This document shows, piece after piece, positions 1 to 64,000 of a DNA stretch of 64,000 bases. Source of the DNA: Actinoallomurus soli (lineage in GTDB: Bacteria; Actinomycetota; Actinomycetes; Streptosporangiales; Streptosporangiaceae); NCBI RefSeq assembly GCF_024055715.1, contig NZ_JAMXMV010000012.1, forward strand, positions 1 to 64,000. Reading direction: 5' to 3'. Numbering within the stretch: position 1 is the first letter of the stretch; every line of letters begins with the position of its first letter. The notes beneath the pieces are model-generated. The model saw only the letters and a program-made list of their open reading frames with translations, had not been told where the DNA came from and did no database searches. The position numbers and the translations under genes are program-made.

Positions 1-180
1 CGGCCCAGCGCAATCAGCCAGACTCAGCCACGCCACCGGCCCAGCGCAATCAGCCAGACTCAGCCACGCCACCGGCCCAGCGCAATCAGCCAGACTCAGC
101 CACGCCACCGGCCCAGCGCAATCAGCCAGACTCAGCCACGCCACCGGCCCAGCGCAATCAGCCGGTCTCGGCCGCGTCAC
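1..180 (-). repeat. 36-bp tandem repeat grown from the 3' end of the alkyltransferase-like gene
   Basis: Four identical 36-bp copies (1-36, 37-72, 73-108, 109-144) abut a diverged fifth copy at 145-180 that contains the stop codon of the neighbouring minus-strand gene. On the minus strand each identical copy reads LRWAGGVAESG followed by TGA, in the same frame as the gene's real ending RWTGDAAETG-stop. This looks like in-place tandem duplication of the last 12 codons. There are no spacers, so it is not CRISPR. The array starts at base 1, so its true length is unknown. Confidence 0.9.
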
Positions 181-472
181 CGGTCCAGCGGGCGAGGCGC
201 ATGTCGACGCGCTCGCCGCGCAGCGGGGTGCCCTCGGCCCGGTAGTGCCGCATGGCCCGCTGTTCGTGGCACTGCGGGGGCGAGCCGTCCGCCCGGATGA
301 CGCGCCACCAGGGCACGCCACCGCCCCACAGCGCCATCACCCGGCCGACCTGGCGGGGTCCGCCCTCGCCCAGGAACTCGGCCACGTCCCCGTACGCCAT
401 CACGCGGCCCGGCGGGATCCGCTCGACGACGTCGAGGACGCGTTCGGCGAACTCCGTCGGATCACCCCGCAT
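158..472 (-). CDS. Alkyltransferase-like protein (ATL), MGMT fold without the acceptor cysteine
   Basis: The 104-residue protein has the size and sequence of the DNA-binding domain of O6-alkylguanine-DNA alkyltransferase (IPPGRVMAYGDVA, GGPRQVGRVMA). The acceptor motif, PCHR in true MGMTs, reads PWWRV here, so Trp replaces the reactive Cys. ATL proteins of this type bind O6-alkylguanine without repairing it and pass the lesion to nucleotide excision repair; that role comes from the family. The ATG at 472 lies inside the end of the mycosin gene (11-bp overlap), with GGGAG just upstream. The last 36 bp are the template of the adjacent tandem repeat. Confidence 0.9.
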   Translation of the reverse strand: MRGDPTEFAERVLDVVERIPPGRVMAYGDVAEFLGEGGPRQVGRVMALWGGGVPWWRVIRADGSPPQCHEQRAMRHYRAEGTPLRGERVDMRLARWTGDAAETG

Positions 473-1679
473 GGTCGTCTCCCGAGTCGTGACGGACGCG
501 TACGCGCCGGACGTACAGCACGGTGGTCGTCAGGGCGCCGGCGAACCCGAACAGCGCGGCGACGCCGACCCAGCCGCCCAGGATGACGAGGCCCGGCGGA
601 TGCTGCTCGACCTGGACCGGTCGCATCGGCCCGTCGCCGAACCGGCCGGTCTTGCCGCCCGCGGTGAGCCGGTAGCCCTGCAACCGGTCGGCGGCGGCGA
701 GCGCGGCCGGGGCGTTGACCTCCCCGAAGCCCACCTTCTCGTCGTACCCGGCGGCCGGGCGGGCCCTGGTGCTCGCGGTGATCGCCTGGGCGACCAGCGC
801 GGGAGGCATGTCGTGGTAGCGCGCGCGGATCAGGGCGGCGACGCCCGAGACGAGCGCGCCGGCCTGGCTCGTGCCCTCACCGATCCAGTAGAGGTTGCCG
901 GGCCCGGCGCCGATGACGTCCGCGCCCGGCGCGGCGACCTGGACGCTCGCGTTGCGGTCGGAGAACTTCGCCGCGACGCCCTGGCGCGTCATCGCGGCGA
1001 CCGCGATGACTCCGGGGAACGCGGCCGGATAGGACAGCCGGGTCAGGCCGTCCTTGTCGATCTTGCTGGGGCTCTTGGAATCGCCGTCGTTGCCCGCCGA
1101 GGCGACCAGGACCACGCCCTTGGAGATGGCGTACGCCATCGCGTCGCGCTCGTCGGTGCCGGGGCGGGGGCCGCCGAGGGACATGTTGATCACGTCGGCG
1201 CCGTGGTCCGCCGCGTAGCGGACGGCCTTCGCCAGCGCCGAGCGGTACACCAGCGAGTCGCGGAAGGACTTGTAGCCCTTCTCGCCCGGGTCGGAGATCA
1301 TCCGCACCGACAGCAGGTGGGCCTCGGGCGCGACGCCGATCACTCCGTCGCCCCCGCCCTTCCCGTGCCCGTGTCCCGCGATCAGGGAGCCCATCCAGGT
1401 GCCGTGGAGCCGGCCGGGGTCGTGCGCGACGGAGCGGATGAAGTCGGGCCCCGTGGTCACCGCGCCGGACAGGTCGCGGTGCGATCCGTCGATCCCGGTG
1501 TCGAGGACGGCGACGGTGACGCCCTTGCCCTTGGTCGTACGCCACGCCTGCGGAGCGCCGAGGGCGTCGAGCACCCACTGCTCCCGGTCGCGTACGGCGT
1601 CGGCGTGCGCGGTGGACGGCAAGGCCGGCAGCAGGGCGGCCGTCAGCGCCAGGCCCGCGGCCAGCGCGCGCCTCAGCAC
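462..1679 (-). CDS. mycP: Type VII secretion-associated serine protease, mycosin (S8 family)
   Basis: This is a 405-residue subtilisin-family protease. It has a signal peptide (about residues 1-26), then the triad Asp60 (VAVLDTGID), His92 (LHGTWMG) and Ser271 (GEGTSQAG), and a C-terminal membrane helix (about 355-385) with a short basic tail. The layout matches mycosins, which sit on the outer face of the membrane at ESX/type VII secretion systems. The start GTG at 1679 was chosen because AGGAG lies five bases upstream and the gene overlaps the previous stop by 7 bp, implying translational coupling. No EccB/C/D/E, EsxA/B or PE/PPE gene is in the window, so it is an orphan here. The symbol is by family only. 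Confidence 0.88.
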   Translation of the reverse strand: MLRRALAAGLALTAALLPALPSTAHADAVRDREQWVLDALGAPQAWRTTKGKGVTVAVLDTGIDGSHRDLSGAVTTGPDFIRSVAHDPGRLHGTWMGSLIAGHGHGKGGGDGVIGVAPEAHLLSVRMISDPGEKGYKSFRDSLVYRSALAKAVRYAADHGADVINMSLGGPRPGTDERDAMAYAISKGVVLVASAGNDGDSKSPSKIDKDGLTRLSYPAAFPGVIAVAAMTRQGVAAKFSDRNASVQVAAPGADVIGAGPGNLYWIGEGTSQAGALVSGVAALIRARYHDMPPALVAQAITASTRARPAAGYDEKVGFGEVNAPAALAAADRLQGYRLTAGGKTGRFGDGPMRPVQVEQHPPGLVILGGWVGVAALFGFAGALTTTVLYVRRVRVRHDSGDDHAG

Positions 1680-2494
1680 TTCCACTCCTGCTTCTCGGCG
1701 CAGTCGGGCTCGACAGGCAGCGCGAGGGCGCCGGCGATGTTCCGGCCGACCTCGGGAGCGAGTTGGAACCAGCCGCCGTGCGGCTTGCGCACGGCGGAGG
1801 CGGGACGGCCGTCGGTCTGCCCGGCCACGGTCAGCACGACGTACGGGCCGGCGCGGTCGGCGGTGGCGAACTGCCGCGCGCTCTCGGCGAACCGGGCGGC
1901 GATGGTCTGTGGGAACGCCAAGGGGTGCAGGAACGGGCCCGCCGCGCCGGGATCGGCGGGTGCCAGTGCCTCTCCGGCCAGGCCCGCGGACCGCTCGTCG
2001 GGGAAGGCGGCGATGCCCACGGTCAGGACGATGCCCTGCATCTGATCGACGTAGGTCGCCCGGAGCAGCGCCCGGCAGCCGTATCGCGCGAGAACGGCCG
2101 CGGGTGCGGTGTCGATGCCGGTGCCGCAGCCTCGCTCGGGGGCGATGCCGACCCGGGCGGCGTGCTCGATCCCGTTCTGTTCGGAGGTGTACGGGACGGA
2201 GTCGGGGAAGATCTTCTCGGCGGGCCAGGTGCGCCAGCGGTTCCGTACCTCCTCGGCCGCCGCGCGGTAGAGCTCCCACGCGGTCGGCTTGCGGTGGAAC
2301 TCCCAGTAGACCCGGGCGGTCGACAGGCCGCCGACCAGGAGATAGCCGACCGTCGTCACCGCCGCCACCACCAGCCACAGCCGGCGACGGGCGTACCAGG
2401 GCACGGGTGCCGGCGGCGGCTCCTCCGCCGCGTGCCACGCCCCCCATCCGCCGGGCCCGGTCGTCGGCCAGCTCGGATCGGAGGTTCGCGCCAT
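1673..2494 (-). CDS. Membrane-anchored hypothetical protein, co-transcribed with mycosin
   Basis: The product of about 273 residues has a Pro-rich cytoplasmic start, one transmembrane helix near residues 38-58 (WLVVAAVTTVGYLLVGGL), and an extracytoplasmic domain of about 210 residues. That domain contains four Cys (including ERGCGT and ARYGCRA) and two near the C-terminus. I do not recognise a family. The stop overlaps the mycosin start, so the two products are probably made together and may act together at the membrane. The ATG at 2494 has no Shine-Dalgarno; an in-frame TTG lies at 2503. TAACCT a few bases upstream could be the -10 of a leaderless transcript. Confidence 0.75.
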   Translation of the reverse strand: MARTSDPSWPTTGPGGWGAWHAAEEPPPAPVPWYARRRLWLVVAAVTTVGYLLVGGLSTARVYWEFHRKPTAWELYRAAAEEVRNRWRTWPAEKIFPDSVPYTSEQNGIEHAARVGIAPERGCGTGIDTAPAAVLARYGCRALLRATYVDQMQGIVLTVGIAAFPDERSAGLAGEALAPADPGAAGPFLHPLAFPQTIAARFAESARQFATADRAGPYVVLTVAGQTDGRPASAVRKPHGGWFQLAPEVGRNIAGALALPVEPDCAEKQEWKC

Positions 2495-2610
2495 ATCTGA
2501 CAAGGTTACTGGTCGATCCCTCGCCGTCGGTGAGAACCGGGACAGGGGTGAACCAGCGTGACGGAGGAGGCATCCGGGGGGCTCGCCGAACCGGAGCCCT
2601 CATCGCGCGT

Positions 2611-2639
2611 CGGCCGCGCGGCGGAGAGCCGCGCGGCCG
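2611..2639 (-). terminator. Rho-independent-type terminator after moeZ
   Basis: A perfect 12-bp GC-rich inverted repeat (2611-2622 with 2628-2639, 5-base loop) lies 37 bp past the moeZ stop. As usual for actinomycetes there is no long U tract. It separates moeZ from the mycosin pair. Confidence 0.65.
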
Positions 2640-2675
2640 ATCGGCGATCAGTGGATCAGTGCGTCGGGATGCCCG

Positions 2676-3854
2676 TCAGTAGGACGGCTTGTCCGGCTCG
2701 ATCTGGTTGATCCAGGCCAGCACACCGCCGCCGAGGTGCACGGCGTCGGAGAACCCGGCGTTCTTGACGATCGCGAGGCACTCGGCGCTGCGGGCGCCGG
2801 ACTTGCAGTGCAGCACGACGCGCTTGTCCTGCGGCAGCCGCTCCAGGGCCGCGCCGGACAGGAACTCGCCCTTCGGGATCAGCGTGGCGCCGGGGATGTT
2901 CACGATCTCGTACTCGTTGGGCTCCCGGACGTCGACCAGGAAGATGTCCCCGGTGTCCAGGAGGTCCTTGAGCTCGGTCGCGCTGATCGTGGAGTCCTTG
3001 GTCGCGTCCGCGGCCTCCTCGGAGATCGCGCCGCAGAACGCCTCGTAGTCGTCGAGGAGCTCGGTGATCGTGGGGTTCTTGCCGCACAGCGGGCACTCGG
3101 GGTCCTTGCGGACCTTGACGCTCCGGTAGGTCATCTCGAGGGCGTCGTAGATCATCAGGCGTCCGACGAGCGGCTCGCCGATGCCCGCGATCAGCTTGAT
3201 GGCCTCGTTGACCTGGATGGAGCCGATCGACGCGCAGAGCACGCCGAGCACGCCTCCCTCGGCGCAGGACGGCACCATGCCGGGCGGCGGCGGCTCGGGG
3301 TAGAGGCAGCGGTAGCAGGGGCCGTGCTCGGCCCAGAAAACCGACGCCTGGCCGTCGAAACGGTAGATCGAGCCCCAGACGTACGGCTTGCCCAGCAGCA
3401 CGGCGGCGTCGTTGACCATGTAGCGCGTGGCGAAGTTGTCGGTGCCGTCGACGATCAGGTCGTAGCCGCTGAAGATGTCCATGACGTTGTCGTTGGACAG
3501 CGCCTCGTTGTGGACGATGACGTCGATCAGCGGGTTGATCTCGCGGACCGAGGCGGCGGCCGACTCGGCCTTCGGCCGGCCCACGTCGGACTGGCCGTGG
3601 ATGATCTGGCGCTGCAGGTTGGACTCGTCGACGACGTCGAAGTCGATGATGCCGAGGGTGCCCACGCCGGCGGCGGCGAGGTACAGCAGGGCCGGTGAGC
3701 CGAGCCCGCCCGCGCCCACACACAGCACCTTGGCGTTCTTCAGCCGCTTCTGTCCGGCCATCCCGACGTCCGGAATGATCAGGTGACGCGAATAGCGCCG
3801 GACCTCGTCGACGGAGAGCTCGCTGGCGGGCTCTACCAGTGGTGGCAACGACAC
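2676..3854 (-). CDS. moeZ: Adenylyltransferase/sulfurtransferase MoeZ (ThiF domain plus rhodanese)
   Basis: The 392-residue cytoplasmic protein has an N-terminal ThiF/MoeB E1-like domain with the ATP loop GAGGLGSP (47-54) and a zinc site made of two CxxC pairs (CYRC and CPLC). A C-terminal rhodanese domain (about 290-390) has its active-site Cys in CKSGARS. MoeZ adenylates the C-terminal glycine of small sulfur-carrier proteins and then sulfurates it, feeding molybdopterin, cysteine and thiamine-type pathways in actinobacteria. The start GTG at 3854 follows AGGAGA at a good distance; a longer in-frame reading upstream has no support. Length matches the family. Confidence 0.95.
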   Translation of the reverse strand: MSLPPLVEPASELSVDEVRRYSRHLIIPDVGMAGQKRLKNAKVLCVGAGGLGSPALLYLAAAGVGTLGIIDFDVVDESNLQRQIIHGQSDVGRPKAESAAASVREINPLIDVIVHNEALSNDNVMDIFSGYDLIVDGTDNFATRYMVNDAAVLLGKPYVWGSIYRFDGQASVFWAEHGPCYRCLYPEPPPPGMVPSCAEGGVLGVLCASIGSIQVNEAIKLIAGIGEPLVGRLMIYDALEMTYRSVKVRKDPECPLCGKNPTITELLDDYEAFCGAISEEAADATKDSTISATELKDLLDTGDIFLVDVREPNEYEIVNIPGATLIPKGEFLSGAALERLPQDKRVVLHCKSGARSAECLAIVKNAGFSDAVHLGGGVLAWINQIEPDKPSY

Positions 3855-3907
3855 GGTTGTCTCCTGCGCGTGCTGGAATTGTGATGCGGACGCCGTCGTC
3901 CTGGACT

Positions 3908-4825
3908 TCACAACTCTGTCACGCGCCTCGGCATTCCCGCTCCCGCGTCCTCGAGCATCGCCCGGAACTCCCGTGCCACGGTCTCGGGCCGCTCCATCTG
4001 CGCGACGTGGCCGACGTCGGGCAGCACGACCACGCGCGAGCGCTTGAACACCCGGCCCGCGCGGGCGGCCATCCGCGGGTCGACGAGCCGGTCGTGCCGG
4101 CCGTAGATCACCAGGGTCGGCGCGATGACGCGCGCGGCGTAGCGCCAGAGCGAGCGCCGCATGTAGGCGGTGACGATGCCGCGCGACGACGCGATCAGCG
4201 CCTCGGCGTTGTGGGTCAGCCCGTCCCTGCGGCGTACGTCCTCGACGAGCTCCATGACCCGGTCGGGGTGCAGGCCGGTCGGGTCCGCGAAGCACATCTC
4301 CAGCGTGCCCTGCACCCGCTGTTCGGCGGGCAGCGCGGCGAGCCGCCGGACCGCCCAGGGGCCCACGCCGGGCACGGTGGCGGCCAGGATCCGCGCCGGG
4401 CCGTACCGGGGCCGCAGGTCGGGGAGGGCCGGGGAGATCAGCGTGAGGGAGCGCACGAGGTCGGGGCGGGTGCCCGCGAGCCGGGTGGCGATGGCTCCGC
4501 CGAGGGAGTTGCCGAACAGGTGGACCGGTCCCCTGCCGCGCTTCTCGATGAGCCGCGCGACGATGATCGTGTGAGCGTCCACGGAGTAGTCGTGGTCCGG
4601 AGGCGGCGGAGAGTGACCGAATCCGGGCAGGTCGACGGCCTCGCCGACGATCTCATCGGACAGCAGGCCCATGAGGTCGGTCCAGTTGGCCGAGGAACCC
4701 GCCAGCCCGTGCACGAACAGCGCCGGGTCGGCGTCCTCGCGCGGCGACGAGGCCGTGCGCACGAAGACCTCGCGGTCGCCCAGCCGGACCAGTTCGCCCG
4801 GCCATTGCGGAATCGGTGTGCTCAT
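3908..4825 (-). CDS. Alpha/beta-fold hydrolase
   Basis: This 305-residue hydrolase has the nucleophile elbow GNSLGG (Ser107), an oxyanion-hole HG motif (VHGLAGSS), an acid in YGRHDRLVD and the catalytic His in VGHVAQMERP. The substrate cannot be read from sequence; family members are esterases, lipases or epoxide-type hydrolases. The gene lies 53 bp upstream of moeZ on the same strand, so co-transcription is possible. The ATG at 4825 is chosen because the alignable fold starts just after it; the Shine-Dalgarno is poor (GCAGG directly abutting). Confidence 0.88.
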   Translation of the reverse strand: MSTPIPQWPGELVRLGDREVFVRTASSPREDADPALFVHGLAGSSANWTDLMGLLSDEIVGEAVDLPGFGHSPPPPDHDYSVDAHTIIVARLIEKRGRGPVHLFGNSLGGAIATRLAGTRPDLVRSLTLISPALPDLRPRYGPARILAATVPGVGPWAVRRLAALPAEQRVQGTLEMCFADPTGLHPDRVMELVEDVRRRDGLTHNAEALIASSRGIVTAYMRRSLWRYAARVIAPTLVIYGRHDRLVDPRMAARAGRVFKRSRVVVLPDVGHVAQMERPETVAREFRAMLEDAGAGMPRRVTEL

Positions 4826-4988
4826 CCTGCTCGCGGCGTGGGGCCTCCGGCCGTCTGGTCGGAGAGGAGCCGCCGCTGCCTCCTCTCTGCTGGTACCGAA
4901 CGCGGTTCCACGATAACCGCGCGGACTCGCGGCCGGGCCACCGGGCATGATCCCGCGCGCCCGCCTTGACCTGATCTTGAGGGACGCG

Positions 4989-5017
4989 GGGCCCCGTACC
5001 GTCGTGGTACGGGGCCC
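4989..5017 (-). terminator. Terminator hairpin of the DEAD-box helicase gene
   Basis: A 12-bp perfect inverted repeat (4989-5000 with 5006-5017) with a 5-base loop starts 9 bp past the helicase stop codon. Confidence 0.75.
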
Positions 5018-5026
5018 GGCGTGGGG

Positions 5027-6544
5027 TCAGCGCGCCGCTTCGGGGCGCGGGCGGCGGTCCTCGTACCGGCCCGCGCCGGCGCGGCCGCCGCCGTGCCGTG
5101 CGGCGCCGCCACGGCCGCCGGGACGGGCACCGCCCGGCGTGGCACCCGGCTCCCGCCGCTGCCGGTGCTCGGGACGCCCCTCGCGGTGCTCGCCCGGGCG
5201 CCCGTCGCGGTGGTCCGCCGAGCGCCCGGCGCGGTACTCACCGTCGAGACGGCCGTCCTGGCCGCGGCCCTCGAACCGGCCGCCGGGACGCCGGTCGCGA
5301 CGGCCGCCCGGACGCGGTCCGCGGCGCTGCGGGCGCGGCTCGGGGTCGGGCGGCACCGGGATGCCGCTCGGCGGCTGGGCGCCGGTGATGCGGACGAGGG
5401 CCTCGTCACCGGCGGCGACCTTCGACCGCAGTGCGCGCACGCCCGCGCGGCGCATCATCCGCTCGGTGTTGCGCACCTCGTTGTGGGCGACGAGCGTGGC
5501 GACGGTGCCGCGCTCGCCCGCCCGTGCGGTACGACCCGCGCGGTGCAGGTAGTCCTTGTGGTCGGCGGCCGGGTCGACGTGCACGACCAGGCTGACGTCG
5601 TCGACGTGGATGCCGCGGGCGGCCACGTCCGTGGCGATCAGCACCCCGACCTTGCCCTCGCGGAACTCCGCGAGCGTACGGGTGCGGGCGGACTGGGTCT
5701 TGCCGCCGTGCAGCGCGCCGGCGCGGACGCCGACGCGGGCGAGCTTCTTGGCGAGCGCGTCCACGCCGTGCTTGGTGCGGACGAACATGATGGTGCGGCC
5801 TTCGCGGCCGGCGACCTCGGCGATGACGTTCTGCTTGTCGGCGCGGTCGACGATGAACAGGTGGTGGTCCATGGTCTCCACCGGCGCGGCGGCCGGGGCG
5901 ATCGAGTGGGTCACCGGGTCGTGCAGGTAGCGGCGGACGAGCTTGTCGACGTCCCCGTCCAGCGTGGCGGAGAACAGCAGCCGCTGGCCGTCGGAGGGGA
6001 TCTGGTCGAGCAGCTTGGAGACCGCCGGGAGGAAACCCAGGTCGCACATGTGGTCGGCCTCGTCGAGGACCGTGATCCGCACGTCGGCGAGCGAGCACTC
6101 GCCGCGCTCGATCAGATCGGTCAGCCGCCCGGGGGTGGCGACCAGCACGTCGACGCCGCGGCGGAGCGCCTGGATCTGCTTGGTCATCGACATGCCGCCG
6201 ACGACGATCTTGGTGTGCAGCCCGAGGCTGCGGCCCAGGGGGCCGAGGGCGTCCTGGACCTGCATGGCCAGTTCGCGGGTGGGGACGAGGATGAGCGCGC
6301 GGGGCCGCGTCGGGGCGGCCTGCACGCCGGCGATCCCCGCCAGCAGCGGCAGGCCGAACGCGAGCGTCTTGCCCGATCCGGTCTGGCCGCGGCCGAGCAC
6401 GTCACGCCCGGCGATCGCGTCGGGAATGCAGGCGACCTGGATGGGGAACGGCGCGGTGATGCCGCGGCGTTCGAGCGCCGACACGAGGGGGGTCGGCAGG
6501 CCGAGCTCGGCGAAAGTGGACAAGGTCGAAGGACCGTCAGTCAA
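5027..6544 (-). CDS. DEAD-box RNA helicase with RGG-rich tail (RhlE-like)
   Basis: This ATP-dependent RNA helicase has about 505 residues. Q motif and Walker A (GRGQTGSGKT), PTRELA, TPGR, DEAD (VLDEADHM), SAT and motif VI (HRAGRTARAG) are all present, in two RecA-like domains ending near residue 375. The last 110 or so residues are almost entirely Arg, Gly, Asp and Pro with many RGG/RRG-like steps, a typical RNA-binding disordered tail. It probably remodels structured RNA or acts in ribosome assembly or cold adaptation (family inference). The start is a TTG at 6544 preceded by AGAGG; that ribosome site lies in the 3' arm of a hairpin described separately. Confidence 0.9.
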   Translation of the reverse strand: MTDGPSTLSTFAELGLPTPLVSALERRGITAPFPIQVACIPDAIAGRDVLGRGQTGSGKTLAFGLPLLAGIAGVQAAPTRPRALILVPTRELAMQVQDALGPLGRSLGLHTKIVVGGMSMTKQIQALRRGVDVLVATPGRLTDLIERGECSLADVRITVLDEADHMCDLGFLPAVSKLLDQIPSDGQRLLFSATLDGDVDKLVRRYLHDPVTHSIAPAAAPVETMDHHLFIVDRADKQNVIAEVAGREGRTIMFVRTKHGVDALAKKLARVGVRAGALHGGKTQSARTRTLAEFREGKVGVLIATDVAARGIHVDDVSLVVHVDPAADHKDYLHRAGRTARAGERGTVATLVAHNEVRNTERMMRRAGVRALRSKVAAGDEALVRITGAQPPSGIPVPPDPEPRPQRRGPRPGGRRDRRPGGRFEGRGQDGRLDGEYRAGRSADHRDGRPGEHREGRPEHRQRREPGATPGGARPGGRGGAARHGGGRAGAGRYEDRRPRPEAAR

Positions 6545-6550
6545 GAAAGA

Positions 6551-6580
6551 ACCTCTCGGAAATGGCCCGCCTCGAGAGGT
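6551..6580 (-). promoter_or_regulatory. Leader hairpin covering the helicase ribosome binding site
   Basis: On the minus strand an 8-base arm (ACCUCUCG) and its exact complement (CGAGAGGU) are separated by 14 bases. The second arm is the Shine-Dalgarno and ends 6 bases before the TTG start at 6544. Folding would hide the ribosome site. Structure and regulation are inferred from sequence alone. Confidence 0.5.
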
Positions 6581-6762
6581 GCCGCGAGGGTGGGGAACCC
6601 GCGGACTCCTAGCCGGCCGTAGGCGCGAGCGCGCCTGAACAGGAATCACAAGCTTACAGCCGTCACCAACGCACCCGAGGGGATCTTCATTCCCGACCGG
6701 GCGGACGGGTTCTCACCGTCCCCTCGACTTTCACCGGCCCCCTCGAGAGGACTCGGATGGCC

Positions 6763-7752
6763 TCAGGCGGTCTTGCGGGTGCCGCTCTTCGCCTTGGCCT
6801 TGGTGTCGGCGGTCTTCTTGGCCCCGGCCTTCGCGCCCGTCTTGGCGCCCGTGCCCCGGCCGCCCTTGGCCGCGCCGTCCTTGGCCGCGCCGTCCTTGGC
6901 CGCGCCGTCCTTGCGGGCGCGTGACCCGTCCTTCGCCGATCCGGCGGCCGTGCGGGCCTCCCCGTCGCCCTTGTCCGTACGGCCCTTCTTCGCCGCCTCG
7001 ACGCTCGCCCGCAGCGCGCTGAGCAGGTCGGCGGCCGCGGGAGCCTCCTCGGCGGGCTCCGGCGCGACGACCTCCCGGCCCTCGACCTTGGCCTGGATGA
7101 CCGCCTCCAGGGCCTCGCGGTACCGGTCCTTGTACTCGCCCGGGTCGAAGTCGCCCGTCATGGTGTCGATGAGCGAGGACGCCATCTGCAGCTCCTGGGG
7201 GCGGACGTCGACGTCCTCGTCCATGAACGGGAAGTCCGCCTCGCGCACCTCGTCCGGCCACAGCATCGTCTCGAGGACGAACACGCCGTCCCGTACGCGC
7301 AGGGTCCCGAGCGACTCGCGCTGCCGGAGCGCGACCTTGACCACCGCGACCTTGTCGGAGTCCTCGAGGGCGTCGCGCAGCAGGACGTACGGCTTGACGC
7401 CCTGGGCGTCGGGCTCGAGGTAGTAGGTCTTGGCGAAGTAGATGGGGTCGACCTGCTCCTCCGGCGTGAACTGCAGGACGTCGATGCGCCGGCTCGTCGA
7501 CAGCGGCAGCTCGGCGAAGTCCTCGTCGGTGAGGACGACCATCTCCCCGGTCGGGAGCTCGTAGCCCTTGGCGATGTCGGAGTACGGCACCTCTTCGCCG
7601 TCGACCGTGCAGACGCGCTTGTACTTGATCCGGCCGCCGTCCTCGCGGTGGACCTGGTGGAACGCCACGTCACGCTGCTCGGTGGCGGAGTAGAGCTTCA
7701 CCGGAATCGTGACGAGCCCGAACGAGATCGCGCCCTTCCAGATGCTGCGCAT
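6763..7752 (-). CDS. ku: Non-homologous end-joining protein Ku
   Basis: The 329-residue protein starts with the canonical bacterial Ku sequence MRSIWKGAISFGLVTIPVKLY and keeps the Ku core to about residue 195. It ends in a long Lys/Ala/Gly tail with three KDGAA repeats, a DNA-binding extension common in actinobacterial Ku. It forms a ring on DNA double-strand ends and recruits the ligase and polymerase. The gene is divergent from the ligase gene at 7979, and the shared 226-bp interval must hold both promoters. The ATG at 7752 is preceded by a GGAGGG/AGGGA region. Confidence 0.96.
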   Translation of the reverse strand: MRSIWKGAISFGLVTIPVKLYSATEQRDVAFHQVHREDGGRIKYKRVCTVDGEEVPYSDIAKGYELPTGEMVVLTDEDFAELPLSTSRRIDVLQFTPEEQVDPIYFAKTYYLEPDAQGVKPYVLLRDALEDSDKVAVVKVALRQRESLGTLRVRDGVFVLETMLWPDEVREADFPFMDEDVDVRPQELQMASSLIDTMTGDFDPGEYKDRYREALEAVIQAKVEGREVVAPEPAEEAPAAADLLSALRASVEAAKKGRTDKGDGEARTAAGSAKDGSRARKDGAAKDGAAKDGAAKGGRGTGAKTGAKAGAKKTADTKAKAKSGTRKTA

Positions 7753-7978
7753 GGGGTGTCCCTACCCTCCGACCTGCCCATCTACCTGCCAGGCCGTACG
7801 AACTGCGATAACCCGAATGTATGCGCAGGTCGGGGGTGAGGCGAAGTGTCCCCCGGGTGAGCGGGCCGTTCGCGCCGCGTCACGGACGGACCCGGGCTCG
7901 TTCACGAGACCGTGTCGGTCCGATGAAACCCGTGACCGCGTGGCGTCAGGCCGGGGCGGCATGGGCAGAAATGATCGT

Positions 7979-8956
7979 ATGGGTGACCCCATGCCCTCCG
8001 ATGTCCAGCCGATGCTCGCGACCCCGGGCGAGCTACCGGACGACGCCGACCGCTGGGGCCTGGAGCTCAAGTGGGACGGCGTCCGCGCGATGGTGTACGT
8101 CTCCGGCGGACAGGTCCGCGCGGTCGGCCGCCGCGGCCTGGACGCGACCCGCCGCTACCCGGAGCTGCAGGCGCTCGCCGACCTTCTGCCCGGACAGGCG
8201 GCGGTCGTCGACGGCGAGGTGGTGGCCTTCGACGAGCGTGGCCTGCCGAGCTTCCAGCGCCTGCAGCACCGGATGCACGTCGAGCATCCGGACCCTCTCC
8301 TGGCCCGCCGGGTTCCGGTGCACTACATCGCGTTCGACCTGCTCTACCTGGACGGCTACCTGCTGTACGACATGCCCTACCGCGACCGGCGGGCCCTGCT
8401 CGACGAGCTGGAGCTGGCGGCCGGTCCCATCGAGGCGCCGCCGTACCTGCCGGGCACGGCCGTGGACCAGATCGGCGAGCTGCTCGCCTACACGAGGGAA
8501 CAGGGCCTGGAAGGGCTGATCGCCAAGCGGCTCGACTCGCCGTACCGGCCCGGCCGTCGGGTCGACTACTGGCGGAAGATCAAGAACTTCCGCACGCAGG
8601 ACGTCGTCATCGGCGGCTGGAAGGAGGGGCAGGGCCGCCGGGAGGGCGGTGTCGGCTCCCTGCTGCTCGGCGTCTACGAGGACGGCGACCTGCGCTTCGT
8701 CGGGCACGTCGGCACCGGGTTCACGGACGCGGCGCTGGACGACCTGCACAAGATCATCACTCCCCTGGAGCGAGCCACCAGCCCGTACGCCACGGAGATC
8801 CCCCGCGAGTACGCCCGCACGGCGCACTGGGTGGAGCCCTGGCTCGTCGGCGAGGTCGAGTTCTCCCGCTGGACCCTGGACGGGATGCTGCTGCACGCCT
8901 CCTGGCGTGGCCTCCGCCCCGACCTCGACCCCGGCGAGGTGCGCGCCGACCCCTGA
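7979..8956 (+). CDS. ATP-dependent DNA ligase of the NHEJ (LigD ligase-domain) type
   Basis: The product of about 325 residues has the nucleotidyl-transferase motif I ELKWDGVR (adenylated Lys near residue 31), IAFDLLYLDG, GLIAKR and KIKNFRTQDVVIGGW, followed by an OB-fold domain ending near the C-terminus. It corresponds to the ligase domain of LigD as a separate protein (LigC-like). It should seal ends held by Ku. Three in-frame ATGs (7961, 7979, 7991) are possible; 7979 gives the usual short lead-in before PMLATPGELP. None has a strong ribosome site, so the start is uncertain by about 6 residues. Confidence 0.92.
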   Translation: MGDPMPSDVQPMLATPGELPDDADRWGLELKWDGVRAMVYVSGGQVRAVGRRGLDATRRYPELQALADLLPGQAAVVDGEVVAFDERGLPSFQRLQHRMHVEHPDPLLARRVPVHYIAFDLLYLDGYLLYDMPYRDRRALLDELELAAGPIEAPPYLPGTAVDQIGELLAYTREQGLEGLIAKRLDSPYRPGRRVDYWRKIKNFRTQDVVIGGWKEGQGRREGGVGSLLLGVYEDGDLRFVGHVGTGFTDAALDDLHKIITPLERATSPYATEIPREYARTAHWVEPWLVGEVEFSRWTLDGMLLHASWRGLRPDLDPGEVRADP

Positions 8957-9002
8957 GCCGTACGCGGCCGCTCCGAGCGTGCGCCGGCCTCGACCGTACG
9001 CC

Positions 9003-9056
9003 GAGCCCTGATCGAACGCGGAGCCCTGATCGAACGCCGAGCGGCTGATCGAACGG
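9003..9056 (+). repeat. Three 18-bp direct repeats between the NHEJ ligase and polymerase genes
   Basis: Copies at 9003-9020, 9021-9038 and 9039-9056 share the core CTGATCGAACG. The third copy has two or three changes. They lie in the 179-bp gap between ligase and polymerase; no function is evident. Confidence 0.6.
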
Positions 9057-9135
9057 CGGGACGCGGGGCGTGGTTGAAAGCGGCGATGCCGGGGAGATGG
9101 CCGGGTGAGTGGGCCGAGCCCCCCGAGGAGAGCCG

Positions 9136-10032
9136 GTGAGCGACACCAAGACGAGCGTCCGGGTCGACGGCGTCCGGCTGACGCTGTCCAACCTCGACAA
9201 GGTCATGTACCCCCGGCACGGCTTCACGAAGGGCGAGGTCATCGACTACTACGCGCGGATCGCCCCGGTCCTCCTCCCCCATCTGGAGGACCGTCCGGCA
9301 ACGCGCCTGCGCTACCCCGACGGCGTGGACGGACAGACGTTCTTCGAGAAGAACGCGCCCTCCCACACGCCGGAGTGGGTGCGCACCGCCTGCCTGCCGA
9401 CGCCCGGCGGAAGCCGCGACGCGGTGAACTTCGTGATCATCGATGGCCTGCCGGCCCTGGTCTGGTGCGCGAACCTGGCGGCGCTCGAACTCCACGTGCC
9501 GCAGTGGCGGGTCGGTCCCCGTGGCGGGCAGCGCGAGCCGGACCTGCTGGTCTTCGACCTCGACCCCGGGCCGCCCGCCACGGTCGAGGAGGCCCGCGAG
9601 GTCGCCTGCCTGCTGCGCGACCTGCTCGAGGCCGACGGACTGCGGTCGTTCCCGAAGACGAGCGGCAAGAAGGGCCTGCACCTGTACGTCCCGATCAAGG
9701 AGACCTCCGACCAGCGCACCTCGGCGTACGCCAAGGAGGTGGCGCGCAGGCTGGAGCGGGAACACCCGGACCTGGTGGTCAGCCGGATGGAGAAGAGGCT
9801 CCGCTCCGGCAAGGTCTTCGTCGACTGGAGCCAGAACAACCGGCACAAGACCACGGTCGCGCCGTACTCTTTGCGAGCCGCCGAAGAGCCCTCCGTCTCC
9901 ACGCCGGTGACGTGGGACGAGGTGGACTCCGGCGCGGAGCTGAGGTTCGGACCGGACGAGGTGCGTGAGCGCGTCGAGCGGCACGGCGACCTCTTGGAGC
10001 CGCTGCTGACGCTGCGTCAAAAGCTGCCGTGA
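9136..10032 (+). CDS. NHEJ polymerase (LigD primase/polymerase domain, stand-alone)
   Basis: The 298-residue protein is of the archaeo-eukaryotic primase superfamily. It carries LTLSNLDKVMYP near the start, the catalytic DxD in LLVFDLDPG and the conserved FPKTSGKKGLHLYVP and DWSQN motifs of LigD polymerase domains. It fills in and adds ribo- or deoxynucleotides at Ku-bound ends. The GTG at 9136 follows GAGGAG by five bases. The gene is collinear with the ligase; the nuclease/phosphoesterase domain of full-length LigD is not encoded nearby. Confidence 0.94.
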   Translation: MSDTKTSVRVDGVRLTLSNLDKVMYPRHGFTKGEVIDYYARIAPVLLPHLEDRPATRLRYPDGVDGQTFFEKNAPSHTPEWVRTACLPTPGGSRDAVNFVIIDGLPALVWCANLAALELHVPQWRVGPRGGQREPDLLVFDLDPGPPATVEEAREVACLLRDLLEADGLRSFPKTSGKKGLHLYVPIKETSDQRTSAYAKEVARRLEREHPDLVVSRMEKRLRSGKVFVDWSQNNRHKTTVAPYSLRAAEEPSVSTPVTWDEVDSGAELRFGPDEVRERVERHGDLLEPLLTLRQKLP

Positions 10033-10183
10033 AGGCCCGGCGGGCGTACACGAAGCTGTCCGGTGCGTCACCATTGCTCGGAGGGTCCACAATCGTGGGC
10101 GGTGGTCACGGCGCCGAAACGCCGCCGGGGCCGCCGGTGGAGGTGACACGCGCGCGGCGCGTGAAATGGGGAAGGATGATCAG

Positions 10184-11524
10184 GTGACGGACGACGCGCA
10201 GGACAGGCGCTATGACGTCGTTGTGCTGGGCGGAGGCTCCGGCAAGAACATCGCCGCCGAACTGGCCCGGGCGGGCCGTTCGGTCGCGCTGGTGGAGGAC
10301 CGCCTGGTCGGCGGGGAGTGCCCGTATTTCGCGTGCATGCCGTCCAAGACGCTGCTGCACTCGGCCCGGCTCGGCGAGACGTGGGAGCACGCGGTCGCGC
10401 GGCGGGACGAGGTGACGCGCCGCCTCGACGACGCGGCCACCGCCGCCCAGATGGCCGAGGCCGGCGTGACCGTCGTGCGCGGCCGCGGCCGGGTCGTACG
10501 CCCCGGCGTGGTCGAGGTCGAGGGCGCCGAGTACGGCTACACCGACCTCGTGGTGGCGACCGGCAGCGAGCCGGTACGGCCCCCGGTCGAGGGCATCGAC
10601 GAGGTGCCCACCTGGACGAGCGACGAGGCCCTGACGCGGCCCGACCTGCCGCGCCGGCTGGTCGTGCTCGGGGGCGGCGCGGTCGGCTGCGAGCTGACCC
10701 AGATCTACGCGGCGTTCGGCTCGCAGGTCACACTGGTCGAGCCGGCCGAGCGCCTGCTGGCGTCCGAGGCGCCCTTCGTGGGCGAGACGCTCGCGGACGC
10801 GCTGCGCAGGATGGGCGCCGACCTGCGACTCGGCGTGGGGGCCACGAACGCGGAGCGCACCGAGACGGGCCTGCGCGTGCGGCTGTCCGACGGCAACCAC
10901 ATCGACGCGGACCGGATCCTCATCGCGACGGGCCGGCGCCCGCGCGTCGCGGACCTGGGACTGGAGACGATCGGCGTCCGCATCGACCCGGAGCGCGGCA
11001 TCTCCGTCGACGCCACCTGCCACGCCGAGATGGTCTCCGAGGCCACCGACGGCACCAACGTCTGGGCGGCCGGGGACGTGACCGGGGTCGCGCCCTACAC
11101 CCACACCGCGAACTACCAGGCCGCCGTGGTGGTCTCCAACGTCCTGGGCAAGCGCCGGGAGGCGGACTACCGCGCGATCCCCCGCGCCGTCTACACGACG
11201 CCCTCGGTGTACGCGGTGGGCGTGTCCCCGCTCGCCGCGAGCGGGCTGGAACTGATCGCGGCGGGGTACGACCTGTCCGGGACCGCGCGCGCCGCCGTGG
11301 AGGACGACGACCGCGGCCGGGTGGAGCTCTACGCCGACCGGGCCCGTGGCGTTCTCGTGGGCGCCGCCGCGGTGGGGCTCTACGCTGAGGAGTGGATGAG
11401 CGAGATCACGTTGGCCATCCGGGCCGAGACGCCGCTGCGCATCCTGACCGACGTGGTCCACGCTTTTCCGACGTACGGCGAGGCCTTCGAACCGGCCCTG
11501 CGCGAACTGGCCGAGCAGCTCTGA
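10184..11524 (+). CDS. FAD-dependent pyridine nucleotide-disulphide oxidoreductase, atypical active site
   Basis: The 446-residue protein has the FAD loop [11 protein letters not shown], the redox pair in [13 protein letters not shown] (CxxxxC) and the NAD(P) loop [10 protein letters not shown]. It also has a second FAD contact ([10 protein letters not shown]) and a C-terminal dimerisation domain. It belongs with lipoamide dehydrogenase, mercuric reductase and mycothione reductase. The usual C-terminal HxHPTxxE active-site motif reads HAFPTYGE, so Phe occupies the position of the catalytic His. True lipoamide dehydrogenase activity is therefore unlikely; the substrate is unknown. The GTG at 10184 follows GAAGGAT. 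Confidence 0.88.
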
Positions 11525-11544
11525 GAGTCTCTGGGGGAGACACC

Positions 11545-11724
11545 ATGCCCGATGACGAGATCGAACTGAGCCTCGAGGCTCCCGAGGCCGACGCCGCCGA
11601 GCAGCTCGTGGCGGTGCGCGACACCGAGAGCTCGTGGCCGAGCACGTTCCCGGTCGAGGTCAACGAGGCCGACGCCGCGGAGCAGAGGTACGAGATCGAC
11701 CTCGACGAGGACGACTACCGGTGA
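11545..11724 (+). CDS. Small acidic protein with duplicated EADAAEQ motif
   Basis: This 59-residue, strongly acidic protein starts at an ATG with GGGGGAG upstream, 20 bp past the oxidoreductase stop. EADAAEQ occurs twice ([11 protein letters not shown] and [11 protein letters not shown]) and the end is DLDEDDYR. No signal peptide, membrane segment or Cys. I have seen similar short acidic proteins in other actinomycetes but know no function. The internal repeat and polar makeup suggest a disordered or binding-induced fold. Likely co-transcribed with the oxidoreductase. Confidence 0.7.
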
Positions 11725-11831
11725 CCACCAGGACGACCGGGCGCAAACGCCGTACGGACGGTGCGCAGACGCGCCGCCTGGACGGCGCCGGCGTCGTCGT
11801 GTTCCCCCGGCCCGACGTTACCCGGTCGTAG
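11721..11831 (+). CDS. Possible 36-residue basic protein overlapping the acidic protein
   Basis: A GTG at 11721 overlaps the preceding TGA (GTGA) and opens 36 codons. They give a basic N-terminal half ([16 protein letters not shown]) and a short hydrophobic stretch (GAGVVVFP). Coupled overlap and codon usage are compatible with a real gene, but there is no Shine-Dalgarno and I recognise no relative. Treat as a candidate only. Confidence 0.3.
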
Positions 11832-11894
11832 GATGGTAGCCCTCAGCGCGCGCGGCGCCACGGCGTCGCCCGGACAGGTGATCGGAGAACTCAC

Positions 11895-12515
11895 GTGACC
11901 GCAACCCCGGACGCCCGCCCCCGGGGCACGAGGCTCCCGCGGCTGGCCCGCCGCCGCCAACTGCTGGGCGCCGCCCAGGAGGTGTTCGTCGCGCAGGGCT
12001 ACCACGCCGCCGCGATGGACGAGATCGCCGAACGGGCGGGCGTCAGCAAGCCCGTTCTCTACCAGCACTTCCCGGGCAAGCTCGAGCTGTACCTCGCGCT
12101 GCTGGACGAGCACGCCGAAGGGCTCGTCCAGCGCCTGCGCGACGCGCTGGCCTCCACCCCGGACAACAAGCTGCGCGTGCAGCGCACCATCGAGGCGTTC
12201 TACGACTTCGTGGCCGGGGAGGGCGAGGCGTACCGCCTGGTGTTCGAGTCCGACCTGCGCAACGTCGCCGCCGTACGCGCCCGGGTGGATCGCGCCAACC
12301 AGCAGTGCGCCGAGATGATCGCGCAGGTCATCCAGGAGGACACCGGCGTCTCCAGCGACGAGGCGCACCTCCTCGGCATGGGGCTGGTCGGCATGGCCGA
12401 GGTCAGCGCGCGCTACTGGCTGTCGCAGCGCGGCAAGATCACCAAGGACCAGGCCGAGCACCTCATCGCGCGGCTGCAGTGGCGCGGCATCAGCGGTTTC
12501 CCGCGCACCAGCTGA
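11895..12515 (+). CDS. TetR-family transcriptional regulator
   Basis: The 206-residue regulator has an N-terminal TetR helix-turn-helix at about residues 20-65 (MDEIAERAGVSKPVLYQHFPGKLELY) and an all-helical ligand/dimer domain after it. It is followed by DUF3107, a neighbour pair conserved in actinobacteria, with GlsB and a DEAD helicase nearby. The effector is unknown. The GTG at 11895 is preceded by GGAGAAC. TAGGAT near 11828 is a possible -10. Confidence 0.92.
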   Translation: MTATPDARPRGTRLPRLARRRQLLGAAQEVFVAQGYHAAAMDEIAERAGVSKPVLYQHFPGKLELYLALLDEHAEGLVQRLRDALASTPDNKLRVQRTIEAFYDFVAGEGEAYRLVFESDLRNVAAVRARVDRANQQCAEMIAQVIQEDTGVSSDEAHLLGMGLVGMAEVSARYWLSQRGKITKDQAEHLIARLQWRGISGFPRTS

Positions 12516-12645
12516 CCTCCGCACCCCCTCCCGCCCCGCCCTGCCGGGCACCCGTCCGTGCGATAGTGCCGGTGAGTCGGATCCAACCGGCCTGAGGTAC
12601 ACCAGGGGCGGTGGTTCGGCATCGCCCCGCGACGGAGGGAAGAAC

Positions 12646-12873
12646 GTGCAGGTACGGATCGGTGTGCAGTCGGTGCCCAAGGAGCTGGTCGTGGAGACCT
12701 CGCTGTCCGCCGACGAGGTGGAGCGCGCGGTGCACGATGCGGTGGCCGAGGAGGGCGGCGTCTTCCTGCTCCGCGGCAGGGACGGCGCCCGGGTCGTCGT
12801 GCCGGCGGACAAGCTCGCCTACGTGGAGATCGCCGAGTCGGAGCAGAGGAGCGTCGGCTTCGGCTCCTACTGA
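12646..12873 (+). CDS. DUF3107 family protein
   Basis: This 75-residue protein matches the actinobacterial DUF3107 pattern: VRIGVQSVPKELVVET, an acidic helix (SADEVERAVHDAVAEEG) and a closing VPADKLAYVEI strand. The function is unknown although it is nearly universal in the phylum. The GTG at 12646 has GGAGGGA eight bases upstream. Confidence 0.9.
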   Translation: MQVRIGVQSVPKELVVETSLSADEVERAVHDAVAEEGGVFLLRGRDGARVVVPADKLAYVEIAESEQRSVGFGSY

Positions 12874-12994
12874 TCCTCTGGCGAAGATTCGTTCCGACTT
12901 TTTCAAGAGATTGGAATGAGTCCTCCGGAGAGGGGCATACAGACCGCGCGAATCCGAAGCGCCGGACTCGATCCGGCAGGAGGTGGTCTGAGAA

Positions 12995-13258
12995 ATGCTG
13001 ATGACAATAATCTGGTTCATCATTATCGGCGCCATCATCGGGGCTCTCGCGCGTCTGGTCGTGCCCGGCCCGAACCCGATGGGCATCGCTCTGACGATTC
13101 TGATCGGAATCGTGGGCGCGGTGATCGGCGGCGTCATCGCCAACGCACTCGGTGCGGGCAGCATCATCGCCTTCATCATCTCGGTCCTTGTGGCCGCCGC
13201 CGGCGTCGCGCTGATCAGCGGTCGCGGCCGGTGGGGCTCGCGTCGCGGCGTGTACTGA
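12995..13258 (+). CDS. GlsB/YeaQ/YmgE-family small membrane protein
   Basis: The 87-residue protein has three closely packed hydrophobic helices (IIWFIIIGAIIGALAR, ALTILIGIVGAVIGGVI, IIAFIISVLVAAAGVALI) with the family's glycine spacing and a short basic C-terminus. Relatives are stress-induced integral membrane proteins of unknown mechanism (transglycosylase-associated family). AGGAGG lies 11-17 bases before the two candidate ATGs (12995, 13001). A strong terminator follows. Confidence 0.9.
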   Translation: MLMTIIWFIIIGAIIGALARLVVPGPNPMGIALTILIGIVGAVIGGVIANALGAGSIIAFIISVLVAAAGVALISGRGRWGSRRGVY

Positions 13259-13305
13259 TCGGTCCGCCACGGACCCGTCCACGCCGAACCTGACCTGACC
13301 CCCAG

Positions 13306-13336
13306 CGAGGCCCCCGCCCACCGGGCGGGGGCCTCG
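13306..13336. terminator. Strong bidirectional terminator hairpin
   Basis: A perfect 14-bp inverted repeat (13306-13319 with 13323-13336) with a 3-base loop lies between the converging GlsB-like and kinase genes. The following 130 bp (13341-13470) are G- and purine-rich with irregular GGAGGCCC repeats and no gene. Confidence 0.85.
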
Positions 13337-13470
13337 GCGCGTCCTGCGGTCCCCAGGAGGCTCGGGGAAGCCCCCGCGAAGGCCCCGGGAGGCGGCGGAG
13401 GCCCCGAGAGGCCCGGAGGCCCGGAGAAGACCGGGGAGGCCCCGAGGAGACGGAGAACCCTCGCCGTGCG

Positions 13471-15525
13471 TCAGGAGTGCGACGGCGTGGGGGTGACGGT
13501 CTTCGTCGCCGTCCCCGCCCGTGACGCCCTGGCCGTCGCCGCGAGCTCCGGGCGGACGTACGCGCCCAGTCGTGCGTACGGCACGTCGAACGCCCGTGCG
13601 ACGTCGGAGTGCGGGCACCCGAGGTCGACCCAGTTGCGGATCGTGAACGTGATGCCGGTCACGGTCGGGGCGATCCCGAGGCTGCGGCCCAGGTCGTGCC
13701 CGGTCAGGGGACGGCCGGGCGCGCAGACGCCGCCGTTGCCCTGCGGATCGAGGATCCGCCCGAGGCCGCGTGCCCCCGTCGCCGTCCGCGCGGCGGGGAG
13801 GAGCAGGTCCGTGACGCCCAGCGCCCGGCCCGTCGCCAGGTCCAGCACGACGGTGACCAGGGAACTGGCGGGGATCTCCCGGTTCGCGTCGCTGCTGTCC
13901 GCGAACGTGTACGTCACCGAGAGCAGTTTCGGGCCGCCCAGTCCGACCGTCGCGGCCGACTCCAGCGTTCCGGTCGGCGCGCTGAACCCGTCGCCCGGCG
14001 ACGTGACGAACGCGGTCTTGAACTGGGCGAGGGTCTGGTCGACCGGCGAGCGGAGCGCCTTGTTGACCTTCGCCTGCACGGCGGGGTCCTTCAGGCCGCT
14101 CACCTGGACATATCGCGTGATCATGATGCGTCCGCGGCGGAGCGTCCTGCTGGAGGACGCGACGTTCACGGTGAGGGGCTGGGCGGCGGCCGCCGGGCGC
14201 GTCGGCCTGACCGCCGGGTGCTCGTCTCCTCCCTGTGACGCGACGACGACGGCGGTCCCGGCCGATCCGACGACGACGGCACCGGCGATCGCGACCGCCG
14301 CCTTGGCCCCGACGCTCGGCAGGAGGCCCTTCCCCGCCCCCTGAGCGACACTTCCCGCATTCCCCGTGCCACCGGCCGCGTGCGCCCCACCACCCGTCGC
14401 GTGCGCCCCGCCCCCGGCCGCGTGCGCCCCACCACCCGTCGCGTGCGCCCCACCGCCGGCTCCGGTGGCTCCGCCGCCGGCCGTGGCGCCCGTGCCTCCG
14501 GCACCGGAACCGGCACCACCGGCCGCACCGCTCCCGGCCACGCCGCTTCCGGCCGCACCGCTGCCCGCCGCGCTGCCACCCGCCGCCCCGCTGCCGGCCG
14601 CGGCGCCGCCGGCGGCGAAGCCGCCCGCCGGCGCGCCCGAGCCGCTCGCGAGGATCGCCGTGAGGGGGAACAGGGCCGCCAGCCCGGCGGCCGCCTCGGC
14701 CAGCCGCCGCCATCCGTCGGACTCCCAGTCCGGTCCGTACGCGTCCGCGGCCACCCGCTCCAGCTCGGTCACGAACGCCGCCGCCCCGACCGGCCGTTCG
14801 GCGGGGTGCTTGGCCATCCCCCGGGCGACCAGCCCGCGTACCGCCTCGGGGAGCTCGTGAAGGGGCACCCGCGCGTTGGTGTGCTGGATGCGGTAGGCCT
14901 GGGCGGTGTCACCCTGGAAGGGAGTGTGACCGGTAACACACTCGAAGAAGACGCAGGTCGCCGCGTAAACGTCGGTGGCGGCGGCCGCGGGCGCGCCCTG
15001 CCACTGCTCCGGCGCCATGTAGGGCGGCGTGCCCAGGATCTCGCCGCTCTGCCCGGATCGGAGCGCGATGCCGAAGTCGATTAGCTTGCTCTGACCGTCG
15101 GCCTGCACCAGGACGTTCGGGGGCTTGTAGTCGCGGTGCACGACGCCGCGCTCATGCGCCGTTCCCAGGCCGAGGAGGGAGCCCTTGAGCACCGCCAGTG
15201 CGGCCTGCGGTTCGAGCGGGGCGTCCCGCTCCAGCAGCTCGCGCAGCGCGATCCCGTCGACCGCCTCCATCACGATCGCCGCGTCCTGGCCGGACTCGAC
15301 GAAGTCGTACAGGCGCGCGATGTGCGGGCTGTCGAGCTGCCGCAGTATCCGCGCCTCGGCCCGGAAGCCGCTGACGAACCGCTGGTCGGCGAGGAGGTCG
15401 GCGGTCAGGTACTTGATCGCCACATGCGCGCCGGAGACGTCGTGCCGGGCGAGCACGACCCGTCCGAATCCGCCCTTGCCGAGCTCACGCACTTCCGAGT
15501 AGCCGGGAAGCGCCCAAACGCCCAA
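13471..15525 (-). CDS. Membrane Ser/Thr protein kinase with extracellular DUF3298-like domain
   Basis: The 684-residue receptor-like kinase has a kinase domain at about residues 8-270: Gly-loop GKGGFGRV, Lys in VAIKYL, HRDYKPPN, DFG and APE. An Ala/Gly-rich linker of about 110 residues includes four 7-residue GGGAHA[TA] repeats. A transmembrane helix near 410-430 (AVAIAGAVVVGSAGTAVVV) and an exterior domain of about 240 residues follow; its pattern resembles DUF3298/RsiV-type domains. The exterior part probably senses an envelope signal (inference). Start TTG at 15525 follows GGAGGAGG. Confidence 0.92.
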   Translation of the reverse strand: MGVWALPGYSEVRELGKGGFGRVVLARHDVSGAHVAIKYLTADLLADQRFVSGFRAEARILRQLDSPHIARLYDFVESGQDAAIVMEAVDGIALRELLERDAPLEPQAALAVLKGSLLGLGTAHERGVVHRDYKPPNVLVQADGQSKLIDFGIALRSGQSGEILGTPPYMAPEQWQGAPAAAATDVYAATCVFFECVTGHTPFQGDTAQAYRIQHTNARVPLHELPEAVRGLVARGMAKHPAERPVGAAAFVTELERVAADAYGPDWESDGWRRLAEAAAGLAALFPLTAILASGSGAPAGGFAAGGAAAGSGAAGGSAAGSGAAGSGVAGSGAAGGAGSGAGGTGATAGGGATGAGGGAHATGGGAHAAGGGAHATGGGAHAAGGTGNAGSVAQGAGKGLLPSVGAKAAVAIAGAVVVGSAGTAVVVASQGGDEHPAVRPTRPAAAAQPLTVNVASSSRTLRRGRIMITRYVQVSGLKDPAVQAKVNKALRSPVDQTLAQFKTAFVTSPGDGFSAPTGTLESAATVGLGGPKLLSVTYTFADSSDANREIPASSLVTVVLDLATGRALGVTDLLLPAARTATGARGLGRILDPQGNGGVCAPGRPLTGHDLGRSLGIAPTVTGITFTIRNWVDLGCPHSDVARAFDVPYARLGAYVRPELAATARASRAGTATKTVTPTPSHS
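14374..14457 (-). repeat. Four 21-bp repeats in the kinase linker
   Basis: Four 21-bp units encode alternating GGGAHAT and GGGAHAA segments of the kinase's flexible linker. Copies 1 and 3, and 2 and 4, are nearly identical, so the unit pair was probably duplicated. Confidence 0.8.
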
Positions 15526-15609
15526 ATTCGTCCTCCTCCGTCAGGAGGGGGAAGGTACTGGATACGTACGGTCACCGGAAGGAACGCCACGCGCCATCTG
15601 CGATCAACG

Positions 15610-16254
15610 TCAGTCGCGCAGGACGACGGCCCGCATCCGCGCCTGGTGCCGATCGACGATCCGGCCGAACATCGCCGCCACGCCCTCGTCGCCGAACAGC
15701 GCCCCCACCTCGGGGTTCTCCTCGGCGAGCGCGTGGGCCTGGCTGAGTGCCTCGCCCACCAGGCGCCGGGCCCACAGTCCGAGCCGGGACGCCAGTCGGG
15801 TGTCGTTCTCCGCGGCCGCGCGCAGCCGTTCGGTGAGGATCTCCGCGTGGCCGGAATCGGCCAACGACTCGTGGACCACCGCACGCGTGCCGGGGTCGGC
15901 CTTCTCGACGGCCTCGCGGTAGAGATCGGCCAGGATGGAGTCGGCGACGTACACCTTGGTCAGCGCCTCCATGGCGTCGCCGGGCCGCGCGCGCTCGTGG
16001 AACGCGCTGATCGCGTCCTGGTACGGCCGCATCGCCTCGTACGGGTCCGCACCGGCCTCGATCAGCCGGTCACGCAGCCGCTCGAACTGACCGAACGCCC
16101 CGGTCGCCAGGCCGGCGAGCACGACCTTGTCCTCATAGGAAGCCGCCCGGCGCGCGTCCGCCGCACGCTCCTCGAACGCGGTCAGCCGCACGCACGCCAG
16201 CAGTCCGTAGAGAGCACGCGGCCGGGCGGGAGAGGGGGATACGGCCGAAGACAT
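15610..16254 (-). CDS. Ferritin-like protein, MiaE_2 family
   Basis: This 214-residue all-helical protein has Glu/His residues in a ferritin-like spacing (AFEERAADARRAASYEDKVVLA, FERLRDRLIEA, AFHERARPGD, LYREAVEKAD). It matches the actinobacterial family annotated as tRNA hydroxylase-like (MiaE_2) beside a DEAD helicase. A diiron oxygenase role is possible but unproven. No Shine-Dalgarno precedes the ATG; TACGAT seven to eight bases upstream suggests a leaderless transcript. The gene is divergent from the helicase at 16565. Confidence 0.82.
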   Translation of the reverse strand: MSSAVSPSPARPRALYGLLACVRLTAFEERAADARRAASYEDKVVLAGLATGAFGQFERLRDRLIEAGADPYEAMRPYQDAISAFHERARPGDAMEALTKVYVADSILADLYREAVEKADPGTRAVVHESLADSGHAEILTERLRAAAENDTRLASRLGLWARRLVGEALSQAHALAEENPEVGALFGDEGVAAMFGRIVDRHQARMRAVVLRD

Positions 16255-16564
16255 GAAATGAAATCGTACGCTGAGGCGTTGGCAAGGACAGCGGGGGCTT
16301 TTGAATTCCGCTCCCGCCCGCTACACTGCGTGGCGAACTGTGACCGGTCGCTGCACAGCGCGACCCCAACCCGGTCACACCCTAGGAAGAATTTGTCGGC
16401 TGGTCCCTCCCGCGCGAAGGCGCGACCGAATGCGACGACCGGCGGGTGCCGTGGAGCCCTGCCGGAGACGGCGCATGAGGCGCAACCGCGAGACGGCTCG
16501 CCGCGCCACCGGTCACGGTGCGCACGCGGCGTTGAGCGGACCCGCACACTGGAGGCTGAAGGCC
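16255..16564. other. 310-bp divergent intergenic region
   Basis: This holds the promoters of the MiaE_2 gene (TACGAT near 16265, minus strand) and the helicase (TACACT near 16322 is a possible plus-strand -10), plus the helicase leader. I see no gene. The plus-strand frame stays open back to about 16301, but it has no ribosome site and no protein-like conservation. Confidence 0.6.
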
Positions 16565-18436
16565 CTGACGACGTTCCATGAGCTCGGGGTTGTCCCCGAA
16601 ATAGCAGATGCCCTCCAAACCGAGGGCATCATCGAACCGTTCCCGATCCAGCTGCTCGCGATCCCCATCGGACTCGGCGGGCACGACATCATCGGCCAGG
16701 CGCGCACGGGCACCGGCAAGACCCTGGCCTTCGGCATCCCGCTGCTGCAGCGCATCGAGCACGGCGGAAAGAAGCCGCAGGCCCTGGTCATCGTTCCGAC
16801 GCGCGAACTGGCCGTCCAGGTCACCGACGACCTGACCACGGCCGGCGGCAAGCTCGGCAGCCGGGTCCTGTCGGTGTACGGCGGCCGCGCGTACGAGCCG
16901 CAGATCGACGCCCTGAAGAACGGCGTCGAGGTGGTCGTCGGCACGCCCGGCCGGCTGCTCGACCTCGTCAAGCAGAAGTACCTCGACCTGTCCCAGGTCT
17001 CGGTGCTCGTCCTGGACGAGGCCGACCGCATGCTCGACCTCGGCTTCCTGCCCGACATCGAGCGTCTCGTCGCCAAGGTGCCCGAGCGGCGCCAGACGAT
17101 GCTGTTCTCGGCCACCATGCCCGGCGAGATCGTCGCGCTGTCGCGCAAGTACCTCACCCGGCCGACGAACGTACGGGCCGAGTCGCACGAGGAGTCCGAG
17201 ACCACCCCGCAGGTCACGCAGCACGTCTTCCAGGCGCACCAGATGGACAAGCCGGAGCTGCTCTCCCGGGTCCTGCAGGCGCGCGGCCGTGGCCTGACGA
17301 TGGTGTTCTGCCAGACCAAGCGCGCCTGTGACCGCGTCGCCGAGGACCTCACCCGGCGCGGCTTCGCCGCCGCCGCCGTGCACGGGGACCTCGGGCAGGG
17401 GCAGCGCGAGCGCGCCCTGCGCGCCTTCCGGTCCGGCAAGATCGATGTGCTCGTCGCCACGGACGTGGCGGCGCGCGGCCTCGACGTCGACGACGTCACG
17501 CACGTCGTCAACTACGAGTGCCCGGACGCCGCCGAGACCTACGTGCACCGCATCGGCCGTACCGGCCGCGCGGGCAAGGAGGGCATCGCGGTCACGCTCG
17601 TCGACTGGTCGGACCTGCAGCGCTGGAAGCTGATCAACAGCGCGCTCGGCCTGGACTTCGCCGAGCCGGCCGAGACCTACTCCACCTCCGAGCACCTCTA
17701 CGAGATGCTCGACATCCCGTCCGACGTCACCGGCATCCTGCCGAAGGCCCAGCGGGACCGGGCCGGCCTGGAGGCCGAAGAGGTCGAGGACATCGGTGAG
17801 ACCGGGCGCACCCGGTCGCACGGCCGCCAGGAGGAGCCCCGCCGCCCACCGGCACGGCAGCGCAGCCGCTCGCGGCAGCGCACGCGCGGCGGCCAGCCGT
17901 TGGGCCACGACGGCGACGCGGCCGCAGCGGAGGAGACGGCCCGGCGGCACACCCGCCGTCCGGTGGAGCCGGTGACGCATCCGGCCGAGCCGGAGCCGGT
18001 CCCCGCCGACGTGACGGCCGAGGCGCCCGAGGCGCCCGAGGTCCCCGCGGAGCCGCAGGAGGTCCCCGCGGCCACGCAGGAGACCACCAGGCCCGCACGC
18101 CGTACGCGCCGGCGCGCCACCGAGCCGCAGGAGACGACGGCGGCCGACACGAGCGCCGACGCCGTGGAGACGGTGGAGGCCGGCAGGGCCGACGAGGTTC
18201 CGGCGGCGTTCGACGCGGACGACTCGGTGCCCGAGGCGCCCGCGCCACGGTCGGAGCCGCGGCCCGAGCCGGTCACGGCTCCCGTGGTGATCAGCCCGGC
18301 GGGCATCCCGATGGTGCAGTTCCTGCCGCCGCCGATCGACGTGACGGACGAGACGCCGGAGTACGTCGAGCCGGTGCGTCCGGCGGCGCGGAAGAAGCGC
18401 CGCACGCGGACCGGCGGAGCGCGCGAGTCCGTCTGA
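16565..18436 (+). CDS. DEAD/DEAH-box RNA helicase, probable CTG start
   Basis: This RNA helicase has about 623 residues: Walker A in GQARTGTGKT, PTRELA, TPGR, DEAD (VLDEADRML), SAT and HRIGRTGR, core ending near residue 380. A long, acidic/proline-rich and Arg-rich disordered tail follows. Homologues begin MTTFxxLG; here that point is CTG ACG ACG TTC, with GGAGG at 16551-16555 nine bases upstream. CTG at 16565 is therefore the best start, and upstream in-frame ATG/GTG codons lack ribosome sites. Likely role: RNA remodelling in ribosome biogenesis or decay. Confidence 0.9.
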   Translation: MTTFHELGVVPEIADALQTEGIIEPFPIQLLAIPIGLGGHDIIGQARTGTGKTLAFGIPLLQRIEHGGKKPQALVIVPTRELAVQVTDDLTTAGGKLGSRVLSVYGGRAYEPQIDALKNGVEVVVGTPGRLLDLVKQKYLDLSQVSVLVLDEADRMLDLGFLPDIERLVAKVPERRQTMLFSATMPGEIVALSRKYLTRPTNVRAESHEESETTPQVTQHVFQAHQMDKPELLSRVLQARGRGLTMVFCQTKRACDRVAEDLTRRGFAAAAVHGDLGQGQRERALRAFRSGKIDVLVATDVAARGLDVDDVTHVVNYECPDAAETYVHRIGRTGRAGKEGIAVTLVDWSDLQRWKLINSALGLDFAEPAETYSTSEHLYEMLDIPSDVTGILPKAQRDRAGLEAEEVEDIGETGRTRSHGRQEEPRRPPARQRSRSRQRTRGGQPLGHDGDAAAAEETARRHTRRPVEPVTHPAEPEPVPADVTAEAPEAPEVPAEPQEVPAATQETTRPARRTRRRATEPQETTAADTSADAVETVEAGRADEVPAAFDADDSVPEAPAPRSEPRPEPVTAPVVISPAGIPMVQFLPPPIDVTDETPEYVEPVRPAARKKRRTRTGGARESV

Positions 18437-18450
18437 CGGACGGCGAGGAG

Positions 18451-18478
18451 AAGGGGCGTGGTCACGGTCACGCCCCTT
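18451..18478 (+). terminator. Terminator after the DEAD helicase
   Basis: A 10-bp perfect stem (18451-18460 with 18469-18478), 8-base loop and short AT tail lies 14 bp past the stop. It is between converging genes and may serve both. Confidence 0.75.
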
Positions 18479-18500
18479 ATTCATGCCCCGCGGCGGGCTC

Positions 18501-19229
18501 TCATCCGGCGGTGGACAGGCCCGCCTGGCGCAGGCGCAGGGCGTAGCGCGGCCGGTCGGTGATCAGGACGGTCACCCGCTCGTCGCCGAGGAACCGTCGC
18601 ATCCTCGGCTCGTCGTTGACGGTCCAGACCATGGCCGGGATCCCCAGCCGGCCGCACATGCGCAGCACGGTGGCCCGCGCCAGCCTGCGGTGGACGGCGA
18701 GCCAGTCGGCCCCGCACTCGCGCATGCGGCGCAGCGGGTACAGCTCCTGGATTCGGGTCGGCGCCTTCATCAGCCAGGAGACCTCGCGAAGGCTGCGGCC
18801 CAGCGAAAGGGCCGCGGTCACCTGAGGGAACTCCCGTTTGATCCGGGCGATCGAGGAGTCCTCCAGCGTGGTCGCGACGAAACCGTCCGGCCCGAGGATG
18901 TCGAGGGCGAGAGTGATGATCTCAGCCTCGTCGCCGATCTCCTTGAGGTCCAGGTGTCCCTTCATGCGGCCCGCGATCAGTGACATGACGTCGCGGACGC
19001 ACGGCACGCGGAAACCGGCCCCGGCGCACAGTTCGTCATAGGTCAGCCCCGCCACGGGGTGGTTCCGGACGCGTGGATCGTGGAAGACGACGAACTCTCC
19101 GTCGCGGGTGCGGCGGATGTCGAACTCGACGTACTCCGCGCCCGTCGTCAACGCGCTTTCGTACGCCTCCCAGGTGGCGGCCCGGGCGACCTCGGATCCG
19201 CCCTTGTGGGCGGAGACGGCAGCCGTCAT
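18501..19229 (-). CDS. Glycerophosphodiester phosphodiesterase
   Basis: The 242-residue TIM-barrel enzyme of the GDPD family hydrolyses glycerophosphodiesters to sn-glycerol-3-phosphate and an alcohol. Catalytic features: the first His in SAHKGG, Glu and Asp in VEFDIRRTRDG, the second His in VVFHDP and LDLKE. No signal peptide, so it is probably cytoplasmic. The ATG at 19229 is chosen by homology; the upstream GAAGG is rather distant. Divergent from the hydrolase at 19321. Confidence 0.93.
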   Translation of the reverse strand: MTAAVSAHKGGSEVARAATWEAYESALTTGAEYVEFDIRRTRDGEFVVFHDPRVRNHPVAGLTYDELCAGAGFRVPCVRDVMSLIAGRMKGHLDLKEIGDEAEIITLALDILGPDGFVATTLEDSSIARIKREFPQVTAALSLGRSLREVSWLMKAPTRIQELYPLRRMRECGADWLAVHRRLARATVLRMCGRLGIPAMVWTVNDEPRMRRFLGDERVTVLITDRPRYALRLRQAGLSTAG

Positions 19230-19320
19230 GCCTTGAGAGTACCTTCGGGATCCCCAGCGAATCACCGGCCAACTCGCTACGATGGTGTCGATATTGGCAT
19301 GTGCAAGTAAGCTCCTGCCA

Positions 19321-20190
19321 GTGAGTACGCCCCGGTTCCTCAGCCTGCCTCCCGGCGTTCGCCGCACGGAGATCCACACCTCGCGCGGCACATTCGCCGT
19401 TCTCGAGGCACTTCCGGGCTCCGGCGTCTGCGAGCGCGGACCGGCGCTGCTGGTGCCCGGCTTCACGGGCAGCAAAGAGGACTTCATCGCGGTCCTGCAG
19501 ACGCTCGCGGGCGGCGGACGCCGCGTCGTCGCGCTCGACATGCGCGGTCAGCACGAGACTCCCGGCCCGGACGACCCGGCGGCCTACACTTGCGCCGCGC
19601 TCGGCGCGGACATCGCCGCCGTCCTGGAGTACTTCGACGACCAGGTGCACCTCGTCGGGCACTCCTTCGGCGGGCTCGTGACGCGCGAGGCGGTGATGAG
19701 CGATCCCGCACTGCTGGCGTCGTACACGCTGATGAGCTCGGGGCCGGCGGCGATCGGCGGGTCGCGCGAGGTCGAGGGCCGCGTCCTGCTCGCGGCACTG
19801 CCCAAGGTGGGCCTGGAGCACCTGTGGTCGACCCGGATCGAGCCCGAGGTGATCACCAAGGGGGTCGCTCCGGAGATCGTGTCGTTCCTGCGCCGGCGGA
19901 TGTTCATGAACTCCCCCGCCGGCCTGATGGCCATGGCCCACGAGGTCCTCTCCAGCCCCGACCGGGTCGACGACCTGGCCAAGGTGACCGAGGACGCCGG
20001 CCTGCCGGTGCTCGTCCTGTACGGCGAGAACGACGACGGCTGGGAGCCCCGCGAGCAGGCCGCCATGGCCGAGCGGCTGGGCGCCCGCAAGGTCGTCATC
20101 CCCGGCGCGGCCCACTCCCCCGCCGTCGAGGCTCCCGAGACGACCGCGAGCGCGCTGACCTCCTTCTGGAACGACGCCGAGCGCGCCTGA
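19321..20190 (+). CDS. Alpha/beta-fold hydrolase
   Basis: The 289-residue hydrolase has VPGFTGSKED (oxyanion region), nucleophile elbow GHSFGG, an acidic YGENDDGW loop and the terminal His in AAHSPAVEAPE. Substrate unknown. The GTG at 19321 lacks a Shine-Dalgarno, but TAAGCT lies exactly seven bases upstream, with TGTCGA 16 bases before that. This fits a sigma-70 promoter giving a leaderless mRNA. Confidence 0.87.
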   Translation: MSTPRFLSLPPGVRRTEIHTSRGTFAVLEALPGSGVCERGPALLVPGFTGSKEDFIAVLQTLAGGGRRVVALDMRGQHETPGPDDPAAYTCAALGADIAAVLEYFDDQVHLVGHSFGGLVTREAVMSDPALLASYTLMSSGPAAIGGSREVEGRVLLAALPKVGLEHLWSTRIEPEVITKGVAPEIVSFLRRRMFMNSPAGLMAMAHEVLSSPDRVDDLAKVTEDAGLPVLVLYGENDDGWEPREQAAMAERLGARKVVIPGAAHSPAVEAPETTASALTSFWNDAERA

Positions 20191-20261
20191 CCCCTATCCG
20201 CCTCCGGCGTGAGACAGGAAACACCTGGCGTCTCATGTAATCGAACACTTACCATGACGGC

Positions 20262-21158
20262 ATGGAAGCGACCGTCCAGCCTCCCCAGAGCGTGACCTGG
20301 CAGGTCCACATCGACCGGTCGATGTGGGTCGGCGGGGTCCGCGGTCTCATGTTGCAGGCGCTGCACCCGCTCGCCATGCGCGGCGTCTGGCAGAACTCCA
20401 ACTTCCAGGAGGACCCGATCGGCCGGCTGCAGCGCACGGCCGACTTCGTCGGCGTGGTGACCTGGGGGACGCCCGAAGAGGCCGACCGCATCGGCCGCCG
20501 GGTCAGGGACATCCACCGGGCATTGCGGATCAAGGACCCGGACACCGGGCGCGTCCACCGCGTCGACGACCCCGAACTGCTGCTGTGGGTGCACTGCGCG
20601 GAGGTCTCCTCCTACCTGGAGGTCGCGCGCCGCTCCGGCCTGCGGCTCACCGACCGGCAGGCCGACCGCTACCTCGCCGAGCAGCGCCGCAGCGCCACCT
20701 ATGTCGGCCTGCACGAGGAGGACGTCCCGGGCAGCCTGGCGGAGATGGCTGCCTTCTTCGCGGAGATGCGCCCGCGGCTGAAGGTCACGCCGGAGGCCCG
20801 CTCGACCGTACGGTTCCTGCTGTGGCCGAGGCTGCCCGAGGAGATGCGGTGGCTGTCGGCCGGCAAGCCGATGTACGTGCCGTTCGGCGCGCTGTGCTAC
20901 TACTCCCTGCCGCGCTGGGCCCGGCGGATGTACGGGATCCTGCCCGAGATGCCGGGGCCGGCCGTGACCGCGGCGCTCCGGTCGTTCCGCCTGGCGGCGA
21001 ACGCTCTTCCGGAGAAGGTCCACGACCTGACGTTCCAGCAGGCGACCAAGGACATGCTCGAGGGGGCCCGGCAGCGGCTCGCGGCCGAGGGCTACGACCT
21101 CGGCAGGGGCCTGCAGGGCCTGCGCGACCCCCGCCGCTGGCCGCAGGCCGCCGCCTGA
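20262..21158 (+). CDS. MpaB-family (DUF2236) oxygenase-like protein
   Basis: This 298-residue protein resembles the MpaB/latex-clearing-protein family (DUF2236), haem-type oxygenases. The family segments are visible: RSMWVGGVRGLMLQALHP with the conserved LHPLAMRGV, and the WVHCAEVSSYLEV helix. Specific activity cannot be assigned. TACCAT six bases before the ATG suggests another leaderless start. It converges on the gene at 21178 with only a 19-bp gap. Confidence 0.85.
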   Translation: MEATVQPPQSVTWQVHIDRSMWVGGVRGLMLQALHPLAMRGVWQNSNFQEDPIGRLQRTADFVGVVTWGTPEEADRIGRRVRDIHRALRIKDPDTGRVHRVDDPELLLWVHCAEVSSYLEVARRSGLRLTDRQADRYLAEQRRSATYVGLHEEDVPGSLAEMAAFFAEMRPRLKVTPEARSTVRFLLWPRLPEEMRWLSAGKPMYVPFGALCYYSLPRWARRMYGILPEMPGPAVTAALRSFRLAANALPEKVHDLTFQQATKDMLEGARQRLAAEGYDLGRGLQGLRDPRRWPQAAA

Positions 21159-21177
21159 GTCTCCGCGCCGCCGACCA

Positions 21178-21627
21178 CTACCAGGTCTTGCCGGCCTGCT
21201 CCCGGATCGTCCGGTTGATCCGGTTGAAGAAGTTGGTCAGCGCGACCTCCATGATGATCGCGGACAGCCGCCGCTCATCGAAGTGGGCGGCGGCGGCGTC
21301 CCAGATCTCGTCGGTCACTCCCGGCGCGCCGTCCTGGAGCCGGGTGGCGGCCTCGGCCAGCGCGAGCGCCGCCCGCTCCTCCTCGGTGAAGAAGGGCGTC
21401 TCGCGCCACGCCGCCACGCCGTGCAGCCGCTCCTCGCTCTCCCCCTGCTTCTTCGCCGCTTCGACCGCGCCGTACACACACGGGCTGCAGCCGTTGATCT
21501 GGCTGGCCCGCAGGTGGACCAGGGACAGCAGGAGCGGGTCGACGCCACCGGCGTGGACGGCCTTGTAGAGGTGCTGGATCGCGGTGTTCACGTCGGGGTT
21601 CGACCGGCTCTTCATGCGTGCTTCCAT
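21178..21627 (-). CDS. Carboxymuconolactone decarboxylase/AhpD-like protein
   Basis: The 149-residue AhpD-fold protein carries the CxxC pair in INGCSPCVYGA. In active AhpD enzymes a His follows the first Cys by seven residues; here that position is Ala, so classical peroxidase chemistry may be altered. It is divergent from an ECF41-type sigma gene, the usual partnership: ECF41 sigmas sit beside carboxymuconolactone decarboxylases, oxidoreductases or epimerases. The ATG at 21627 is preceded by GGAGCAGGA. Confidence 0.9.
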   Translation of the reverse strand: MEARMKSRSNPDVNTAIQHLYKAVHAGGVDPLLLSLVHLRASQINGCSPCVYGAVEAAKKQGESEERLHGVAAWRETPFFTEEERAALALAEAATRLQDGAPGVTDEIWDAAAAHFDERRLSAIIMEVALTNFFNRINRTIREQAGKTW

Positions 21628-21709
21628 CGGTCCTGCTCCTTCATCGGTTACCTGGGCCCGTCCGGGCCCGTCATTCCGATGACGGAGCAGATCCGAGGAA
21701 GGTAACGAC

Positions 21710-22588
21710 ATGCCCGACACCAGCCCGACGGATCCGGTCGCCGAGGCGTTCGAGGCCCAGCGCGACCGGCTGCGCGCGGTCGCGTACCGCATGCTCGGAT
21801 CGCACGCCGACGCCGAGGACGCGGTCCAGGAGGCCTGGCTGCGGCTCTCTCGCCAGGACACGGCGACCATCCACAACCTCACCGGCTGGCTGACCACGGT
21901 GGTCGGCCGGATCAGCCTCGACGTCCTGCGGTCGCGTCAGGCGCGTCCCGAGGCCTCCTACGACGATCGGCTGCCCGAGCTCGCGAGGACGGTCGACGGC
22001 GGCCCCGTGCCGGAGGACGACGTGGCGCTCACCGACTCGGTCGGGCTCGCGCTCCTCGTCGTCCTCGACTCGCTGGGACCGAGCGAACGGCTGGCGTTCG
22101 TCCTGCACGACCTGTTCGCGGTGCCGTTCGACGAGATCGGCCGGATCCTCGGCAGATCCGGCGACGCCGCCAAGATGCTCGCCAGCCGCGCCCGGCGGAA
22201 GGTACGGGCGACCGAGCGGCCGACGGTCGTCGGGCGCGAGCAGCGAGAGGTGGTCCAGGCGTTCCTCGCGGCGGCCCGCGACGGCGACTTCGACGGGCTG
22301 CTGCGCCTCCTCGACCCCGGCGTGAGGCTGACCGCCGAGACGCCCGACGGCGAGGTCGTCGTCCTCGGCGCCACGGAGGTCGCCGCCGGCGCGCGGCGGT
22401 CCGCCGGCGCGGCCGCGGGAGGGCAGGCGGTGCTCGTGGGCGGCCTTCCCGGGGTCGTGGCGTGGCGCGAGGACGGCGTCCCGCTGGCGGCCATCGCCTT
22501 CACCGTCGTCGGCGGCCGGATCGCCGGCATCAGGATCGTGACCGACCCGGCCCGGCTCGCGTCGATGGACCTCCCGGATCCGGAATGA
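21710..22588 (+). CDS. ECF41-type RNA polymerase sigma factor with SnoaL-like C-terminal domain
   Basis: This 292-residue sigma factor has region 2 (YRMLGSHADAEDAVQEAWLRL), a linker containing DDRLPE, region 4 (LGPSERLAFVLHDLFAVPFDEIGRILGRS) and a C-terminal SnoaL/NTF2-like domain of about 110 residues. That domain ends with TDPARLASM, a variant of the NPDKL motif of ECF41 sigmas. In this group the C-terminal domain regulates the sigma in place of an anti-sigma factor. AGGAAGG precedes the ATG. I looked for the TGTCACA...CGTC ECF41 promoter in the 82-bp divergent gap and did not find it. Confidence 0.93.
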   Translation: MPDTSPTDPVAEAFEAQRDRLRAVAYRMLGSHADAEDAVQEAWLRLSRQDTATIHNLTGWLTTVVGRISLDVLRSRQARPEASYDDRLPELARTVDGGPVPEDDVALTDSVGLALLVVLDSLGPSERLAFVLHDLFAVPFDEIGRILGRSGDAAKMLASRARRKVRATERPTVVGREQREVVQAFLAAARDGDFDGLLRLLDPGVRLTAETPDGEVVVLGATEVAAGARRSAGAAAGGQAVLVGGLPGVVAWREDGVPLAAIAFTVVGGRIAGIRIVTDPARLASMDLPDPE

Positions 22589-22641
22589 GCCGCCGGGCCC
22601 GGCCGCCGGCCCGGCAGCGGCGGCCTGCCACCGCCGGGCGG

Positions 22642-23235
22642 CTACTGGCCGACGCGGCCGTCGACGCGCTCGCGCAGGAGGTCGGCGTGGCCGTTGTGCC
22701 GGGCGTACTCCTCGATCATGTGCACCAGAAGCTCGCGCAGGGCGATCGTCCCGTTGCGCGTGGTGCCGGCGACGCCGAGGTCGGGTGCCTCCTCCACGAA
22801 CCGCTCGGCGAAGGCCACCTCGTCGCGCCAGGTGCGCCACGCCTCCGCGACGACCTTCGGGTCCGCGACCGCGCCGTTGAAGGCGCCGTCGCGGTCCGCC
22901 TCGGAGCGATAGTGCGGCGGCGCGTCCTGCCCGGCCATCACCCGCCGGAACCACCCTCGCTCGACGTCCGCCAGGTGGCGCACCAGGCCGAGCAGTGACA
23001 GGTTCGAGGGCGGCACCGCGCGGCGGGCCAGGGCGGCGGCGTCGAGATCGGCGCACTTCAGCTCGAGGGTGAGGCGCTGGTCGCGCAGGTAGCCGATGAG
23101 CGTGGCACGCTCCCCATCGAACGAGCCGTCCGTCCGGGGATCCTCGTCCGGGTGGAGGAACATGTCCGACCACCCGAAGCGACGGACGGGCCGGTCCTCC
23201 GTGTCGTCGACAGGTGGTTCCGCGGAGTTCGTCAT
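22642..23235 (-). CDS. DinB/DUF664-family protein
   Basis: The 197-residue four-helix protein has the DinB-type metal His set in LVRHLADVERGWF and HMIEEYARHNGHADLLRE. Actinobacterial members include mycothiol-dependent transferases and proteins of unknown role; no specific function is assigned. The ATG at 23235 is used; its upstream region is only weakly ribosome-site-like. It converges with the sigma gene across a GC-rich 53-bp gap. Confidence 0.88.
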   Translation of the reverse strand: MTNSAEPPVDDTEDRPVRRFGWSDMFLHPDEDPRTDGSFDGERATLIGYLRDQRLTLELKCADLDAAALARRAVPPSNLSLLGLVRHLADVERGWFRRVMAGQDAPPHYRSEADRDGAFNGAVADPKVVAEAWRTWRDEVAFAERFVEEAPDLGVAGTTRNGTIALRELLVHMIEEYARHNGHADLLRERVDGRVGQ

Positions 23236-23308
23236 GTGCCCGAGCATTCCGGGTCGGCGCCGCGCCCACCACTTCTTTCCCGGGCGGTTCGCGGCCCGCG
23301 GCCGACCG

Positions 23309-24190
23309 TCAGTCCGCGAGAGCGGACCAGGGGTCGCGGGCGGGGGCGGCGGCGCGGCCCTCCGGGCAGTGTCGCGCGTAGTCGCACCAGGCGCAGAGCG
23401 CGCCGGGCGCCGGCGGGAACCGCTCGTCGAAGAGCGCGTGGCGGCGCTCCGGCGGCAGGACCTGGGCGTCCACCGGACGCGCGTGGGCGCGGTACCACTC
23501 GTCCGCCTCGCCGCACTCCTCGGCGATCTGCTCGGCACGGCGAAGGTGACGGTCGAGGGAGTCGTCGGTGTGCTCCCAGACCGCGACCTCCCCGGTCGGC
23601 AGGTGATGGAGCTCGACGAGGCGGCACCGGGTCCGCATCATCCGATGGGCCGCGGCGGCGTACAGCGCGAGGGCCAGGGACGCGCGGGCGTCGTCGGAGG
23701 TGAGCGGCCGGCGGCCGGTCTTGTAGTCGACGACCACCAGCTCGTCGCCGCGCCGGTCCAGCCGGTCGACCCGCCCCTGGACGGTGATCAGGTGGGTCTT
23801 CATCGAGACCGTGCGCTCGACGCCGACCGGCTCGTCCTCCGGGTCGAGCCCGGCGGTGTAGCGCAGGACCATCTCCCGGGCACGATGGCGCCACTCGGCG
23901 GACTGGGCGTCGTCACGGAAGCCGTCGGTCAGCCAGCCCGCGTCGAGCAGCCGACCGGCGGCCTCGGCGGTGCGCTCCTCGATGGGCAGCCGCCACCAGC
24001 CGGCCAGGGCGTTGTGGACGCTGGCCCCGACGCTGTTGTGCGCCCACGGCGGACCCTTCTCCGGCTTCGGCCGGTCGAGGTAGGTCATCCGGTAGCGGCG
24101 CGGACAGTCCAGCCAGGTGTTCAGCCGTGAGGGCGTGCACGGGTAGAGCCGCCTCGGCATCCCCTCGAATCCGAGCTGCTCGGCCGCCAT
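23309..24190 (-). CDS. RecB-like PD-(D/E)XK exonuclease with probable 4Fe-4S cluster
   Basis: The 293-residue nuclease of the Cas4/RecB superfamily has the catalytic core GRVDRLD...VVVDYKTG (about residues 138-160). A cysteine set, one in LDCPRRY near the start and three in LCAWCDYARHC near the end, fits the cluster that closes such folds (AddB/Cas4 type). Probably cytoplasmic single-strand DNA processing in repair (family inference). It starts 4 bp after the upstream gene's stop, so the two form an operon. Confidence 0.9.
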   Translation of the reverse strand: MAAEQLGFEGMPRRLYPCTPSRLNTWLDCPRRYRMTYLDRPKPEKGPPWAHNSVGASVHNALAGWWRLPIEERTAEAAGRLLDAGWLTDGFRDDAQSAEWRHRAREMVLRYTAGLDPEDEPVGVERTVSMKTHLITVQGRVDRLDRRGDELVVVDYKTGRRPLTSDDARASLALALYAAAAHRMMRTRCRLVELHHLPTGEVAVWEHTDDSLDRHLRRAEQIAEECGEADEWYRAHARPVDAQVLPPERRHALFDERFPPAPGALCAWCDYARHCPEGRAAAPARDPWSALAD

Positions 24191-24194
24191 CGCG

Positions 24195-24890
24195 TCAGTC
24201 CTCGGTGCTCGGCTCCTGCGCGAGCGCGAACCAGCTCTCCCACTGGGCGTCCTCGTCGCCGACCGTGGTCTCCTCGCCCTGGCCGGGCAGCACCCGCGTG
24301 TCCTTGGGCAGCGGGCCGAGCAGCGACCCGATGGAGTTCAGCTGGTCCTGCAGGTCGTGGTACTCCTCCCCGACCAGGCCCGGCCGCCCCTTGTGCAGGG
24401 TGTCGCCGGAGAACAGCACGCCGAGCTGCTCGCTGTAGAGGCAGATGCTGCCGGGCGTGTGCCCGGGCGTGTGCATGACCTCCAGCTGCGCGCCGCCGAT
24501 CTCGAAGACGCCGCCGTCCTCGATGTCGATGTCCGGCGTGAGGTCCTTCATGAACTCCGAGTCCTCGTCCCGCTTGGCGAGGGCGCGGAAGTACTGACGC
24601 CACAGGAGACGGTCCCGCGAGTGCAGCCCGATCGGCGCCGGGTCGTCCTCGTCGGCCTCGGCGATCTCCAGGACCGCGCCGAGATGGTGATCGCGGCCGT
24701 CGGTGCAGATGACGGCCATCACCTCGCGCTCCCCGATCTCCTTGAGGATCGCCTCGGGGTCGTTGGCGGGGTCGATCACGATCACCGCGTCGTCGTCCCC
24801 GACGATGTAGGTGTTGCTCTCGATGTCGTATTCGGTGTCGTCGACCGTGACCTTGCCCGACGTCACCACTTTGTCGATACGCGCGTCCAC
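24195..24890 (-). CDS. Metallo-beta-lactamase-fold protein with degraded metal site
   Basis: The 231-residue protein has the overall MBL-hydrolase layout (TYIVGDDDAVIVIDP, HTPGHTPGSICLY, LFSGDTLHKGRPG, LPGQGEETTVGDE). The HxHxDH motif reads DGRDHH (CTDGRDHHLGAV) and the final PGHG is PGQG. At least three usual ligands are lost while the GHT His and the Asp of SGDT remain. DNA codons confirm these substitutions. Function may be non-hydrolytic or use one metal. It is first gene of the operon with the RecB-like nuclease. Start GTG at 24890, with AAGGTT upstream. Confidence 0.88.
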   Translation of the reverse strand: MDARIDKVVTSGKVTVDDTEYDIESNTYIVGDDDAVIVIDPANDPEAILKEIGEREVMAVICTDGRDHHLGAVLEIAEADEDDPAPIGLHSRDRLLWRQYFRALAKRDEDSEFMKDLTPDIDIEDGGVFEIGGAQLEVMHTPGHTPGSICLYSEQLGVLFSGDTLHKGRPGLVGEEYHDLQDQLNSIGSLLGPLPKDTRVLPGQGEETTVGDEDAQWESWFALAQEPSTED

Positions 24891-25054
24891 ACCGGAACCT
24901 TACCGACTTCCCACCCCGGACGCGCAGCGCGCGGCCCGATCCGTACGCGGGGGCGCCGCCGGACCACGCCCGACGGGATCAGCCCGGCGAAACACGCGTG
25001 AAACAGGGCCCCTCTAACCTCCGCATCGGACATCCGTCACGAAGGAGCCGATCA

Positions 25055-25093
25055 GTGCACGATTCAGGCGAGGACCGCCGATGGGCGAGGTGA
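25055..25093 (+). CDS. Candidate 12-residue leader peptide for the LysE exporter
   Basis: A GTG at 25055 has a strong AAGGAG site at 25042-25047. It encodes 12 residues ending in DRRWAR, then TGA at 25091-25093. It overlaps the lysE start (25081) in another frame. A short, Arg-rich, well-initiated reading frame ahead of a basic-amino-acid exporter suggests a leader that couples or attenuates translation. This is inference. Confidence 0.4.
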   Translation: MHDSGEDRRWAR

Positions 25094-25695
25094 TCTGGCT
25101 CGGTGTGCTGCTCGGCGTCGGCGCGGCCCTGTCCGTGGGCCCCATCTTCGTCACCATCCTGAACGAGGCCGCCATGCGCGGCTTCGGCGCCGCGTTCCGC
25201 GTGATCCTCGGCTCCGCGACCGCCGACATCGCACTCCTCCTGCCCGCACTGGCGTTCGCCTGGGTCATCGCGGCCGTCGCCCGGGCGGCGTTCTGGGTGG
25301 GACTGGCCGGCGCGGTGTTCTTCCTCTGGCTGGCCGTCGGCGCCGTACGGGACGCCATACGCCTGTGGCGCGCGGAGACGGTCCCGGCCGCTGAGGGATG
25401 GGCGTTCTGGAAGGGCGTGGTCGGGAACCTCGCCAACCCGCTGACGTGGACCTTCTGGCTGGCCACCGGCACGCCCGCCATGCTCCGCGCCGAGCACCTC
25501 GCCGGCCCGGCCGGCCTGGTGGCCTTCACCGTGACCTGGTTCGTGGTGGCGTCCGGCCTGGAGGCGGTCATCGCCCTGGCGGTGGCCCGCTCGGGCCGCC
25601 GCATCGGCCACCGCGGACAGGGCGCCTTCACCGCCCTGTCCGGCGTCGTCTTCGTGGCCCTGGCGGGGTTGATGCTGATCCGCTCCGCGTGCTGA
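25081..25695 (+). CDS. LysE-family amino-acid exporter
   Basis: The 204-residue membrane protein has six hydrophobic segments and the LysE/RhtB signature near the start (LGVGAALSVGPIFVTILNEA), plus GNLANPLTWTFWLATG in the fourth segment. The family exports basic or other amino acids using the proton gradient; the substrate is not predictable. The ATG at 25081 has GAGG nine bases upstream and lies within the leader peptide frame described above. It converges with the PHP gene. Confidence 0.9.
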   Translation: MGEVIWLGVLLGVGAALSVGPIFVTILNEAAMRGFGAAFRVILGSATADIALLLPALAFAWVIAAVARAAFWVGLAGAVFFLWLAVGAVRDAIRLWRAETVPAAEGWAFWKGVVGNLANPLTWTFWLATGTPAMLRAEHLAGPAGLVAFTVTWFVVASGLEAVIALAVARSGRRIGHRGQGAFTALSGVVFVALAGLMLIRSAC

Positions 25696-25738
25696 TCCCC
25701 GACGTCCACTGCCCCCTATGCGCAGCGACCGCCAGTGA

Positions 25739-26590
25739 TCAGGCTTCTGCGCCGGTGGCCTGGGACAAAAGCGCCTCGTAGGCCTCCGGAGTCGTGGTCT
25801 CGGCGCCGAGGCGGTGGCCGGTGAGGGCACCGTGGTCGTCGCTCGCGCCGGTCGTGAACAGGCCCAGGTCCGCCGCCAGCCCGCGCAGGCGGGCGCGGTC
25901 CGCCGCGGGGTGGTCCGGGTGGTCGGCCTCGACGCCGGCGAGGCCGGCGCGGGCGAGCAGCGCGATCTCCTCGTCGGTGAACACAAAGCCGCCCCGGGCC
26001 GCGCGGGGGTGCGCCAGCACGGGCACGCCGCCGGCCGCGCGGACCATCCGCACCGCGACGACGGCGTCCAGGGCGTAGCGGTCGACGTACGCGCGGCCGC
26101 CCGTGCCGATCCACTCCTGCGTGAACGCCTCCTCCACGCTCGGCACCACGCCGGCCTCGACCATGGCGCGGGCGATGTGCGGCCGGCCGGGGACCGAGTT
26201 CCCGGTGATCCGCCGGACCATCTCCCAGGTGACGGGCGTGCCGAGCCGGCCGAGGCGCTCGACCATGCCGCGCGCCCGGTGGGCGCGGTCGTCGCGGATG
26301 CGCCGGCGCTCGGCCGCCAGCTCGGGCTCGTCCGGGTCGAACAGATAGGCCAGCAGGTGGAGGCTGCGCCCGCCGAGGCGGCAGGACAGCTCCATGCCGC
26401 GAATGAGGGTCATGCCGGGCGGCAGCGCGCGTACGGCCTCGGGGTGGCCGGCGACGGTGTCGTGGTCGGTGAGGGCCAGGACGTCGACCCCCGCGGCGTG
26501 GGCGCGGCGGACGACGTCCGCAGGCGGCTGGGTGCCGTCCGAGGCGGAGCTGTGGGAGTGCAGGTCGATGCGCACGGTCCGATCATGCAC
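25739..26590 (-). CDS. PHP-domain phosphoesterase (YciV/RNase AM-like)
   Basis: The 283-residue protein has metal-binding PHP motifs: IDLHSHSSASDG at the N-terminus, LALTDHDT, the Glu of GMELSC, LAHPRAA, and GASDDHG near the end. Relatives hydrolyse 3',5'-bisphosphonucleotides or trim RNA 5' ends. Start GTG at 26590 overlaps the preceding gene by 8 bp; a second GTG at 26575 is possible. The overlap makes an operon with the DUF6758 gene. Confidence 0.9.
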   Translation of the reverse strand: MHDRTVRIDLHSHSSASDGTQPPADVVRRAHAAGVDVLALTDHDTVAGHPEAVRALPPGMTLIRGMELSCRLGGRSLHLLAYLFDPDEPELAAERRRIRDDRAHRARGMVERLGRLGTPVTWEMVRRITGNSVPGRPHIARAMVEAGVVPSVEEAFTQEWIGTGGRAYVDRYALDAVVAVRMVRAAGGVPVLAHPRAARGGFVFTDEEIALLARAGLAGVEADHPDHPAADRARLRGLAADLGLFTTGASDDHGALTGHRLGAETTTPEAYEALLSQATGAEA

Positions 26591-27209
26591 CCAGCCGGGG
26601 GGACGCCGCCCCGTACGGCAGGTCGAGGTCGACCTCGCGCAGGTCGCTGAGGCGCAGATCCTCCAGCATCAGCGCGCCGGCCGGGGCGGGCCAGAGGACG
26701 GCCCACAGCCAGTTGCCGAGCGCCTCGCCGGCGAACGCCGCCGTGTCGGCGCCGGGCACGGCCCACAGCGGCAGGGGATGCCCGTCGATGTGCACCTTGG
26801 CGGCGGGCGTCGAGGTCCCGAATCCGTGTCCGGGGTCGGGGCCGGGCAGCCCGGCGTACGACGCCCCGAGGCCGATGCCGGGCTCCTCGGCGACGAGGAC
26901 GAGGTCGGCGGGGCCGCCGACCGGCGACGGGCCGGACAGCGCGACCGCGACGGCCCGGCCTCCGCTGCGGTCGTCGCCGACGTCGGCGAAGCCGGTGACG
27001 AGCCAGCCGAGCGGCAGGGGCCACAGGACCCAGACCGGGACCCGGGCCTGGTCGCGGACGACCTGGAGTCCCTCCGGGCAGGGCCGCCGGGGCGGGCGCA
27101 TGGGGCAGACCTCGCCATGCACCGCGCAGGTCCAGGCGCTGGACCAGGCGTTCGGCGGGGTCACCGGCCCGCGGCACCGCGGGCAGATGGGCGCGGCCTT
27201 CATGCTCAT
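26583..27209 (-). CDS. DUF6758-like hypothetical protein with zinc-ribbon start
   Basis: This 208-residue protein opens with a zinc-ribbon-like CPRC...C..HGEVCP cluster. A Trp/Pro-rich body follows (VWVLWPLPLGWLVTGFAD, EALGNWLWAVLWPAP). It resembles an actinobacterial family found beside PHP phosphoesterases; function unknown. ATGs at 27209 and 27203 are both possible; GGAGCGGGAG favours 27209. Overlap with the PHP start indicates coupling. Confidence 0.8.
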   Translation of the reverse strand: MSMKAAPICPRCRGPVTPPNAWSSAWTCAVHGEVCPMRPPRRPCPEGLQVVRDQARVPVWVLWPLPLGWLVTGFADVGDDRSGGRAVAVALSGPSPVGGPADLVLVAEEPGIGLGASYAGLPGPDPGHGFGTSTPAAKVHIDGHPLPLWAVPGADTAAFAGEALGNWLWAVLWPAPAGALMLEDLRLSDLREVDLDLPYGAASPRLGA

Positions 27210-27262
27210 TCACGCTCCCGCTCCGAGAGGGGCCGGTCACGGTTCCGGATGTCCTAAAAAGA

Positions 27263-28201
27263 CTATTCGGGAGGCTTGAACTCCTTCGTACGCCGCAGGC
27301 CCGCGGCCCTGCCCTTGGCCGCGATCACCAGGGCCATCTTCCGGGACGCCTCGTCGATCATCTCGTCGCCGAGCATCGCCGCACCCCGCCCCTGGACCCG
27401 GGTCGCGTGATCGTACGCGTCGAGGATCAGTTCGGCGTGGTCGTAGTCGTCCTGGGACGGGGAGAACACCTCGTTGCAGGCCTCGACCTGGGCGGGATGC
27501 AGCACCCACTTGCCGTCGAAACCGAGCGCGGCGCTGCGCCGCGCGGCCCGCGTGAAGGCATCCACGTCACGGACGTTGAAGTACGGCCCGTCGATGGCCT
27601 GCAGGTCACGCGCCCGGGCGGCGATGAGGATGCGCATCAGGACGTGGTGGTACGCGTCGCCCTCGGTGTAGCCGGGCGGCTGCTCGCCAACGACCAGCGT
27701 CTTCATGTTGAGCGAGGCCATGAGGTCGCCCGGCCCGAAGATCAGCGCCTCCAGGCGGGGGGACGCGGCGGCGATCTCGTCGATGCGGGTGAGCCCCCGC
27801 GCGTCCTCGATCTGCGCCTCGATCCCGATCCGGCCGACCGGCAGGCCGGTCGCGCGCTCGATCTGGGTCAGCAGCACGTCCAGCCAGACGACGTCGCCGG
27901 GCGCGGTGACCTTCGGCAGCATCAGGCAGTCGAGGTCCGCCCCCGCGCCCTCCACCACCTCGACCACGTCGCGGTAGGCGAACCCGGTCGTCGCGTCGTT
28001 GATCCGGACGACGCGGACCTTGTCCTCCCAGCCGCCGTCGCGGAGCGCGGCCACGGCGTTCGCGCGGGCCTCCGCCTTGGCCGACGGCGCGACGGCGTCC
28101 TCCAGGTCGAGGAAGAACTCATCGACCGGCAGCCCCCGCGCCTTCTCGATGAACCGCGGATTGCTGGCGGGTACGGCGAGGGTGCTCCGTCGGGCGCGCA
28201 T
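27263..28201 (-). CDS. CoA ester lyase (HpcH/HpaI, malyl-CoA/citramalyl-CoA lyase-like)
   Basis: The 312-residue TIM-barrel enzyme of the citrate lyase beta-subunit/malyl-CoA lyase family has RSTLAVPASNPRFIEKA, FFLDLEDAV (metal Asp/Glu), GIEAQIEDARG, FGPGDLMAS and DGKWVLHPAQV. It would cleave or form (methyl)malyl-CoA-type esters, for example in ethylmalonyl-CoA-type acetate assimilation; the exact substrate is open. Two ATGs exist (28207 and 28201); GGGAG sits seven bases before 28201, which I prefer. Confidence 0.9.
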   Translation of the reverse strand: MRARRSTLAVPASNPRFIEKARGLPVDEFFLDLEDAVAPSAKAEARANAVAALRDGGWEDKVRVVRINDATTGFAYRDVVEVVEGAGADLDCLMLPKVTAPGDVVWLDVLLTQIERATGLPVGRIGIEAQIEDARGLTRIDEIAAASPRLEALIFGPGDLMASLNMKTLVVGEQPPGYTEGDAYHHVLMRILIAARARDLQAIDGPYFNVRDVDAFTRAARRSAALGFDGKWVLHPAQVEACNEVFSPSQDDYDHAELILDAYDHATRVQGRGAAMLGDEMIDEASRKMALVIAAKGRAAGLRRTKEFKPPE

Positions 28202-28414
28202 GGGCATGCTCCCGGATGTTATCGGCCCGCCGCTCGCCGGCCCGGGGGCTCACCCCGTTCCCGCTCGCCCGGCCCGGCTCCGCGGCGGCGCGCTCCGCCA
28301 CCGCGCCGGAGAGCGCCTTACCAGACCTCTCGCGGGCCGTCAGAAAGGCGGGGGGCCCACCGGTTTCACCGGTAGGACACCCTGCCGCCACGGCGTTGAC
28401 GCCGGTCACGGGTT

Positions 28415-28456
28415 TTCTCCATCCCGCCCCCACCTTCCGGGGAGCGGGATGGAGAA
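28415..28456 (+). promoter_or_regulatory. 13-bp leader hairpin enclosing the PhoX-like gene's ribosome site
   Basis: A perfect 13-bp inverted repeat (28415-28427 with 28444-28456, 16-base loop) ends in GGAGAA, which is the start of the GGAGAAGGA ribosome site before the ATG at 28462. The upstream gene runs the other way, so this is not its terminator. Regulation of translation initiation is the simplest reading. Confidence 0.55.
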
Positions 28457-28461
28457 GGACG

Positions 28462-30084
28462 ATGAAGCACAACGCAAGGCGCGTGGTCACGACCGGGGCG
28501 GTCCTCAGCGCCCTCGTGGCGCTCGGTGCGGGCGCGGCGGACGCCTCGGGGGGCGTGGACCGCTGGGGGTCGGTGCCCGCCATCACCAAGGGGACCGGGG
28601 TCACGGCGCCGAACGCGCTCTCGCCGGGACTGGCGGAGCGCGCCGTGGCGCAGGGCTCGAACCGGCTGGAGAACCCCGCCGGGGACGCGGCGTACTACGG
28701 CTATCACGCGGACGGCCCGCTGCTGCCGCAGCCCGGCGCCACGCAGTCCTCCGGCCACAACGTGGAGGCCACCAAGTCCGAACCTGACAAGAACACCTAC
28801 CTGCGGCTCCGCGGCCTGCACGGCGCCGACCCGAAGTACGACTACGGCACGCACTTCCTGTTCCAGGGCCACGAGCACGGCCCCGGCTACATCACCCGGA
28901 TCAACCTGGACGCGGACGCCGCGCACCGCGTGACGCTGCTGGCCACGAAGACCACCGACGGCGCGGAGCTGCCCGCCTTCGACGGGTCGACGTGGAACCC
29001 GTTCGCCAAGAAGCTGCTGCTGACCGCCGAGGACAGCGCGAACGGCGGCGTCTGGCAGAGCGACCCCGACGTCGGCGCCAAGGTCCAGGACATCTCCAAC
29101 GTCCTCGGGCGGGGCGCGTACGAGGGCATCCAGGCCGACTCGGCGGGGAACCTGTGGATCGTCGAGGACGCCGGCGGCGCGGTCCCCTCGGGGACCTCCG
29201 CCCGGCTGCCCAACAGCTTCGTCTACCGCTTCGTGCCCAAGGACAAGGGCGACCTGACCAAGGGCGGCACGCTGCAGGCCCTCCAGGTGATCTCCCGGCG
29301 CACCGGGCAGCCGATCGGCTTCACGCCCATGGACGCGACGCATCCGACCGGCGCGGTCTTCTCCGACGACACCAAGGACCTGCACACGTACGGGACCGTC
29401 TTCGAGACGCGCTGGGTGACGCTCCACCAGGGAGACGCCTCGAGCACGCCGTTCGACGCGAACGCCCTGGCCAAGGCGGCGAAGGCGACACCGTTCAAGC
29501 GGCCGGAGAACGGCGTGTTCCGCCCGGGCGCCGACTTCCGCGAGTTCTTCTTCACCGAGACCGGTGACACGAACGCGACGAGCAAGGCCAACGGCGCGTA
29601 CGGCGGCTGGGGCGAGATCTATCGGCTCACCCAGACCGACCCGGCCGCCGACCAGGGCAAGCTGACGATCTTCTACAACGGCGACCAGGAGCACACCGGC
29701 CTGGACAACATCGCGTTCGTCGACCGGGACCACGTGGCGGCGGTCGAGGACGCCGGTGACACGTTGCACTCCCAGCGCGGGGCGTTCGACTCGGCGTACC
29801 TCTTCGACCTGAACGCCGACTACGCGAAGGGCAGGCAGCCCGTACGGTTCCTGGCGGAGGGCCGCGACCCGTCGGCGACGATCGACTCGGCCTGGTCGGC
29901 CCTGGGCAACGGCTTCCAGAACGACGGCGACAACGAGATCACCGGGATCCACGTCTCCGACGGCGACCCGACCGTCGCCGGGCTCCTCGGAGAGAAGAGG
30001 CCCCGGCCGTTCCACGGCGACTGGCGGATCTTCTGGACCCAGCAGCACGGCGACAACACCACCTGGGAGATCACTCAGGACTGA
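28462..30084 (+). CDS. Secreted PhoX-like (DUF839) protein
   Basis: The 540-residue exported protein has a basic N-region and hydrophobic signal (MKHNARRVVTTGAVLSALVA) with a likely cut after ADA near residue 27. The body shows the beta-propeller pattern of PhoX/DUF839 proteins: GAYEGIQADSAGNLWIVEDAGG, TFYNG-like YNGDQEHTGLDNIAF and an acidic DGDNEITGIHVSDGDP end. PhoX enzymes are Ca/Fe alkaline phosphatases, but no assay-grade motif set is certain here. There is no RR twin-arginine consensus beyond RR at residues 6-7. The leader holds a hairpin over the ribosome site. Confidence 0.8.
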   Translation: MKHNARRVVTTGAVLSALVALGAGAADASGGVDRWGSVPAITKGTGVTAPNALSPGLAERAVAQGSNRLENPAGDAAYYGYHADGPLLPQPGATQSSGHNVEATKSEPDKNTYLRLRGLHGADPKYDYGTHFLFQGHEHGPGYITRINLDADAAHRVTLLATKTTDGAELPAFDGSTWNPFAKKLLLTAEDSANGGVWQSDPDVGAKVQDISNVLGRGAYEGIQADSAGNLWIVEDAGGAVPSGTSARLPNSFVYRFVPKDKGDLTKGGTLQALQVISRRTGQPIGFTPMDATHPTGAVFSDDTKDLHTYGTVFETRWVTLHQGDASSTPFDANALAKAAKATPFKRPENGVFRPGADFREFFFTETGDTNATSKANGAYGGWGEIYRLTQTDPAADQGKLTIFYNGDQEHTGLDNIAFVDRDHVAAVEDAGDTLHSQRGAFDSAYLFDLNADYAKGRQPVRFLAEGRDPSATIDSAWSALGNGFQNDGDNEITGIHVSDGDPTVAGLLGEKRPRPFHGDWRIFWTQQHGDNTTWEITQD

Positions 30085-30162
30085 TCCGCGGCGGTCCCAG
30101 GGGCGCGGGGCCCGCCGGCGGCGGGTCCCGCGCGGCACGTCCGCCATGAAATCGTGGGGTTC

Positions 30163-30675
30163 ATGACCGATCCAACCACCGCGCTCGTCGAAGAGGCCAC
30201 CCGGCGGTCGGGGCTGATCTGGCTCGCCCTGCCCGACCTCGCCCAGCCTCGCGCCGCCTGGCACCTCTGGCACGACGGGGCGGCGTACGTCGTGACCGGC
30301 GGCATCGAGCAGCCGCTGCCGGGGCTGCCGGAGGCCGAGCGCGTCACCGTCACCGTCCGCAGCAAGGACAAGGGCGGCCGCATCGTCTCCTGGGTCGCCG
30401 CGGTCAGCGAGGCCAAGCCGCACTCGGAGGAGTGGGAGGCGGTGGTCCCGCTGCTGGCGAAGGAGCGCCTGAACGCCCCGGACGGCGAGGCGCAGACCGA
30501 GCGCTGGGCGAACGAGGCGTACGTCATGCGGCTGACGCCGACCGGCGAGGTCACCGAGGCGCCCGGGGAGATGCCCGCCGACTACGCCGCCGTACGCCCG
30601 GTGCCCAGCCCCGCGACCTCCGTGGGCAGGCCGCCGTTCATGGTCGGCGGCCGCCGCCGCCCCTCCGACCGCTGA
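30163..30675 (+). CDS. Conserved hypothetical protein
   Basis: This 170-residue soluble protein has Trp-rich N-terminal strands (SGLIWLALPDL, AAWHLWHDGAAYVVTGG) and a mid segment VTVTVRSKDKGGRIVSWVA. The tail is disordered and basic. The arrangement recalls FMN-binding split-barrel folds, but no family motif is firm. The ATG at 30163 is used; an upstream in-frame GTG (30154) gives MGF before it. No clear Shine-Dalgarno. Confidence 0.7.
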   Translation: MTDPTTALVEEATRRSGLIWLALPDLAQPRAAWHLWHDGAAYVVTGGIEQPLPGLPEAERVTVTVRSKDKGGRIVSWVAAVSEAKPHSEEWEAVVPLLAKERLNAPDGEAQTERWANEAYVMRLTPTGEVTEAPGEMPADYAAVRPVPSPATSVGRPPFMVGGRRRPSDR

Positions 30676-30726
30676 CGGCGTCTCCAGGGCGGGTCCGGCG
30701 ATTCGCGGGGCCGGGCCGGTGGAACG

Positions 30727-31980
30727 TCAGTACCCGGAGCGGGCGATGAACGGCCGCATGGTGTCCTCATCGCCGGTCGCGCCCACCGCCCACATCCCGC
30801 CGCCCGGAATGGGCGACAGCGCCGTGATGGACGCCCGGCCCGGCACGGGGAGCGGCGCGGGCGTCCAGCCGTCGCCGGTCCAGCGCCGCGCATAGGCCTC
30901 GTACTCGGTGTCCAGCGGCGACCAGGTGTCGCCGGCCGCCAGGACCGTACGACCGTCGGCCGCGATGTCGAACAGGTCGCCGCGTTCCTCCGGCGCGTGG
31001 GTGTCGGCCCACGCGGCGCCGTTCCAGTGCAGGACCAGCGGACGGCGGATGTCGTTCCCGTCCGGGACGCGCTGGCCTACGACGGCGAGCCACACGTCGT
31101 CGCCGGCGACCGCACGGACACGGACCACGTGCTTGCGCCACATGGTGTTCGCGGGCTCGGCGAACCGTTTCCAGCCATGGCCGTTCCAGTGCAGGAGCAG
31201 GAGCCGCTCGGCGTGGGTCTCGTAGCCGGTGGAGTCCGTGCCCGCGACCCAGACGTCCTGGGATCCACGCGCGTCGAGGCCACCGATGTCGTACTCGTCG
31301 CCGAGCGGGGGAAGCGGGACGAGCCGCCACCGTGAGCCGTCCCAGTGCTGGACGAAGCCGTGAGTATTCCCCGTCGTGCCGTCCCACGCCGATCCGGACA
31401 GCCAGACGTCGTCCGCGCCGACGGCCTTGATGCCGGTGAAGGAGGAGCCGTCCGTGCCGGGGATCGCGACGGGCGACGTCGGTGCCCAGGTCCGGCCGTC
31501 CCAGTGCAGCACGCCGCAGTCCCCCGTCGCCCACACGTTCGCCGGCCCCGACGCGCTGACCGAGGTGAGGCGACCCAGGTCGGGGACCGGCGCCTGGCTC
31601 CATCCCGCGCCGTCCCAGTGCAGGGCCAGCGAAGGAAGACCGTGGTCATCGCAGTGGTCCGTCTGAAGGACGGCCCGCGTCCGGCCGGTGACGGCGGACG
31701 GCTTCGTCGCCTCGGCGGGGGCCGCCTTGCCGGTGACGGTGAAACCCACGGCCCACGCGTCGTCACGGTTCACCGCCGTGACACCGACCAGGTTGGCCCG
31801 GCCCTGGACCGGTACGTCGTCGAGCCGCCATTGCGGTGCGGTCGTCGCCTCGGCCGCCGGGGACGCGGCCTCGGCCGCCGTGGCGTCTCTCAGCGGGTCG
31901 CCCGACGCGACCGGTACGACCGCCGTCAGCGCGGCCGCCACGATCGCCATGACGCCCACGGCGTTCCGTCGAATGGACAT
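30727..31980 (-). CDS. Secreted six-bladed beta-propeller-like protein
   Basis: The 417-residue protein has a signal peptide (MSIRRNAVGVMAIVAAALTAVV, cut near residue 26) and about six repeats ending in a HW[DN]G-x-x-W core: LHWDGAGW, LHWDGRTW, QHWDGSRW, LHWNGHGW, LHWNGAAW and RWTGDGW. Between them lie D-W/V-W-A-G strands (DAWAVG, NVWATG, DVWLSG, DVWVAG, MWAVG). This is typical of secreted propellers; ligand unknown. The gene is downstream of an ECF sigma pair on the same strand, 43 bp past the CU044_5270 stop. AGAGAGGA precedes the ATG. Confidence 0.78.
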   Translation of the reverse strand: MSIRRNAVGVMAIVAAALTAVVPVASGDPLRDATAAEAASPAAEATTAPQWRLDDVPVQGRANLVGVTAVNRDDAWAVGFTVTGKAAPAEATKPSAVTGRTRAVLQTDHCDDHGLPSLALHWDGAGWSQAPVPDLGRLTSVSASGPANVWATGDCGVLHWDGRTWAPTSPVAIPGTDGSSFTGIKAVGADDVWLSGSAWDGTTGNTHGFVQHWDGSRWRLVPLPPLGDEYDIGGLDARGSQDVWVAGTDSTGYETHAERLLLLHWNGHGWKRFAEPANTMWRKHVVRVRAVAGDDVWLAVVGQRVPDGNDIRRPLVLHWNGAAWADTHAPEERGDLFDIAADGRTVLAAGDTWSPLDTEYEAYARRWTGDGWTPAPLPVPGRASITALSPIPGGGMWAVGATGDEDTMRPFIARSGY

Positions 31981-32023
31981 GCGGATTCCTCTCTCCAGGT
32001 GGTCGGTCTGTGCTCGCGACCCG

Positions 32024-33007
32024 CTACCGGCTTCCCGGCCGGTCGACGAGCTTCACGACAGGGCGGAGCCGTGAGCTCACCAGGGCTCCGGCCGGCGGAA
32101 CGCGGTAGTTCGCCGGATCACCGGCCCACGCGTCCCAGGCCCTGCGCTTGGCCGCGGACAGTCCCGCCGGCGGTTGCGGGCGCTTCATCTGGACGCCGTC
32201 GCTCAGCGTCCGCCCGCCCAGGTACCGATAGGTCCGCGGATCGAAGAGGATCTCCTCCGTGTGAGGCAGGGAGAGCCCGACCGCGGGCTCCCCGACGGCG
32301 TCCGGGGCCCTGTCGACGCGGACGCCGGGCAGTGTGGCCAGCGCCCGGTACAGAGCGGACTGCACCTTCGGGGGCGCTCCCAGCGGGGAGTCCCACAGCA
32401 GTTCGGCGGCGCCCGCGAACGCCCGCTCGTCGGCCGAGGCGGCGCCGTCCGGGGCCAGGTCCGGCTGATCGCGCAGCGCGGCCAGCATCTTCCGGGGCTC
32501 GGTCGGCAGCCCGGCGAGCCGGCGCCACGCGCCCAACGGCGTGGAGAGCGGCGGTTCGGAGGTCGTCGGGCCGCTGACGACGATCCGTCCCCCGATCCGG
32601 CTCGCGTCCTGCCGACCGTCGAGCCGTTGCCAGCCCTCGCCGCGATAGACCGGGTCCTTCCGCTTGGGGTCGTAGCCGGCGAACCGGTAGTAGACCCACT
32701 GGCCCGGCCGGGGGGTCAGCGCCGGCTCTCGCTCCGCGCTGCGCGCGGCCTGGGAGAGCACCTCCTGCGCGGCGCTCAGGCGGATCGACGGCCGCGCGGC
32801 CGGGTCGCCCGATCCGCCGCTCCCCACGGTCACCACGGCGACGGTGGCCGCCGCCGCGCCCAGGGCGACGCCGGCGGCCCAGAACGGCGCGGCCCGCCGC
32901 GTACGGCGGCGCGTCCCGCGGGCGACCCGTTCGCGGCCGGCGGCGATCACCGACGGCTCGGGCCGGGGCTCGGCGAACATCTGCTTCACGATCTCGATCT
33001 CCTCCAT
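32024..33007 (-). CDS. CU044_5270-family membrane protein, partner of the ECF sigma
   Basis: This 327-residue protein starts with a short cytoplasmic stretch and one transmembrane helix (FWAAGVALGAAAATVAVVTVG, about 42-62). The extracellular domain has the family's WVYYRFAGY, GWQRLDG and LP...L...L pattern. CU044_5270 proteins are usually coded next to an ECF sigma and probably act as or with its anti-sigma factor (inference). The ATG overlaps the sigma stop by one base (TGATG), so translation is coupled. Confidence 0.85.
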   Translation of the reverse strand: MEEIEIVKQMFAEPRPEPSVIAAGRERVARGTRRRTRRAAPFWAAGVALGAAAATVAVVTVGSGGSGDPAARPSIRLSAAQEVLSQAARSAEREPALTPRPGQWVYYRFAGYDPKRKDPVYRGEGWQRLDGRQDASRIGGRIVVSGPTTSEPPLSTPLGAWRRLAGLPTEPRKMLAALRDQPDLAPDGAASADERAFAGAAELLWDSPLGAPPKVQSALYRALATLPGVRVDRAPDAVGEPAVGLSLPHTEEILFDPRTYRYLGGRTLSDGVQMKRPQPPAGLSAAKRRAWDAWAGDPANYRVPPAGALVSSRLRPVVKLVDRPGSR

Positions 33008-33591
33008 CAGTTCTCCTTCGCGGGGTTCACATCGCCGAGGACCCGGCGCAGTTCTCGCCTGGCCCGGTTGAGGCGGGAGCCGACGGTCCCGGTGGGGATG
33101 CCGAGGGCCTCGGCGACCTCCTGGTAGCCGAGTCCGCCCAACGCGGTCAGGAACAGCACGTCCCGGTCGGCCGGGGACAGTTCCCTGATGGCGTTCACCA
33201 GTCGCGGCCCGGCCCGCTGGGCCGCCACCCGGGCGGTGACACGGTCCTCATGGCCGTCGGTCGCCTGCTCGGCGTTCATCCGGGCCAGCGCCTTCAGCCG
33301 GCGGCCCTCACTCCGTCGATGCCGAGACACGATCTTGGTCGCGATCCCGAACAGCCAGGGCTTGAGGGAACCGCGGGCCGGGTCGAACGACGACCTCTTG
33401 CGGAACGCGACCAGGAACACCTCGGCGGTCAGGTCGTCGGCGTGCTCCCGCCCCAGGCGCCCGGCGATGTACCGGTGGACGTCCTCGGCGTACCGGTCGT
33501 ACAGGACGGTGAACCACTCGGGGTCGTCCCGATCGAGAGCAACGGTCTGCTGTTTCACCAGGCATCGGCTTCCTTCGAAGAGTGCGGTCAT
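33007..33591 (-). CDS. ECF RNA polymerase sigma factor
   Basis: The product of about 194 residues has region 2 (VLYDRYAEDVHRYIAGRLG, DDLTAEVFLVAFRKRSSFD) and region 4 (LSPADRDVLFLTALGGLGYQEVAEALGIPTGTVGSRLNRARREL). It pairs with the CU044_5270 membrane protein in an overlapping operon, with the secreted propeller gene beyond as a possible target. An in-frame ATG at 33624 would add 11 residues; the GGCGAG site favours 33591. Confidence 0.9.
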   Translation of the reverse strand: MTALFEGSRCLVKQQTVALDRDDPEWFTVLYDRYAEDVHRYIAGRLGREHADDLTAEVFLVAFRKRSSFDPARGSLKPWLFGIATKIVSRHRRSEGRRLKALARMNAEQATDGHEDRVTARVAAQRAGPRLVNAIRELSPADRDVLFLTALGGLGYQEVAEALGIPTGTVGSRLNRARRELRRVLGDVNPAKEN

Positions 33592-33729
33592 CTGGTACTC
33601 GCCCGCTGCCGTGATCTTCTTCATCAGGGGGCGGCGGACCCCTCCGACCTGCGCGCTTCATCTCCCGGCTCCCCGGGAATAGATCGGCCTTTACCTGGAG
33701 ACAGGGCGCGTATGGATAGCCTTCCAACC

Positions 33730-35103
33730 ATGACCGGAACGCCGTCGCGCGTCTTCATCGCGCGCCTGGCGGGAATCGCGGTGTTCGACCCCGCCGGGGA
33801 CCAGATCGGCCGGGCGCGGGACGTCGTCGTCGCGCTCCGCCCGCCGCCACGGCCACCGCGCGTGCTCGGCCTCGTGGTGGAGGTTCCGCCGCATCGTCTC
33901 GTCTTCCTGCCGATCACGCGGGTGACCAACATCGACGCCGGCGCGGTGATCTTCGACGGCCGCATCAACATGCGCCGCTTCGAGAAACGCGAGTCCGAGA
34001 CCCTGGCGATCGGCGAGCTGCTCGACCGGACCGTCGAGCTCACGGAGACCGGCGAGAAGGCGATCGTCCTGGACCTGGGCATGGAGCAGACCCGGACCCG
34101 GGACTGGCTGATCATGAAGGTGGCCGTGCGCCGCGTCGACCAGCCGGCCGGCCGGGGCCCGCGGCTGGGCCTGCGGCGACGGCGCGGTGAGACGTTCGTC
34201 ACCGACTGGGACCAGGTCAGCGGCCTGACGATGATCGAGGAGAAGCAGGGCGCCGCGAACCTCATCGCCGCGTTCGAGCAGATGCGCGCCCCCGACCTGG
34301 CGAACGTCGTGCACGAGCTGTCCGCGAAGCGGCGCGCCGAGGTCGCCGCCGCGCTCGACGACCGCCGGCTCGCCGACGTCCTGGAGGAGCTGCCCGAGGA
34401 CGACCAGGTGGAGATCCTCGGCGAGCTGGGCGTGGACCGGGCCGCCGACGTGCTGGAGGAGATGGGCCCCGACGACGCGGCCGACCTGCTCGGCGAGCTG
34501 CCGGCGGAGCAGCGCGAGCAGCTGCTCGCGCTGATGCAGCCGGAGGAGGCCGCCCCGGTACGCCGGCTGCTGACCTACGCCGACAACAGCGCGGGCGGCA
34601 TGATGACCACCGACCCGGTGATCGTCTCCCCCGACGCGACCGTCGCGGAGGCCCTCGCCCTGATCCGCAACGCCGACCTCAACCCGGCGCTGGCCGCGCA
34701 GGTGTACGTCTGCCGCCCGCCGACCGCCACGCCCACGGGCCGCTACCTCGGCACCGTCCACTTCCAGCGGCTGCTCCGCGAGCCTCCGCCGACGCTGGTC
34801 AGCGCCATCTGCGACACCGAGCTGGACCCCCTGCGGCCGTCGCGCTCGCTGGAGGCGGTCGCGAGCTACCTGGCGACGTACAACCTCGTCTCCGTCCCGA
34901 TCGTCGACGAGGGCGGGCACCTGCTCGGCACGGTCACCGTCGACGACGTCCTCGACCACCTGCTGCCCGACGACTGGCGGGAGAGCGTCATGGACCCGCC
35001 GGTGGAGGAGGCCGACGAAGAGGAGGAGTCCCTGCGCCGCGCCGGCGGAGACGAACGGGCCCTGCGCGGCGCGGAGGCATCGGGTGACGGGAGGCGGCCA
35101 TGA
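33730..35103 (+). CDS. MgtE-like regulator: PRC-barrel, MgtE N domain and CBS pair, no membrane part
   Basis: The protein of about 457 residues has an N-terminal PRC-barrel-like region (GDQIGRARDVVVALRP), then the helical MgtE_N superhelix (RRAEVAAALDDRRLADVLEELPEDDQ..., three repeats), then a CBS pair (SAGGMMTTDPVIV, NLVSVPIVDEGGHLLG). The five-helix Mg channel is missing, so it is not a transporter itself. TAGCCT lies seven bases before the ATG at 33730 (leaderless pattern); an earlier ATG is at 33712. It overlaps the DUF1003 gene by ATGA. A comparable soluble protein lies in the mycobacterial sigE-mrp region. Confidence 0.88.
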   Translation: MTGTPSRVFIARLAGIAVFDPAGDQIGRARDVVVALRPPPRPPRVLGLVVEVPPHRLVFLPITRVTNIDAGAVIFDGRINMRRFEKRESETLAIGELLDRTVELTETGEKAIVLDLGMEQTRTRDWLIMKVAVRRVDQPAGRGPRLGLRRRRGETFVTDWDQVSGLTMIEEKQGAANLIAAFEQMRAPDLANVVHELSAKRRAEVAAALDDRRLADVLEELPEDDQVEILGELGVDRAADVLEEMGPDDAADLLGELPAEQREQLLALMQPEEAAPVRRLLTYADNSAGGMMTTDPVIVSPDATVAEALALIRNADLNPALAAQVYVCRPPTATPTGRYLGTVHFQRLLREPPPTLVSAICDTELDPLRPSRSLEAVASYLATYNLVSVPIVDEGGHLLGTVTVDDVLDHLLPDDWRESVMDPPVEEADEEEESLRRAGGDERALRGAEASGDGRRP

Positions 35104-35669
35104 GCACCGCCCTCGGCCGGAGCCGTGACGAGCAGCGGTTCGGGCGGCTCGACCAGCCACGGGAGTACCGGCGTACGATCTCGCCGCGGCTGTACTACGA
35201 CCCGGAGGCGTTCGGCCAGTTCTCCGAGCGGATCGCGCGGTTCCTCGGAACGGCGCGGTTCCTCGTCTACATGACGGCGTTCATCACGGTCTGGCTCGGC
35301 TGGAACACCTTCGCCCCGGCGTTCCTGCGCTGGGACCCGTACCCGTTCATCTTCCTGACCCTGATCCTGTCGCTGCAGGCGTCGTACGCCGCGCCGCTGA
35401 TCCTGCTCGCCCAGAACCGGCAGGACGACCGCGACCGCGTGCAGTACGAGCAGGACCGCGCCCGCAACGAGCGGAGCGTCTCCGACACCGAGTACCTCAC
35501 CCGGGAGATCGCGAGCCTGCGCATGGCGATGAACGAGGTCGCCACCCGCGACTGGATCCGCGACGAGCTGGCGCACCTGCTCAAGGAGCTCGACGGGCGC
35601 CGCCCCGAGCCGGACTGGCGCGACCACCGGTCGTCCGGTCCCGGCGAGCTGGGTTCGCCCGCCGACTGA
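35100..35669 (+). CDS. DUF1003 membrane protein
   Basis: This 189-residue protein has two close transmembrane helices (LVYMTAFITVWLGWN, FIFLTLILSLQASYAAPLILLA) followed by the DUF1003 signature ASYAAPLILLAQNRQDDRDR and a charged coiled-coil tail. The function of DUF1003 is unknown. The ATGA overlap with the MgtE-like gene implies coupled translation; the pair may act together in Mg-linked envelope control (inference). Confidence 0.92.
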   Translation: MSTALGRSRDEQRFGRLDQPREYRRTISPRLYYDPEAFGQFSERIARFLGTARFLVYMTAFITVWLGWNTFAPAFLRWDPYPFIFLTLILSLQASYAAPLILLAQNRQDDRDRVQYEQDRARNERSVSDTEYLTREIASLRMAMNEVATRDWIRDELAHLLKELDGRRPEPDWRDHRSSGPGELGSPAD

Positions 35670-35690
35670 CCGGTAAATAACATGGGGGGC

Positions 35691-36827
35691 ATGGCCTCCC
35701 CCACGATCGAGCAGGTGACCGCGGCGCTCGCGACGGTGAACGACCCGGAGATCCGCCGTCCCATCACCGAGCTCGACATGATCAAGGGCGTCGACGTGGC
35801 CGCCGACGGCTCCGTGACGGTCGGCGTGTACCTCACGGTCGCCGGCTGCCCGCTCCGCGACACGATCACGCGCGACGTCACCGCCGCCGTCTCCAAGATC
35901 CCCGGCGTCACCGGCGTACGGGTCGACCTCGACGTCATGAGCGAGGAACAGCGTTCGGCCCTCCAGACGAAGCTGCGCGGTGGGCAGGCTCCGAAGGAGA
36001 TCCCCTTCGCCAAGCCCAACTCCCTGACCCGCGTGTACGCCGTGGCGAGCGGCAAGGGCGGTGTCGGCAAGTCCTCCGTGACGGTGAACCTCGCGGCCGC
36101 CATGGCCGCGCAGGGCCGCAAGGTGGGCGTCGTCGACGCCGACATCTACGGGCACTCCGTGCCCCGCATGCTCGGGGTGACCGGCCGGCCCACCCAGGTC
36201 GAGCAGATGATCATGCCGCCGAACTCCCATGGCGTGAAGGTCATCTCGATCGGCATGTTCACCGAGGGCAACGCGCCGGTCGTCTGGCGCGGCCCGATGC
36301 TGCACCGCGCGCTGCAGCAGTTCCTCGCCGACGTCTACTGGGGCGACCTGGACGTCCTGTTGATGGACCTGCCGCCCGGTACCGGTGACATCGCCATCTC
36401 GGTGGCCCAGCTGCTGCCCTCGGCGGAGATCCTCGTCGTGACGACGCCGCAGCAGGCCGCCGCCGAGGTCGCCGAGCGCGCGGGCGCGATCTCCGCGCAG
36501 ACCCACCAGACCGTCGCGGGCGTGATCGAGAACATGTCCTACCTGCCCTGCCCGCACTGCGGCGAGGCGGTCGACGTGTTCGGCTCCGGCGGCGGGCAGA
36601 CCGTCGCCGACGCGCTGACCCGGACGCTCGGCACGTCCGTGCCGCTGCTCGGGCAGGTCCCGATCGACGTGCGCCTGCGGGAGGGCGGCGACGCCGGCGT
36701 GCCGATCGTGCTCGACGACCCGGACGCCCCGGCGGCCAAGGAGCTGCGCGCCATCGCCGACCGGCTCTCGGGGCGGGCGAAGAGCCTGCGCGGCCGGCAG
36801 CTTGGGCTGAGCCCGAACCGCGCGTGA
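35691..36827 (+). CDS. mrp: Mrp/NBP35-family Fe-S cluster carrier ATPase
   Basis: The 378-residue cytoplasmic protein has an N-terminal DUF59/MIP18-type domain (ATVNDPEIRRPITELDM), a deviant Walker A (GKGGVGKSS), switch motifs (DADIYG, MDLPPGTGD) and the cluster-binding CxxC in LPCPHCGEA. Mrp proteins hold and transfer 4Fe-4S clusters. The ATG at 35691 gives the usual short start (MASPTIEQV); another lies at 35682. Conserved neighbour of the sigE-htrA-tatB locus in mycobacteria. Confidence 0.94.
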   Translation: MASPTIEQVTAALATVNDPEIRRPITELDMIKGVDVAADGSVTVGVYLTVAGCPLRDTITRDVTAAVSKIPGVTGVRVDLDVMSEEQRSALQTKLRGGQAPKEIPFAKPNSLTRVYAVASGKGGVGKSSVTVNLAAAMAAQGRKVGVVDADIYGHSVPRMLGVTGRPTQVEQMIMPPNSHGVKVISIGMFTEGNAPVVWRGPMLHRALQQFLADVYWGDLDVLLMDLPPGTGDIAISVAQLLPSAEILVVTTPQQAAAEVAERAGAISAQTHQTVAGVIENMSYLPCPHCGEAVDVFGSGGGQTVADALTRTLGTSVPLLGQVPIDVRLREGGDAGVPIVLDDPDAPAAKELRAIADRLSGRAKSLRGRQLGLSPNRA

Positions 36828-36885
36828 CCGATTCTTAGTCCGCGTCTTCGCTTGACCGGCCGTACGAGCGTGGTTTCGTGTGCCC

Positions 36886-37755
36886 ATGGCACTTCGTTCC
36901 GCTCGTGCGGCCGTTCTGGCCTTAGCGGTCGCGGCCGCCGGGTGCTCGACCGGCGGCGGGCGCGGGCCGGTCGCCGCGCCGCCCGCCGTGACACGGTCGG
37001 GTCCGGCGGCCGGTGACGGCACGGCCTCCGCCACCCCGACGCCGGGCTCGTCCGACGAGCTGCGGCCGACGCGGCCGAGCGCCACCCCGTCGGCCCGCGC
37101 GTACGGCCGGTGGGGCCGCCCCGTCCTGTACGACGACTTCGGCGGCGACCGGCTGGACCCGCGCAAGTGGCAGGTCTACGACGCGCCGGACGCCCCCTCG
37201 CACCCCGGCTCGCCCGCCGGTGTCCACGTCGCGAACGGGCGCCTGCGGCTCGTCGGCGGGCTGTACGACGGGCGGGACGAGTCCGCGGGGGTCGTCTCAC
37301 GCCTGGCCCAGACGTACGGCCGCTGGGAGGCCCGCATCCGGGCCGACCGCGGCAGCGGGTACTCCGCGACCGCCTTCCTGTGGCCGACGCGGCTCGGGGC
37401 GCCGGAGTGGGCGGAGATCGACTTCGCCGAGATCATCGACGGCACCCGGCGTACGGGCGGGCTGTTCATCCACCACGGCGCGGACGACCGGCAGCTGAGC
37501 AGGATCGCCCACGTCGACTTCACGCGCTGGCACACCGTGGCCGTGGACTGGCTGCCCGCGAAGCTGACGTTCCGGGTGGACGGTGAGGTCGTCTGGAGCT
37601 ACGCGGGGCCGTACGTCCCGAAGCGGGCGGACATGCACCTGAACCTGCGCAACGAGACGGCGGACGGATTCCACCGGATGGCGAGCACGCCGCAGCGGGT
37701 GACCATGGAGGTCGACTGGGTCCGGGTCTTCCGCGCGCCGGGAGTCACCCGCTGA
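36886..37755 (+). CDS. Glycoside hydrolase family 16 lipoprotein
   Basis: The 289-residue lipoprotein has a signal with lipobox AVAAAGC (Cys near residue 20), a Pro/Thr linker and a GH16 jelly-roll domain. The catalytic motif ExDxxE is intact in EWAEIDFAEIIDG; SRLAQTYGRWEARIRA and HTVAVDWLPAKLTFRVDG are further family signatures. GH16 enzymes cleave beta-1,3/1,4-glucans or galactans; the substrate is not assigned. The position next to the envelope-stress locus fits a surface role. No clear ribosome site precedes the ATG at 36886. Confidence 0.9.
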   Translation: MALRSARAAVLALAVAAAGCSTGGGRGPVAAPPAVTRSGPAAGDGTASATPTPGSSDELRPTRPSATPSARAYGRWGRPVLYDDFGGDRLDPRKWQVYDAPDAPSHPGSPAGVHVANGRLRLVGGLYDGRDESAGVVSRLAQTYGRWEARIRADRGSGYSATAFLWPTRLGAPEWAEIDFAEIIDGTRRTGGLFIHHGADDRQLSRIAHVDFTRWHTVAVDWLPAKLTFRVDGEVVWSYAGPYVPKRADMHLNLRNETADGFHRMASTPQRVTMEVDWVRVFRAPGVTR

Positions 37756-37762
37756 CGTCGCG

Positions 37763-37803
37763 GAGCGGCCGGTGACGGCCGGGCCTGGCCGGTGACGGCC
37801 CGG
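37763..37803. terminator. Repeat-bearing hairpin between GH16 and tatB
   Basis: A 14-bp direct repeat (37767-37780 and 37787-37800) forms overlapping GGCC stems; the best is a 7-bp arm at 37779-37785 with 37797-37803. It lies between converging genes and probably ends transcription. Confidence 0.45.
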
Positions 37804-37837
37804 GCAGGTGGCGCCTGGGAGCGGTGGCCGCCGTCGG

Positions 37838-38164
37838 TCAGGTGGCCTCGGGGTCGTACGGCGGGCGCTCGCCGTACGGCAGGAACGGCTCGTCGCGCAC
37901 CGGCTCCCGTACGTCGAGGTCGTCGAGGTCGTCCAGCAGGTGCTTGGTCACGAACCGGCGAGGGTTCAGATCGGCGAGGTCGAAGTCGGCGAACTCCGGG
38001 CCCAGCCCCTCCTGAAGGTCCTGCTTGGCGCTGTTGGCCATCGTGCGCAACTGCCGCAGGGCCCGCCCCGCCTGGGCCGCGACCTTGGGCAACTGGTCCG
38101 GTCCGAAGATGATGATGGCCAGGACCACGAGGACCGCGCCCTCACCGAACCCTACGCCGAACAC
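37838..38164 (-). CDS. tatB: Sec-independent translocase subunit TatB
   Basis: This 108-residue protein has one N-terminal helix with the Tat hinge (FGVGFGEGAVLVVLAIIIFGPDQLP), a following amphipathic helix (KVAAQAGRALRQLRTMAN) and an acidic tail. FGPDQLP and the length favour TatB over TatA. It forms the substrate receptor with TatC, which is not in the window. The GTG at 38164 has GGAGGACTC upstream. Same strand as HtrA and the SigE operon, as in mycobacteria. Confidence 0.93.
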   Translation of the reverse strand: MFGVGFGEGAVLVVLAIIIFGPDQLPKVAAQAGRALRQLRTMANSAKQDLQEGLGPEFADFDLADLNPRRFVTKHLLDDLDDLDVREPVRDEPFLPYGERPPYDPEAT

Positions 38165-38221
38165 GAGTCCTCCATACGGTGGCCACGACTCTGACCGGAG
38201 CCGCCGACCCCAGCTTAACCG

Positions 38222-38255
38222 GGCCGGGAACCGGCGTCTCCCCTGGTTCCCGGCC
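38222..38255 (-). terminator. Terminator after htrA
   Basis: An 11-bp perfect stem (38222-38232 with 38245-38255, 12-base loop) lies 16 bp past the htrA stop and before tatB. tatB may therefore have its own promoter or depend on read-through. Confidence 0.7.
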
Positions 38256-38270
38256 GATGATCCCCGGTTG

Positions 38271-40046
38271 TCAGTTCCCGGCGGCGAGGGTCAGCTGAAC
38301 GGTCCTGCTCTGCCCGCCACGGGTGAAGACGACCGGCACCGTGTCGCCGGGCGACTTGCTGCGGATGGCGACGATCAGCTCGTCGGCGCCGCCGATCGCC
38401 TTGCCGGCGAAGGACGTGATGACGTCGCCCGCCTTCAGCCCGGCCTTCTCCGCGGGGCCGCCCGGCGTGATCGCGCCGCCCTTGCACTGCGTGGCCGAGC
38501 CGCTGGTCGAGATCCGCGCGCCGTTGCCCTGGTAGGACATGTCCATGCAGGCGCCGATGATCGGGTGGGTGACCTTGCCGCCCTTGATCAGCTGCTCGGC
38601 GACCCGCTTGACCTGATTGCTCGGGATCGCGAAGCCCAGGCCGATGCTGCCGCTCTGCTGCTTGTCGCCGCCGAGGGTCTGGCCGCCGAGCGTGGCGATC
38701 GCGGAGTTGACCCCGATCACGCGGCCCTGCGAGTCGACCAGCGGGCCGCCGGAGTTGCCGGGGTTGATGGCCGCGTCGGTCTGCACGGCGCTGATGTAGG
38801 CGGACTCGCCGCTCTCGCCGCTCGTGGTGACCGGGCGGTTCAGCGCGCTGACGATGCCGGTGGTGACCGTCCCGGCCAGGCCGAGCGGCGAGCCGATCGC
38901 GATCACCGGGTCGCCGACGGCGATCCCGTCGGAGTCGCCGAGGAGGAGCGCCGGACGGCCGTCGAGCGTGGCCGGCTTGATCACGGCGATGTCGGAGTTG
39001 GGGTCGCGGCCGACGATGCTCGCCGAGGTGGTCTTTCCGTCGTTGTACACCACCTGCATCGTGCCGCCCTGGGCGGCCGGCGCGACCACGTGGTTGTTGG
39101 TGACGATGTACCCGCCGTTGACGATGAAGCCGGTGCCCGCGCCGCCCTCGGTGGCGTTCGCCACCTTGATCATCACGACGCTGGGCACGACGCGCCTGGC
39201 GATCCCGGCGACGGACCCCGGAGCGCGGTTCTTGGCGCCGGTGGACGACCCGCCGCCCAGGTCGACGGCCTTGGGACCGCTGTCACGGGTGGCGACCACG
39301 CCGATGCCCGCACCCAGGGCGCCGGCGATGAGCGCGACCGCCACCGCGACCGCGACGAACACCCCCATGACCGGCCCGGAGCGTTCGTTCGGCCGGACCG
39401 GGGGCACGGGCGCCCAGTTCGGCGTGGTCCCGCCGGGTCCGCCGGGCGGCGTGCCCCAGGCGTACGGGACGGAGGACGGCGGCGGCTGGTCGTGCGGCGT
39501 GAAGATCGGCCGGGGCGCGCCCTGCTCACCCGGACGGCCGCCGTACCCGTAGGCCGGGGCCCCCTGGCCGTACGCCTGACGACCCTCCTCGGCACCCGGG
39601 GAGCCGTTCTGACCGGTGTATCCCGGACCGCCCTGCTCGAAGCCCGCGGAGCCCCCCTGGCCCGCGAATCCGGGAGGGCTCGGCTCGTAGCCCGCAGAGC
39701 CGTTCTGACCGGTGTATCCCGGACCACCCTGCTCGAAGCCCGCCGAGCCGCCCTGACCGGCGTATCCCGGACCACCCTGGCCGAAGCCCGGACGGCCGTT
39801 CTGCTCGGGCGGCGTCGTCGGCCCGCCCTGACCGGAGCCTCCGGCCGGGCCGTACGGACGGCCGTCCTCGCCGTACGCCGAGGACGCTCCCGGATCCGGC
39901 GGCGCCATGCCCTCATAGCGGGGCGGACCGGACACCAGCAGCTGGTCGGTCAGGCTCAGGGTGCCGTCCTCGTCCCCGGTGTTCGGACCGCGCACACGGC
40001 CGTCGTCCGGCGCAGATCCCCCGGGCGCGCGGCTGTCATCCGTCAT
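38271..40046 (-). CDS. htrA: HtrA-like membrane serine protease with PDZ domain
   Basis: The 591-residue protein has a Pro/Gly-rich cytoplasmic N-terminus with four 16-residue repeats and one transmembrane helix (VMGVFVAVAVAVALIAGALG, about 225-245). A trypsin-like domain follows with His in VTNNHVV, Asp in NSDIAV and Ser in GNSGGPL, then a C-terminal PDZ domain (GGPAEKAGLKAGDVITSF). It degrades or refolds damaged envelope proteins. It is downstream of SigE and anti-sigma genes; the 170-bp gap upstream contains TATGCT as a possible own promoter. The ATG at 40046 follows GAGGAG by eight bases. Confidence 0.95.
   Translation of the reverse strand: MTDDSRAPGGSAPDDGRVRGPNTGDEDGTLSLTDQLLVSGPPRYEGMAPPDPGASSAYGEDGRPYGPAGGSGQGGPTTPPEQNGRPGFGQGGPGYAGQGGSAGFEQGGPGYTGQNGSAGYEPSPPGFAGQGGSAGFEQGGPGYTGQNGSPGAEEGRQAYGQGAPAYGYGGRPGEQGAPRPIFTPHDQPPPSSVPYAWGTPPGGPGGTTPNWAPVPPVRPNERSGPVMGVFVAVAVAVALIAGALGAGIGVVATRDSGPKAVDLGGGSSTGAKNRAPGSVAGIARRVVPSVVMIKVANATEGGAGTGFIVNGGYIVTNNHVVAPAAQGGTMQVVYNDGKTTSASIVGRDPNSDIAVIKPATLDGRPALLLGDSDGIAVGDPVIAIGSPLGLAGTVTTGIVSALNRPVTTSGESGESAYISAVQTDAAINPGNSGGPLVDSQGRVIGVNSAIATLGGQTLGGDKQQSGSIGLGFAIPSNQVKRVAEQLIKGGKVTHPIIGACMDMSYQGNGARISTSGSATQCKGGAITPGGPAEKAGLKAGDVITSFAGKAIGGADELIVAIRSKSPGDTVPVVFTRGGQSRTVQLTLAAGN
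39585..39776 (-). repeat. Four 48-bp repeats in the htrA N-terminus
   Basis: Units at 39729-39776, 39681-39728, 39633-39680 and 39585-39632 encode 16-residue variants of GGPGYTGQNGSAGYEP. Units 1/3 and 2/4 are the closest matches, suggesting duplication of a 96-bp pair. Confidence 0.8.
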
Positions 40047-40216
40047 CACCAAGCTCCTCGCGTACCGCGCATGGACTTTGCTTCAACGCTCCACACTGCC
40101 GGGCAGGGCATGTGGCGAGCATAAGCGACCCGTGCCACTGAACCATTCGGGCCATCGCGTTACCCCGCCCGTGGTCACATTCACCTGAACGCCATACAAA
40201 ACGCGATCTTCACGGA

Positions 40217-41290
40217 TCAGTCAAACGGGTTGGCCCACGATGTCAGCCGGTCCAGCCCCCGGCCGATGCGGCCCCAGAATCCCGTGTCGCCGTGCGGCAG
40301 CGCGGCCACGGCCTGGTCGACGACGGGCGGTGGCGCGTCCGCCAGGATCGTGTAGACGTAACCGCGGCTGGCCCACACGGCGCGCTGCTGGACGGTGTCG
40401 CGGAGGTAGACGGTCCGGCCGCCGCGCGTGGTCTTGTGCCAGCTCTGCACGCTGCTCGGGTCGAGCACGCCACGCTGGACGAACACCGAGACGACCGAGA
40501 GCCCGTCGGAGTAGCTGAGGTGCACGACCGGGCCGCCCAGGTCCTGCTGCCGCGCGTCGTACAGGCTGAGGTGTCCCGGCAGGGCGGACTGCACCGGCCA
40601 GCCGCGGTAGCGCAGCGCGCCGAGGTCGGCGCCGGCCAGCTGGTGCGTCCAGGGCGCCTCGACCGTCTGCGGCGCGGAGGCCGCCACGAACATCGTCTTC
40701 GGCACCGACGGCCGCATCTCGGTGAAGAAGGTGAGGTTCACCGCGCGGCCCTGCTGGTCGAGCAGCTCGCGGCGGAGCATGAGGCCGGTGGCGCGGTCGA
40801 TGTAGAAGCGGCCGGCGGGGGTCCCGTCGGCGCGGCGCGCCTCGATGATCGTGGTGGGCCGGCCGCAGACCTGTCCGTCGCCGGCCTGGACGACGGCGTA
40901 GTTGCGGGCGAGCAGGTCGAGCATCTTCGGCGTGTACCCGGTGAGGCCGCCCTGGGCCTGCTGCGGGTAGTCCGCCTCGAACATCTGGCCGCCCTGCTCG
41001 GCGGTGGTGCTCTGCACCCGCATCCGGGTGCCCTGCCCGGGCACGTGGGCGACGTTGACCAGCGACGTGGTCGACATGCCGCTGCGGCTCCACGACGTGA
41101 TGTACTGCACGCCCTCGTACGCGGTGTCGCGCGCGGCCCCCTCGGCGCCGCGCAGCAGCCGCAGGGCCTCCGGGTCGGACCGCAGGCGTGCGCCGCTGGC
41201 GGTGTCACCGGTGGTCACGAACCACATCAGCAACAGCGCGGTGGCGAGGCCGCCCGCCAGCCACGAGTGGTGCGAGGCCCGGCCGCTCAC
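40217..41290 (-). CDS. RseB-like (MucB/RseB N-terminal) regulatory protein
   Basis: The 357-residue exported protein has a hydrophobic N-terminal helix (SWLAGGLATALLLMWFVTTG). The periplasm-side domain shows the lipoprotein-like fold pattern of MucB/RseB (LRLLRGAEGAARDTAYEGVQYITSW, RFYIDRATGLMLRRELLD). RseB homologues bind the anti-sigma factor and tune its cleavage. The GTG at 41290 overlaps the anti-sigma stop (GTGA), so it is made coupled to it. Its place between anti-sigma and HtrA fits control of SigE. Confidence 0.86.
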   Translation of the reverse strand: MSGRASHHSWLAGGLATALLLMWFVTTGDTASGARLRSDPEALRLLRGAEGAARDTAYEGVQYITSWSRSGMSTTSLVNVAHVPGQGTRMRVQSTTAEQGGQMFEADYPQQAQGGLTGYTPKMLDLLARNYAVVQAGDGQVCGRPTTIIEARRADGTPAGRFYIDRATGLMLRRELLDQQGRAVNLTFFTEMRPSVPKTMFVAASAPQTVEAPWTHQLAGADLGALRYRGWPVQSALPGHLSLYDARQQDLGGPVVHLSYSDGLSVVSVFVQRGVLDPSSVQSWHKTTRGGRTVYLRDTVQQRAVWASRGYVYTILADAPPPVVDQAVAALPHGDTGFWGRIGRGLDRLTSWANPFD

Positions 41291-41847
41291 GGGTGATCGC
41301 CGGCCGTGACCTCGGGCCGTGGGTCGGTCAGCGGGACGTCCCCGGAGGTCAGGGCGTGCTCGACGGCGAACTGCTCGACGGACGGCGTGACGCGGGGCAG
41401 GGAGCCCGGGTCGGAACCCGCGGCGAACGCCGCCGAGCCGACGCCGAGCACCGCCAGCGTGGCCGCGCCCGCGATGAGGTAGCGCCCACGCGGCAGCCGG
41501 CGCCGCGCGGCGGCGGCGCGGCGGGGACGGTTGTCGGACGGCCGGGTACGGGCCGGGACGTCGCCGGGTCGCGCGACGGCCGGGGGACGGGCCTGACCGG
41601 GCAGCCGGGGAACGGGTGGCGGAAGGGGGTCCCCCGGCTCGCCCATGGCCTCCAGACGGCGCAGGAGGCCCTCGGATGGCATCGTGTCGTTCAGCGCCCG
41701 CAGGCGCTTCTTGAGGCAGCGCAACGCCTCCGCCTCGGCGCGGCACTCCGCGCAGGCGGCGAGGTGGCGATGGGCCTTCTCGCGTTCGTGGTGGCCGAGC
41801 TCGCCGTCGACCAGCGCGGTGAGCCGCTCCCCCAGATGGCCGCTCAT
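41287..41847 (-). CDS. rseA: Zinc-type anti-sigma factor (RseA-like) for SigE
   Basis: The 186-residue protein has an N-terminal ZAS/zf-HC2 domain, His28-x3-Cys32-x2-Cys35 (HLAACAEC), then a Pro/Arg linker. One transmembrane helix (RYLIAGAATLAVLGVGSAAFA, about 125-145) and a short exterior tail follow. It should bind and hold SigE at the membrane until an envelope signal. The ATG overlaps the stop of the third micro-ORF (ATGA) and has GGAGG upstream. The name follows the mycobacterial equivalent. Confidence 0.9.
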   Translation of the reverse strand: MSGHLGERLTALVDGELGHHEREKAHRHLAACAECRAEAEALRCLKKRLRALNDTMPSEGLLRRLEAMGEPGDPLPPPVPRLPGQARPPAVARPGDVPARTRPSDNRPRRAAAARRRLPRGRYLIAGAATLAVLGVGSAAFAAGSDPGSLPRVTPSVEQFAVEHALTSGDVPLTDPRPEVTAGDHP

Positions 41848-41915
41848 GGGGCCTCCTTCGTCGGAGGAGGGACCAGACGCGCTGTGCTTGCGATTCGCTC
41901 GCTCCGCTCGCTCAT
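41844..41915 (-). CDS. Micro-ORF 3 of the SigE/anti-sigma linker
   Basis: Twenty-three codons reading [13 protein letters not shown] then LVPPPTKEAP. It starts on the TGA of micro-ORF 2 (ATGA) and its own TGA overlaps the anti-sigma ATG. It is the most diverged copy (a few base changes near the 3' end). A GGAGG site within its end serves the anti-sigma gene. Confidence 0.55.
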   Translation of the reverse strand: MSERSERIASTARLVPPPTKEAP

Positions 41916-41983
41916 GAGGCCTCCTCCGTCGGAGGAGGGACCAGACGCGCTGTGCTCGCGATTCGCTCGCTCCGCTCGCTCAT
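41912..41983 (-). CDS. Micro-ORF 2 of the SigE/anti-sigma linker
   Basis: Twenty-three codons reading [13 protein letters not shown] then [10 protein letters not shown], identical to micro-ORF 1 except R to L at residue 14. GGAGGAGG lies four bases upstream of the ATG, and both ends overlap neighbours by ATGA. Confidence 0.55.
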   Translation of the reverse strand: MSERSERIASTARLVPPPTEEAS

Positions 41984-42051
41984 GAGGCCTCCTCCGTCGG
42001 AGGAGGGACCCGACGCGCTGTGCTCGCGATTCGCTCGCTCCGCTCGCTCAT
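41980..42051 (-). CDS. Micro-ORF 1 of the SigE/anti-sigma linker
   Basis: Twenty-three codons reading [13 protein letters not shown] then [10 protein letters not shown]. The ATG overlaps the SigE stop (ATGA). The ribosome site GAGGAGG lies in the last SigE codons. SigE's own C-terminus ([11 protein letters not shown]) resembles the micro-ORF ending, so the repeat may have grown from or into the sigE 3' end. Confidence 0.55.
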
Positions 42052-42665
42052 GAGGCCTCCTCGGCGGGCGGCTCCGTGCCGGTGGAGGCGGCGGCGCGGC
42101 GCGGGCCGCGGTGCTCCAGCGCCGCGCGCAACTGGGCGCGGCCACGGTGGATCCGGCTGCGGACGGTGCCGATCTTCACGCCGAGGGTCGCGGCGATCTC
42201 CTCGTACGACAGGCCCTCGATGTCGCACAGCACGACGGCGGCGCGGTAGTCGGGCGCGAGCGCGTCGAGGGCCGCCTGGACGTCGGCGTCGAGCTTCTTG
42301 TCGAAGTAGGCCTGGGCGGGGCTGGGCTCGGGTCCGTGCAGGCGCTCGGCGGCGTCCTCGGACAACCCCTCGAACCGGATGCGCTGACGACGCCGCGCCT
42401 GATCCAGGAAGAGGTTCGTGGTGATCCGGTGCAGCCAGCCCTCGAACGTGCCGGGCTGGTAGTTGGCCAGGGAACGGAAGACCCGGACGAAGACCTCCTG
42501 GGTGAGGTCCTCGGCGTCGTGGGGGTTGCCGGTGAGCCGGAAGGCCAGTCGGTAGACGCGCGCGGAGTGCTCCCGCACGATCTCGTCCCACGTCGGAGGA
42601 GTCCAGGCGATGCCGGGGTCGTGCACCGACACTCCCCTTTCACGTACGAGTTCTGCCACCGACAT
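42048..42665 (-). CDS. sigE: ECF sigma factor SigE (envelope stress)
   Basis: The 205-residue sigma has region 2 ([43 protein letters not shown]) and region 4 ([44 protein letters not shown]). The downstream anti-sigma, RseB-like protein, HtrA and TatB, with a divergent O-methyltransferase, match the mycobacterial sigE locus. GGAAC-N17-CGTT lies upstream, so it probably transcribes itself. The ATG at 42665 has GGGGCAG upstream. The last codons carry the ribosome site for the first micro-ORF. Confidence 0.93.
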
Positions 42666-42714
42666 ACTGCCCCGTTTCTTCCTCTCCGCCTAGCGGTAGC
42701 CACGCCCTCTGAAG

Positions 42715-42740
42715 AACGTGACGGTACGCGGCGGAGTTCC
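42715..42740 (-). promoter_or_regulatory. Putative SigE-type promoter of sigE
   Basis: On the minus strand GGAAC (42740-42736) is followed after exactly 17 bases by CGTT (42718-42715). That matches the ECF/SigE-class consensus of actinobacteria. Initiation would fall near 42708, about 43 bases before the sigE ATG. Confidence 0.6.
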
Positions 42741-42771
42741 CCCTCCGTACTAGTGTTTGCCCTGCAGGCTC

Positions 42772-43425
42772 ATGCGTCCCAAGGAGGAAGTCATCGACGC
42801 GGTGAAGGCCACCCTGGCCTACGTGGAGCAATACCTCCCGGAGGACGAGCCGCTGCGCGAGGCCCGGCAGCGCGGCATCGACGTCGGGGCCACCCCCATC
42901 GGCGCGGCGGGCGGCGCGGCCCTGCGGTTCCTCGCCGCCGCCATCAGCGCCCGCACGGTCGTGGAGATCGGCTCCGGCTGTGGCGTGTCCGGCATCTGGC
43001 TGCTGCGCGGGATGCGTCCCGACGGAGTGCTCACGAGCGTGGACGTCGAGCCGGAGAACCAGCGGCTGGCCCGCGAGGCGTACGCCGCCGCAGGCTTCCC
43101 GACCTCTCGTGCCCGCATGATCGCCGGCCGCGCCCTGGACGTGCTGCCGCGGCTGACCGACGGCGCGTACGACATGGTGTTCTGCGACGCGGTGAAGCAG
43201 GAGTACCCCGACTATCTCGGCGAGGCGCTGCGGCTGCTGCGGCCCGGCGGCGTCGTCGCGTTCGACAACGCCCTGTGGAATGACCGCGTCGCCGACGCGG
43301 CCGACCGGGACCCCGACACGGTGGCGATCCGCAGCCTCGGCCGCATGGTCCGCGAGGACGACCGTCTCGTTCCGCTGCTGCTGCCGATCGGGGACGGGCT
43401 CCTCACCGCGGTCAAGTGCCGGTGA
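42772..43425 (+). CDS. O-methyltransferase (caffeoyl-CoA/COMT-like class I)
   Basis: The 217-residue SAM-dependent enzyme has SAM loop VVEIGSGCGVSGIWL, acidic SVDVEPENQ, the metal/substrate Asp in VFCDAVKQEYPDYL and FDNALWND. Relatives methylate catechol-type substrates using Mg; the substrate here is unknown. Divergent from sigE, as the corresponding methyltransferase is in mycobacteria. The ATG at 42772 is preferred; TACTAG about 20 bases upstream may be the -10. Confidence 0.9.
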   Translation: MRPKEEVIDAVKATLAYVEQYLPEDEPLREARQRGIDVGATPIGAAGGAALRFLAAAISARTVVEIGSGCGVSGIWLLRGMRPDGVLTSVDVEPENQRLAREAYAAAGFPTSRARMIAGRALDVLPRLTDGAYDMVFCDAVKQEYPDYLGEALRLLRPGGVVAFDNALWNDRVADAADRDPDTVAIRSLGRMVREDDRLVPLLLPIGDGLLTAVKCR

Positions 43426-43438
43426 TCCTCTCGACGTA

Positions 43439-44017
43439 ATGATCGCCGTACGGGCGCGGACCTCGCGGCAGGACCTGACCTCGGCCGCCGGGACGCTCGT
43501 CCTCCTCCTGGTGTCCGTGGCGTTCGCCGTCAGCGGCGCGCTGAGCCTGCCGGCCGTGGGCGGTGTCGTGGCCCTCGTCGTCGGCGTGCCGGGGATCGCG
43601 CTGTTCGGCGCCCGCCTCGTCGCCACGGCAGGGCGGGCGGTGAGCGGGCGGCCGGTGCTGGAGGTCGGCGAGCACGGGGTGTGCGTGCCGGCGGCGTGGC
43701 CGTGGTCGCGCGCCCGGGATCGCCGGCTGTCCTGGCCGGAGGTGGCCTCCGTGGTGGTGTGGAACGAGACGCTCCCGCGCGGGCGGATGCGCTCGTTCCC
43801 GCGCGTCGCCTTCCTTCCCGTCGGGGAGCGCGCGGCGGAGGCAGGGGCCGAGCCGGGCGTGGAGCTGCTGGCGCTGCGCCTGGAGGACGTGCCCGGAACC
43901 GCGACGCTGCACTGGTCGGCGGCGCTGCCGCCGCGCGCGACGGTCTCGCTGGAGACGGTCCTGGAGGAGGTGCGCCGGCTCGGCGGCGTACGGATCGTGG
44001 ACGCCCGGTCGCGCTGA
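43439..44017 (+). CDS. Membrane hypothetical protein (STM3941/PH-like)
   Basis: This 192-residue protein has two N-terminal helices (LVLLLVSVAFAVSGAL, VVALVVGVPGIALFGARLV). A soluble domain follows (PVLEVGEHGVCV...LSWPEVASVVVW), resembling STM3941/PH-like bacterial membrane proteins, and the end is Arg-rich. Function unknown. It starts 13 bp after the methyltransferase stop (same strand) with only a weak GGTGATCC ribosome site. Confidence 0.7.
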   Translation: MIAVRARTSRQDLTSAAGTLVLLLVSVAFAVSGALSLPAVGGVVALVVGVPGIALFGARLVATAGRAVSGRPVLEVGEHGVCVPAAWPWSRARDRRLSWPEVASVVVWNETLPRGRMRSFPRVAFLPVGERAAEAGAEPGVELLALRLEDVPGTATLHWSAALPPRATVSLETVLEEVRRLGGVRIVDARSR

Positions 44018-44285
44018 AATTCCGGCAGTATTTTTCCTGTTTTGCCATTGATTAAGGTGCTTTAGCTAACAAGCACCGACATACAGCCCCTGCGCCCGAC
44101 GTAGGCAGCTCACCCCTTTGCGGGGTTCCTGCGTGGATAGAGCACGACAACATGCTTTCTGCTGCCCTTTCGGCAAACCCCCCGACAGTAAGGCCGAAGA
44201 TGGACATCAGAAGAACGTTGCATTCTGCGGCTATTTTCCCGACGCCGTCATTCCAGGTTTCCGGGAGAGCCGCGGAGGCCCGCGC
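44018..44285 (+). promoter_or_regulatory. AT-richer leader/promoter region of the exopolysaccharide operon
   Basis: These 268 bp are clearly less GC-rich than their surroundings (for example 44020-44070) and hold no gene. They contain an inverted repeat GGTGCTT...AAGCACC (44056-44062 and 44071-44077) centred on TTAGCTAA, and a hairpin CGTAGG...CCTGCG near 44099-44131 with an inner ACCCC/GGGGT stem. They probably carry the operon promoter, an operator and a structured leader. GGAGG lies seven bases before the 44286 ATG. Confidence 0.6.
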
Positions 44286-45569
44286 ATGACCCTCGACGCC
44301 CACGCTCCGGCGTCGGGCGCGTACGACGTCGCCATCGTCGGCCTCGGCTACGTGGGCCTGCCGACCGCGCTGGCCTTCCACGCCGCCGGCGCCCGGGTGC
44401 TGGGCATCGACGCGAGTCCCGAACGCCTCGCCCGGATCCGGGAGCGCCGCGTCGACCTGCTGGCCTCCGACCACGCCCGTCTGGCGACGGCGCTGGGCGA
44501 CGAGGCCTTCTCGCTGGTCGCCGACCCCTCGTACGCGTCGTGGGCCCGCGCCGTGGTGATCTGCGTGCCGACCCCGGTCACCGCGCACCTGACCCCGGAC
44601 CTGTCCGCCCTGGACCGGGCCTGCGCGTCCGCGGTCCTGCACGCGGTGCCGGGCCAGGTCGTCATCCTCACCTCGACCAGCTACGTCGGCTGCACGGAGG
44701 ACCTGCTCGCCGGACCGTTACGGCGCCGCGGGCTGCAGGCGGGCCGGGACGTCTTCGTCGCGTTCAGCCCCGAGCGCATCGACCCCGGCAACGACCGGTA
44801 CGCCCATGAGGTCGTCCCCCGGGTCGTCGGCGGGGCCACCCCGCAGTGCACGGCCGAGGCGGTCAAGGTCCTCGCCCACTGCACCGGCAACCTGCACGAG
44901 GTGTCCTCCGCGGGCGCCGCCGAGATGACCAAGCTCTTCGAGAACACGTTCCGGGCCGTCAACATCGCCCTGGCCAACGAGGTCGCGGAGATCAGCCGGA
45001 CCCTCGGCCTGGACGTCATGGAGGTCATCAACGCGGCGGCGACCAAGCCGTACGGCTTCATGCCCTTCTTCCCGGGTCCGGGGGCCGGCGGGCACTGCAT
45101 CCCCTGCGACCCCCATTACCTGCTCTGGCAGCTGCGCAAGACGCGGCTCCCGACCCCCGTCGTCAGCCAGGCCATGGCCGCGATCGCGGAGCGTCCCCGG
45201 CGGGTCGTCGACCGCGTCCGCGAGGTCCTGTCCGAGGCCGGGGTCGGCCTGGCCGGCGCGCGGATCCTGCTGCTGGGCGTGAGCTACAAGCCGGACGTGG
45301 AGGACGTCCGCGAGTCCCCCGCCCTGGAGATCATCGAGGGCCTGCTCGCCGCGGGCGCCGAGGTCGCCTACCACGACCCCCTCGTCCCGGAGATCCGGCT
45401 GCCGGAGGGCCGCGTGCTCGGCAGCGTCGACCCGCCCGGCGGCGAGGCCGACCTCGTCGTCGCGCACACCACGCACCGGGCCCTGGACCTGTCCTGGCTG
45501 CCCGAGGACCAGCTCGTCCTGGACGCGACCTACCGCCTCACCGGCGCCGGCCGCCGCGTCCCCCTCTGA
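44286..45569 (+). CDS. Nucleotide-sugar 6-dehydrogenase (UDP-N-acetylhexosamine type)
   Basis: The 427-residue member of the UDP-glucose/GDP-mannose dehydrogenase superfamily has NAD loop VGLGYVGLPTA, the middle-domain Lys (AEMTKLFENTFRAVNIALANE) and catalytic Cys in GPGAGGHCIP. The GPGxGGHCIP form is that of UDP-GlcNAc/ManNAc dehydrogenases (WbpA/WecC), whereas UDP-glucose dehydrogenases have GFGGSCFPKD. It should supply a UDP-N-acetylaminouronate or similar precursor to the synthase downstream. It opens the exopolysaccharide operon. Confidence 0.92.
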   Translation: MTLDAHAPASGAYDVAIVGLGYVGLPTALAFHAAGARVLGIDASPERLARIRERRVDLLASDHARLATALGDEAFSLVADPSYASWARAVVICVPTPVTAHLTPDLSALDRACASAVLHAVPGQVVILTSTSYVGCTEDLLAGPLRRRGLQAGRDVFVAFSPERIDPGNDRYAHEVVPRVVGGATPQCTAEAVKVLAHCTGNLHEVSSAGAAEMTKLFENTFRAVNIALANEVAEISRTLGLDVMEVINAAATKPYGFMPFFPGPGAGGHCIPCDPHYLLWQLRKTRLPTPVVSQAMAAIAERPRRVVDRVREVLSEAGVGLAGARILLLGVSYKPDVEDVRESPALEIIEGLLAAGAEVAYHDPLVPEIRLPEGRVLGSVDPPGGEADLVVAHTTHRALDLSWLPEDQLVLDATYRLTGAGRRVPL

Positions 45570-45669
45570 CACCCGACCCCCCGCCGCGTCGAAGGGCGCA
45601 GGCGGCGCCGAGCCCGAGCACGGCGCCGTCCCCGCCCCGTCATGCCCACCGAACACGAGGAGAGTCTTC

Positions 45670-47016
45670 GTGAGCACGCCACCCCTTCCGGGGGACCGAG
45701 CCCGGCCCGGGCGGCTCGCGTCCTTCGGGGCGTTCGCCGGCGTCACGGTCATCTGCCTGGTCATCGCCTGGCACGTCGGGATCAAGGTCGCGTTCCTGCG
45801 CGGCGACCCGTTCACCCCGGCGTACACCATCGCGGTCAGCGGCTATGTGCTGAGCCGGTTCCTGCTGGCCGCGTTCTACCGGCCGCCGCGGGACGCGGGG
45901 ATCACGCCCACGGTCGCGATCGTCGTTCCCGCCTTCAACGAGGGCGAGGCGGTGGTCCGCACGATCGACTCCTGCATGGCGCTGGACTACCCGCGCGACC
46001 GGCTGGAACTGGTCGTCGTCAACGACGGGTCCAGCGACGACACGTGGGAGCACATGCTGCGGGCGGCCGCCGCCCATCCTCCCGGGTCGGTGCGGTGCGT
46101 CGACCTGGGGAGCAACCAGGGCAAGCGCGCGGCGATGGCGGCCGGGATCCGCGCGACGAAGGCGGAGATCCTCGTCTTCGTCGACTCCGACTCCATGCCC
46201 GCGCCGAACGCGGTCCGCCGGCTCGTCCAGGGCTTCGCCGACCCGAAGGTCGGCGCGATCTCCGGCCTCACCTACGCGCGCAACGCCGAGACGAACACGC
46301 TCACGCGCATGCAGGCGGCGCGGTACTACGTCTCGTTCCAGCTCCTCAAGAGCGCCGAGTCGGTCCTGGGCGCGGTCACCTGCTGCTCCGGCTGCTTCGC
46401 CGCCTACCGCCGCGCGGCCGTCGAGCCGCTGCTGGACGCCTGGGAGCACCAGCGGTTCCTCGGCGTCGAGTGCACGTACGGCGACGACCGGGCGCTGACC
46501 AACCGGGTCATCAAGGCCGGCTGGATCACGCGGTACGACGCGCGGGCCGAGGCGTGGACCGACGTCCCGGACGCCTACCGGAAGTTCTTCCGCCAGCAGC
46601 TGCGCTGGAAGAAGTCGTGGAGCCGGGAGGGACCGCTCCTGCTGTCGCACGTCTGGCGGAGCCGCACCCGCGCGCTGCCGTCGGTCGCCGTGCAGACGTG
46701 CGCCGGGCTGCTCAGCCCGATCGTCATCTTCCTCACGGTCGTCCGCGCCGTCGTGGAGGGGCACTCGCCGCTGATCTATTTCCTCGGGCTGTATCTCGTC
46801 TCGATGGCGTACGCGTTCGTCTACCGGCTGTTGCGCAAAGACGGCCTGTGGCTCTACGCCTTCCTCGGAACGTTCTTCTACATCACCTTCTCGCCGCAGT
46901 TGTTGTGGGCGATCGCCCGAATTCGCGACGGGAAATGGGGCACCCGCTCGGTCGACCGGCGGCGGCCCCCCGCGTACCGGATCACGCCGTCTCCGCAGGC
47001 GGTGCAGGATGGCTGA
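45670..47016 (+). CDS. Processive family-2 glycosyltransferase (hyaluronan/chitin synthase-like)
   Basis: The 448-residue integral membrane synthase has two N-terminal helices and a GT2 domain with PAFNEGE, VVNDGSSDDT, DSDS and GDDR motifs. It also has the processivity signature QxxRW (QQLRWKKSW) and several C-terminal helices (LLSPIVIFLTVVRAVV, LIYFLGLYLVSMAYAFVY). This architecture both polymerises and extrudes a beta-linked polymer. Start GTG at 45670, GAGGAGAG upstream. It overlaps the next gene by 8 bp. Confidence 0.92.
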   Translation: MSTPPLPGDRARPGRLASFGAFAGVTVICLVIAWHVGIKVAFLRGDPFTPAYTIAVSGYVLSRFLLAAFYRPPRDAGITPTVAIVVPAFNEGEAVVRTIDSCMALDYPRDRLELVVVNDGSSDDTWEHMLRAAAAHPPGSVRCVDLGSNQGKRAAMAAGIRATKAEILVFVDSDSMPAPNAVRRLVQGFADPKVGAISGLTYARNAETNTLTRMQAARYYVSFQLLKSAESVLGAVTCCSGCFAAYRRAAVEPLLDAWEHQRFLGVECTYGDDRALTNRVIKAGWITRYDARAEAWTDVPDAYRKFFRQQLRWKKSWSREGPLLLSHVWRSRTRALPSVAVQTCAGLLSPIVIFLTVVRAVVEGHSPLIYFLGLYLVSMAYAFVYRLLRKDGLWLYAFLGTFFYITFSPQLLWAIARIRDGKWGTRSVDRRRPPAYRITPSPQAVQDG

Positions 47017-48526
47017 GCCGACCCGGATGGGGCGGGTGAGCGCGGTCGCCAACGGCACGCTGTTCATCGGCGCCCTGGCCCTCGTGCTCGTCGTGTGGGT
47101 CGCGGTGAGCCGTCCGTTCGACCCGCCGCGGCAGACGCCGCCGCCGGTCCACCTCGACGCGGCGACCGCGCGGGCCGCCGCCGGCCTGCCCGGTTACCCC
47201 GGGTCGGTGGTCGTGCTGACGTACCACGCGGTGTCCGACGCCGACCACGCGGGCAGCACGCTGACCCGGCGGCTGTTCGGCGAGCACCTGGCGGCGCTGG
47301 CCGCCGCGGGCTACCGCACGGTCCGGCTCGCCGACGTCGAACGGCTGATCGCGCACCAGCCCGTACGGCTGCCGCCGAAGGCGCTGCTGCTGACGTTCGA
47401 CGACGGCACGCTCACCGACTGGACGACGGTCGACCCGGTGCTCGCGCGCTACCACTTCACGGCGACGGCCTTCCTCACGACGTCGAAGATGGTGGCCGCC
47501 GGAACGCCGTCGTACTACCTGTCGACCCGGCAGCTGCGGGCGCTGCGCGCGACCGGCCGCTGGGAGTTCGGCTCGCACTCGGACGCGATGCACGACCAGG
47601 TGCCGGTACCGGGCGACCTGGCCCCGGCACTCGTCAACCGGATCCTCGTCCACGGCGAGCAGGAGTCGCCGGCGGCGTGGCGGTCCCGCGTACGCGCCGA
47701 CCTGGCGAAGAGCCAGAGGTTCTTCCGGCACGTCTTCGGACGGCCCGCGAGCGCGTTCTCCTATCCGTTCGGCGACACCGGCAGCATGGGCAACGCCCCG
47801 GCGCTGGCGCGGGAGCTGCCCGGCCTGCTGCGCGACGCCGGGTTCGGCGTCGCCTTCACCGGCGAGAACGTCCCGACCGAGCACGTCAACGCCGTCAGCG
47901 CGCAGTCGCCCCGCTGGACGCTGGACCGCATCGGCGTCCGGGCCACGACGTCGGTCTCGGACCTGCTGGAGATGGTCCGCGGGGCGGTTCCGGTCGCGCC
48001 GCCGCACGACCTGGCCGCCCTGCCGTGGCTCGGTGACCTGGCCGACTGCGCCCACCGGCCCGGCCTCCTCTCCGTGCGCAGCGACGGCTACGGCACCTGC
48101 CTGCTCGGCGAGGTCAACACCAGCCAGTGGGTGAACTACACGGTCCGCACCCGCGTGACCGGCGTGAACCGCCACGCCGCCGCCGTGATCGCCGTACGGG
48201 ACGGCGCGGGCGCGGGCCACCGCGGCCGGGTCGAGGTCGTCGTCGGGGAGGGCTCGCTCGTCGTCCGCGAGCAGATCGGCGACGACGCACGGGTCGTGCT
48301 CGCCAGAACCGCGCTCCCGGCGAGCCGGGCCGCCGGGCGGACCGTGCTGATCCGGGTCCACCGGAACACCGCGGACGTCACCGTCGACGGGCGCCGGCTG
48401 CGGGCGGCCTTCGACCCCCGCCTCCACGAAGGCGGGATCAAGTTCGGCATCGCCGCGGACGGCGGCCGCCGCACCGTCGTCTACCACCGTCCGACCCTGA
48501 CCCCGGACACCCAGCGGAACCGTTGA
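47009..48526 (+). CDS. Membrane-anchored CE4 polysaccharide deacetylase (PgaB-like site) with C-terminal jelly-roll domain
   Basis: The 505-residue protein has one N-terminal helix (TLFIGALALVLVVWVAV) and a NodB deacetylase domain with VVVLTYHAVSD, TFDDG (metal Asp) and SHSDAMH. The H-x4-H spacing resembles PgaB/IcaB poly-GlcNAc deacetylases, not the H-x3-H of chitin deacetylases. YPFGDTGSMG follows. The last 180 or so residues form a LamG/DUF1080-like beta domain. It probably removes acetyl groups from the emerging polymer. Starts inside the synthase gene's end. Confidence 0.88.
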   Translation: MAEPTRMGRVSAVANGTLFIGALALVLVVWVAVSRPFDPPRQTPPPVHLDAATARAAAGLPGYPGSVVVLTYHAVSDADHAGSTLTRRLFGEHLAALAAAGYRTVRLADVERLIAHQPVRLPPKALLLTFDDGTLTDWTTVDPVLARYHFTATAFLTTSKMVAAGTPSYYLSTRQLRALRATGRWEFGSHSDAMHDQVPVPGDLAPALVNRILVHGEQESPAAWRSRVRADLAKSQRFFRHVFGRPASAFSYPFGDTGSMGNAPALARELPGLLRDAGFGVAFTGENVPTEHVNAVSAQSPRWTLDRIGVRATTSVSDLLEMVRGAVPVAPPHDLAALPWLGDLADCAHRPGLLSVRSDGYGTCLLGEVNTSQWVNYTVRTRVTGVNRHAAAVIAVRDGAGAGHRGRVEVVVGEGSLVVREQIGDDARVVLARTALPASRAAGRTVLIRVHRNTADVTVDGRRLRAAFDPRLHEGGIKFGIAADGGRRTVVYHRPTLTPDTQRNR

Positions 48527-48537
48527 GAGAAGGACCG

Positions 48538-49881
48538 ATGCACCACACACCTGCCCCGGCGGCGGCGCGGCTCGCGGCGCTGTTCGCCCTGCTGTGCGCG
48601 GCGCTGGCCGTGCCCGGCGTGAGCGGCGGCACCGCCCACGCCGCGATCGGCACCGTCGTCACCCTCGGCTTCGACGACGGCGTCAAGGACCAGTTCACCA
48701 ACGCCCGCCCGCTCCTGCAGTCCCACCACCTGCACGGGACGTTCTACATCAACAGCGGGCAGACGAACCTCACCAACTACATGACGCAGGCCGACATCGC
48801 GGCCCTCGCCTCGGACGGGGACGAGATCGCCGGCCACACCGTCGACCACGCCGACCTGACGACCCTGTCCTCCGACGACGCCAAGCGGGAGGTCTGCAAC
48901 GACCGGGTGACCCTGCTCGGCTGGGGCTTCGCGGTCAAGAACTTCGCCTACCCGTACGGCTCGGAGAACGCCGCCACCGAGCAGATCGTGCGCGACTGCG
49001 GCTACAACAGCGCCCGCGCCGTCGGCGGCGTCGTGTCGCCCGGCTCCTGCGACGGCTGCGGCTACTCCGAGAGCATCCCGCCGGCCGACGCGTACAACAT
49101 GCAGACGCCCGACTCGATCAAGTCCGACACGAGCCTCGCGACGCTGAAGAGCCTGGTCACCAACGCCGAACGCCACGGCGGAGGCTGGGTGCAGCTGGTG
49201 TTCCACCACGTCTGCGACGGGTGCACGGACACCTACTCGGTCAGCCCCAGCACGCTCTCGGACTTCCTCGACTGGCTCACCCCGCGCGCCCTGATCGGCA
49301 CGACGGTCAAGACGGTCGACCAGGTGATCGGCGGCGCGCAGCAGCCGCCCGTGAACGGCCCGCCGCTGAACCCGCCGACCCACGGCAACCTCGTCCAGAA
49401 CCCCTCGCTGGAGTCAGCCTCGAACGGGCTGCCGTCCTGCTTCCAGTACGGCGGGTACGGCACGAACACCTACACCTGGACCCGGTCCACCGACGCGCAC
49501 ACCGGCTCGTACTCCCAGCAGCTCGACGTGACCGCGCTGACCAGCGGGGACCGCAAGCTCGTTTCCAAACAGGACGCGAACACCTGCGCGCCCGTCGCGA
49601 CTCCGGGCCACGTCTACAACGCGTCGGTCTGGTACAAGGGCAGCTGGGCGTCCGACGTGCAGGTCAAGCTGACGCTGTACTACCGGACCAGCGCCGGCAC
49701 CTGGGCGTACTGGACGAGCGGCCCCGCGCTGCCCGCGACGAGCACCTGGACGCAGACCCCCGCCTTCACGAGCCCGGCCGCTCCCGCCGACGCCACCGGC
49801 CTGTCCGTCGGCCTCTCCCTCGCGGGCGTCGGCACGATCTACACCGACGACTATGACATCACGGACCCGGCCAACCCATGA
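48538..49881 (+). CDS. Secreted CE4 polysaccharide deacetylase with carbohydrate-binding-like domain
   Basis: The 447-residue exported protein has a signal peptide (cut after AHA near residue 35) and a deacetylase domain with GFDDGV, metal His pair GHTVDH (HxxxH) and FAYPYG. Pro-linked to it is a C-terminal domain (NLVQNPSLESASNGLP ... TYTWTRSTDAHTGSYS) resembling CBM4/9 or CenC modules. Several Cys (CDGCGY, CDGCTDTY) may form disulphides. A different binding partner for the same polymer is likely. AAGGA precedes the ATG. Confidence 0.88.
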   Translation: MHHTPAPAAARLAALFALLCAALAVPGVSGGTAHAAIGTVVTLGFDDGVKDQFTNARPLLQSHHLHGTFYINSGQTNLTNYMTQADIAALASDGDEIAGHTVDHADLTTLSSDDAKREVCNDRVTLLGWGFAVKNFAYPYGSENAATEQIVRDCGYNSARAVGGVVSPGSCDGCGYSESIPPADAYNMQTPDSIKSDTSLATLKSLVTNAERHGGGWVQLVFHHVCDGCTDTYSVSPSTLSDFLDWLTPRALIGTTVKTVDQVIGGAQQPPVNGPPLNPPTHGNLVQNPSLESASNGLPSCFQYGGYGTNTYTWTRSTDAHTGSYSQQLDVTALTSGDRKLVSKQDANTCAPVATPGHVYNASVWYKGSWASDVQVKLTLYYRTSAGTWAYWTSGPALPATSTWTQTPAFTSPAAPADATGLSVGLSLAGVGTIYTDDYDITDPANP

Positions 49882-50612
49882 CGACCAGAGGGAGAGTCCT
49901 CGCGGAGCTCGGGCTCGGAGTCGGGCTGCTGGGCCTCGCCGCCGGCCTCGCGGTCGACGTGCTGTCCCCGGCGAGCAAGGCCGACACCGAGAAGGCCCGT
50001 ACGGTCGTGACCAACGCGATGCTGCAGGCCGCGCGGACGGACAACCGCTGCACGCGCGGCCGGGTGGCGCTGACCTTCGACGACGGCCCGGACATCTACA
50101 CGCCGCAGATCCTGAAGGTCCTGCGCGCGTACGGGGTGCGGGCGACCTTCTTCGCCATGGGCCAGAAGGCGGCCGCACGGCCCGCCCTGATCAGGGCGGA
50201 GGTGGCGGACGGTCACCTGGTCGAGAACCACAGCTGGAACCACCCGCACATGGCCGACCTCGACCAGGCGCAGATCGACTGGCAGCTCAACGCGACCCAG
50301 CGGGCCATCACGGCGGCGGGCGCACCCGCGCCGACGCTGTTCCGGCCGCCGTTCGGCAACACCAACACCACCGTGGACGGGGAGGCGAAGCTGGCCGGGA
50401 TGCGGGTGATCCGCTGGTCGATCGACACCGACGACTGGCGGGGCCGCGAGCCGGGCGACATCGCCGCGTCCGTCCTCGACCAGGTGGTCCCGGGCTCGGT
50501 GGTGCTCATGCACGACGGCGTCCGCCAGTCCGCCGCCACGGTGCAGGCGCTGCCCACGGTGATCCGCGGGCTGCGCGCCCGCGGGTTCTGCACCGCCCTC
50601 GCCACCGACTGA
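49878..50612 (+). CDS. CE4 polysaccharide deacetylase (canonical)
   Basis: The 244-residue protein has an N-terminal membrane helix (LAELGLGVGLLGLAAGLAV) and the complete set of CE4 motifs: TFDDGPD, HSWNH, RPPFGNTN, DTDDW and LMHD. It is similar to peptidoglycan/chitin deacetylases. The ATG overlaps the previous stop (ATGA), so it is coupled. Three deacetylases with distinct anchors in one operon suggest stepwise or localised deacetylation. Confidence 0.92.
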   Translation: MTTRGRVLAELGLGVGLLGLAAGLAVDVLSPASKADTEKARTVVTNAMLQAARTDNRCTRGRVALTFDDGPDIYTPQILKVLRAYGVRATFFAMGQKAAARPALIRAEVADGHLVENHSWNHPHMADLDQAQIDWQLNATQRAITAAGAPAPTLFRPPFGNTNTTVDGEAKLAGMRVIRWSIDTDDWRGREPGDIAASVLDQVVPGSVVLMHDGVRQSAATVQALPTVIRGLRARGFCTALATD

Positions 50613-50629
50613 CCGGGAAGGACACGTCG

Positions 50630-51520
50630 ATGCATCGGCACAACGGGCGTACGGGCGACGCCCTCCGCAGGGCGGACGAATCCCGCACGGACGACGGTCC
50701 CCGCACGGATGACGGACCCCGCACGGCGGTCTCGGGCGGGGCCCGGCGGCGGACCGGCGTCCGGACCGCGGTGGTCCTCACCGTGGTCGCGGTGCTCGCC
50801 GCGGGCGGCTGGGCGGTACGCGCCCGGCCGCGCCCGGCGATGTTCGCGCCGCGGCTGTCCGGGCCGGACCGCCTCGTCACCAATGAGTTCGCGCACTGGA
50901 ACCCCCAGACGCCGGGCACCCGCGTCTCCCGGGACTGGGACGTCAGCAGCGGGTCGCTGTTCATCCACCGGGGCGTCGCCTGGTCGGGCACGCCGGACGC
51001 GTCCGTCCCGGACGCGGGATCGACCCGGGGCACGGGGTCGAGCGTGTTCCGGATGACCACGCGCCGCCGGGACTTCGAGGACGTGGCGGTGTCCCTCCGG
51101 CTGCGGAACCTGGGCCTGACGGCCACCGGGCGGGCGGCGGCGTCGGAGATCGACGGTGTGCACGTCTTCCTGCGCTGGCAGAGCCCGGAGAAGCTCTACG
51201 TCGTCTCGCTGAACCGCCGGGACGACCTCATCGTGGTCAAGAAGAAACTGCCCGGCGGCGACGCCAACGGCGGCACGTACTACACACTGGGCCAGGCCCG
51301 CTACGCCGTCCCGTACGGCCGCTGGCAGGCGTTCCGGGTCCGGATCACGACGTCCGGCGGGGGCCTGGTGACGATCACGGTCGCGCGGGACGGCCGCGAG
51401 GTGCTGTCGGCGACCGACGACGGCAGTGAGGGGGCGGCGATCCTGGACCCCGGCGCGGTCGGGCTGCGCGGGGACAACTGCGATTTCGAGTTCACCGCCT
51501 TCCGCGTCACCCGGATCTGA
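50630..51520 (+). CDS. Membrane-anchored jelly-roll (LamG/DUF1080-like) protein
   Basis: The 296-residue protein has a charged cytoplasmic lead with a small repeat (RTDDGP twice). One transmembrane helix (TAVVLTVVAVLAAGGWAV, about 46-63) and an exterior beta-sandwich domain follow (VFLRWQSPEKLYVVSLNRRDD, GRWQAFRVRITTSGGG, VGLRGDNCDFEFTAFRV). The same fold is appended to the first deacetylase. It may bind or trim the polysaccharide at the surface. The ATG at 50630 follows AAGGA. Last gene of the operon. Confidence 0.78.
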   Translation: MHRHNGRTGDALRRADESRTDDGPRTDDGPRTAVSGGARRRTGVRTAVVLTVVAVLAAGGWAVRARPRPAMFAPRLSGPDRLVTNEFAHWNPQTPGTRVSRDWDVSSGSLFIHRGVAWSGTPDASVPDAGSTRGTGSSVFRMTTRRRDFEDVAVSLRLRNLGLTATGRAAASEIDGVHVFLRWQSPEKLYVVSLNRRDDLIVVKKKLPGGDANGGTYYTLGQARYAVPYGRWQAFRVRITTSGGGLVTITVARDGREVLSATDDGSEGAAILDPGAVGLRGDNCDFEFTAFRVTRI

Positions 51521-51522
51521 CG

Positions 51523-51564
51523 CCGCTCCGTGGGCGTGCCCTCCAGGCGCTTTCGACGGAGCGG
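51523..51564. terminator. Hairpin between the exopolysaccharide operon and pepA
   Basis: A 9-bp stem (51523-51531 with 51556-51564) encloses a 24-base loop between two converging genes. Plausible shared terminator. Confidence 0.5.
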
Positions 51565-53055
51565 TCAGTCCCCGGCGTCCGGCCCGCTGAGCCAGCGCAG
51601 CAGCAGGCGGACGCCGAACCCTGTCCCGCCGCGGGTGACCTCGGCGTCGTCGGACCCGGCGCGGGCCGGCCCGGCGATGTCGAGGTGCGCCCACGCGCGC
51701 CGGCCGATGAACTCCCGCAGGAACAGCGCCGCGACGATCGAGCCCGCGCGGAAGCCGCCGCGCCCGGCGTTCGCGAGGTCGGCGACGTCGGAGTCGAGGG
51801 CCTGGCGGTAGTCGTCGGTCAGCGGCATCCGCCACAGCGGCTCGCCGCTGCCGGCTCCGGCGCCGAGCAGCGCCGCGGCGAGGGCGTCCTCGGTCGCGTA
51901 CAGCGCGCCGAGCCGCTGGCCGAGCGCGACCTTCGCCGCCCCGGTGAGCGTCGCGAGGTCCACCAGCACGTCGGGGTCGAGCTCGGCGTCGGCGTAGGCG
52001 AGGGCGTCGGCCAGGACCAGGCGTCCCTCCGCGTCGGTGTTGAGCACCTCCGAGGTGATGCCGCCGTAGTGCCGGATGACGTCGCCGGGACGCATCGCGG
52101 AGCCGGACGGGAGGTTCTCGGCCGCCGCGATCAGCCCGGTGACCCGGACCGGCACGCGCAGCGCCCGCAGCGCGGTCATCGCGCCGATGACCGCGGCGCC
52201 GCCCGCCATGTCGGTCTTCATGGTCTGCATGCTCCCGTTCGGCTTCAGCGACAGGCCGCCGGAGTCGAAGGTGATGCCCTTGCCGACGAGCACGACGTGC
52301 CGGGCGGCCGGGCCGGTCTCCGGCTCGTACGCCAGCTCGATCAGGCGCGGCGGGCGGGCCGACCCGGAGCCGACGGCGACGATCCCGCCGAAGCCCCCGG
52401 CGCGCAGCTCCTCCTCGTCGCGGACCCGTACGGTCAGCCCGGACTCGGCGGCGAGCCGCTCGGCCTGCTCGGCCAGCCACCGCGGGGTCTTCTCCAGCGC
52501 CGGGGTGTTCACCAGGTCGCGGGCGGCCGCCACGGCGCGGGCGACGACGACGCCGCGTTCGATGGCGGTGTCGGCCACGCGCCCGGCCTCGACGAGCAGG
52601 GTGATCGTCTCGGCGGCCGGTCGCGTCGGCGAGCCGCCGAGGCGGAAGTCGTAGGAGGCCAGCAGCAGGCCCTCGGCGAACGCCGCGAGCGCCTCGTCGC
52701 CGGCGCCGGACGGCACGGCGACGGCGATGCCCGCGCGGCCCCGTCCGCGTCGCGCGACGGCCGCGCCCGCCCGGCGCAGCGCCGCCGGGGAGCCGTCCCC
52801 GACGCCGTACAGCAGCAGGTCGGTGATGCCGTCACCCAGCCGGCACGGGGCGCCGACGAGCTCTCCGGGGCCGCCCTTCACCTCCTCGTGGGCGAGCAGG
52901 TCGGTCGCGCCCAGGGGGAAGACGCCGGCCACCTCGTCGGCGTAGAGGGGGTCGAGCTCGGGACCGGACCGTACGGGCAGCGCGACGACCTCGGCGGTCG
53001 TGGCGATGTCCCGGATCGTGCCGTGGACGGTGCGCAGCTGGGTGGAAACCGGCAA
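51565..53055 (-). CDS. pepA: Leucyl aminopeptidase (M17)
   Basis: This 496-residue cytosolic di-metal peptidase has GKGITFDSGG, the catalytic Lys/Arg region KPNGSMQTMKTDMAGG, and the family signature NTDAEGR near the C-terminal third. Length is normal for PepA. It releases N-terminal amino acids from peptides and may have DNA-binding roles in some bacteria. The TTG at 53055 follows AAGGAGAGG at the right spacing; longer reading upstream lacks support. Confidence 0.94.
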   Translation of the reverse strand: MPVSTQLRTVHGTIRDIATTAEVVALPVRSGPELDPLYADEVAGVFPLGATDLLAHEEVKGGPGELVGAPCRLGDGITDLLLYGVGDGSPAALRRAGAAVARRGRGRAGIAVAVPSGAGDEALAAFAEGLLLASYDFRLGGSPTRPAAETITLLVEAGRVADTAIERGVVVARAVAAARDLVNTPALEKTPRWLAEQAERLAAESGLTVRVRDEEELRAGGFGGIVAVGSGSARPPRLIELAYEPETGPAARHVVLVGKGITFDSGGLSLKPNGSMQTMKTDMAGGAAVIGAMTALRALRVPVRVTGLIAAAENLPSGSAMRPGDVIRHYGGITSEVLNTDAEGRLVLADALAYADAELDPDVLVDLATLTGAAKVALGQRLGALYATEDALAAALLGAGAGSGEPLWRMPLTDDYRQALDSDVADLANAGRGGFRAGSIVAALFLREFIGRRAWAHLDIAGPARAGSDDAEVTRGGTGFGVRLLLRWLSGPDAGD

Positions 53056-53182
53056 GACCTCTCCTTCGGGACGGTCCCGTACGAGCCTCAGGGGGACTGG
53101 ACGGCCCCGTACGGACAGCGAGGCCCCGGCGGACGAACGCCGGGGCCCTCGCGGAAACCTCAATGAGCGGGGTGACGTCGGG

Positions 53183-53350
53183 TCAGCCCACGACGCCCTT
53201 CAGCGCGTCCCCGAGCTCGCCTGCCTCCTCCGCCGACAGTTCGACAACGAGCCGCCCGCCGCCTTCGAGCGGGACACGCATGACGATTCCGCGCCCCTCC
53301 TTGGTAACTTCGAGCGGACCATCGCCTGTCCGCGGCTTCATCGCCGCCAT
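53183..53350 (-). CDS. DUF3117 family protein
   Basis: This 55-residue protein reads MAAMKPRTGDGPLEVTKEGR, then GIVMRVPLEGGGRLVVELSA and EEAGELGDALKGVVG. It is a near-exact match to the strongly conserved actinobacterial DUF3117 family. Function unknown; likely a small single-domain beta protein. GGAAGGGG lies upstream of the ATG at 53350. Confidence 0.93.
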   Translation of the reverse strand: MAAMKPRTGDGPLEVTKEGRGIVMRVPLEGGGRLVVELSAEEAGELGDALKGVVG

Positions 53351-53677
53351 GCGTGAATCCCCTTCCTGCCTAGGGCCGCGCGGGGCCGCCGGGCTTCTTT
53401 GGCCGCTGACCCGTCTGCCGCATCAAGTCAACTGGTGGTGGTCCATTATCCCGTTTTCCGGGCGCTAAGTGGTAACGATCAGCTTCGAGATCATGCTGAG
53501 ACCTGGCGACCGGCCGTCCCGGCGGTGGCCGGCACCCTCGGTTCCGGGGCTCGTGACGCCGTCCCCACTTCATTTTCTCGCACCGGCGGCGGCGCGGCTC
53601 TTGCCCCCGGCCTCCGGCTTCACCGAAGGTTGCCGTGGAGGATCGGACGGACCGAACCAGGGCAAAGGAGCCTGAAC
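53351..53677. other. 327-bp divergent intergenic region
   Basis: This holds the promoters of DUF3117 (minus) and the enoyl-CoA hydratase (plus). TAATGG-like (minus, near 53445) and TAACGA-like (plus, near 53470) boxes are visible, but I cannot place a convincing pair. No gene seen. Confidence 0.5.
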
Positions 53678-54463
53678 GTGTCGGAGAGCGTGCGGTACGA
53701 CCTCGCGGACGGGGTCGCGACGATCAGCCTGAACCGCCCGGACGCGATGAACTCGCTGACCGCGGAGACCAAGAGCGCGTTGCGCGCGGCGGTGGAACGG
53801 GCCCGCGACGACTCCGCCGTACGCGCGGTGATCCTGACCGGTAGCGGCCGCGCCTTCAGCGCCGGGCAGGACCTGCGGGAGCACGCCGCCAACCTGGACG
53901 CGGGCCGCGGCCTCGACGGCACGATCGCGGACCACTACAACCCCATCGTCCTCGCCCTCGCCGGCATGCCCAAGCCGGTGATCGCCGCGGTCAACGGCGT
54001 CGCGGCGGGCGCCGGGTTCTCCTTCGCGCTGGCCTGCGACCTGCGGATCGCGTCGGAGAAGGCGTCGTTCGCGACGGCGTTCACGAGGATCGGGCTGGCC
54101 CCCGACAGCGGCCTGTCGTGGACGCTGCAGCGCCTCGTCGGCCGGGCGAAGGCCGCCGAGCTCCTGTTGCTCGCCGAGCCGCTCCGCGCGCCGGAGGCGC
54201 TCGAACTCGGCCTCGTCAACCGCGTCGTGCCCGCCGACCGGCTCGACGCGGAGGCGCGCGAGCTCGCGCGGCGGCTCGCCGCCGGGCCCACGGTCGCGTA
54301 CGGCGCGGTGAAGGCCGCCCTCGACCATGCGGCCACGGCCGATCTGGCCGGCGCGCTGGCCAAGGAGGCGGAGCTGCAGGACGCCTGCGCCGCGACCGCC
54401 GACCACACGGCCGCCACCAAGGCCTTCCTGAAGAAGGAGGAGCCCGTCTTCGAAGGGCGCTGA
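53678..54463 (+). CDS. Enoyl-CoA hydratase/isomerase family protein
   Basis: The 261-residue crotonase-fold protein has oxyanion-hole segments AFSAGQDLREH and AAVNGVAAGAGFSFALACDLRIASE, and FTRIGLAPDSGLSWTL. Similar to PaaG/PaaB-type isomerases: Asp replaces one catalytic Glu (APDSG), which often goes with isomerase or 2-cyclohexene-type activity. Reaction not settled. AAAGGAG lies seven bases before the GTG at 53678. Confidence 0.92.
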   Translation: MSESVRYDLADGVATISLNRPDAMNSLTAETKSALRAAVERARDDSAVRAVILTGSGRAFSAGQDLREHAANLDAGRGLDGTIADHYNPIVLALAGMPKPVIAAVNGVAAGAGFSFALACDLRIASEKASFATAFTRIGLAPDSGLSWTLQRLVGRAKAAELLLLAEPLRAPEALELGLVNRVVPADRLDAEARELARRLAAGPTVAYGAVKAALDHAATADLAGALAKEAELQDACAATADHTAATKAFLKKEEPVFEGR

Positions 54464-54585
54464 GCCGCCCGCGGCCCCCGGCGGCCCCGGCCGTCCGCGG
54501 CCTCCGGCGGCGCTCCCGGATGATCAGGGGGAACGCCGGAGTGCCGGGCGCCCGGTCCGCCGGGCGACCCCCTAGCCTCGGCACC

Positions 54586-55092
54586 GTGACCGAACGCGAA
54601 TGGCTGTCCACCGAGGACTGGTACGCCTCCCTGCCGAGCGTCTATCTCGCGGCCGGCGGACTGATCACCGACACCTCCGGACGGATCCTGCTCGTCAAGC
54701 CGAGCTACCGCCCCTACTGGCTGTTCCCCGGCGGCATCGTCGAGGCCGGCGAGGCTCCGCACCTCGGCTGCGAACGCGAGGTCGCGGAGGAGGTCGGGCT
54801 GTCCCTGACCGCGGGACGCCTGCTGGTGTGCGACTGGGTACCGGCCGACGACGAGCGCCCGCGCGCGAACGTGTACTTCCTGTTCGACTGCGGCACGTAC
54901 TACGCGGACGCGCCGATCCGGCTGCAGGAGGAAGAGCTCGTGGACCACGCGTTCGTGACGGTCGAGGAGGGCGTCGGCATGCTCTCCTCCGCCTCGGCCG
55001 CCCGCCTTCCGGCCGCCCTCCGGGCCCGTGCGACCGGCACGACGCAGTACCTCGCCGCGTCCAGGCCCATCGATGCGGACCTCACGCGATGA
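54586..55092 (+). CDS. Nudix hydrolase
   Basis: The 168-residue hydrolase has a canonical Nudix box GGIVEAGEAPHLGCEREVAEEVGL (GX5EX7REVXEEXG), which binds Mg and cleaves X-linked nucleoside diphosphates. Substrate unknown. TAGCCT ends seven bases before the GTG at 54586 and there is no Shine-Dalgarno, consistent with a leaderless transcript. Confidence 0.93.
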   Translation: MTEREWLSTEDWYASLPSVYLAAGGLITDTSGRILLVKPSYRPYWLFPGGIVEAGEAPHLGCEREVAEEVGLSLTAGRLLVCDWVPADDERPRANVYFLFDCGTYYADAPIRLQEEELVDHAFVTVEEGVGMLSSASAARLPAALRARATGTTQYLAASRPIDADLTR

Positions 55093-55176
55093 CGCCGGCG
55101 AATGGGCGGGGTATGGACCTGACAGTCTCCTTTACATAGCCTTGACCGGCACGTCTGCCGATCGAGGGAGTGTTCA

Positions 55177-56436
55177 TTGGCCACGCCGTCAGCGGTGCCC
55201 GACATCCTGTCGCCCGAATTCGCCGCGGACCCGTATCCGTCCTACCGGACGATGCTCGACGAATTTCCGCTGATCAGGCAGGAGGCGAGCGGCGGCTACG
55301 TCATCTCACGCTATGAGGACGTGCAGCGCGCCTTCCGTGACCCGGTCTTCACCACCGACAACTACCAGTGGCAGCTCGAGCCCGTGCACGGGCGGACCAT
55401 CCTGCAGATGAGCGGCCGGGAGCACGCCGTGCATCGCGCGCTGGTGGCGCCGGCGTTCCGCGGAAATGAGCTGCAGGAGAAATTCCTGCCGGTCATCGAG
55501 CGCAACTCCCGCGAACTCATCGAGCGTTTCGCCGCCCGTGGAACGGTCGATCTGGTGGCGGAATTCACGACGCGGTTCCCCATCAACGTCATCGCCGACA
55601 TGCTGGGCCTGGACAAGGCGGATCACGACCGGTTCCACCGCTGGTACACCTCGATCATCGCGGTCTTCGGCAACCTGGCCGGCGACCCGGAGGTCGCGGC
55701 GGACGGCGAGCGGACCCGCCGCGAGCTGGGCGAGTACCTCATCCCGATCATCCGGGAACGCCGGGCGAACCCCGGGGACGACCTGCTGTCGACGCTCTGC
55801 GCCGCCGAGATCGACGGCACCCGGATGACCGACGACGACATCCGGGCCTTCTGCAGCCTGCTGCTCGCCGCCGGCGGCGAGACCACCGACCGGGCCATCG
55901 CCGCGCTGTTCCGCAACCTCCTCGAACACCCCGACCAGTTCGCCGCCGTACGCCGCGACCGCACGCTCATCCCGAAGGCGTTCGCCGAGACGCTTCGCTA
56001 CACCCCGCCGGTCCACATGGTGATCCGTCAGGTGGCCGAGGACGTCATGCTCAGCGGCGGTACCGTGCCCGCCGGCGGCACCGTCGTCTGCGCGGTCGGC
56101 GCCGCCAATCGCGACCCCCGGCGTTACTCCCGTCCGGACGAGTTCGACGTCTTCCGCGACGACCTGGCCGCCTCGACCGCGTTCTCCGCGGCCGCCGACC
56201 ACCTGGCCTTCGCGCTCGGGCGGCACTTCTGCGTGGGCGCCCTGCTGGCCAAGACGGAGGTCGAGGTGGCGACGAACCACCTGCTCGACGCCATGGACGA
56301 CATCGCGTTCCGTGACGGCGCCGCGCCGCCCGAGCGGGGAGTGTTCACCCGCGGCCTCATGACGCTGCCCCTGAGGTTCCGGCCGGCGACGGCCGGCTCC
56401 TCCTCCGCGGTGGCGGCGCCGGCCGTCACCGGCTGA
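55177..56436 (+). CDS. Cytochrome P450 (canonical)
   Basis: The 419-residue soluble P450 has I-helix AGGETT, ExxR (ETLR) and the haem loop FALGRHFCVG with its Cys thiolate. Class I bacterial type, needing ferredoxin and reductase encoded elsewhere. TTG start at 55177, GGGAG upstream. The TGA stop abuts the stop of the opposite-strand P450 (TGATCA). Substrate unknown; the nearby Nudix and P450 do not form a recognisable pathway. Confidence 0.92.
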   Translation: MATPSAVPDILSPEFAADPYPSYRTMLDEFPLIRQEASGGYVISRYEDVQRAFRDPVFTTDNYQWQLEPVHGRTILQMSGREHAVHRALVAPAFRGNELQEKFLPVIERNSRELIERFAARGTVDLVAEFTTRFPINVIADMLGLDKADHDRFHRWYTSIIAVFGNLAGDPEVAADGERTRRELGEYLIPIIRERRANPGDDLLSTLCAAEIDGTRMTDDDIRAFCSLLLAAGGETTDRAIAALFRNLLEHPDQFAAVRRDRTLIPKAFAETLRYTPPVHMVIRQVAEDVMLSGGTVPAGGTVVCAVGAANRDPRRYSRPDEFDVFRDDLAASTAFSAAADHLAFALGRHFCVGALLAKTEVEVATNHLLDAMDDIAFRDGAAPPERGVFTRGLMTLPLRFRPATAGSSSAVAAPAVTG

Positions 56437-57699
56437 TCAACCGGAGACGTACGACGGGGTGAACCCCACCGGCAGGTCGACCAGGCCGCGCATCCAGACG
56501 GACGGCGACCATCCCAGGTCCTCGGGCTCCACCGCCAGCAGCAGGTCCGGCAGCCGGTCGAGGAGCACCTCGACGGCGGCCTGGCAGATCACCTCGGCGA
56601 GCTCCGGTGCCGGATACGGGCACCGGTGCTCGCCGTAGCTGAACGACATCATGGCCTGGTTGCCGTCCGCGGGGGCGTCGGAGGTGGGCCGTACCCGCGG
56701 GTCGCTGTTGGCCGCCGCCAGGCCCAGGACGAGCAGGTCGCCGGTGTCGATCTGCTGCCCGCCGAGGAGGACCGGCCGGGCGGCCCACCGGCCCAGGTAG
56801 TTCTGCGTGGGCGTGTCCTCCCACAGCACCTCGTTCAGCGCATGGCCGACGCTGCGGCGGCCACCCGCGAGGTTCAGGGAGAACCGGTCGTCGGTCAGCA
56901 TCAGCCGGACGGTGTTGCCGATCCAGTACGCCATCGGCTGCTGGGCGGCGGTCATCACCAGGACCAGGTCCGCGATGAGCTCCTCCTCCGTCAGGTTCGC
57001 GGAGTCGTTCAGCATGCGCGTCACGAAGTCCGGGCCCGGCTGCTCGCGCTTGTGCGCCACCAGCCGCTCCATGGTCGCGCAGATGCCCTGGTAGGCGTCG
57101 AGTGCGCCCTCGTCGCCGTTGACCGTGGTCATCATGTCCCGCAGCAGGCCCGGGGCCTCCTCCTCGGGCAGGCCGAAGATCTCCGCGAGGGCGAGCAGCG
57201 GCAGCGGATGCGCGTACTCGGCCATCAACTCGGCCTCGCCGCGCCCGGCGAACGAGTCGATCAGGTCGTCCGCGATCCTCTCGGCCCGGATCCGCAGGTC
57301 GAACTGGTCGACGTCGAACAGGCCGTTGCTGATCGCACCGGCGCGGCGCCGGTGCTCGTCGCCTTCGGCGAACAGCGTGGAGGGCTGGTAGCCGACGAAG
57401 GGCCGCAGCGGCCAGTCGGGCGGGATGTCGTCCCACTGGTTCCAGCGGCGGGAGTCGCGTGCGTAGATCTCCGGGTGACTGAGGACGTGATGGACCTCCC
57501 GGTAGCCGATCACGAACCAGGCGGGGATGTCCCCCTCGAGCAGGACGGGCACGACCGAGCCGTGCTCCTGCCGCATCTCGCGGTACAGCTCCGACGGATT
57601 CCGCAGGAACCTCGGCCCGTACAGCGGCAGGACGTCGGCGTGGGCGGGGCAGCCGCCCGGTGAGTCGTCGGCGGGGGCGGCGGGCACGGGCTCGGTCAT
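56437..57699 (-). CDS. Cytochrome P450 with atypical I-helix
   Basis: The 420-residue P450 has the haem loop FSYGEHRCPYPAPELA (Cys present). The proton-relay motif normally [AG]Gx[DE]T is TAAQQPMAYW, with neither acid nor Thr. Some natural-product P450s that do phenol coupling or other radical reactions also lack the Thr. I looked for a tiny precursor peptide next to it and found none I trust. The ATG at 57699 follows GGAAGAAGG. It shares its stop site with the convergent P450. Confidence 0.9.
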   Translation of the reverse strand: MTEPVPAAPADDSPGGCPAHADVLPLYGPRFLRNPSELYREMRQEHGSVVPVLLEGDIPAWFVIGYREVHHVLSHPEIYARDSRRWNQWDDIPPDWPLRPFVGYQPSTLFAEGDEHRRRAGAISNGLFDVDQFDLRIRAERIADDLIDSFAGRGEAELMAEYAHPLPLLALAEIFGLPEEEAPGLLRDMMTTVNGDEGALDAYQGICATMERLVAHKREQPGPDFVTRMLNDSANLTEEELIADLVLVMTAAQQPMAYWIGNTVRLMLTDDRFSLNLAGGRRSVGHALNEVLWEDTPTQNYLGRWAARPVLLGGQQIDTGDLLVLGLAAANSDPRVRPTSDAPADGNQAMMSFSYGEHRCPYPAPELAEVICQAAVEVLLDRLPDLLLAVEPEDLGWSPSVWMRGLVDLPVGFTPSYVSG

Positions 57700-57881
57700 G
57701 GCCTTCTTCCACGAAGCGGTCGGAATCCGCCGACGGCACACGCCGGCGGGACGTCACGGGTGGTGTGCGCGAGACTACGCGTCCAAGATCCGCCGGGGGC
57801 CTACATCCGGGCGAATTCCCCCGGGAATCGCGGCCGCCGACGCTCGGACCCGTTCCCCTGCCCGGCCGGGGCACGTACGGA

Positions 57882-57921
57882 GGACCCCTCGGAGACGGCG
57901 GCCGGCCGCTCCGAGGGGTCC
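57882..57921 (-). terminator. Terminator after the phosphodiester glycosidase gene
   Basis: A perfect 12-bp stem (57882-57893 with 57910-57921) with a 16-base loop lies 11 bp past the stop of the 1116-residue gene. Confidence 0.75.
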
Positions 57922-57931
57922 GTGCGGCAGG

Positions 57932-60900
57932 TCAGCCGGTGACCGTCACCTCGATCCTCCCGGACACGCCGCCGCTGGTGACCGAGACGGTCGCGGTGCC
58001 CGTGCGACGGGCGGTGATGATCCCCGTCTCCGGATCGACCCTGACCACCCGCGTGTCGCTGGACGACCAGACGTGCGAGGCCGGGTCGGCGATCGGGAGC
58101 GTCAGCGCGGGCTGGTCGTCCCCGCCGACGGCCGTGCCGGTCGCCGTGAGCCGGCCCGAGTCGCCCTTTCGCAGGGAGGACGGGCCGGTGACCGCGATGG
58201 ACGCCAGCACCGGCTCGACGGTGAACCCGATGCGGCCGGACGGGCCGACGTGGATCAGACCGAAGTTGTAGAAGCCGCCCTGATCCGCCGGCGCGTACGC
58301 GGGCATGCCGAGATCGGCGAAGGTGAACTGCGGAACGCCGTCGGCCGAGGGCTGTCCGAGCGGGTCGAGGATCTTCTCGGCGAAGCCGCGGGCGTGGCCG
58401 TACAGCATGATCACGTGAGTGCCGCGGTGCGTCTGCTGGTACCGCTGGATCAGCCGCACGTACATCCGCGCCTCCCACCGGTCGCCGAACTGGCTGTTCG
58501 CGGCCGGATGCGGGTCGTACGCCGGCATGTGCGTCACCACGAGCACCGCCGGGGAGCGGTTGCCGGTGAGCTGCCGGACCAGCCAGGGGAACTGCGCCTC
58601 GGCGGGGTTCTGGAAGGCGTCGGACGACTGCAGGCTGCCGTGCGCGTTGTCGGTCACGATGACGTTCGCGGGCCCGGAGGTGTAGGCGTAGTGGGTCTCG
58701 CCGAAGACCTTCGCGAAGTTCCCGTTCTCCGGCACCGCGCCCTGGCTGATCTCGTGGTTGCCGACGATGTCCCGGTACGGGACGCCGAGCGCGGCCATCT
58801 TCTGCCGGGCGAACTGCAGGTCGGGCAGTTCCCCGTCATCGGACATGTCGCCGAGGAGCTGCGCCCGGTCGGGCTTCAGCGCGGGGACCCGCTTCGCGAT
58901 GGCGTCCATGACATCGGCGCTCGCCGAGCCCGGGTCCGACGCGACGAGGTGGGCGTCGTCCCCGGTGAGGAGCGTCGTGCCCTTCTTGTGGAAGTCGTCC
59001 GCGCTCTCCTCGTACGTCAGCCAGGACGGGTTCTTCGGTATGGCCGTGTACGGCGGCGCGACGACCGGGCGCGGGGAGTACAGCGCCTGCAGTCCGCTGA
59101 CGTTCAGCGTGCCGCTCATCGTGGTCGCCGCGTTGATGCCGAGGAAGTCGATGAAGTTGATCTTCAGCGGGAACTTCATCGTCGACGGCAGCGCGGCGAC
59201 GACGAGCCGCCAGTCCTTCCAGGTGACCGTCGTCGGGTAGAGGGTCGTCGTGAGGCCGTCGGCGCCGATATAGGACTCCGCCAGATTGATGCCGCTGCCG
59301 TCACCCTTGATCCACAGGCCGATGCCGGTGGGGTTCTTGCCCTCCGCGTCGGCCCCGGCCTGCAGCGTCGTCTTCGAGGACAGGACGAGCTGCTTGACCC
59401 CCTGCCCGGCGGGCACGGTGTACGTGAGCTGGAGCGAGCCGGAGGCGGTGGATCCGGGCGGCACGACGCCGGAGGCCAGGCTCGTCTGCGCCGGCTGACC
59501 GGTGGTGTTGCGCAGGTTCCAGTTGCCGACGTCGCTCATGTCGTCGATGACCTTGGAGACGCTGCCCACCGCGACGGTCGTGCTCGCCGACACTCCGCCC
59601 GACTCGGCGGTCACCGTGGCCAGGCCGCCCTTGGCGGCCGACGCGGTGAACGTCCCGTGCGCGTCGATGGTGCCCAGGTCGGACGGGCTGACCGTCCACC
59701 GGGCCACCTCCGCGGGGACGGGTACGGAGCCGTCGCCGGTGAGGGTGAACTGCTGGACCGACCCGTTGATGAGGTCCGGCTGGTCCGGGCTGATCGTCAG
59801 CGAGTGCAGCCGGTCGAGGACGCGCAGGGGCTCGGTCGCGGTCGCACGGCCGTTCCGGGCGACGATCTCTCCGGTGCCGGCGCGGTTCACGGTGAGCCGG
59901 CCGTTCTGCCACGAGCCGAGGGACGACGGCACGACCGTGACCTGCGTGGCGCCGGCGGCGGGGTTCTGTTCGGCGTCGGTCGCGTACACCGGGACGTCGA
60001 CGGTCGCGCCGGGCACGGTGGTGACCGGCGTTCCGCCGTTGATGACGACCTTGCGCGCCGAACCGGCGGTGCCGGCCGTGGAGTAGACGAAGATGCCGTT
60101 CGCGACCGCGCGCTCGTGGCCGTCCGAGGGCGTGTTCATGACGGAGAGCCGGCCGTCGCCGGGCTTGCGCGCGACGAGTTCGCTCGAACCGCCGCCGTCG
60201 AACAGGATGGCGTCGTACGCGCCGTGGTCGAGCAGGTAGCCGGTGGCCTCGTCGGGTGTGACGCCGGACGCCCCGGTCGGGCCGGTACGCCCGTCGAGGA
60301 CGACGAACGTCGCGTGCCGGCCGTCCTTGCTCAGGCCGACGGCGGTCTCCGGGTTGCGGCTGGGGTTCTTGCCGCCGGGTGGAGTGCCCACCGGGTCCTT
60401 GTACGCCGCGCCGTCCTTCACCAGGACGGTGGCGCCGCTGACCATCGTGGTCAGGGCGGGGGCCTTCTCCTCGATGGTCAGGATGTCGCCCACGTGGACG
60501 TTCGCGGCGAGCCACTGGCCGCCCGCGCCGGCCCCGGCCAGGCTCTCCTGCCCGGCGGTCAGGCGGGGTACCGAGGTGACGCCGGACGTGACAGCGTCGA
60601 CCGTGAGACGGCCCCCGGCGGCGTGGCCGGTGACGACCGTCGCCGCGGCCACCGCCGTCGGACCGCCGAGGTCGGGGGTCAGCCGGCTGATCCCCCCGGC
60701 CGCGACGTCGGTGACGGTGTTCACGGACGTGATGGCGTGGCTCGTCCCGCCGTCGGTGACGGTGCCGCTGTAGGTCTGCGGGCCGATGACCATCGAGCCG
60801 TCCGGCTTGACGCCGAGGATGGCGTTGAAGTTCGGCTGCGGGCTCTTGAGCAGGCGGCCGTTCGCCATGATCCCGCCGATCGGCCGGCCGGTGGCGTTGA

Positions 60901-61282
60901 TGTCGAAGTAGTCGCCGTTGATGCCGGCCACCGCGCCCGTACGCGTCCCCATGGAGGTGAGGGTCTCGTCCGAGGGGTAGGTGATCTGGTCTCCCGCCTC
61001 GACGGCGCCGATCCGTACGTTCGGGTCGGACAGGTCGACGTCGAGCACCTGCGTATGCTGGCGGCCGCCCACGGCGTCGTAGGTCTCGGAGTACTCGGCG
61101 ACCCCGTGGGTGATCGGGTTCGACTCCGTCCGGCTCTGGTCGACGACGAGCGGCCAGTTGTCAGGGGTCTTGGGGAGCCAGGGCCCCGTCGCCGCGTCGG
61201 CACGTGGGGTGAGCCCGGCCGCCATGGTCGCGGTGACCACGGCGGTCAGGCCGATTCTGATGAGACGGTTCGCCGTTCGCAC
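57932..61282 (-). CDS. Secreted phosphodiester glycosidase / metallophosphoesterase fusion
   Basis: The 1116-residue exported protein has a signal peptide (cut after ADA near residue 30). A NAGPA-type phosphodiester glycosidase domain (about 60-415) carries GINGDYFD and AILFDGGGSSEL. Bacterial Ig-like (Big_2) segments and a beta-sandwich (about 415-730) come next. A calcineurin-like metallophosphoesterase domain (about 730-1020) carries LLGDMSDDG, VGNHEIS, VVTHMPAYDP and YGHARGF, and a final Big_2 domain ends the protein. The first phosphoesterase metal motif is weak. It could unwrap sugar-1-phosphodiesters of cell-wall glycopolymers in two steps. Start GTG at 61282, GGGAGG upstream. Confidence 0.88.
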   Translation of the reverse strand: MRTANRLIRIGLTAVVTATMAAGLTPRADAATGPWLPKTPDNWPLVVDQSRTESNPITHGVAEYSETYDAVGGRQHTQVLDVDLSDPNVRIGAVEAGDQITYPSDETLTSMGTRTGAVAGINGDYFDINATGRPIGGIMANGRLLKSPQPNFNAILGVKPDGSMVIGPQTYSGTVTDGGTSHAITSVNTVTDVAAGGISRLTPDLGGPTAVAAATVVTGHAAGGRLTVDAVTSGVTSVPRLTAGQESLAGAGAGGQWLAANVHVGDILTIEEKAPALTTMVSGATVLVKDGAAYKDPVGTPPGGKNPSRNPETAVGLSKDGRHATFVVLDGRTGPTGASGVTPDEATGYLLDHGAYDAILFDGGGSSELVARKPGDGRLSVMNTPSDGHERAVANGIFVYSTAGTAGSARKVVINGGTPVTTVPGATVDVPVYATDAEQNPAAGATQVTVVPSSLGSWQNGRLTVNRAGTGEIVARNGRATATEPLRVLDRLHSLTISPDQPDLINGSVQQFTLTGDGSVPVPAEVARWTVSPSDLGTIDAHGTFTASAAKGGLATVTAESGGVSASTTVAVGSVSKVIDDMSDVGNWNLRNTTGQPAQTSLASGVVPPGSTASGSLQLTYTVPAGQGVKQLVLSSKTTLQAGADAEGKNPTGIGLWIKGDGSGINLAESYIGADGLTTTLYPTTVTWKDWRLVVAALPSTMKFPLKINFIDFLGINAATTMSGTLNVSGLQALYSPRPVVAPPYTAIPKNPSWLTYEESADDFHKKGTTLLTGDDAHLVASDPGSASADVMDAIAKRVPALKPDRAQLLGDMSDDGELPDLQFARQKMAALGVPYRDIVGNHEISQGAVPENGNFAKVFGETHYAYTSGPANVIVTDNAHGSLQSSDAFQNPAEAQFPWLVRQLTGNRSPAVLVVTHMPAYDPHPAANSQFGDRWEARMYVRLIQRYQQTHRGTHVIMLYGHARGFAEKILDPLGQPSADGVPQFTFADLGMPAYAPADQGGFYNFGLIHVGPSGRIGFTVEPVLASIAVTGPSSLRKGDSGRLTATGTAVGGDDQPALTLPIADPASHVWSSSDTRVVRVDPETGIITARRTGTATVSVTSGGVSGRIEVTVTG

Positions 61283-61334
61283 GGCGCCTCCCGGTGATGA
61301 GATGAAGCGAAACCTCTGCACCTCACCAGAAAGA

Positions 61335-61364
61335 TATTTACGGGAGACGACGACTCGACGGCAA
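61335..61364 (-). promoter_or_regulatory. Sigma-70-type promoter of the phosphodiester glycosidase gene
   Basis: On the minus strand TTGCCG (61364-61359) and TAAATA (61340-61335) are 18 bases apart. The start would be near 61328, about 46 bases before the GTG. Confidence 0.6.
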
Positions 61365-61367
61365 GAT

Positions 61368-61400
61368 CCTTACCGACCGATGCATGATCGAGCGGTAAGG
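61368..61400. promoter_or_regulatory. Inverted repeat between MarR and the glycosidase promoter
   Basis: CCTTACCG (61368-61375) and CGGTAAGG (61393-61400) frame a 17-base centre containing ATGCAT. It overlaps the region just upstream of the -35 above and lies 11 bp past the MarR stop. It may be the MarR terminator or an operator. Confidence 0.45.
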
Positions 61401-61410
61401 CGAGGACCGG

Positions 61411-61884
61411 TCAGCGGTCGACGGTCACCTCGAACAGCCGTTGCAACAGGGCGTGCAGAGAGGTCCGCTCGTCGCCGGTCAGTCCGGCGAGCATGTCCCG
61501 CTCGATGACCTCGCCCGCGCGGCGCAGGGTCCCGGCCGTGGTGCGGCCCTCCGCGGTGAGCCTGATCGTGTGGCGGCGCCGGTCGGCGGGGTCCCGGGTC
61601 CGCTCGATCAGCCCGCGGCGCTCCAGGAAGTCGACCACCGAGACGGCGTTCCGCGGGTCCACGCCGATCAGCTCGGCGAGGTGCTGCTGATGCGTGACCT
61701 TCACGGCCTCCAAGGTCATCAGTGCCCCGTAGTGATGCGGCGTCATGCCGTGCTCGGTCAGCATGCGCGCCCATCGCCGCCGCGACTCGGCACCGAGCCG
61801 GGTCAGCAGATAGCCCGTGCCGGCGCGGAACTCAGGCGGTGTAGCGGAAACACTCCCTGCTGGTTCGTGGCTTTTGTCCGCCAT
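61411..61884 (-). CDS. MarR-family transcriptional regulator
   Basis: The 157-residue winged-helix regulator has recognition region HQQHLAELIGVDPRNAVSVVDFLERRGLIERTRDPADRRRHTIRLT. It probably represses its neighbours until a small ligand binds. It is flanked by the phosphodiester glycosidase (downstream, same strand) and the permease (divergent). The ATG at 61884 has no Shine-Dalgarno, but TATGAT lies seven bases upstream (leaderless). Longer starts at 61941 lack support. Confidence 0.9.
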   Translation of the reverse strand: MADKSHEPAGSVSATPPEFRAGTGYLLTRLGAESRRRWARMLTEHGMTPHHYGALMTLEAVKVTHQQHLAELIGVDPRNAVSVVDFLERRGLIERTRDPADRRRHTIRLTAEGRTTAGTLRRAGEVIERDMLAGLTGDERTSLHALLQRLFEVTVDR

Positions 61885-61914
61885 GCTGACGATCATACGC
61901 TCTTGCGGACATTC

Positions 61915-61925
61915 ACCATGATGGT
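61915..61925. promoter_or_regulatory. Possible MarR operator
   Basis: An 11-bp odd-centred palindrome ACCATGATGGT lies just upstream of the MarR -10 (61892-61897) in the divergent region. CATGGCCAATGG follows nearby. This is the kind of site a MarR dimer could use for autoregulation. Confidence 0.35.
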
Positions 61926-62029
61926 CATAGTTCATGGCCAATGGTAGGAGACAACGACGTTCTCACGCGTTACGGTCTGCACTGGCGATCAATGACATGA
62001 GTTCAGAGCGGAAGAACGCGGAGCGGACG

Positions 62030-64000
62030 ATGGCCCCTCACCCCCCGGCGCCACCCGTCACAGGCCGACCCGTCACCGGCCGGCCCCCTGCCGGCCGATA
62101 TCGCGGCGCCGGTCTGCTGCTGACCCTCCCCGCCGCCCTCCTGGCGCTCATCACCCTGATCGTGCCGACCGGCCAGACGATCGTGAAGAGTTTCCAGAGG
62201 TCCCAGCTCTTCGGCCGTTCCCACGATTTCGTCGGCCTCGACAATTACTTCAACGTCCTCAAGCAGGGTGACGTCTGGCGCGCGTTCGGCTTCTCGGTCC
62301 TGCTCGCCATCGTCCCGGTCATCGTCGCCGTGCTGATCGGCCCGGCGCTCGCCGCGGCCCTGGACGGGGCGGGAACGTGGCCCCGGCGGGTCGGCCGCGT
62401 CCTGCTGTCCCTGCCGCTCGTGGTCTTCTCCCCGGTGGCGGTCGCCGTCGCCTGGCACCTGGGACAGGCCGGCGCCGGGGGGAACGGAATCGCGAGGATC
62501 TTCGGCCGGATCGACAGCCCCGACAAGGCGTTCGCCGTCATCCCGCTGATCACGGCGGCGGCCACGTTCGGCGTGGTGTGCGGCCTGGCGCTGCTGGTCT
62601 TCCTGCCGGTCCTGCGCGGCCGCCGCGAAGGCCGGCGGATCACCCCGGCCATGCTCGCGGTCGCGTCGGTCGTCGCGCTCGCGGTGATCGCGACGAGCCT
62701 GCAGGCGTTCACCTTCCCGGCGGTGCTCGGCGACTCGCGGCGCTCGGTCGGTCCCGTCGGCCTGGGATACGGCAGGGCCTTCCGCCTGGCCGAACTGGGC
62801 CTCGGTTCGGCCCAGGACACCATCGTCGGCCTGATCCTGGCGGCCCTCGGCGTGGCCGCGGCCCTCATCGCGATCAGAACGGGCCTCGGCGTCAAGCTCG
62901 CCCCGGCACCCCCGCGCGGAACTCCGGAGCCCGGCCCGCGCCCGGACGCCGGCCGGTCGGCGATCGGGCTGCTGGCCGTGGTCGTCGTCCTGATCCTCAC
63001 CGTCCTGGCCTCCTGGCCCTGGCTCTCCGCGCTGTTCTCCCACGGCTCCGGCGGCTCGGCCCACGACTCCACGGCCCGCCTCTACCTGAACACGTGGATC
63101 CCGCCGCTGCTGGGCGCGATCGTCTCCGTCGGCGCGGCGTTCCTGGCGGCACTGGGCATCGGCGGCCTCCGCCCGCTCGGCCGCCGCAGCGAGTGGCTCC
63201 TCCTGCCGTTCGCCCCGTGGCTGTTCGTCGGCATCGGCCCGCTCGCCATCGCCGACTACCAGAACGAGCGCGACCTCGACCTCCTCGGGAAGTTCCCCGC
63301 GCTGATCTCGCCGATCCTCGTGAGCGTCCCCGCCCTGTTCATCCTGACGCTGTTCTGCCGGAGACACGCGGCCCGGTGGCGGGCGCAACGCGCCGCCGGC
63401 GCCCCGGCCGGCCCATCGTTCTTCGCCACGGTCGTCGTCCCGGCGCTGCCCCTGGCGGGCCTGCTCGCCGGCGCGATCACCCTGATCGGAGCACAGGGCC
63501 TGCTGTGGCCGTCCATCGCCGGCGACGGCCCCGGCAACCAGACGGCGCCGCTCGAGCTGATCATCCGCGTCGAGCAGACCTTCGGCACCAACACCGGGAC
63601 CGGACTGACGACGCCGATCGTCGTGGTCGTCCTGGCGCTCATCGCGCTGGCCGCGCTGCAGATCCTCTATCTCGACCGGCTCGTCATCACGACCGGCCCC
63701 GACGAGGAGGCCCTCGGAACCGTGCCGCCGTTCCAGCCCGCAGGACCACCCGTCCCGGTCCCAGGCCCCGGCCTCCCGCCGCCCACCGGGCCGTCATTCC
63801 CGTTGCCTCCCCCGCCCGGTTACGGCCCACCGCCCTCGTACGGGCCTCCCCCCGGCTACGCACCTCCACCGGGGTACGCGCCGCCGCCCGGCGGGCCGCC
63901 CCCTTCGCCCGCACCCACGACGCGCCCGGCCGATCCGGAGCCGGAGCCGCCGGCGGATCCGGAGGGCGCTCCCGAGATGCGGACGAGAAGCGATGGGGAG
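62030..64000 (+). CDS. MalF-type ABC sugar transporter permease, partial (runs off right edge)
   Basis: The frame is open to base 64000, so the 657 codons visible are incomplete. Multiple hydrophobic helices begin near residue 28 (GAGLLLTLPAALLALITLIVP). After the first comes the MalF/UgpA-like loop IVKSFQRSQLF...FVGLDNYFNVL. About ten or more helices are seen, more than a usual six-helix permease. The cytoplasmic C-terminal tail is rich in PPPGY/PPPSY repeats. The ATG at 62030 has GGAG six bases upstream; another in-frame ATG is at 61997. Divergent from MarR, which probably controls it. Confidence 0.8.
   Translation, partial: MAPHPPAPPVTGRPVTGRPPAGRYRGAGLLLTLPAALLALITLIVPTGQTIVKSFQRSQLFGRSHDFVGLDNYFNVLKQGDVWRAFGFSVLLAIVPVIVAVLIGPALAAALDGAGTWPRRVGRVLLSLPLVVFSPVAVAVAWHLGQAGAGGNGIARIFGRIDSPDKAFAVIPLITAAATFGVVCGLALLVFLPVLRGRREGRRITPAMLAVASVVALAVIATSLQAFTFPAVLGDSRRSVGPVGLGYGRAFRLAELGLGSAQDTIVGLILAALGVAAALIAIRTGLGVKLAPAPPRGTPEPGPRPDAGRSAIGLLAVVVVLILTVLASWPWLSALFSHGSGGSAHDSTARLYLNTWIPPLLGAIVSVGAAFLAALGIGGLRPLGRRSEWLLLPFAPWLFVGIGPLAIADYQNERDLDLLGKFPALISPILVSVPALFILTLFCRRHAARWRAQRAAGAPAGPSFFATVVVPALPLAGLLAGAITLIGAQGLLWPSIAGDGPGNQTAPLELIIRVEQTFGTNTGTGLTTPIVVVVLALIALAALQILYLDRLVITTGPDEEALGTVPPFQPAGPPVPVPGPGLPPPTGPSFPLPPPPGYGPPPSYGPPPGYAPPPGYAPPPGGPPPSPAPTTRPADPEPEPPADPEGAPEMRTRSDGE

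Follow-up and report, generated by a model that had tools for sequence, protein, structure and literature searches.

In the window, the whole stretch of 64,000 nucleotides analysed here, the sigma factor gene sigE and the gene for its anti-sigma factor are separated by a tandem array that we interpret, with a probability of roughly 0.8, as three head-to-tail copies of a MIRU-like repeat, which would have entered the ATGA shared by sigE stop and anti-sigma start while preserving the hand-over from one to the other. Four lines of sequence evidence carry this interpretation: the anatomy of the array, the repeat family to which its units belong, the empty sites in relatives and the register that the units keep. 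MIRUs, best known from tuberculosis genotyping, are dispersed repeats of ~40-100 bp present in many copies, and a preliminary description of this DNA had proposed a MIRU-like logic with a coupled chain of micro-ORFs; this proposal is now well supported by a dispersed family, NTGA at both unit ends, a kept frame, a predicted Shine-Dalgarno hairpin and empty sites.

Anatomy of the array

The locus comprises the following features, all on the minus strand:

42048..42665, minus: sigE, ECF RNA polymerase sigma factor, 205 aa (NF007229 SigE, Sigma70_r2, Sigma70_r4_2)
41980..42051, minus: MIRU-like unit 1, micro-ORF (model match), running from the ATGA at the sigE stop to the next ATGA
41912..41983, minus: MIRU-like unit 2, micro-ORF (Tandem Repeats Finder and model match)
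41844..41915, minus: MIRU-like unit 3, micro-ORF (Tandem Repeats Finder and model match), which gives the anti-sigma start its GAAGGAGG
41287..41847, minus: anti-sigma factor with a zf-HC2 zinc finger, 186 aa (PF13490, 25.5 bits, cut-off 22.2)
40217..41290, minus: MucB/RseB-like regulator, 357 aa, overlapping the anti-sigma stop in GTGA (PF03888, 36.9 bits, cut-off 22.3)
38271..40052, minus: HtrA/DegP-like serine protease with a PDZ domain, 593-aa ORF from a putative TTG start (PF13365, PF13180)

The sigma factor was identified as SigE by a score of 336 bits against NF007229 (cut-off 265). Tandem Repeats Finder places the array at 41841-42062 (period 68, 3.3 copies, 97% matches) and gives it a score of 416, the highest among the window's 32 tandem-repeat rows, so that the three 68-bp repeats described earlier are indeed there, 97% alike. 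The coordinates likewise bear out the proposed chain of overlaps: the sigE stop lies in the ATGA at 42051-42048 on the minus strand, the anti-sigma start within the last ATGA of the array (41847-41844), and the anti-sigma/RseB junction is a GTGA (41290-41287). Every micro-ORF of the array runs from ATG to TGA over 72 bases, four of which (ATGA) are common with each neighbour, an overlap that follows from 68 being 2 modulo 3. Two details of the preliminary description needed amendment. The micro-ORFs do have 23 residues, but the EEAS ending attributed to all of them does not extend to the third: unit 1 carries GGAGGAGG at its 3' end, inside a predicted hairpin, but the peptide of unit 3 ends in KEAP and its DNA in GAAGGAGG, which lies four bases 5' of the anti-sigma ATG. 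Each unit does contain a ribosome site, but this serves the next start and not its own, the site of micro-ORF 1 being provided by the 3' end of sigE.

No other unit match was found inside the window at E < 0.1, and a search of positions 40000-44000 against Rfam gave a single match, under its gathering score and outside the array. We rejected a CRISPR-like or protein-domain repeat as the identity of the sigE array, since its units are dispersed and join a stop to a start codon. Elsewhere in the window, 48/96-bp repeats occupy the N-terminal half of the HtrA-like protease ORF (39601-39803), and a 36-bp tandem repeat (5.3 copies, 96% alike) lies at the very start of the contig (1-190); its identification as a CRISPR array was rejected, as the copies follow each other head-to-tail without spacers.

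A dispersed repeat family at stop/start junctions

The unit at the sigE junction is not special to that operon and belongs to a dispersed family located at stop/start junctions, in gene orientation. The genome-wide search for the 68-bp unit suggested in the preliminary description found 43 places in the 9.42-Mb genome with blastn and two units as queries, 49 sites with a 20-base pattern at up to 2 mismatches (against 3 for a reversed control), and 80 matches with a sequence-only model, R1, at E up to 0.01. The same model has 82, 165, 30, 10, 46, 27 and 43 matches in seven congeners, where at most 150 candidates were scored per genome and the high counts are possibly too low, and under stricter filters it matches in 56 of 150 genomes and 27 of 68 genera of the bacterial family. 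A survey of the phylum, with 12 candidates scored per genome, gave unit matches in 3 of 396 genomes, the window's own included; at this sensitivity the latter returned 15 matches against the 80 known, and absences mean little. Plasmid and phage records contained no match to the unit at E 0.01.

A regular expression collected 35 distinct full units, 31 of 68 bp and 4 of 69 bp. When aligned, they fall into two main 5' types, ATGAGCGAGCG.AGCGAGCG and ATGACCGAGCG.AGCGAGGG, and all 35 finish with AGGAGG, three bases, C and NTGA, or near it.

Related units also occur outside the bacterial family. Two loci of a genome from another family of the same class (G387) carry 77-bp GTGA...GTGA units that are exactly coupled and have the 5' half of the window unit, the common half in one of them (L262, unit at 1500-1576) being VSERSERTDNTASPGTAGPSASEARS, and a coupled ORF of 122 bp that begins alike is found in a genome elsewhere in the phylum; such 77-bp and 122-bp units were noted at L262 1500-1576, L263 and L261. 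In the family of G387, some match to the 77-bp unit is present in 7 of 81 genomes, with five places in G387 itself, and among these 81 genomes only G590 has a further full-length match. Plasmid records gave no match to the 77-bp unit.

Units keep register with the flanking genes

We call an array exactly coupled when every ORF has its stop in the NTGA that follows, which for the last ORF is that of the downstream gene. After removal of two duplicates from the 42 loci examined in the window's own genome, 40 remained, with one unit in 27, two in 9 and three in 4. The arrays are exactly coupled in 25 cases, read on in frame in 8 and have a degraded left end in 7 (L018, with a 67-bp spacing, is one of these); the in-frame loci have units of 69, 66 or 60 bp, and two of them (L027 and L031) have lost the right-end NTGA. 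NTGA is present at both ends in 31 of the 40 loci, in 22 of which the first base is identical, which is only suggestive of a fixed target-site base. An ORF of at least 60 codons lies 3' of the unit in 38 of 40 loci and, among the 33 whose left end is intact, 5' of it in 25.

A further 30 loci (10 from the same genome and 20 from relatives, chosen among the best-scoring rows) comprise 25 coupled cases (one of which has a unit of 59 bp), 3 in frame, 1 that is neither (L276, whose right end is ATGG) and 1 without a match. In total, 50 of the 62 arrays with an intact left end are exactly ATGA-coupled, 11 are in frame and 1 is neither, which gives a workable frame in 61 of 62, in a sample that consists mostly of best-scoring copies and favours intact units. 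Copies of one 68-bp source are non-independent trials of register; 12 of these arrays have lengths off the multiples of 68 bp, and all 12 are coupled or in frame. Third codon positions in the units vary less than the others, not more. We see no sign of selection on the micro-ORF peptide, which we rejected for this lack of excess variability, and it therefore seems to be the frame, rather than the peptide, that is kept.

Units of 69 bp are read in frame into the next gene at L012, L019, L020, L028, L039, L273, L282 and L287. For annotators this is a warning, as in-frame units may put an MSERSER or MTERSEG N-terminus on unrelated annotated proteins.

Predicted hairpins at the unit ends

The stretches around 50 distinct unit ends (30 bases 5' of NTGA and 8 from NTGA on) are predicted to fold better than their dinucleotide shuffles, with a mean z of -1.85 (43 negative, 31 below -1) and, for the most part, with pairing of the Shine-Dalgarno site or of the start codon. 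Units of the first type are predicted to pair their Shine-Dalgarno site with CTCCTCC just 5' of it; in the second (GGTCATGAGGCC...GGCCTCATGACC), the start codon is placed in a predicted 12-bp stem, whose loop takes up part of the Shine-Dalgarno site. For the window units, the predicted fold agrees with the pairing of ribosome site and preceding sequence proposed earlier, at z values that are modest against shuffles (-0.5, -0.91 and -1.05); the fold of the whole array has a z of -1.70, with 12 of 200 shuffles equally good. We rejected a single consensus hairpin for all units, as RNAalifold returned only 8 scattered pairs and the subfamilies pair in different registers. In the second-type stem, 96.7% of cells are paired (a value reached by 21 of 500 shuffles), and the covariation score is 0.274 versus 0.225 (reached by 15 of 500); two-sided changes occur at 2 pairs only, no more than in shuffles (343/500), and covariation support for this start-codon stem is weak.

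Empty sites and unit number within the genus

We compared the junction between the window's own genome (G000) and seven other genomes of the genus (G001-G007), a count across strains and genera proposed in the preliminary description, and found a range from 0 to 4 units, from different subfamilies. Next to the three units of G000, G002 has four, G001 has one, followed by an anti-sigma start in ATGG, so that its micro-ORF stops 9 nt too late, G006 has a 36-bp piece and then one short unit, and G007 has a coupled insert of 50 bp, possibly the remnant of a unit; the remaining three of the seven congeners (G003, G004 and G005) have a plain ATGA overlap. In G003, this empty site already has GAGGAGG in the 3' end of sigE, at a similar spacing. 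The four units of G002 (69+69+69+68 bp) are fused as one 92-codon ORF, which therefore leaves a single obligatory restart, onto the anti-sigma gene. The G002 junction is identical to that of Actinoallomurus iriomotensis, and that of G006 to 'Actinomadura sp. DC4'; these two hold the nearest loci that bear a species or strain name, and the window itself most likely belongs to an Actinoallomurus.

Two biosynthetic junctions behave alike. The thrC/thrB junction holds two units in G000 and a short insert in G006, and is a plain NTGA in the remaining six genomes; purQ/purL holds a first-type unit in G000, a second-type unit in G002 and a piece in G001, and is a plain ATGA in the remaining five. The gene names were verified with pieces of 200 residues, for which PurQ scored above its cut-off and ThrB, ThrC and PurL were best matches below whole-protein cut-offs, as expected for pieces. 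With plain NTGA in congeners at all three junctions examined (sigE/anti-sigma, thrC/thrB and purQ/purL), units thus enter pre-existing stop/start overlaps. The recurrence of units at a given junction is equally compatible with independent hits and with replacement by conversion.

A second SigE-like sigma gene is present in all eight genus genomes (L051-L058; G000:C11:204957-205499 and its congeners), in none of which a zinc-finger anti-sigma motif was found within ~700 bases downstream of it.

The sigE junction across the bacterial family

Among 201 sigE loci from overlapping sets, 169 have a recognisable downstream zinc-finger anti-sigma gene, and the other 32 were dropped. They provide 136 distinct junctions: 73 direct NTGA overlaps, 13 gaps of up to 6 bases, 17 longer gaps after a non-NTGA stop and 33 inserts whose first bases are the NTGA of the sigma stop. 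A micro-ORF (in the window, three in a row) couples 27 of these 33 inserts exactly, versus ~20% by chance when inserts are shuffled and varied in length, the 27 being related in groups and not 27 events. The other 6, the G001 unit among them, are not exactly coupled, with doubtful start calls in two. Several of the coupled inserts are unlike the window unit, with MRNHSHDECHDEPLGKEWA in Streptosporangium, MSDSRAACPRQHHEEGA in Acrocarpospora and MKYRGDV in further genomes. In all 27, a broad pattern, applied with no chance control, finds a purine-rich site no more than 16 nt from the anti-sigma start.

On a FastTree tree of 146 rows, where long gaps without NTGA were coded as no insert, the insert state shows no fewer than 10 changes, and the window's unit family alone no fewer than 3. 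We viewed seven loci singly, six from the 17 long-gap junctions and one from the 6 uncoupled inserts: in four, all from Actinomadura, an ORF of MTERSEG- or MTRRSKG-like sequence finishes exactly at the start of the anti-sigma gene; the other three lack one. A coupled micro-ORF of 19 or 27 aa with a common ECHDE..G.E core, unlike the window unit, occurs in Streptosporangium, Planobispora and relatives (L074, L079, L081, L160, L162, L164, L166, L171, L174, L183 and L196).

Relation to known systems

To judge from its organisation, the unit works like a mycobacterial MIRU. It is dispersed, lies at stop/start overlaps in gene orientation, overlaps its neighbours at -4 nt and has empty sites in relatives. 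According to a review, MIRUs too are short dispersed repeats that insert at start codons, where the -4 nt coupling of the unit ORF probably leaves the gene unharmed (PMC12548453), and the senX3-regX3 MIRU is described as likewise forming tandem copies in a regulator operon, of 77 and 53 bp (PMC4213456), which like 68 are 2 modulo 3; the 77-bp unit of G387 has the same size. In contrast, the unit described here measures 68 bp, occurs in the genus of the window and in further genera of the same family, and lies between a sigma and an anti-sigma gene, whereas senX3-regX3 is a two-component pair. In the open-access literature, the titles among the matches listed named no such units outside mycobacteria.

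The sigma/anti-sigma stop/start overlap, relayed in the window through three micro-ORFs, has a counterpart in Streptomyces sigR-rsrA, for which an ATGA overlap, a ribosome site inside the sigma gene and incomplete coupling are described (PMC5472188). That overlap is direct, with no inserted units, and concerns SigR/RsrA, not SigE.

REP, BOX and similar small repeats are short, dispersed and hairpin-forming, as is the unit here, and are usually palindromes between genes. The MIRU-like unit differs from them in being a short ORF that links a stop and a start codon.

Possible mechanism and role

In the mechanism that we propose, a dispersed MIRU-like repeat, composed of some 64 bp between one NTGA and the following one, would have entered the pre-existing four-base ATGA of the sigE stop and anti-sigma start, and tandem multiplication after entry would have led to three units. 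With its short ORF starting in the upstream stop codon and stopping in the downstream start codon, the insertion would part the overlapping genes and leave the stop/start hand-over unbroken, and its hairpin would hide the Shine-Dalgarno site of the next ORF or, in one subfamily, the start codon. A ribosome that finishes sigE would re-initiate on the micro-ORF, unfold the hairpin and start anew at every ATGA until it reaches the anti-sigma gene. We infer this re-initiation, the tandem growth after entry and the manner of unit movement from the arrangement of the units; translation is probably handed over from gene to gene through them, and the peptide itself is probably irrelevant. The strong GGAGG before each start could equally provide for independent ribosome loading as an alternative to coupling.

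Whether the array does anything beyond preserving coupling can be weighed from the same data. We lean slightly towards a selfish or neutral insertion, in which coupling survives solely through the purging of insertions that disrupt it and the array has no regulatory effect. The presence of units in the biosynthetic operons thrC/thrB and purQ/purL, the tolerance of coupled and in-frame outcomes alike and the absence of a visible peptide constraint all suit this reading, which the review also gives for MIRUs (PMC12548453); what it would not call for is the repeated appearance, in several genera, of micro-ORFs unrelated in sequence at the sigE junction, the only junction surveyed at such breadth. 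It is doubtful that the unit instead acts through its near-consensus Shine-Dalgarno site, raising anti-sigma synthesis independently of sigE translation and giving an anti-sigma excess. The GAAGGAGG of unit 3, four bases before the ATG, and the purine-rich sites of the 27 coupled inserts would fit such an effect, as would the sigma excess that the Streptomyces work reports for a weakened rsrA ribosome site (PMC5472188), but the site is predicted to be paired, and the empty site of G003 already has its GAGGAGG at a similar spacing.

Copy number is interesting at a sigma/anti-sigma junction because, according to the Streptomyces work, the SigR/RsrA ratio matters and coupling is partial (PMC5472188). 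If each restart lost ribosomes, the number of units would set the ratio of SigE to anti-sigma factor and could have been selected for that, and unit number does vary in the eight genus genomes (none in three, a 50-bp insert, one, one short with a piece, three and four), with unrelated inserts recurring at this junction in other genera. A dedicated counter is nevertheless unlikely as the main explanation, because the four units of G002 form one ORF with one obligatory restart, three of seven congeners have no unit and the same units lie at dozens of other junctions. Only marginally less unlikely is a broader form of the idea, in which the sigE junction would be a favoured slot, repeatedly entered by MIRU-like units and unrelated micro-ORFs, mostly in exact register and with ribosome sites of their own, whose number would act as a slowly mutating anti-sigma rheostat. 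An internal promoter for the anti-sigma gene within the repeats is very improbable: promoter activity is reported for the senX3-regX3 MIRU region (PMC4213456), but a simple scan of 41700-42900, covering the sigma-70-like type only, found no such site.

On the reading of the array as inserted MIRU-like units, soil actinobacteria possess a close functional counterpart of MIRU-type elements. Because natural empty sites, two hairpin designs, and coupled and fused outcomes occur side by side here, the question of whether such elements are passengers or regulators becomes testable in strains that are harmless.
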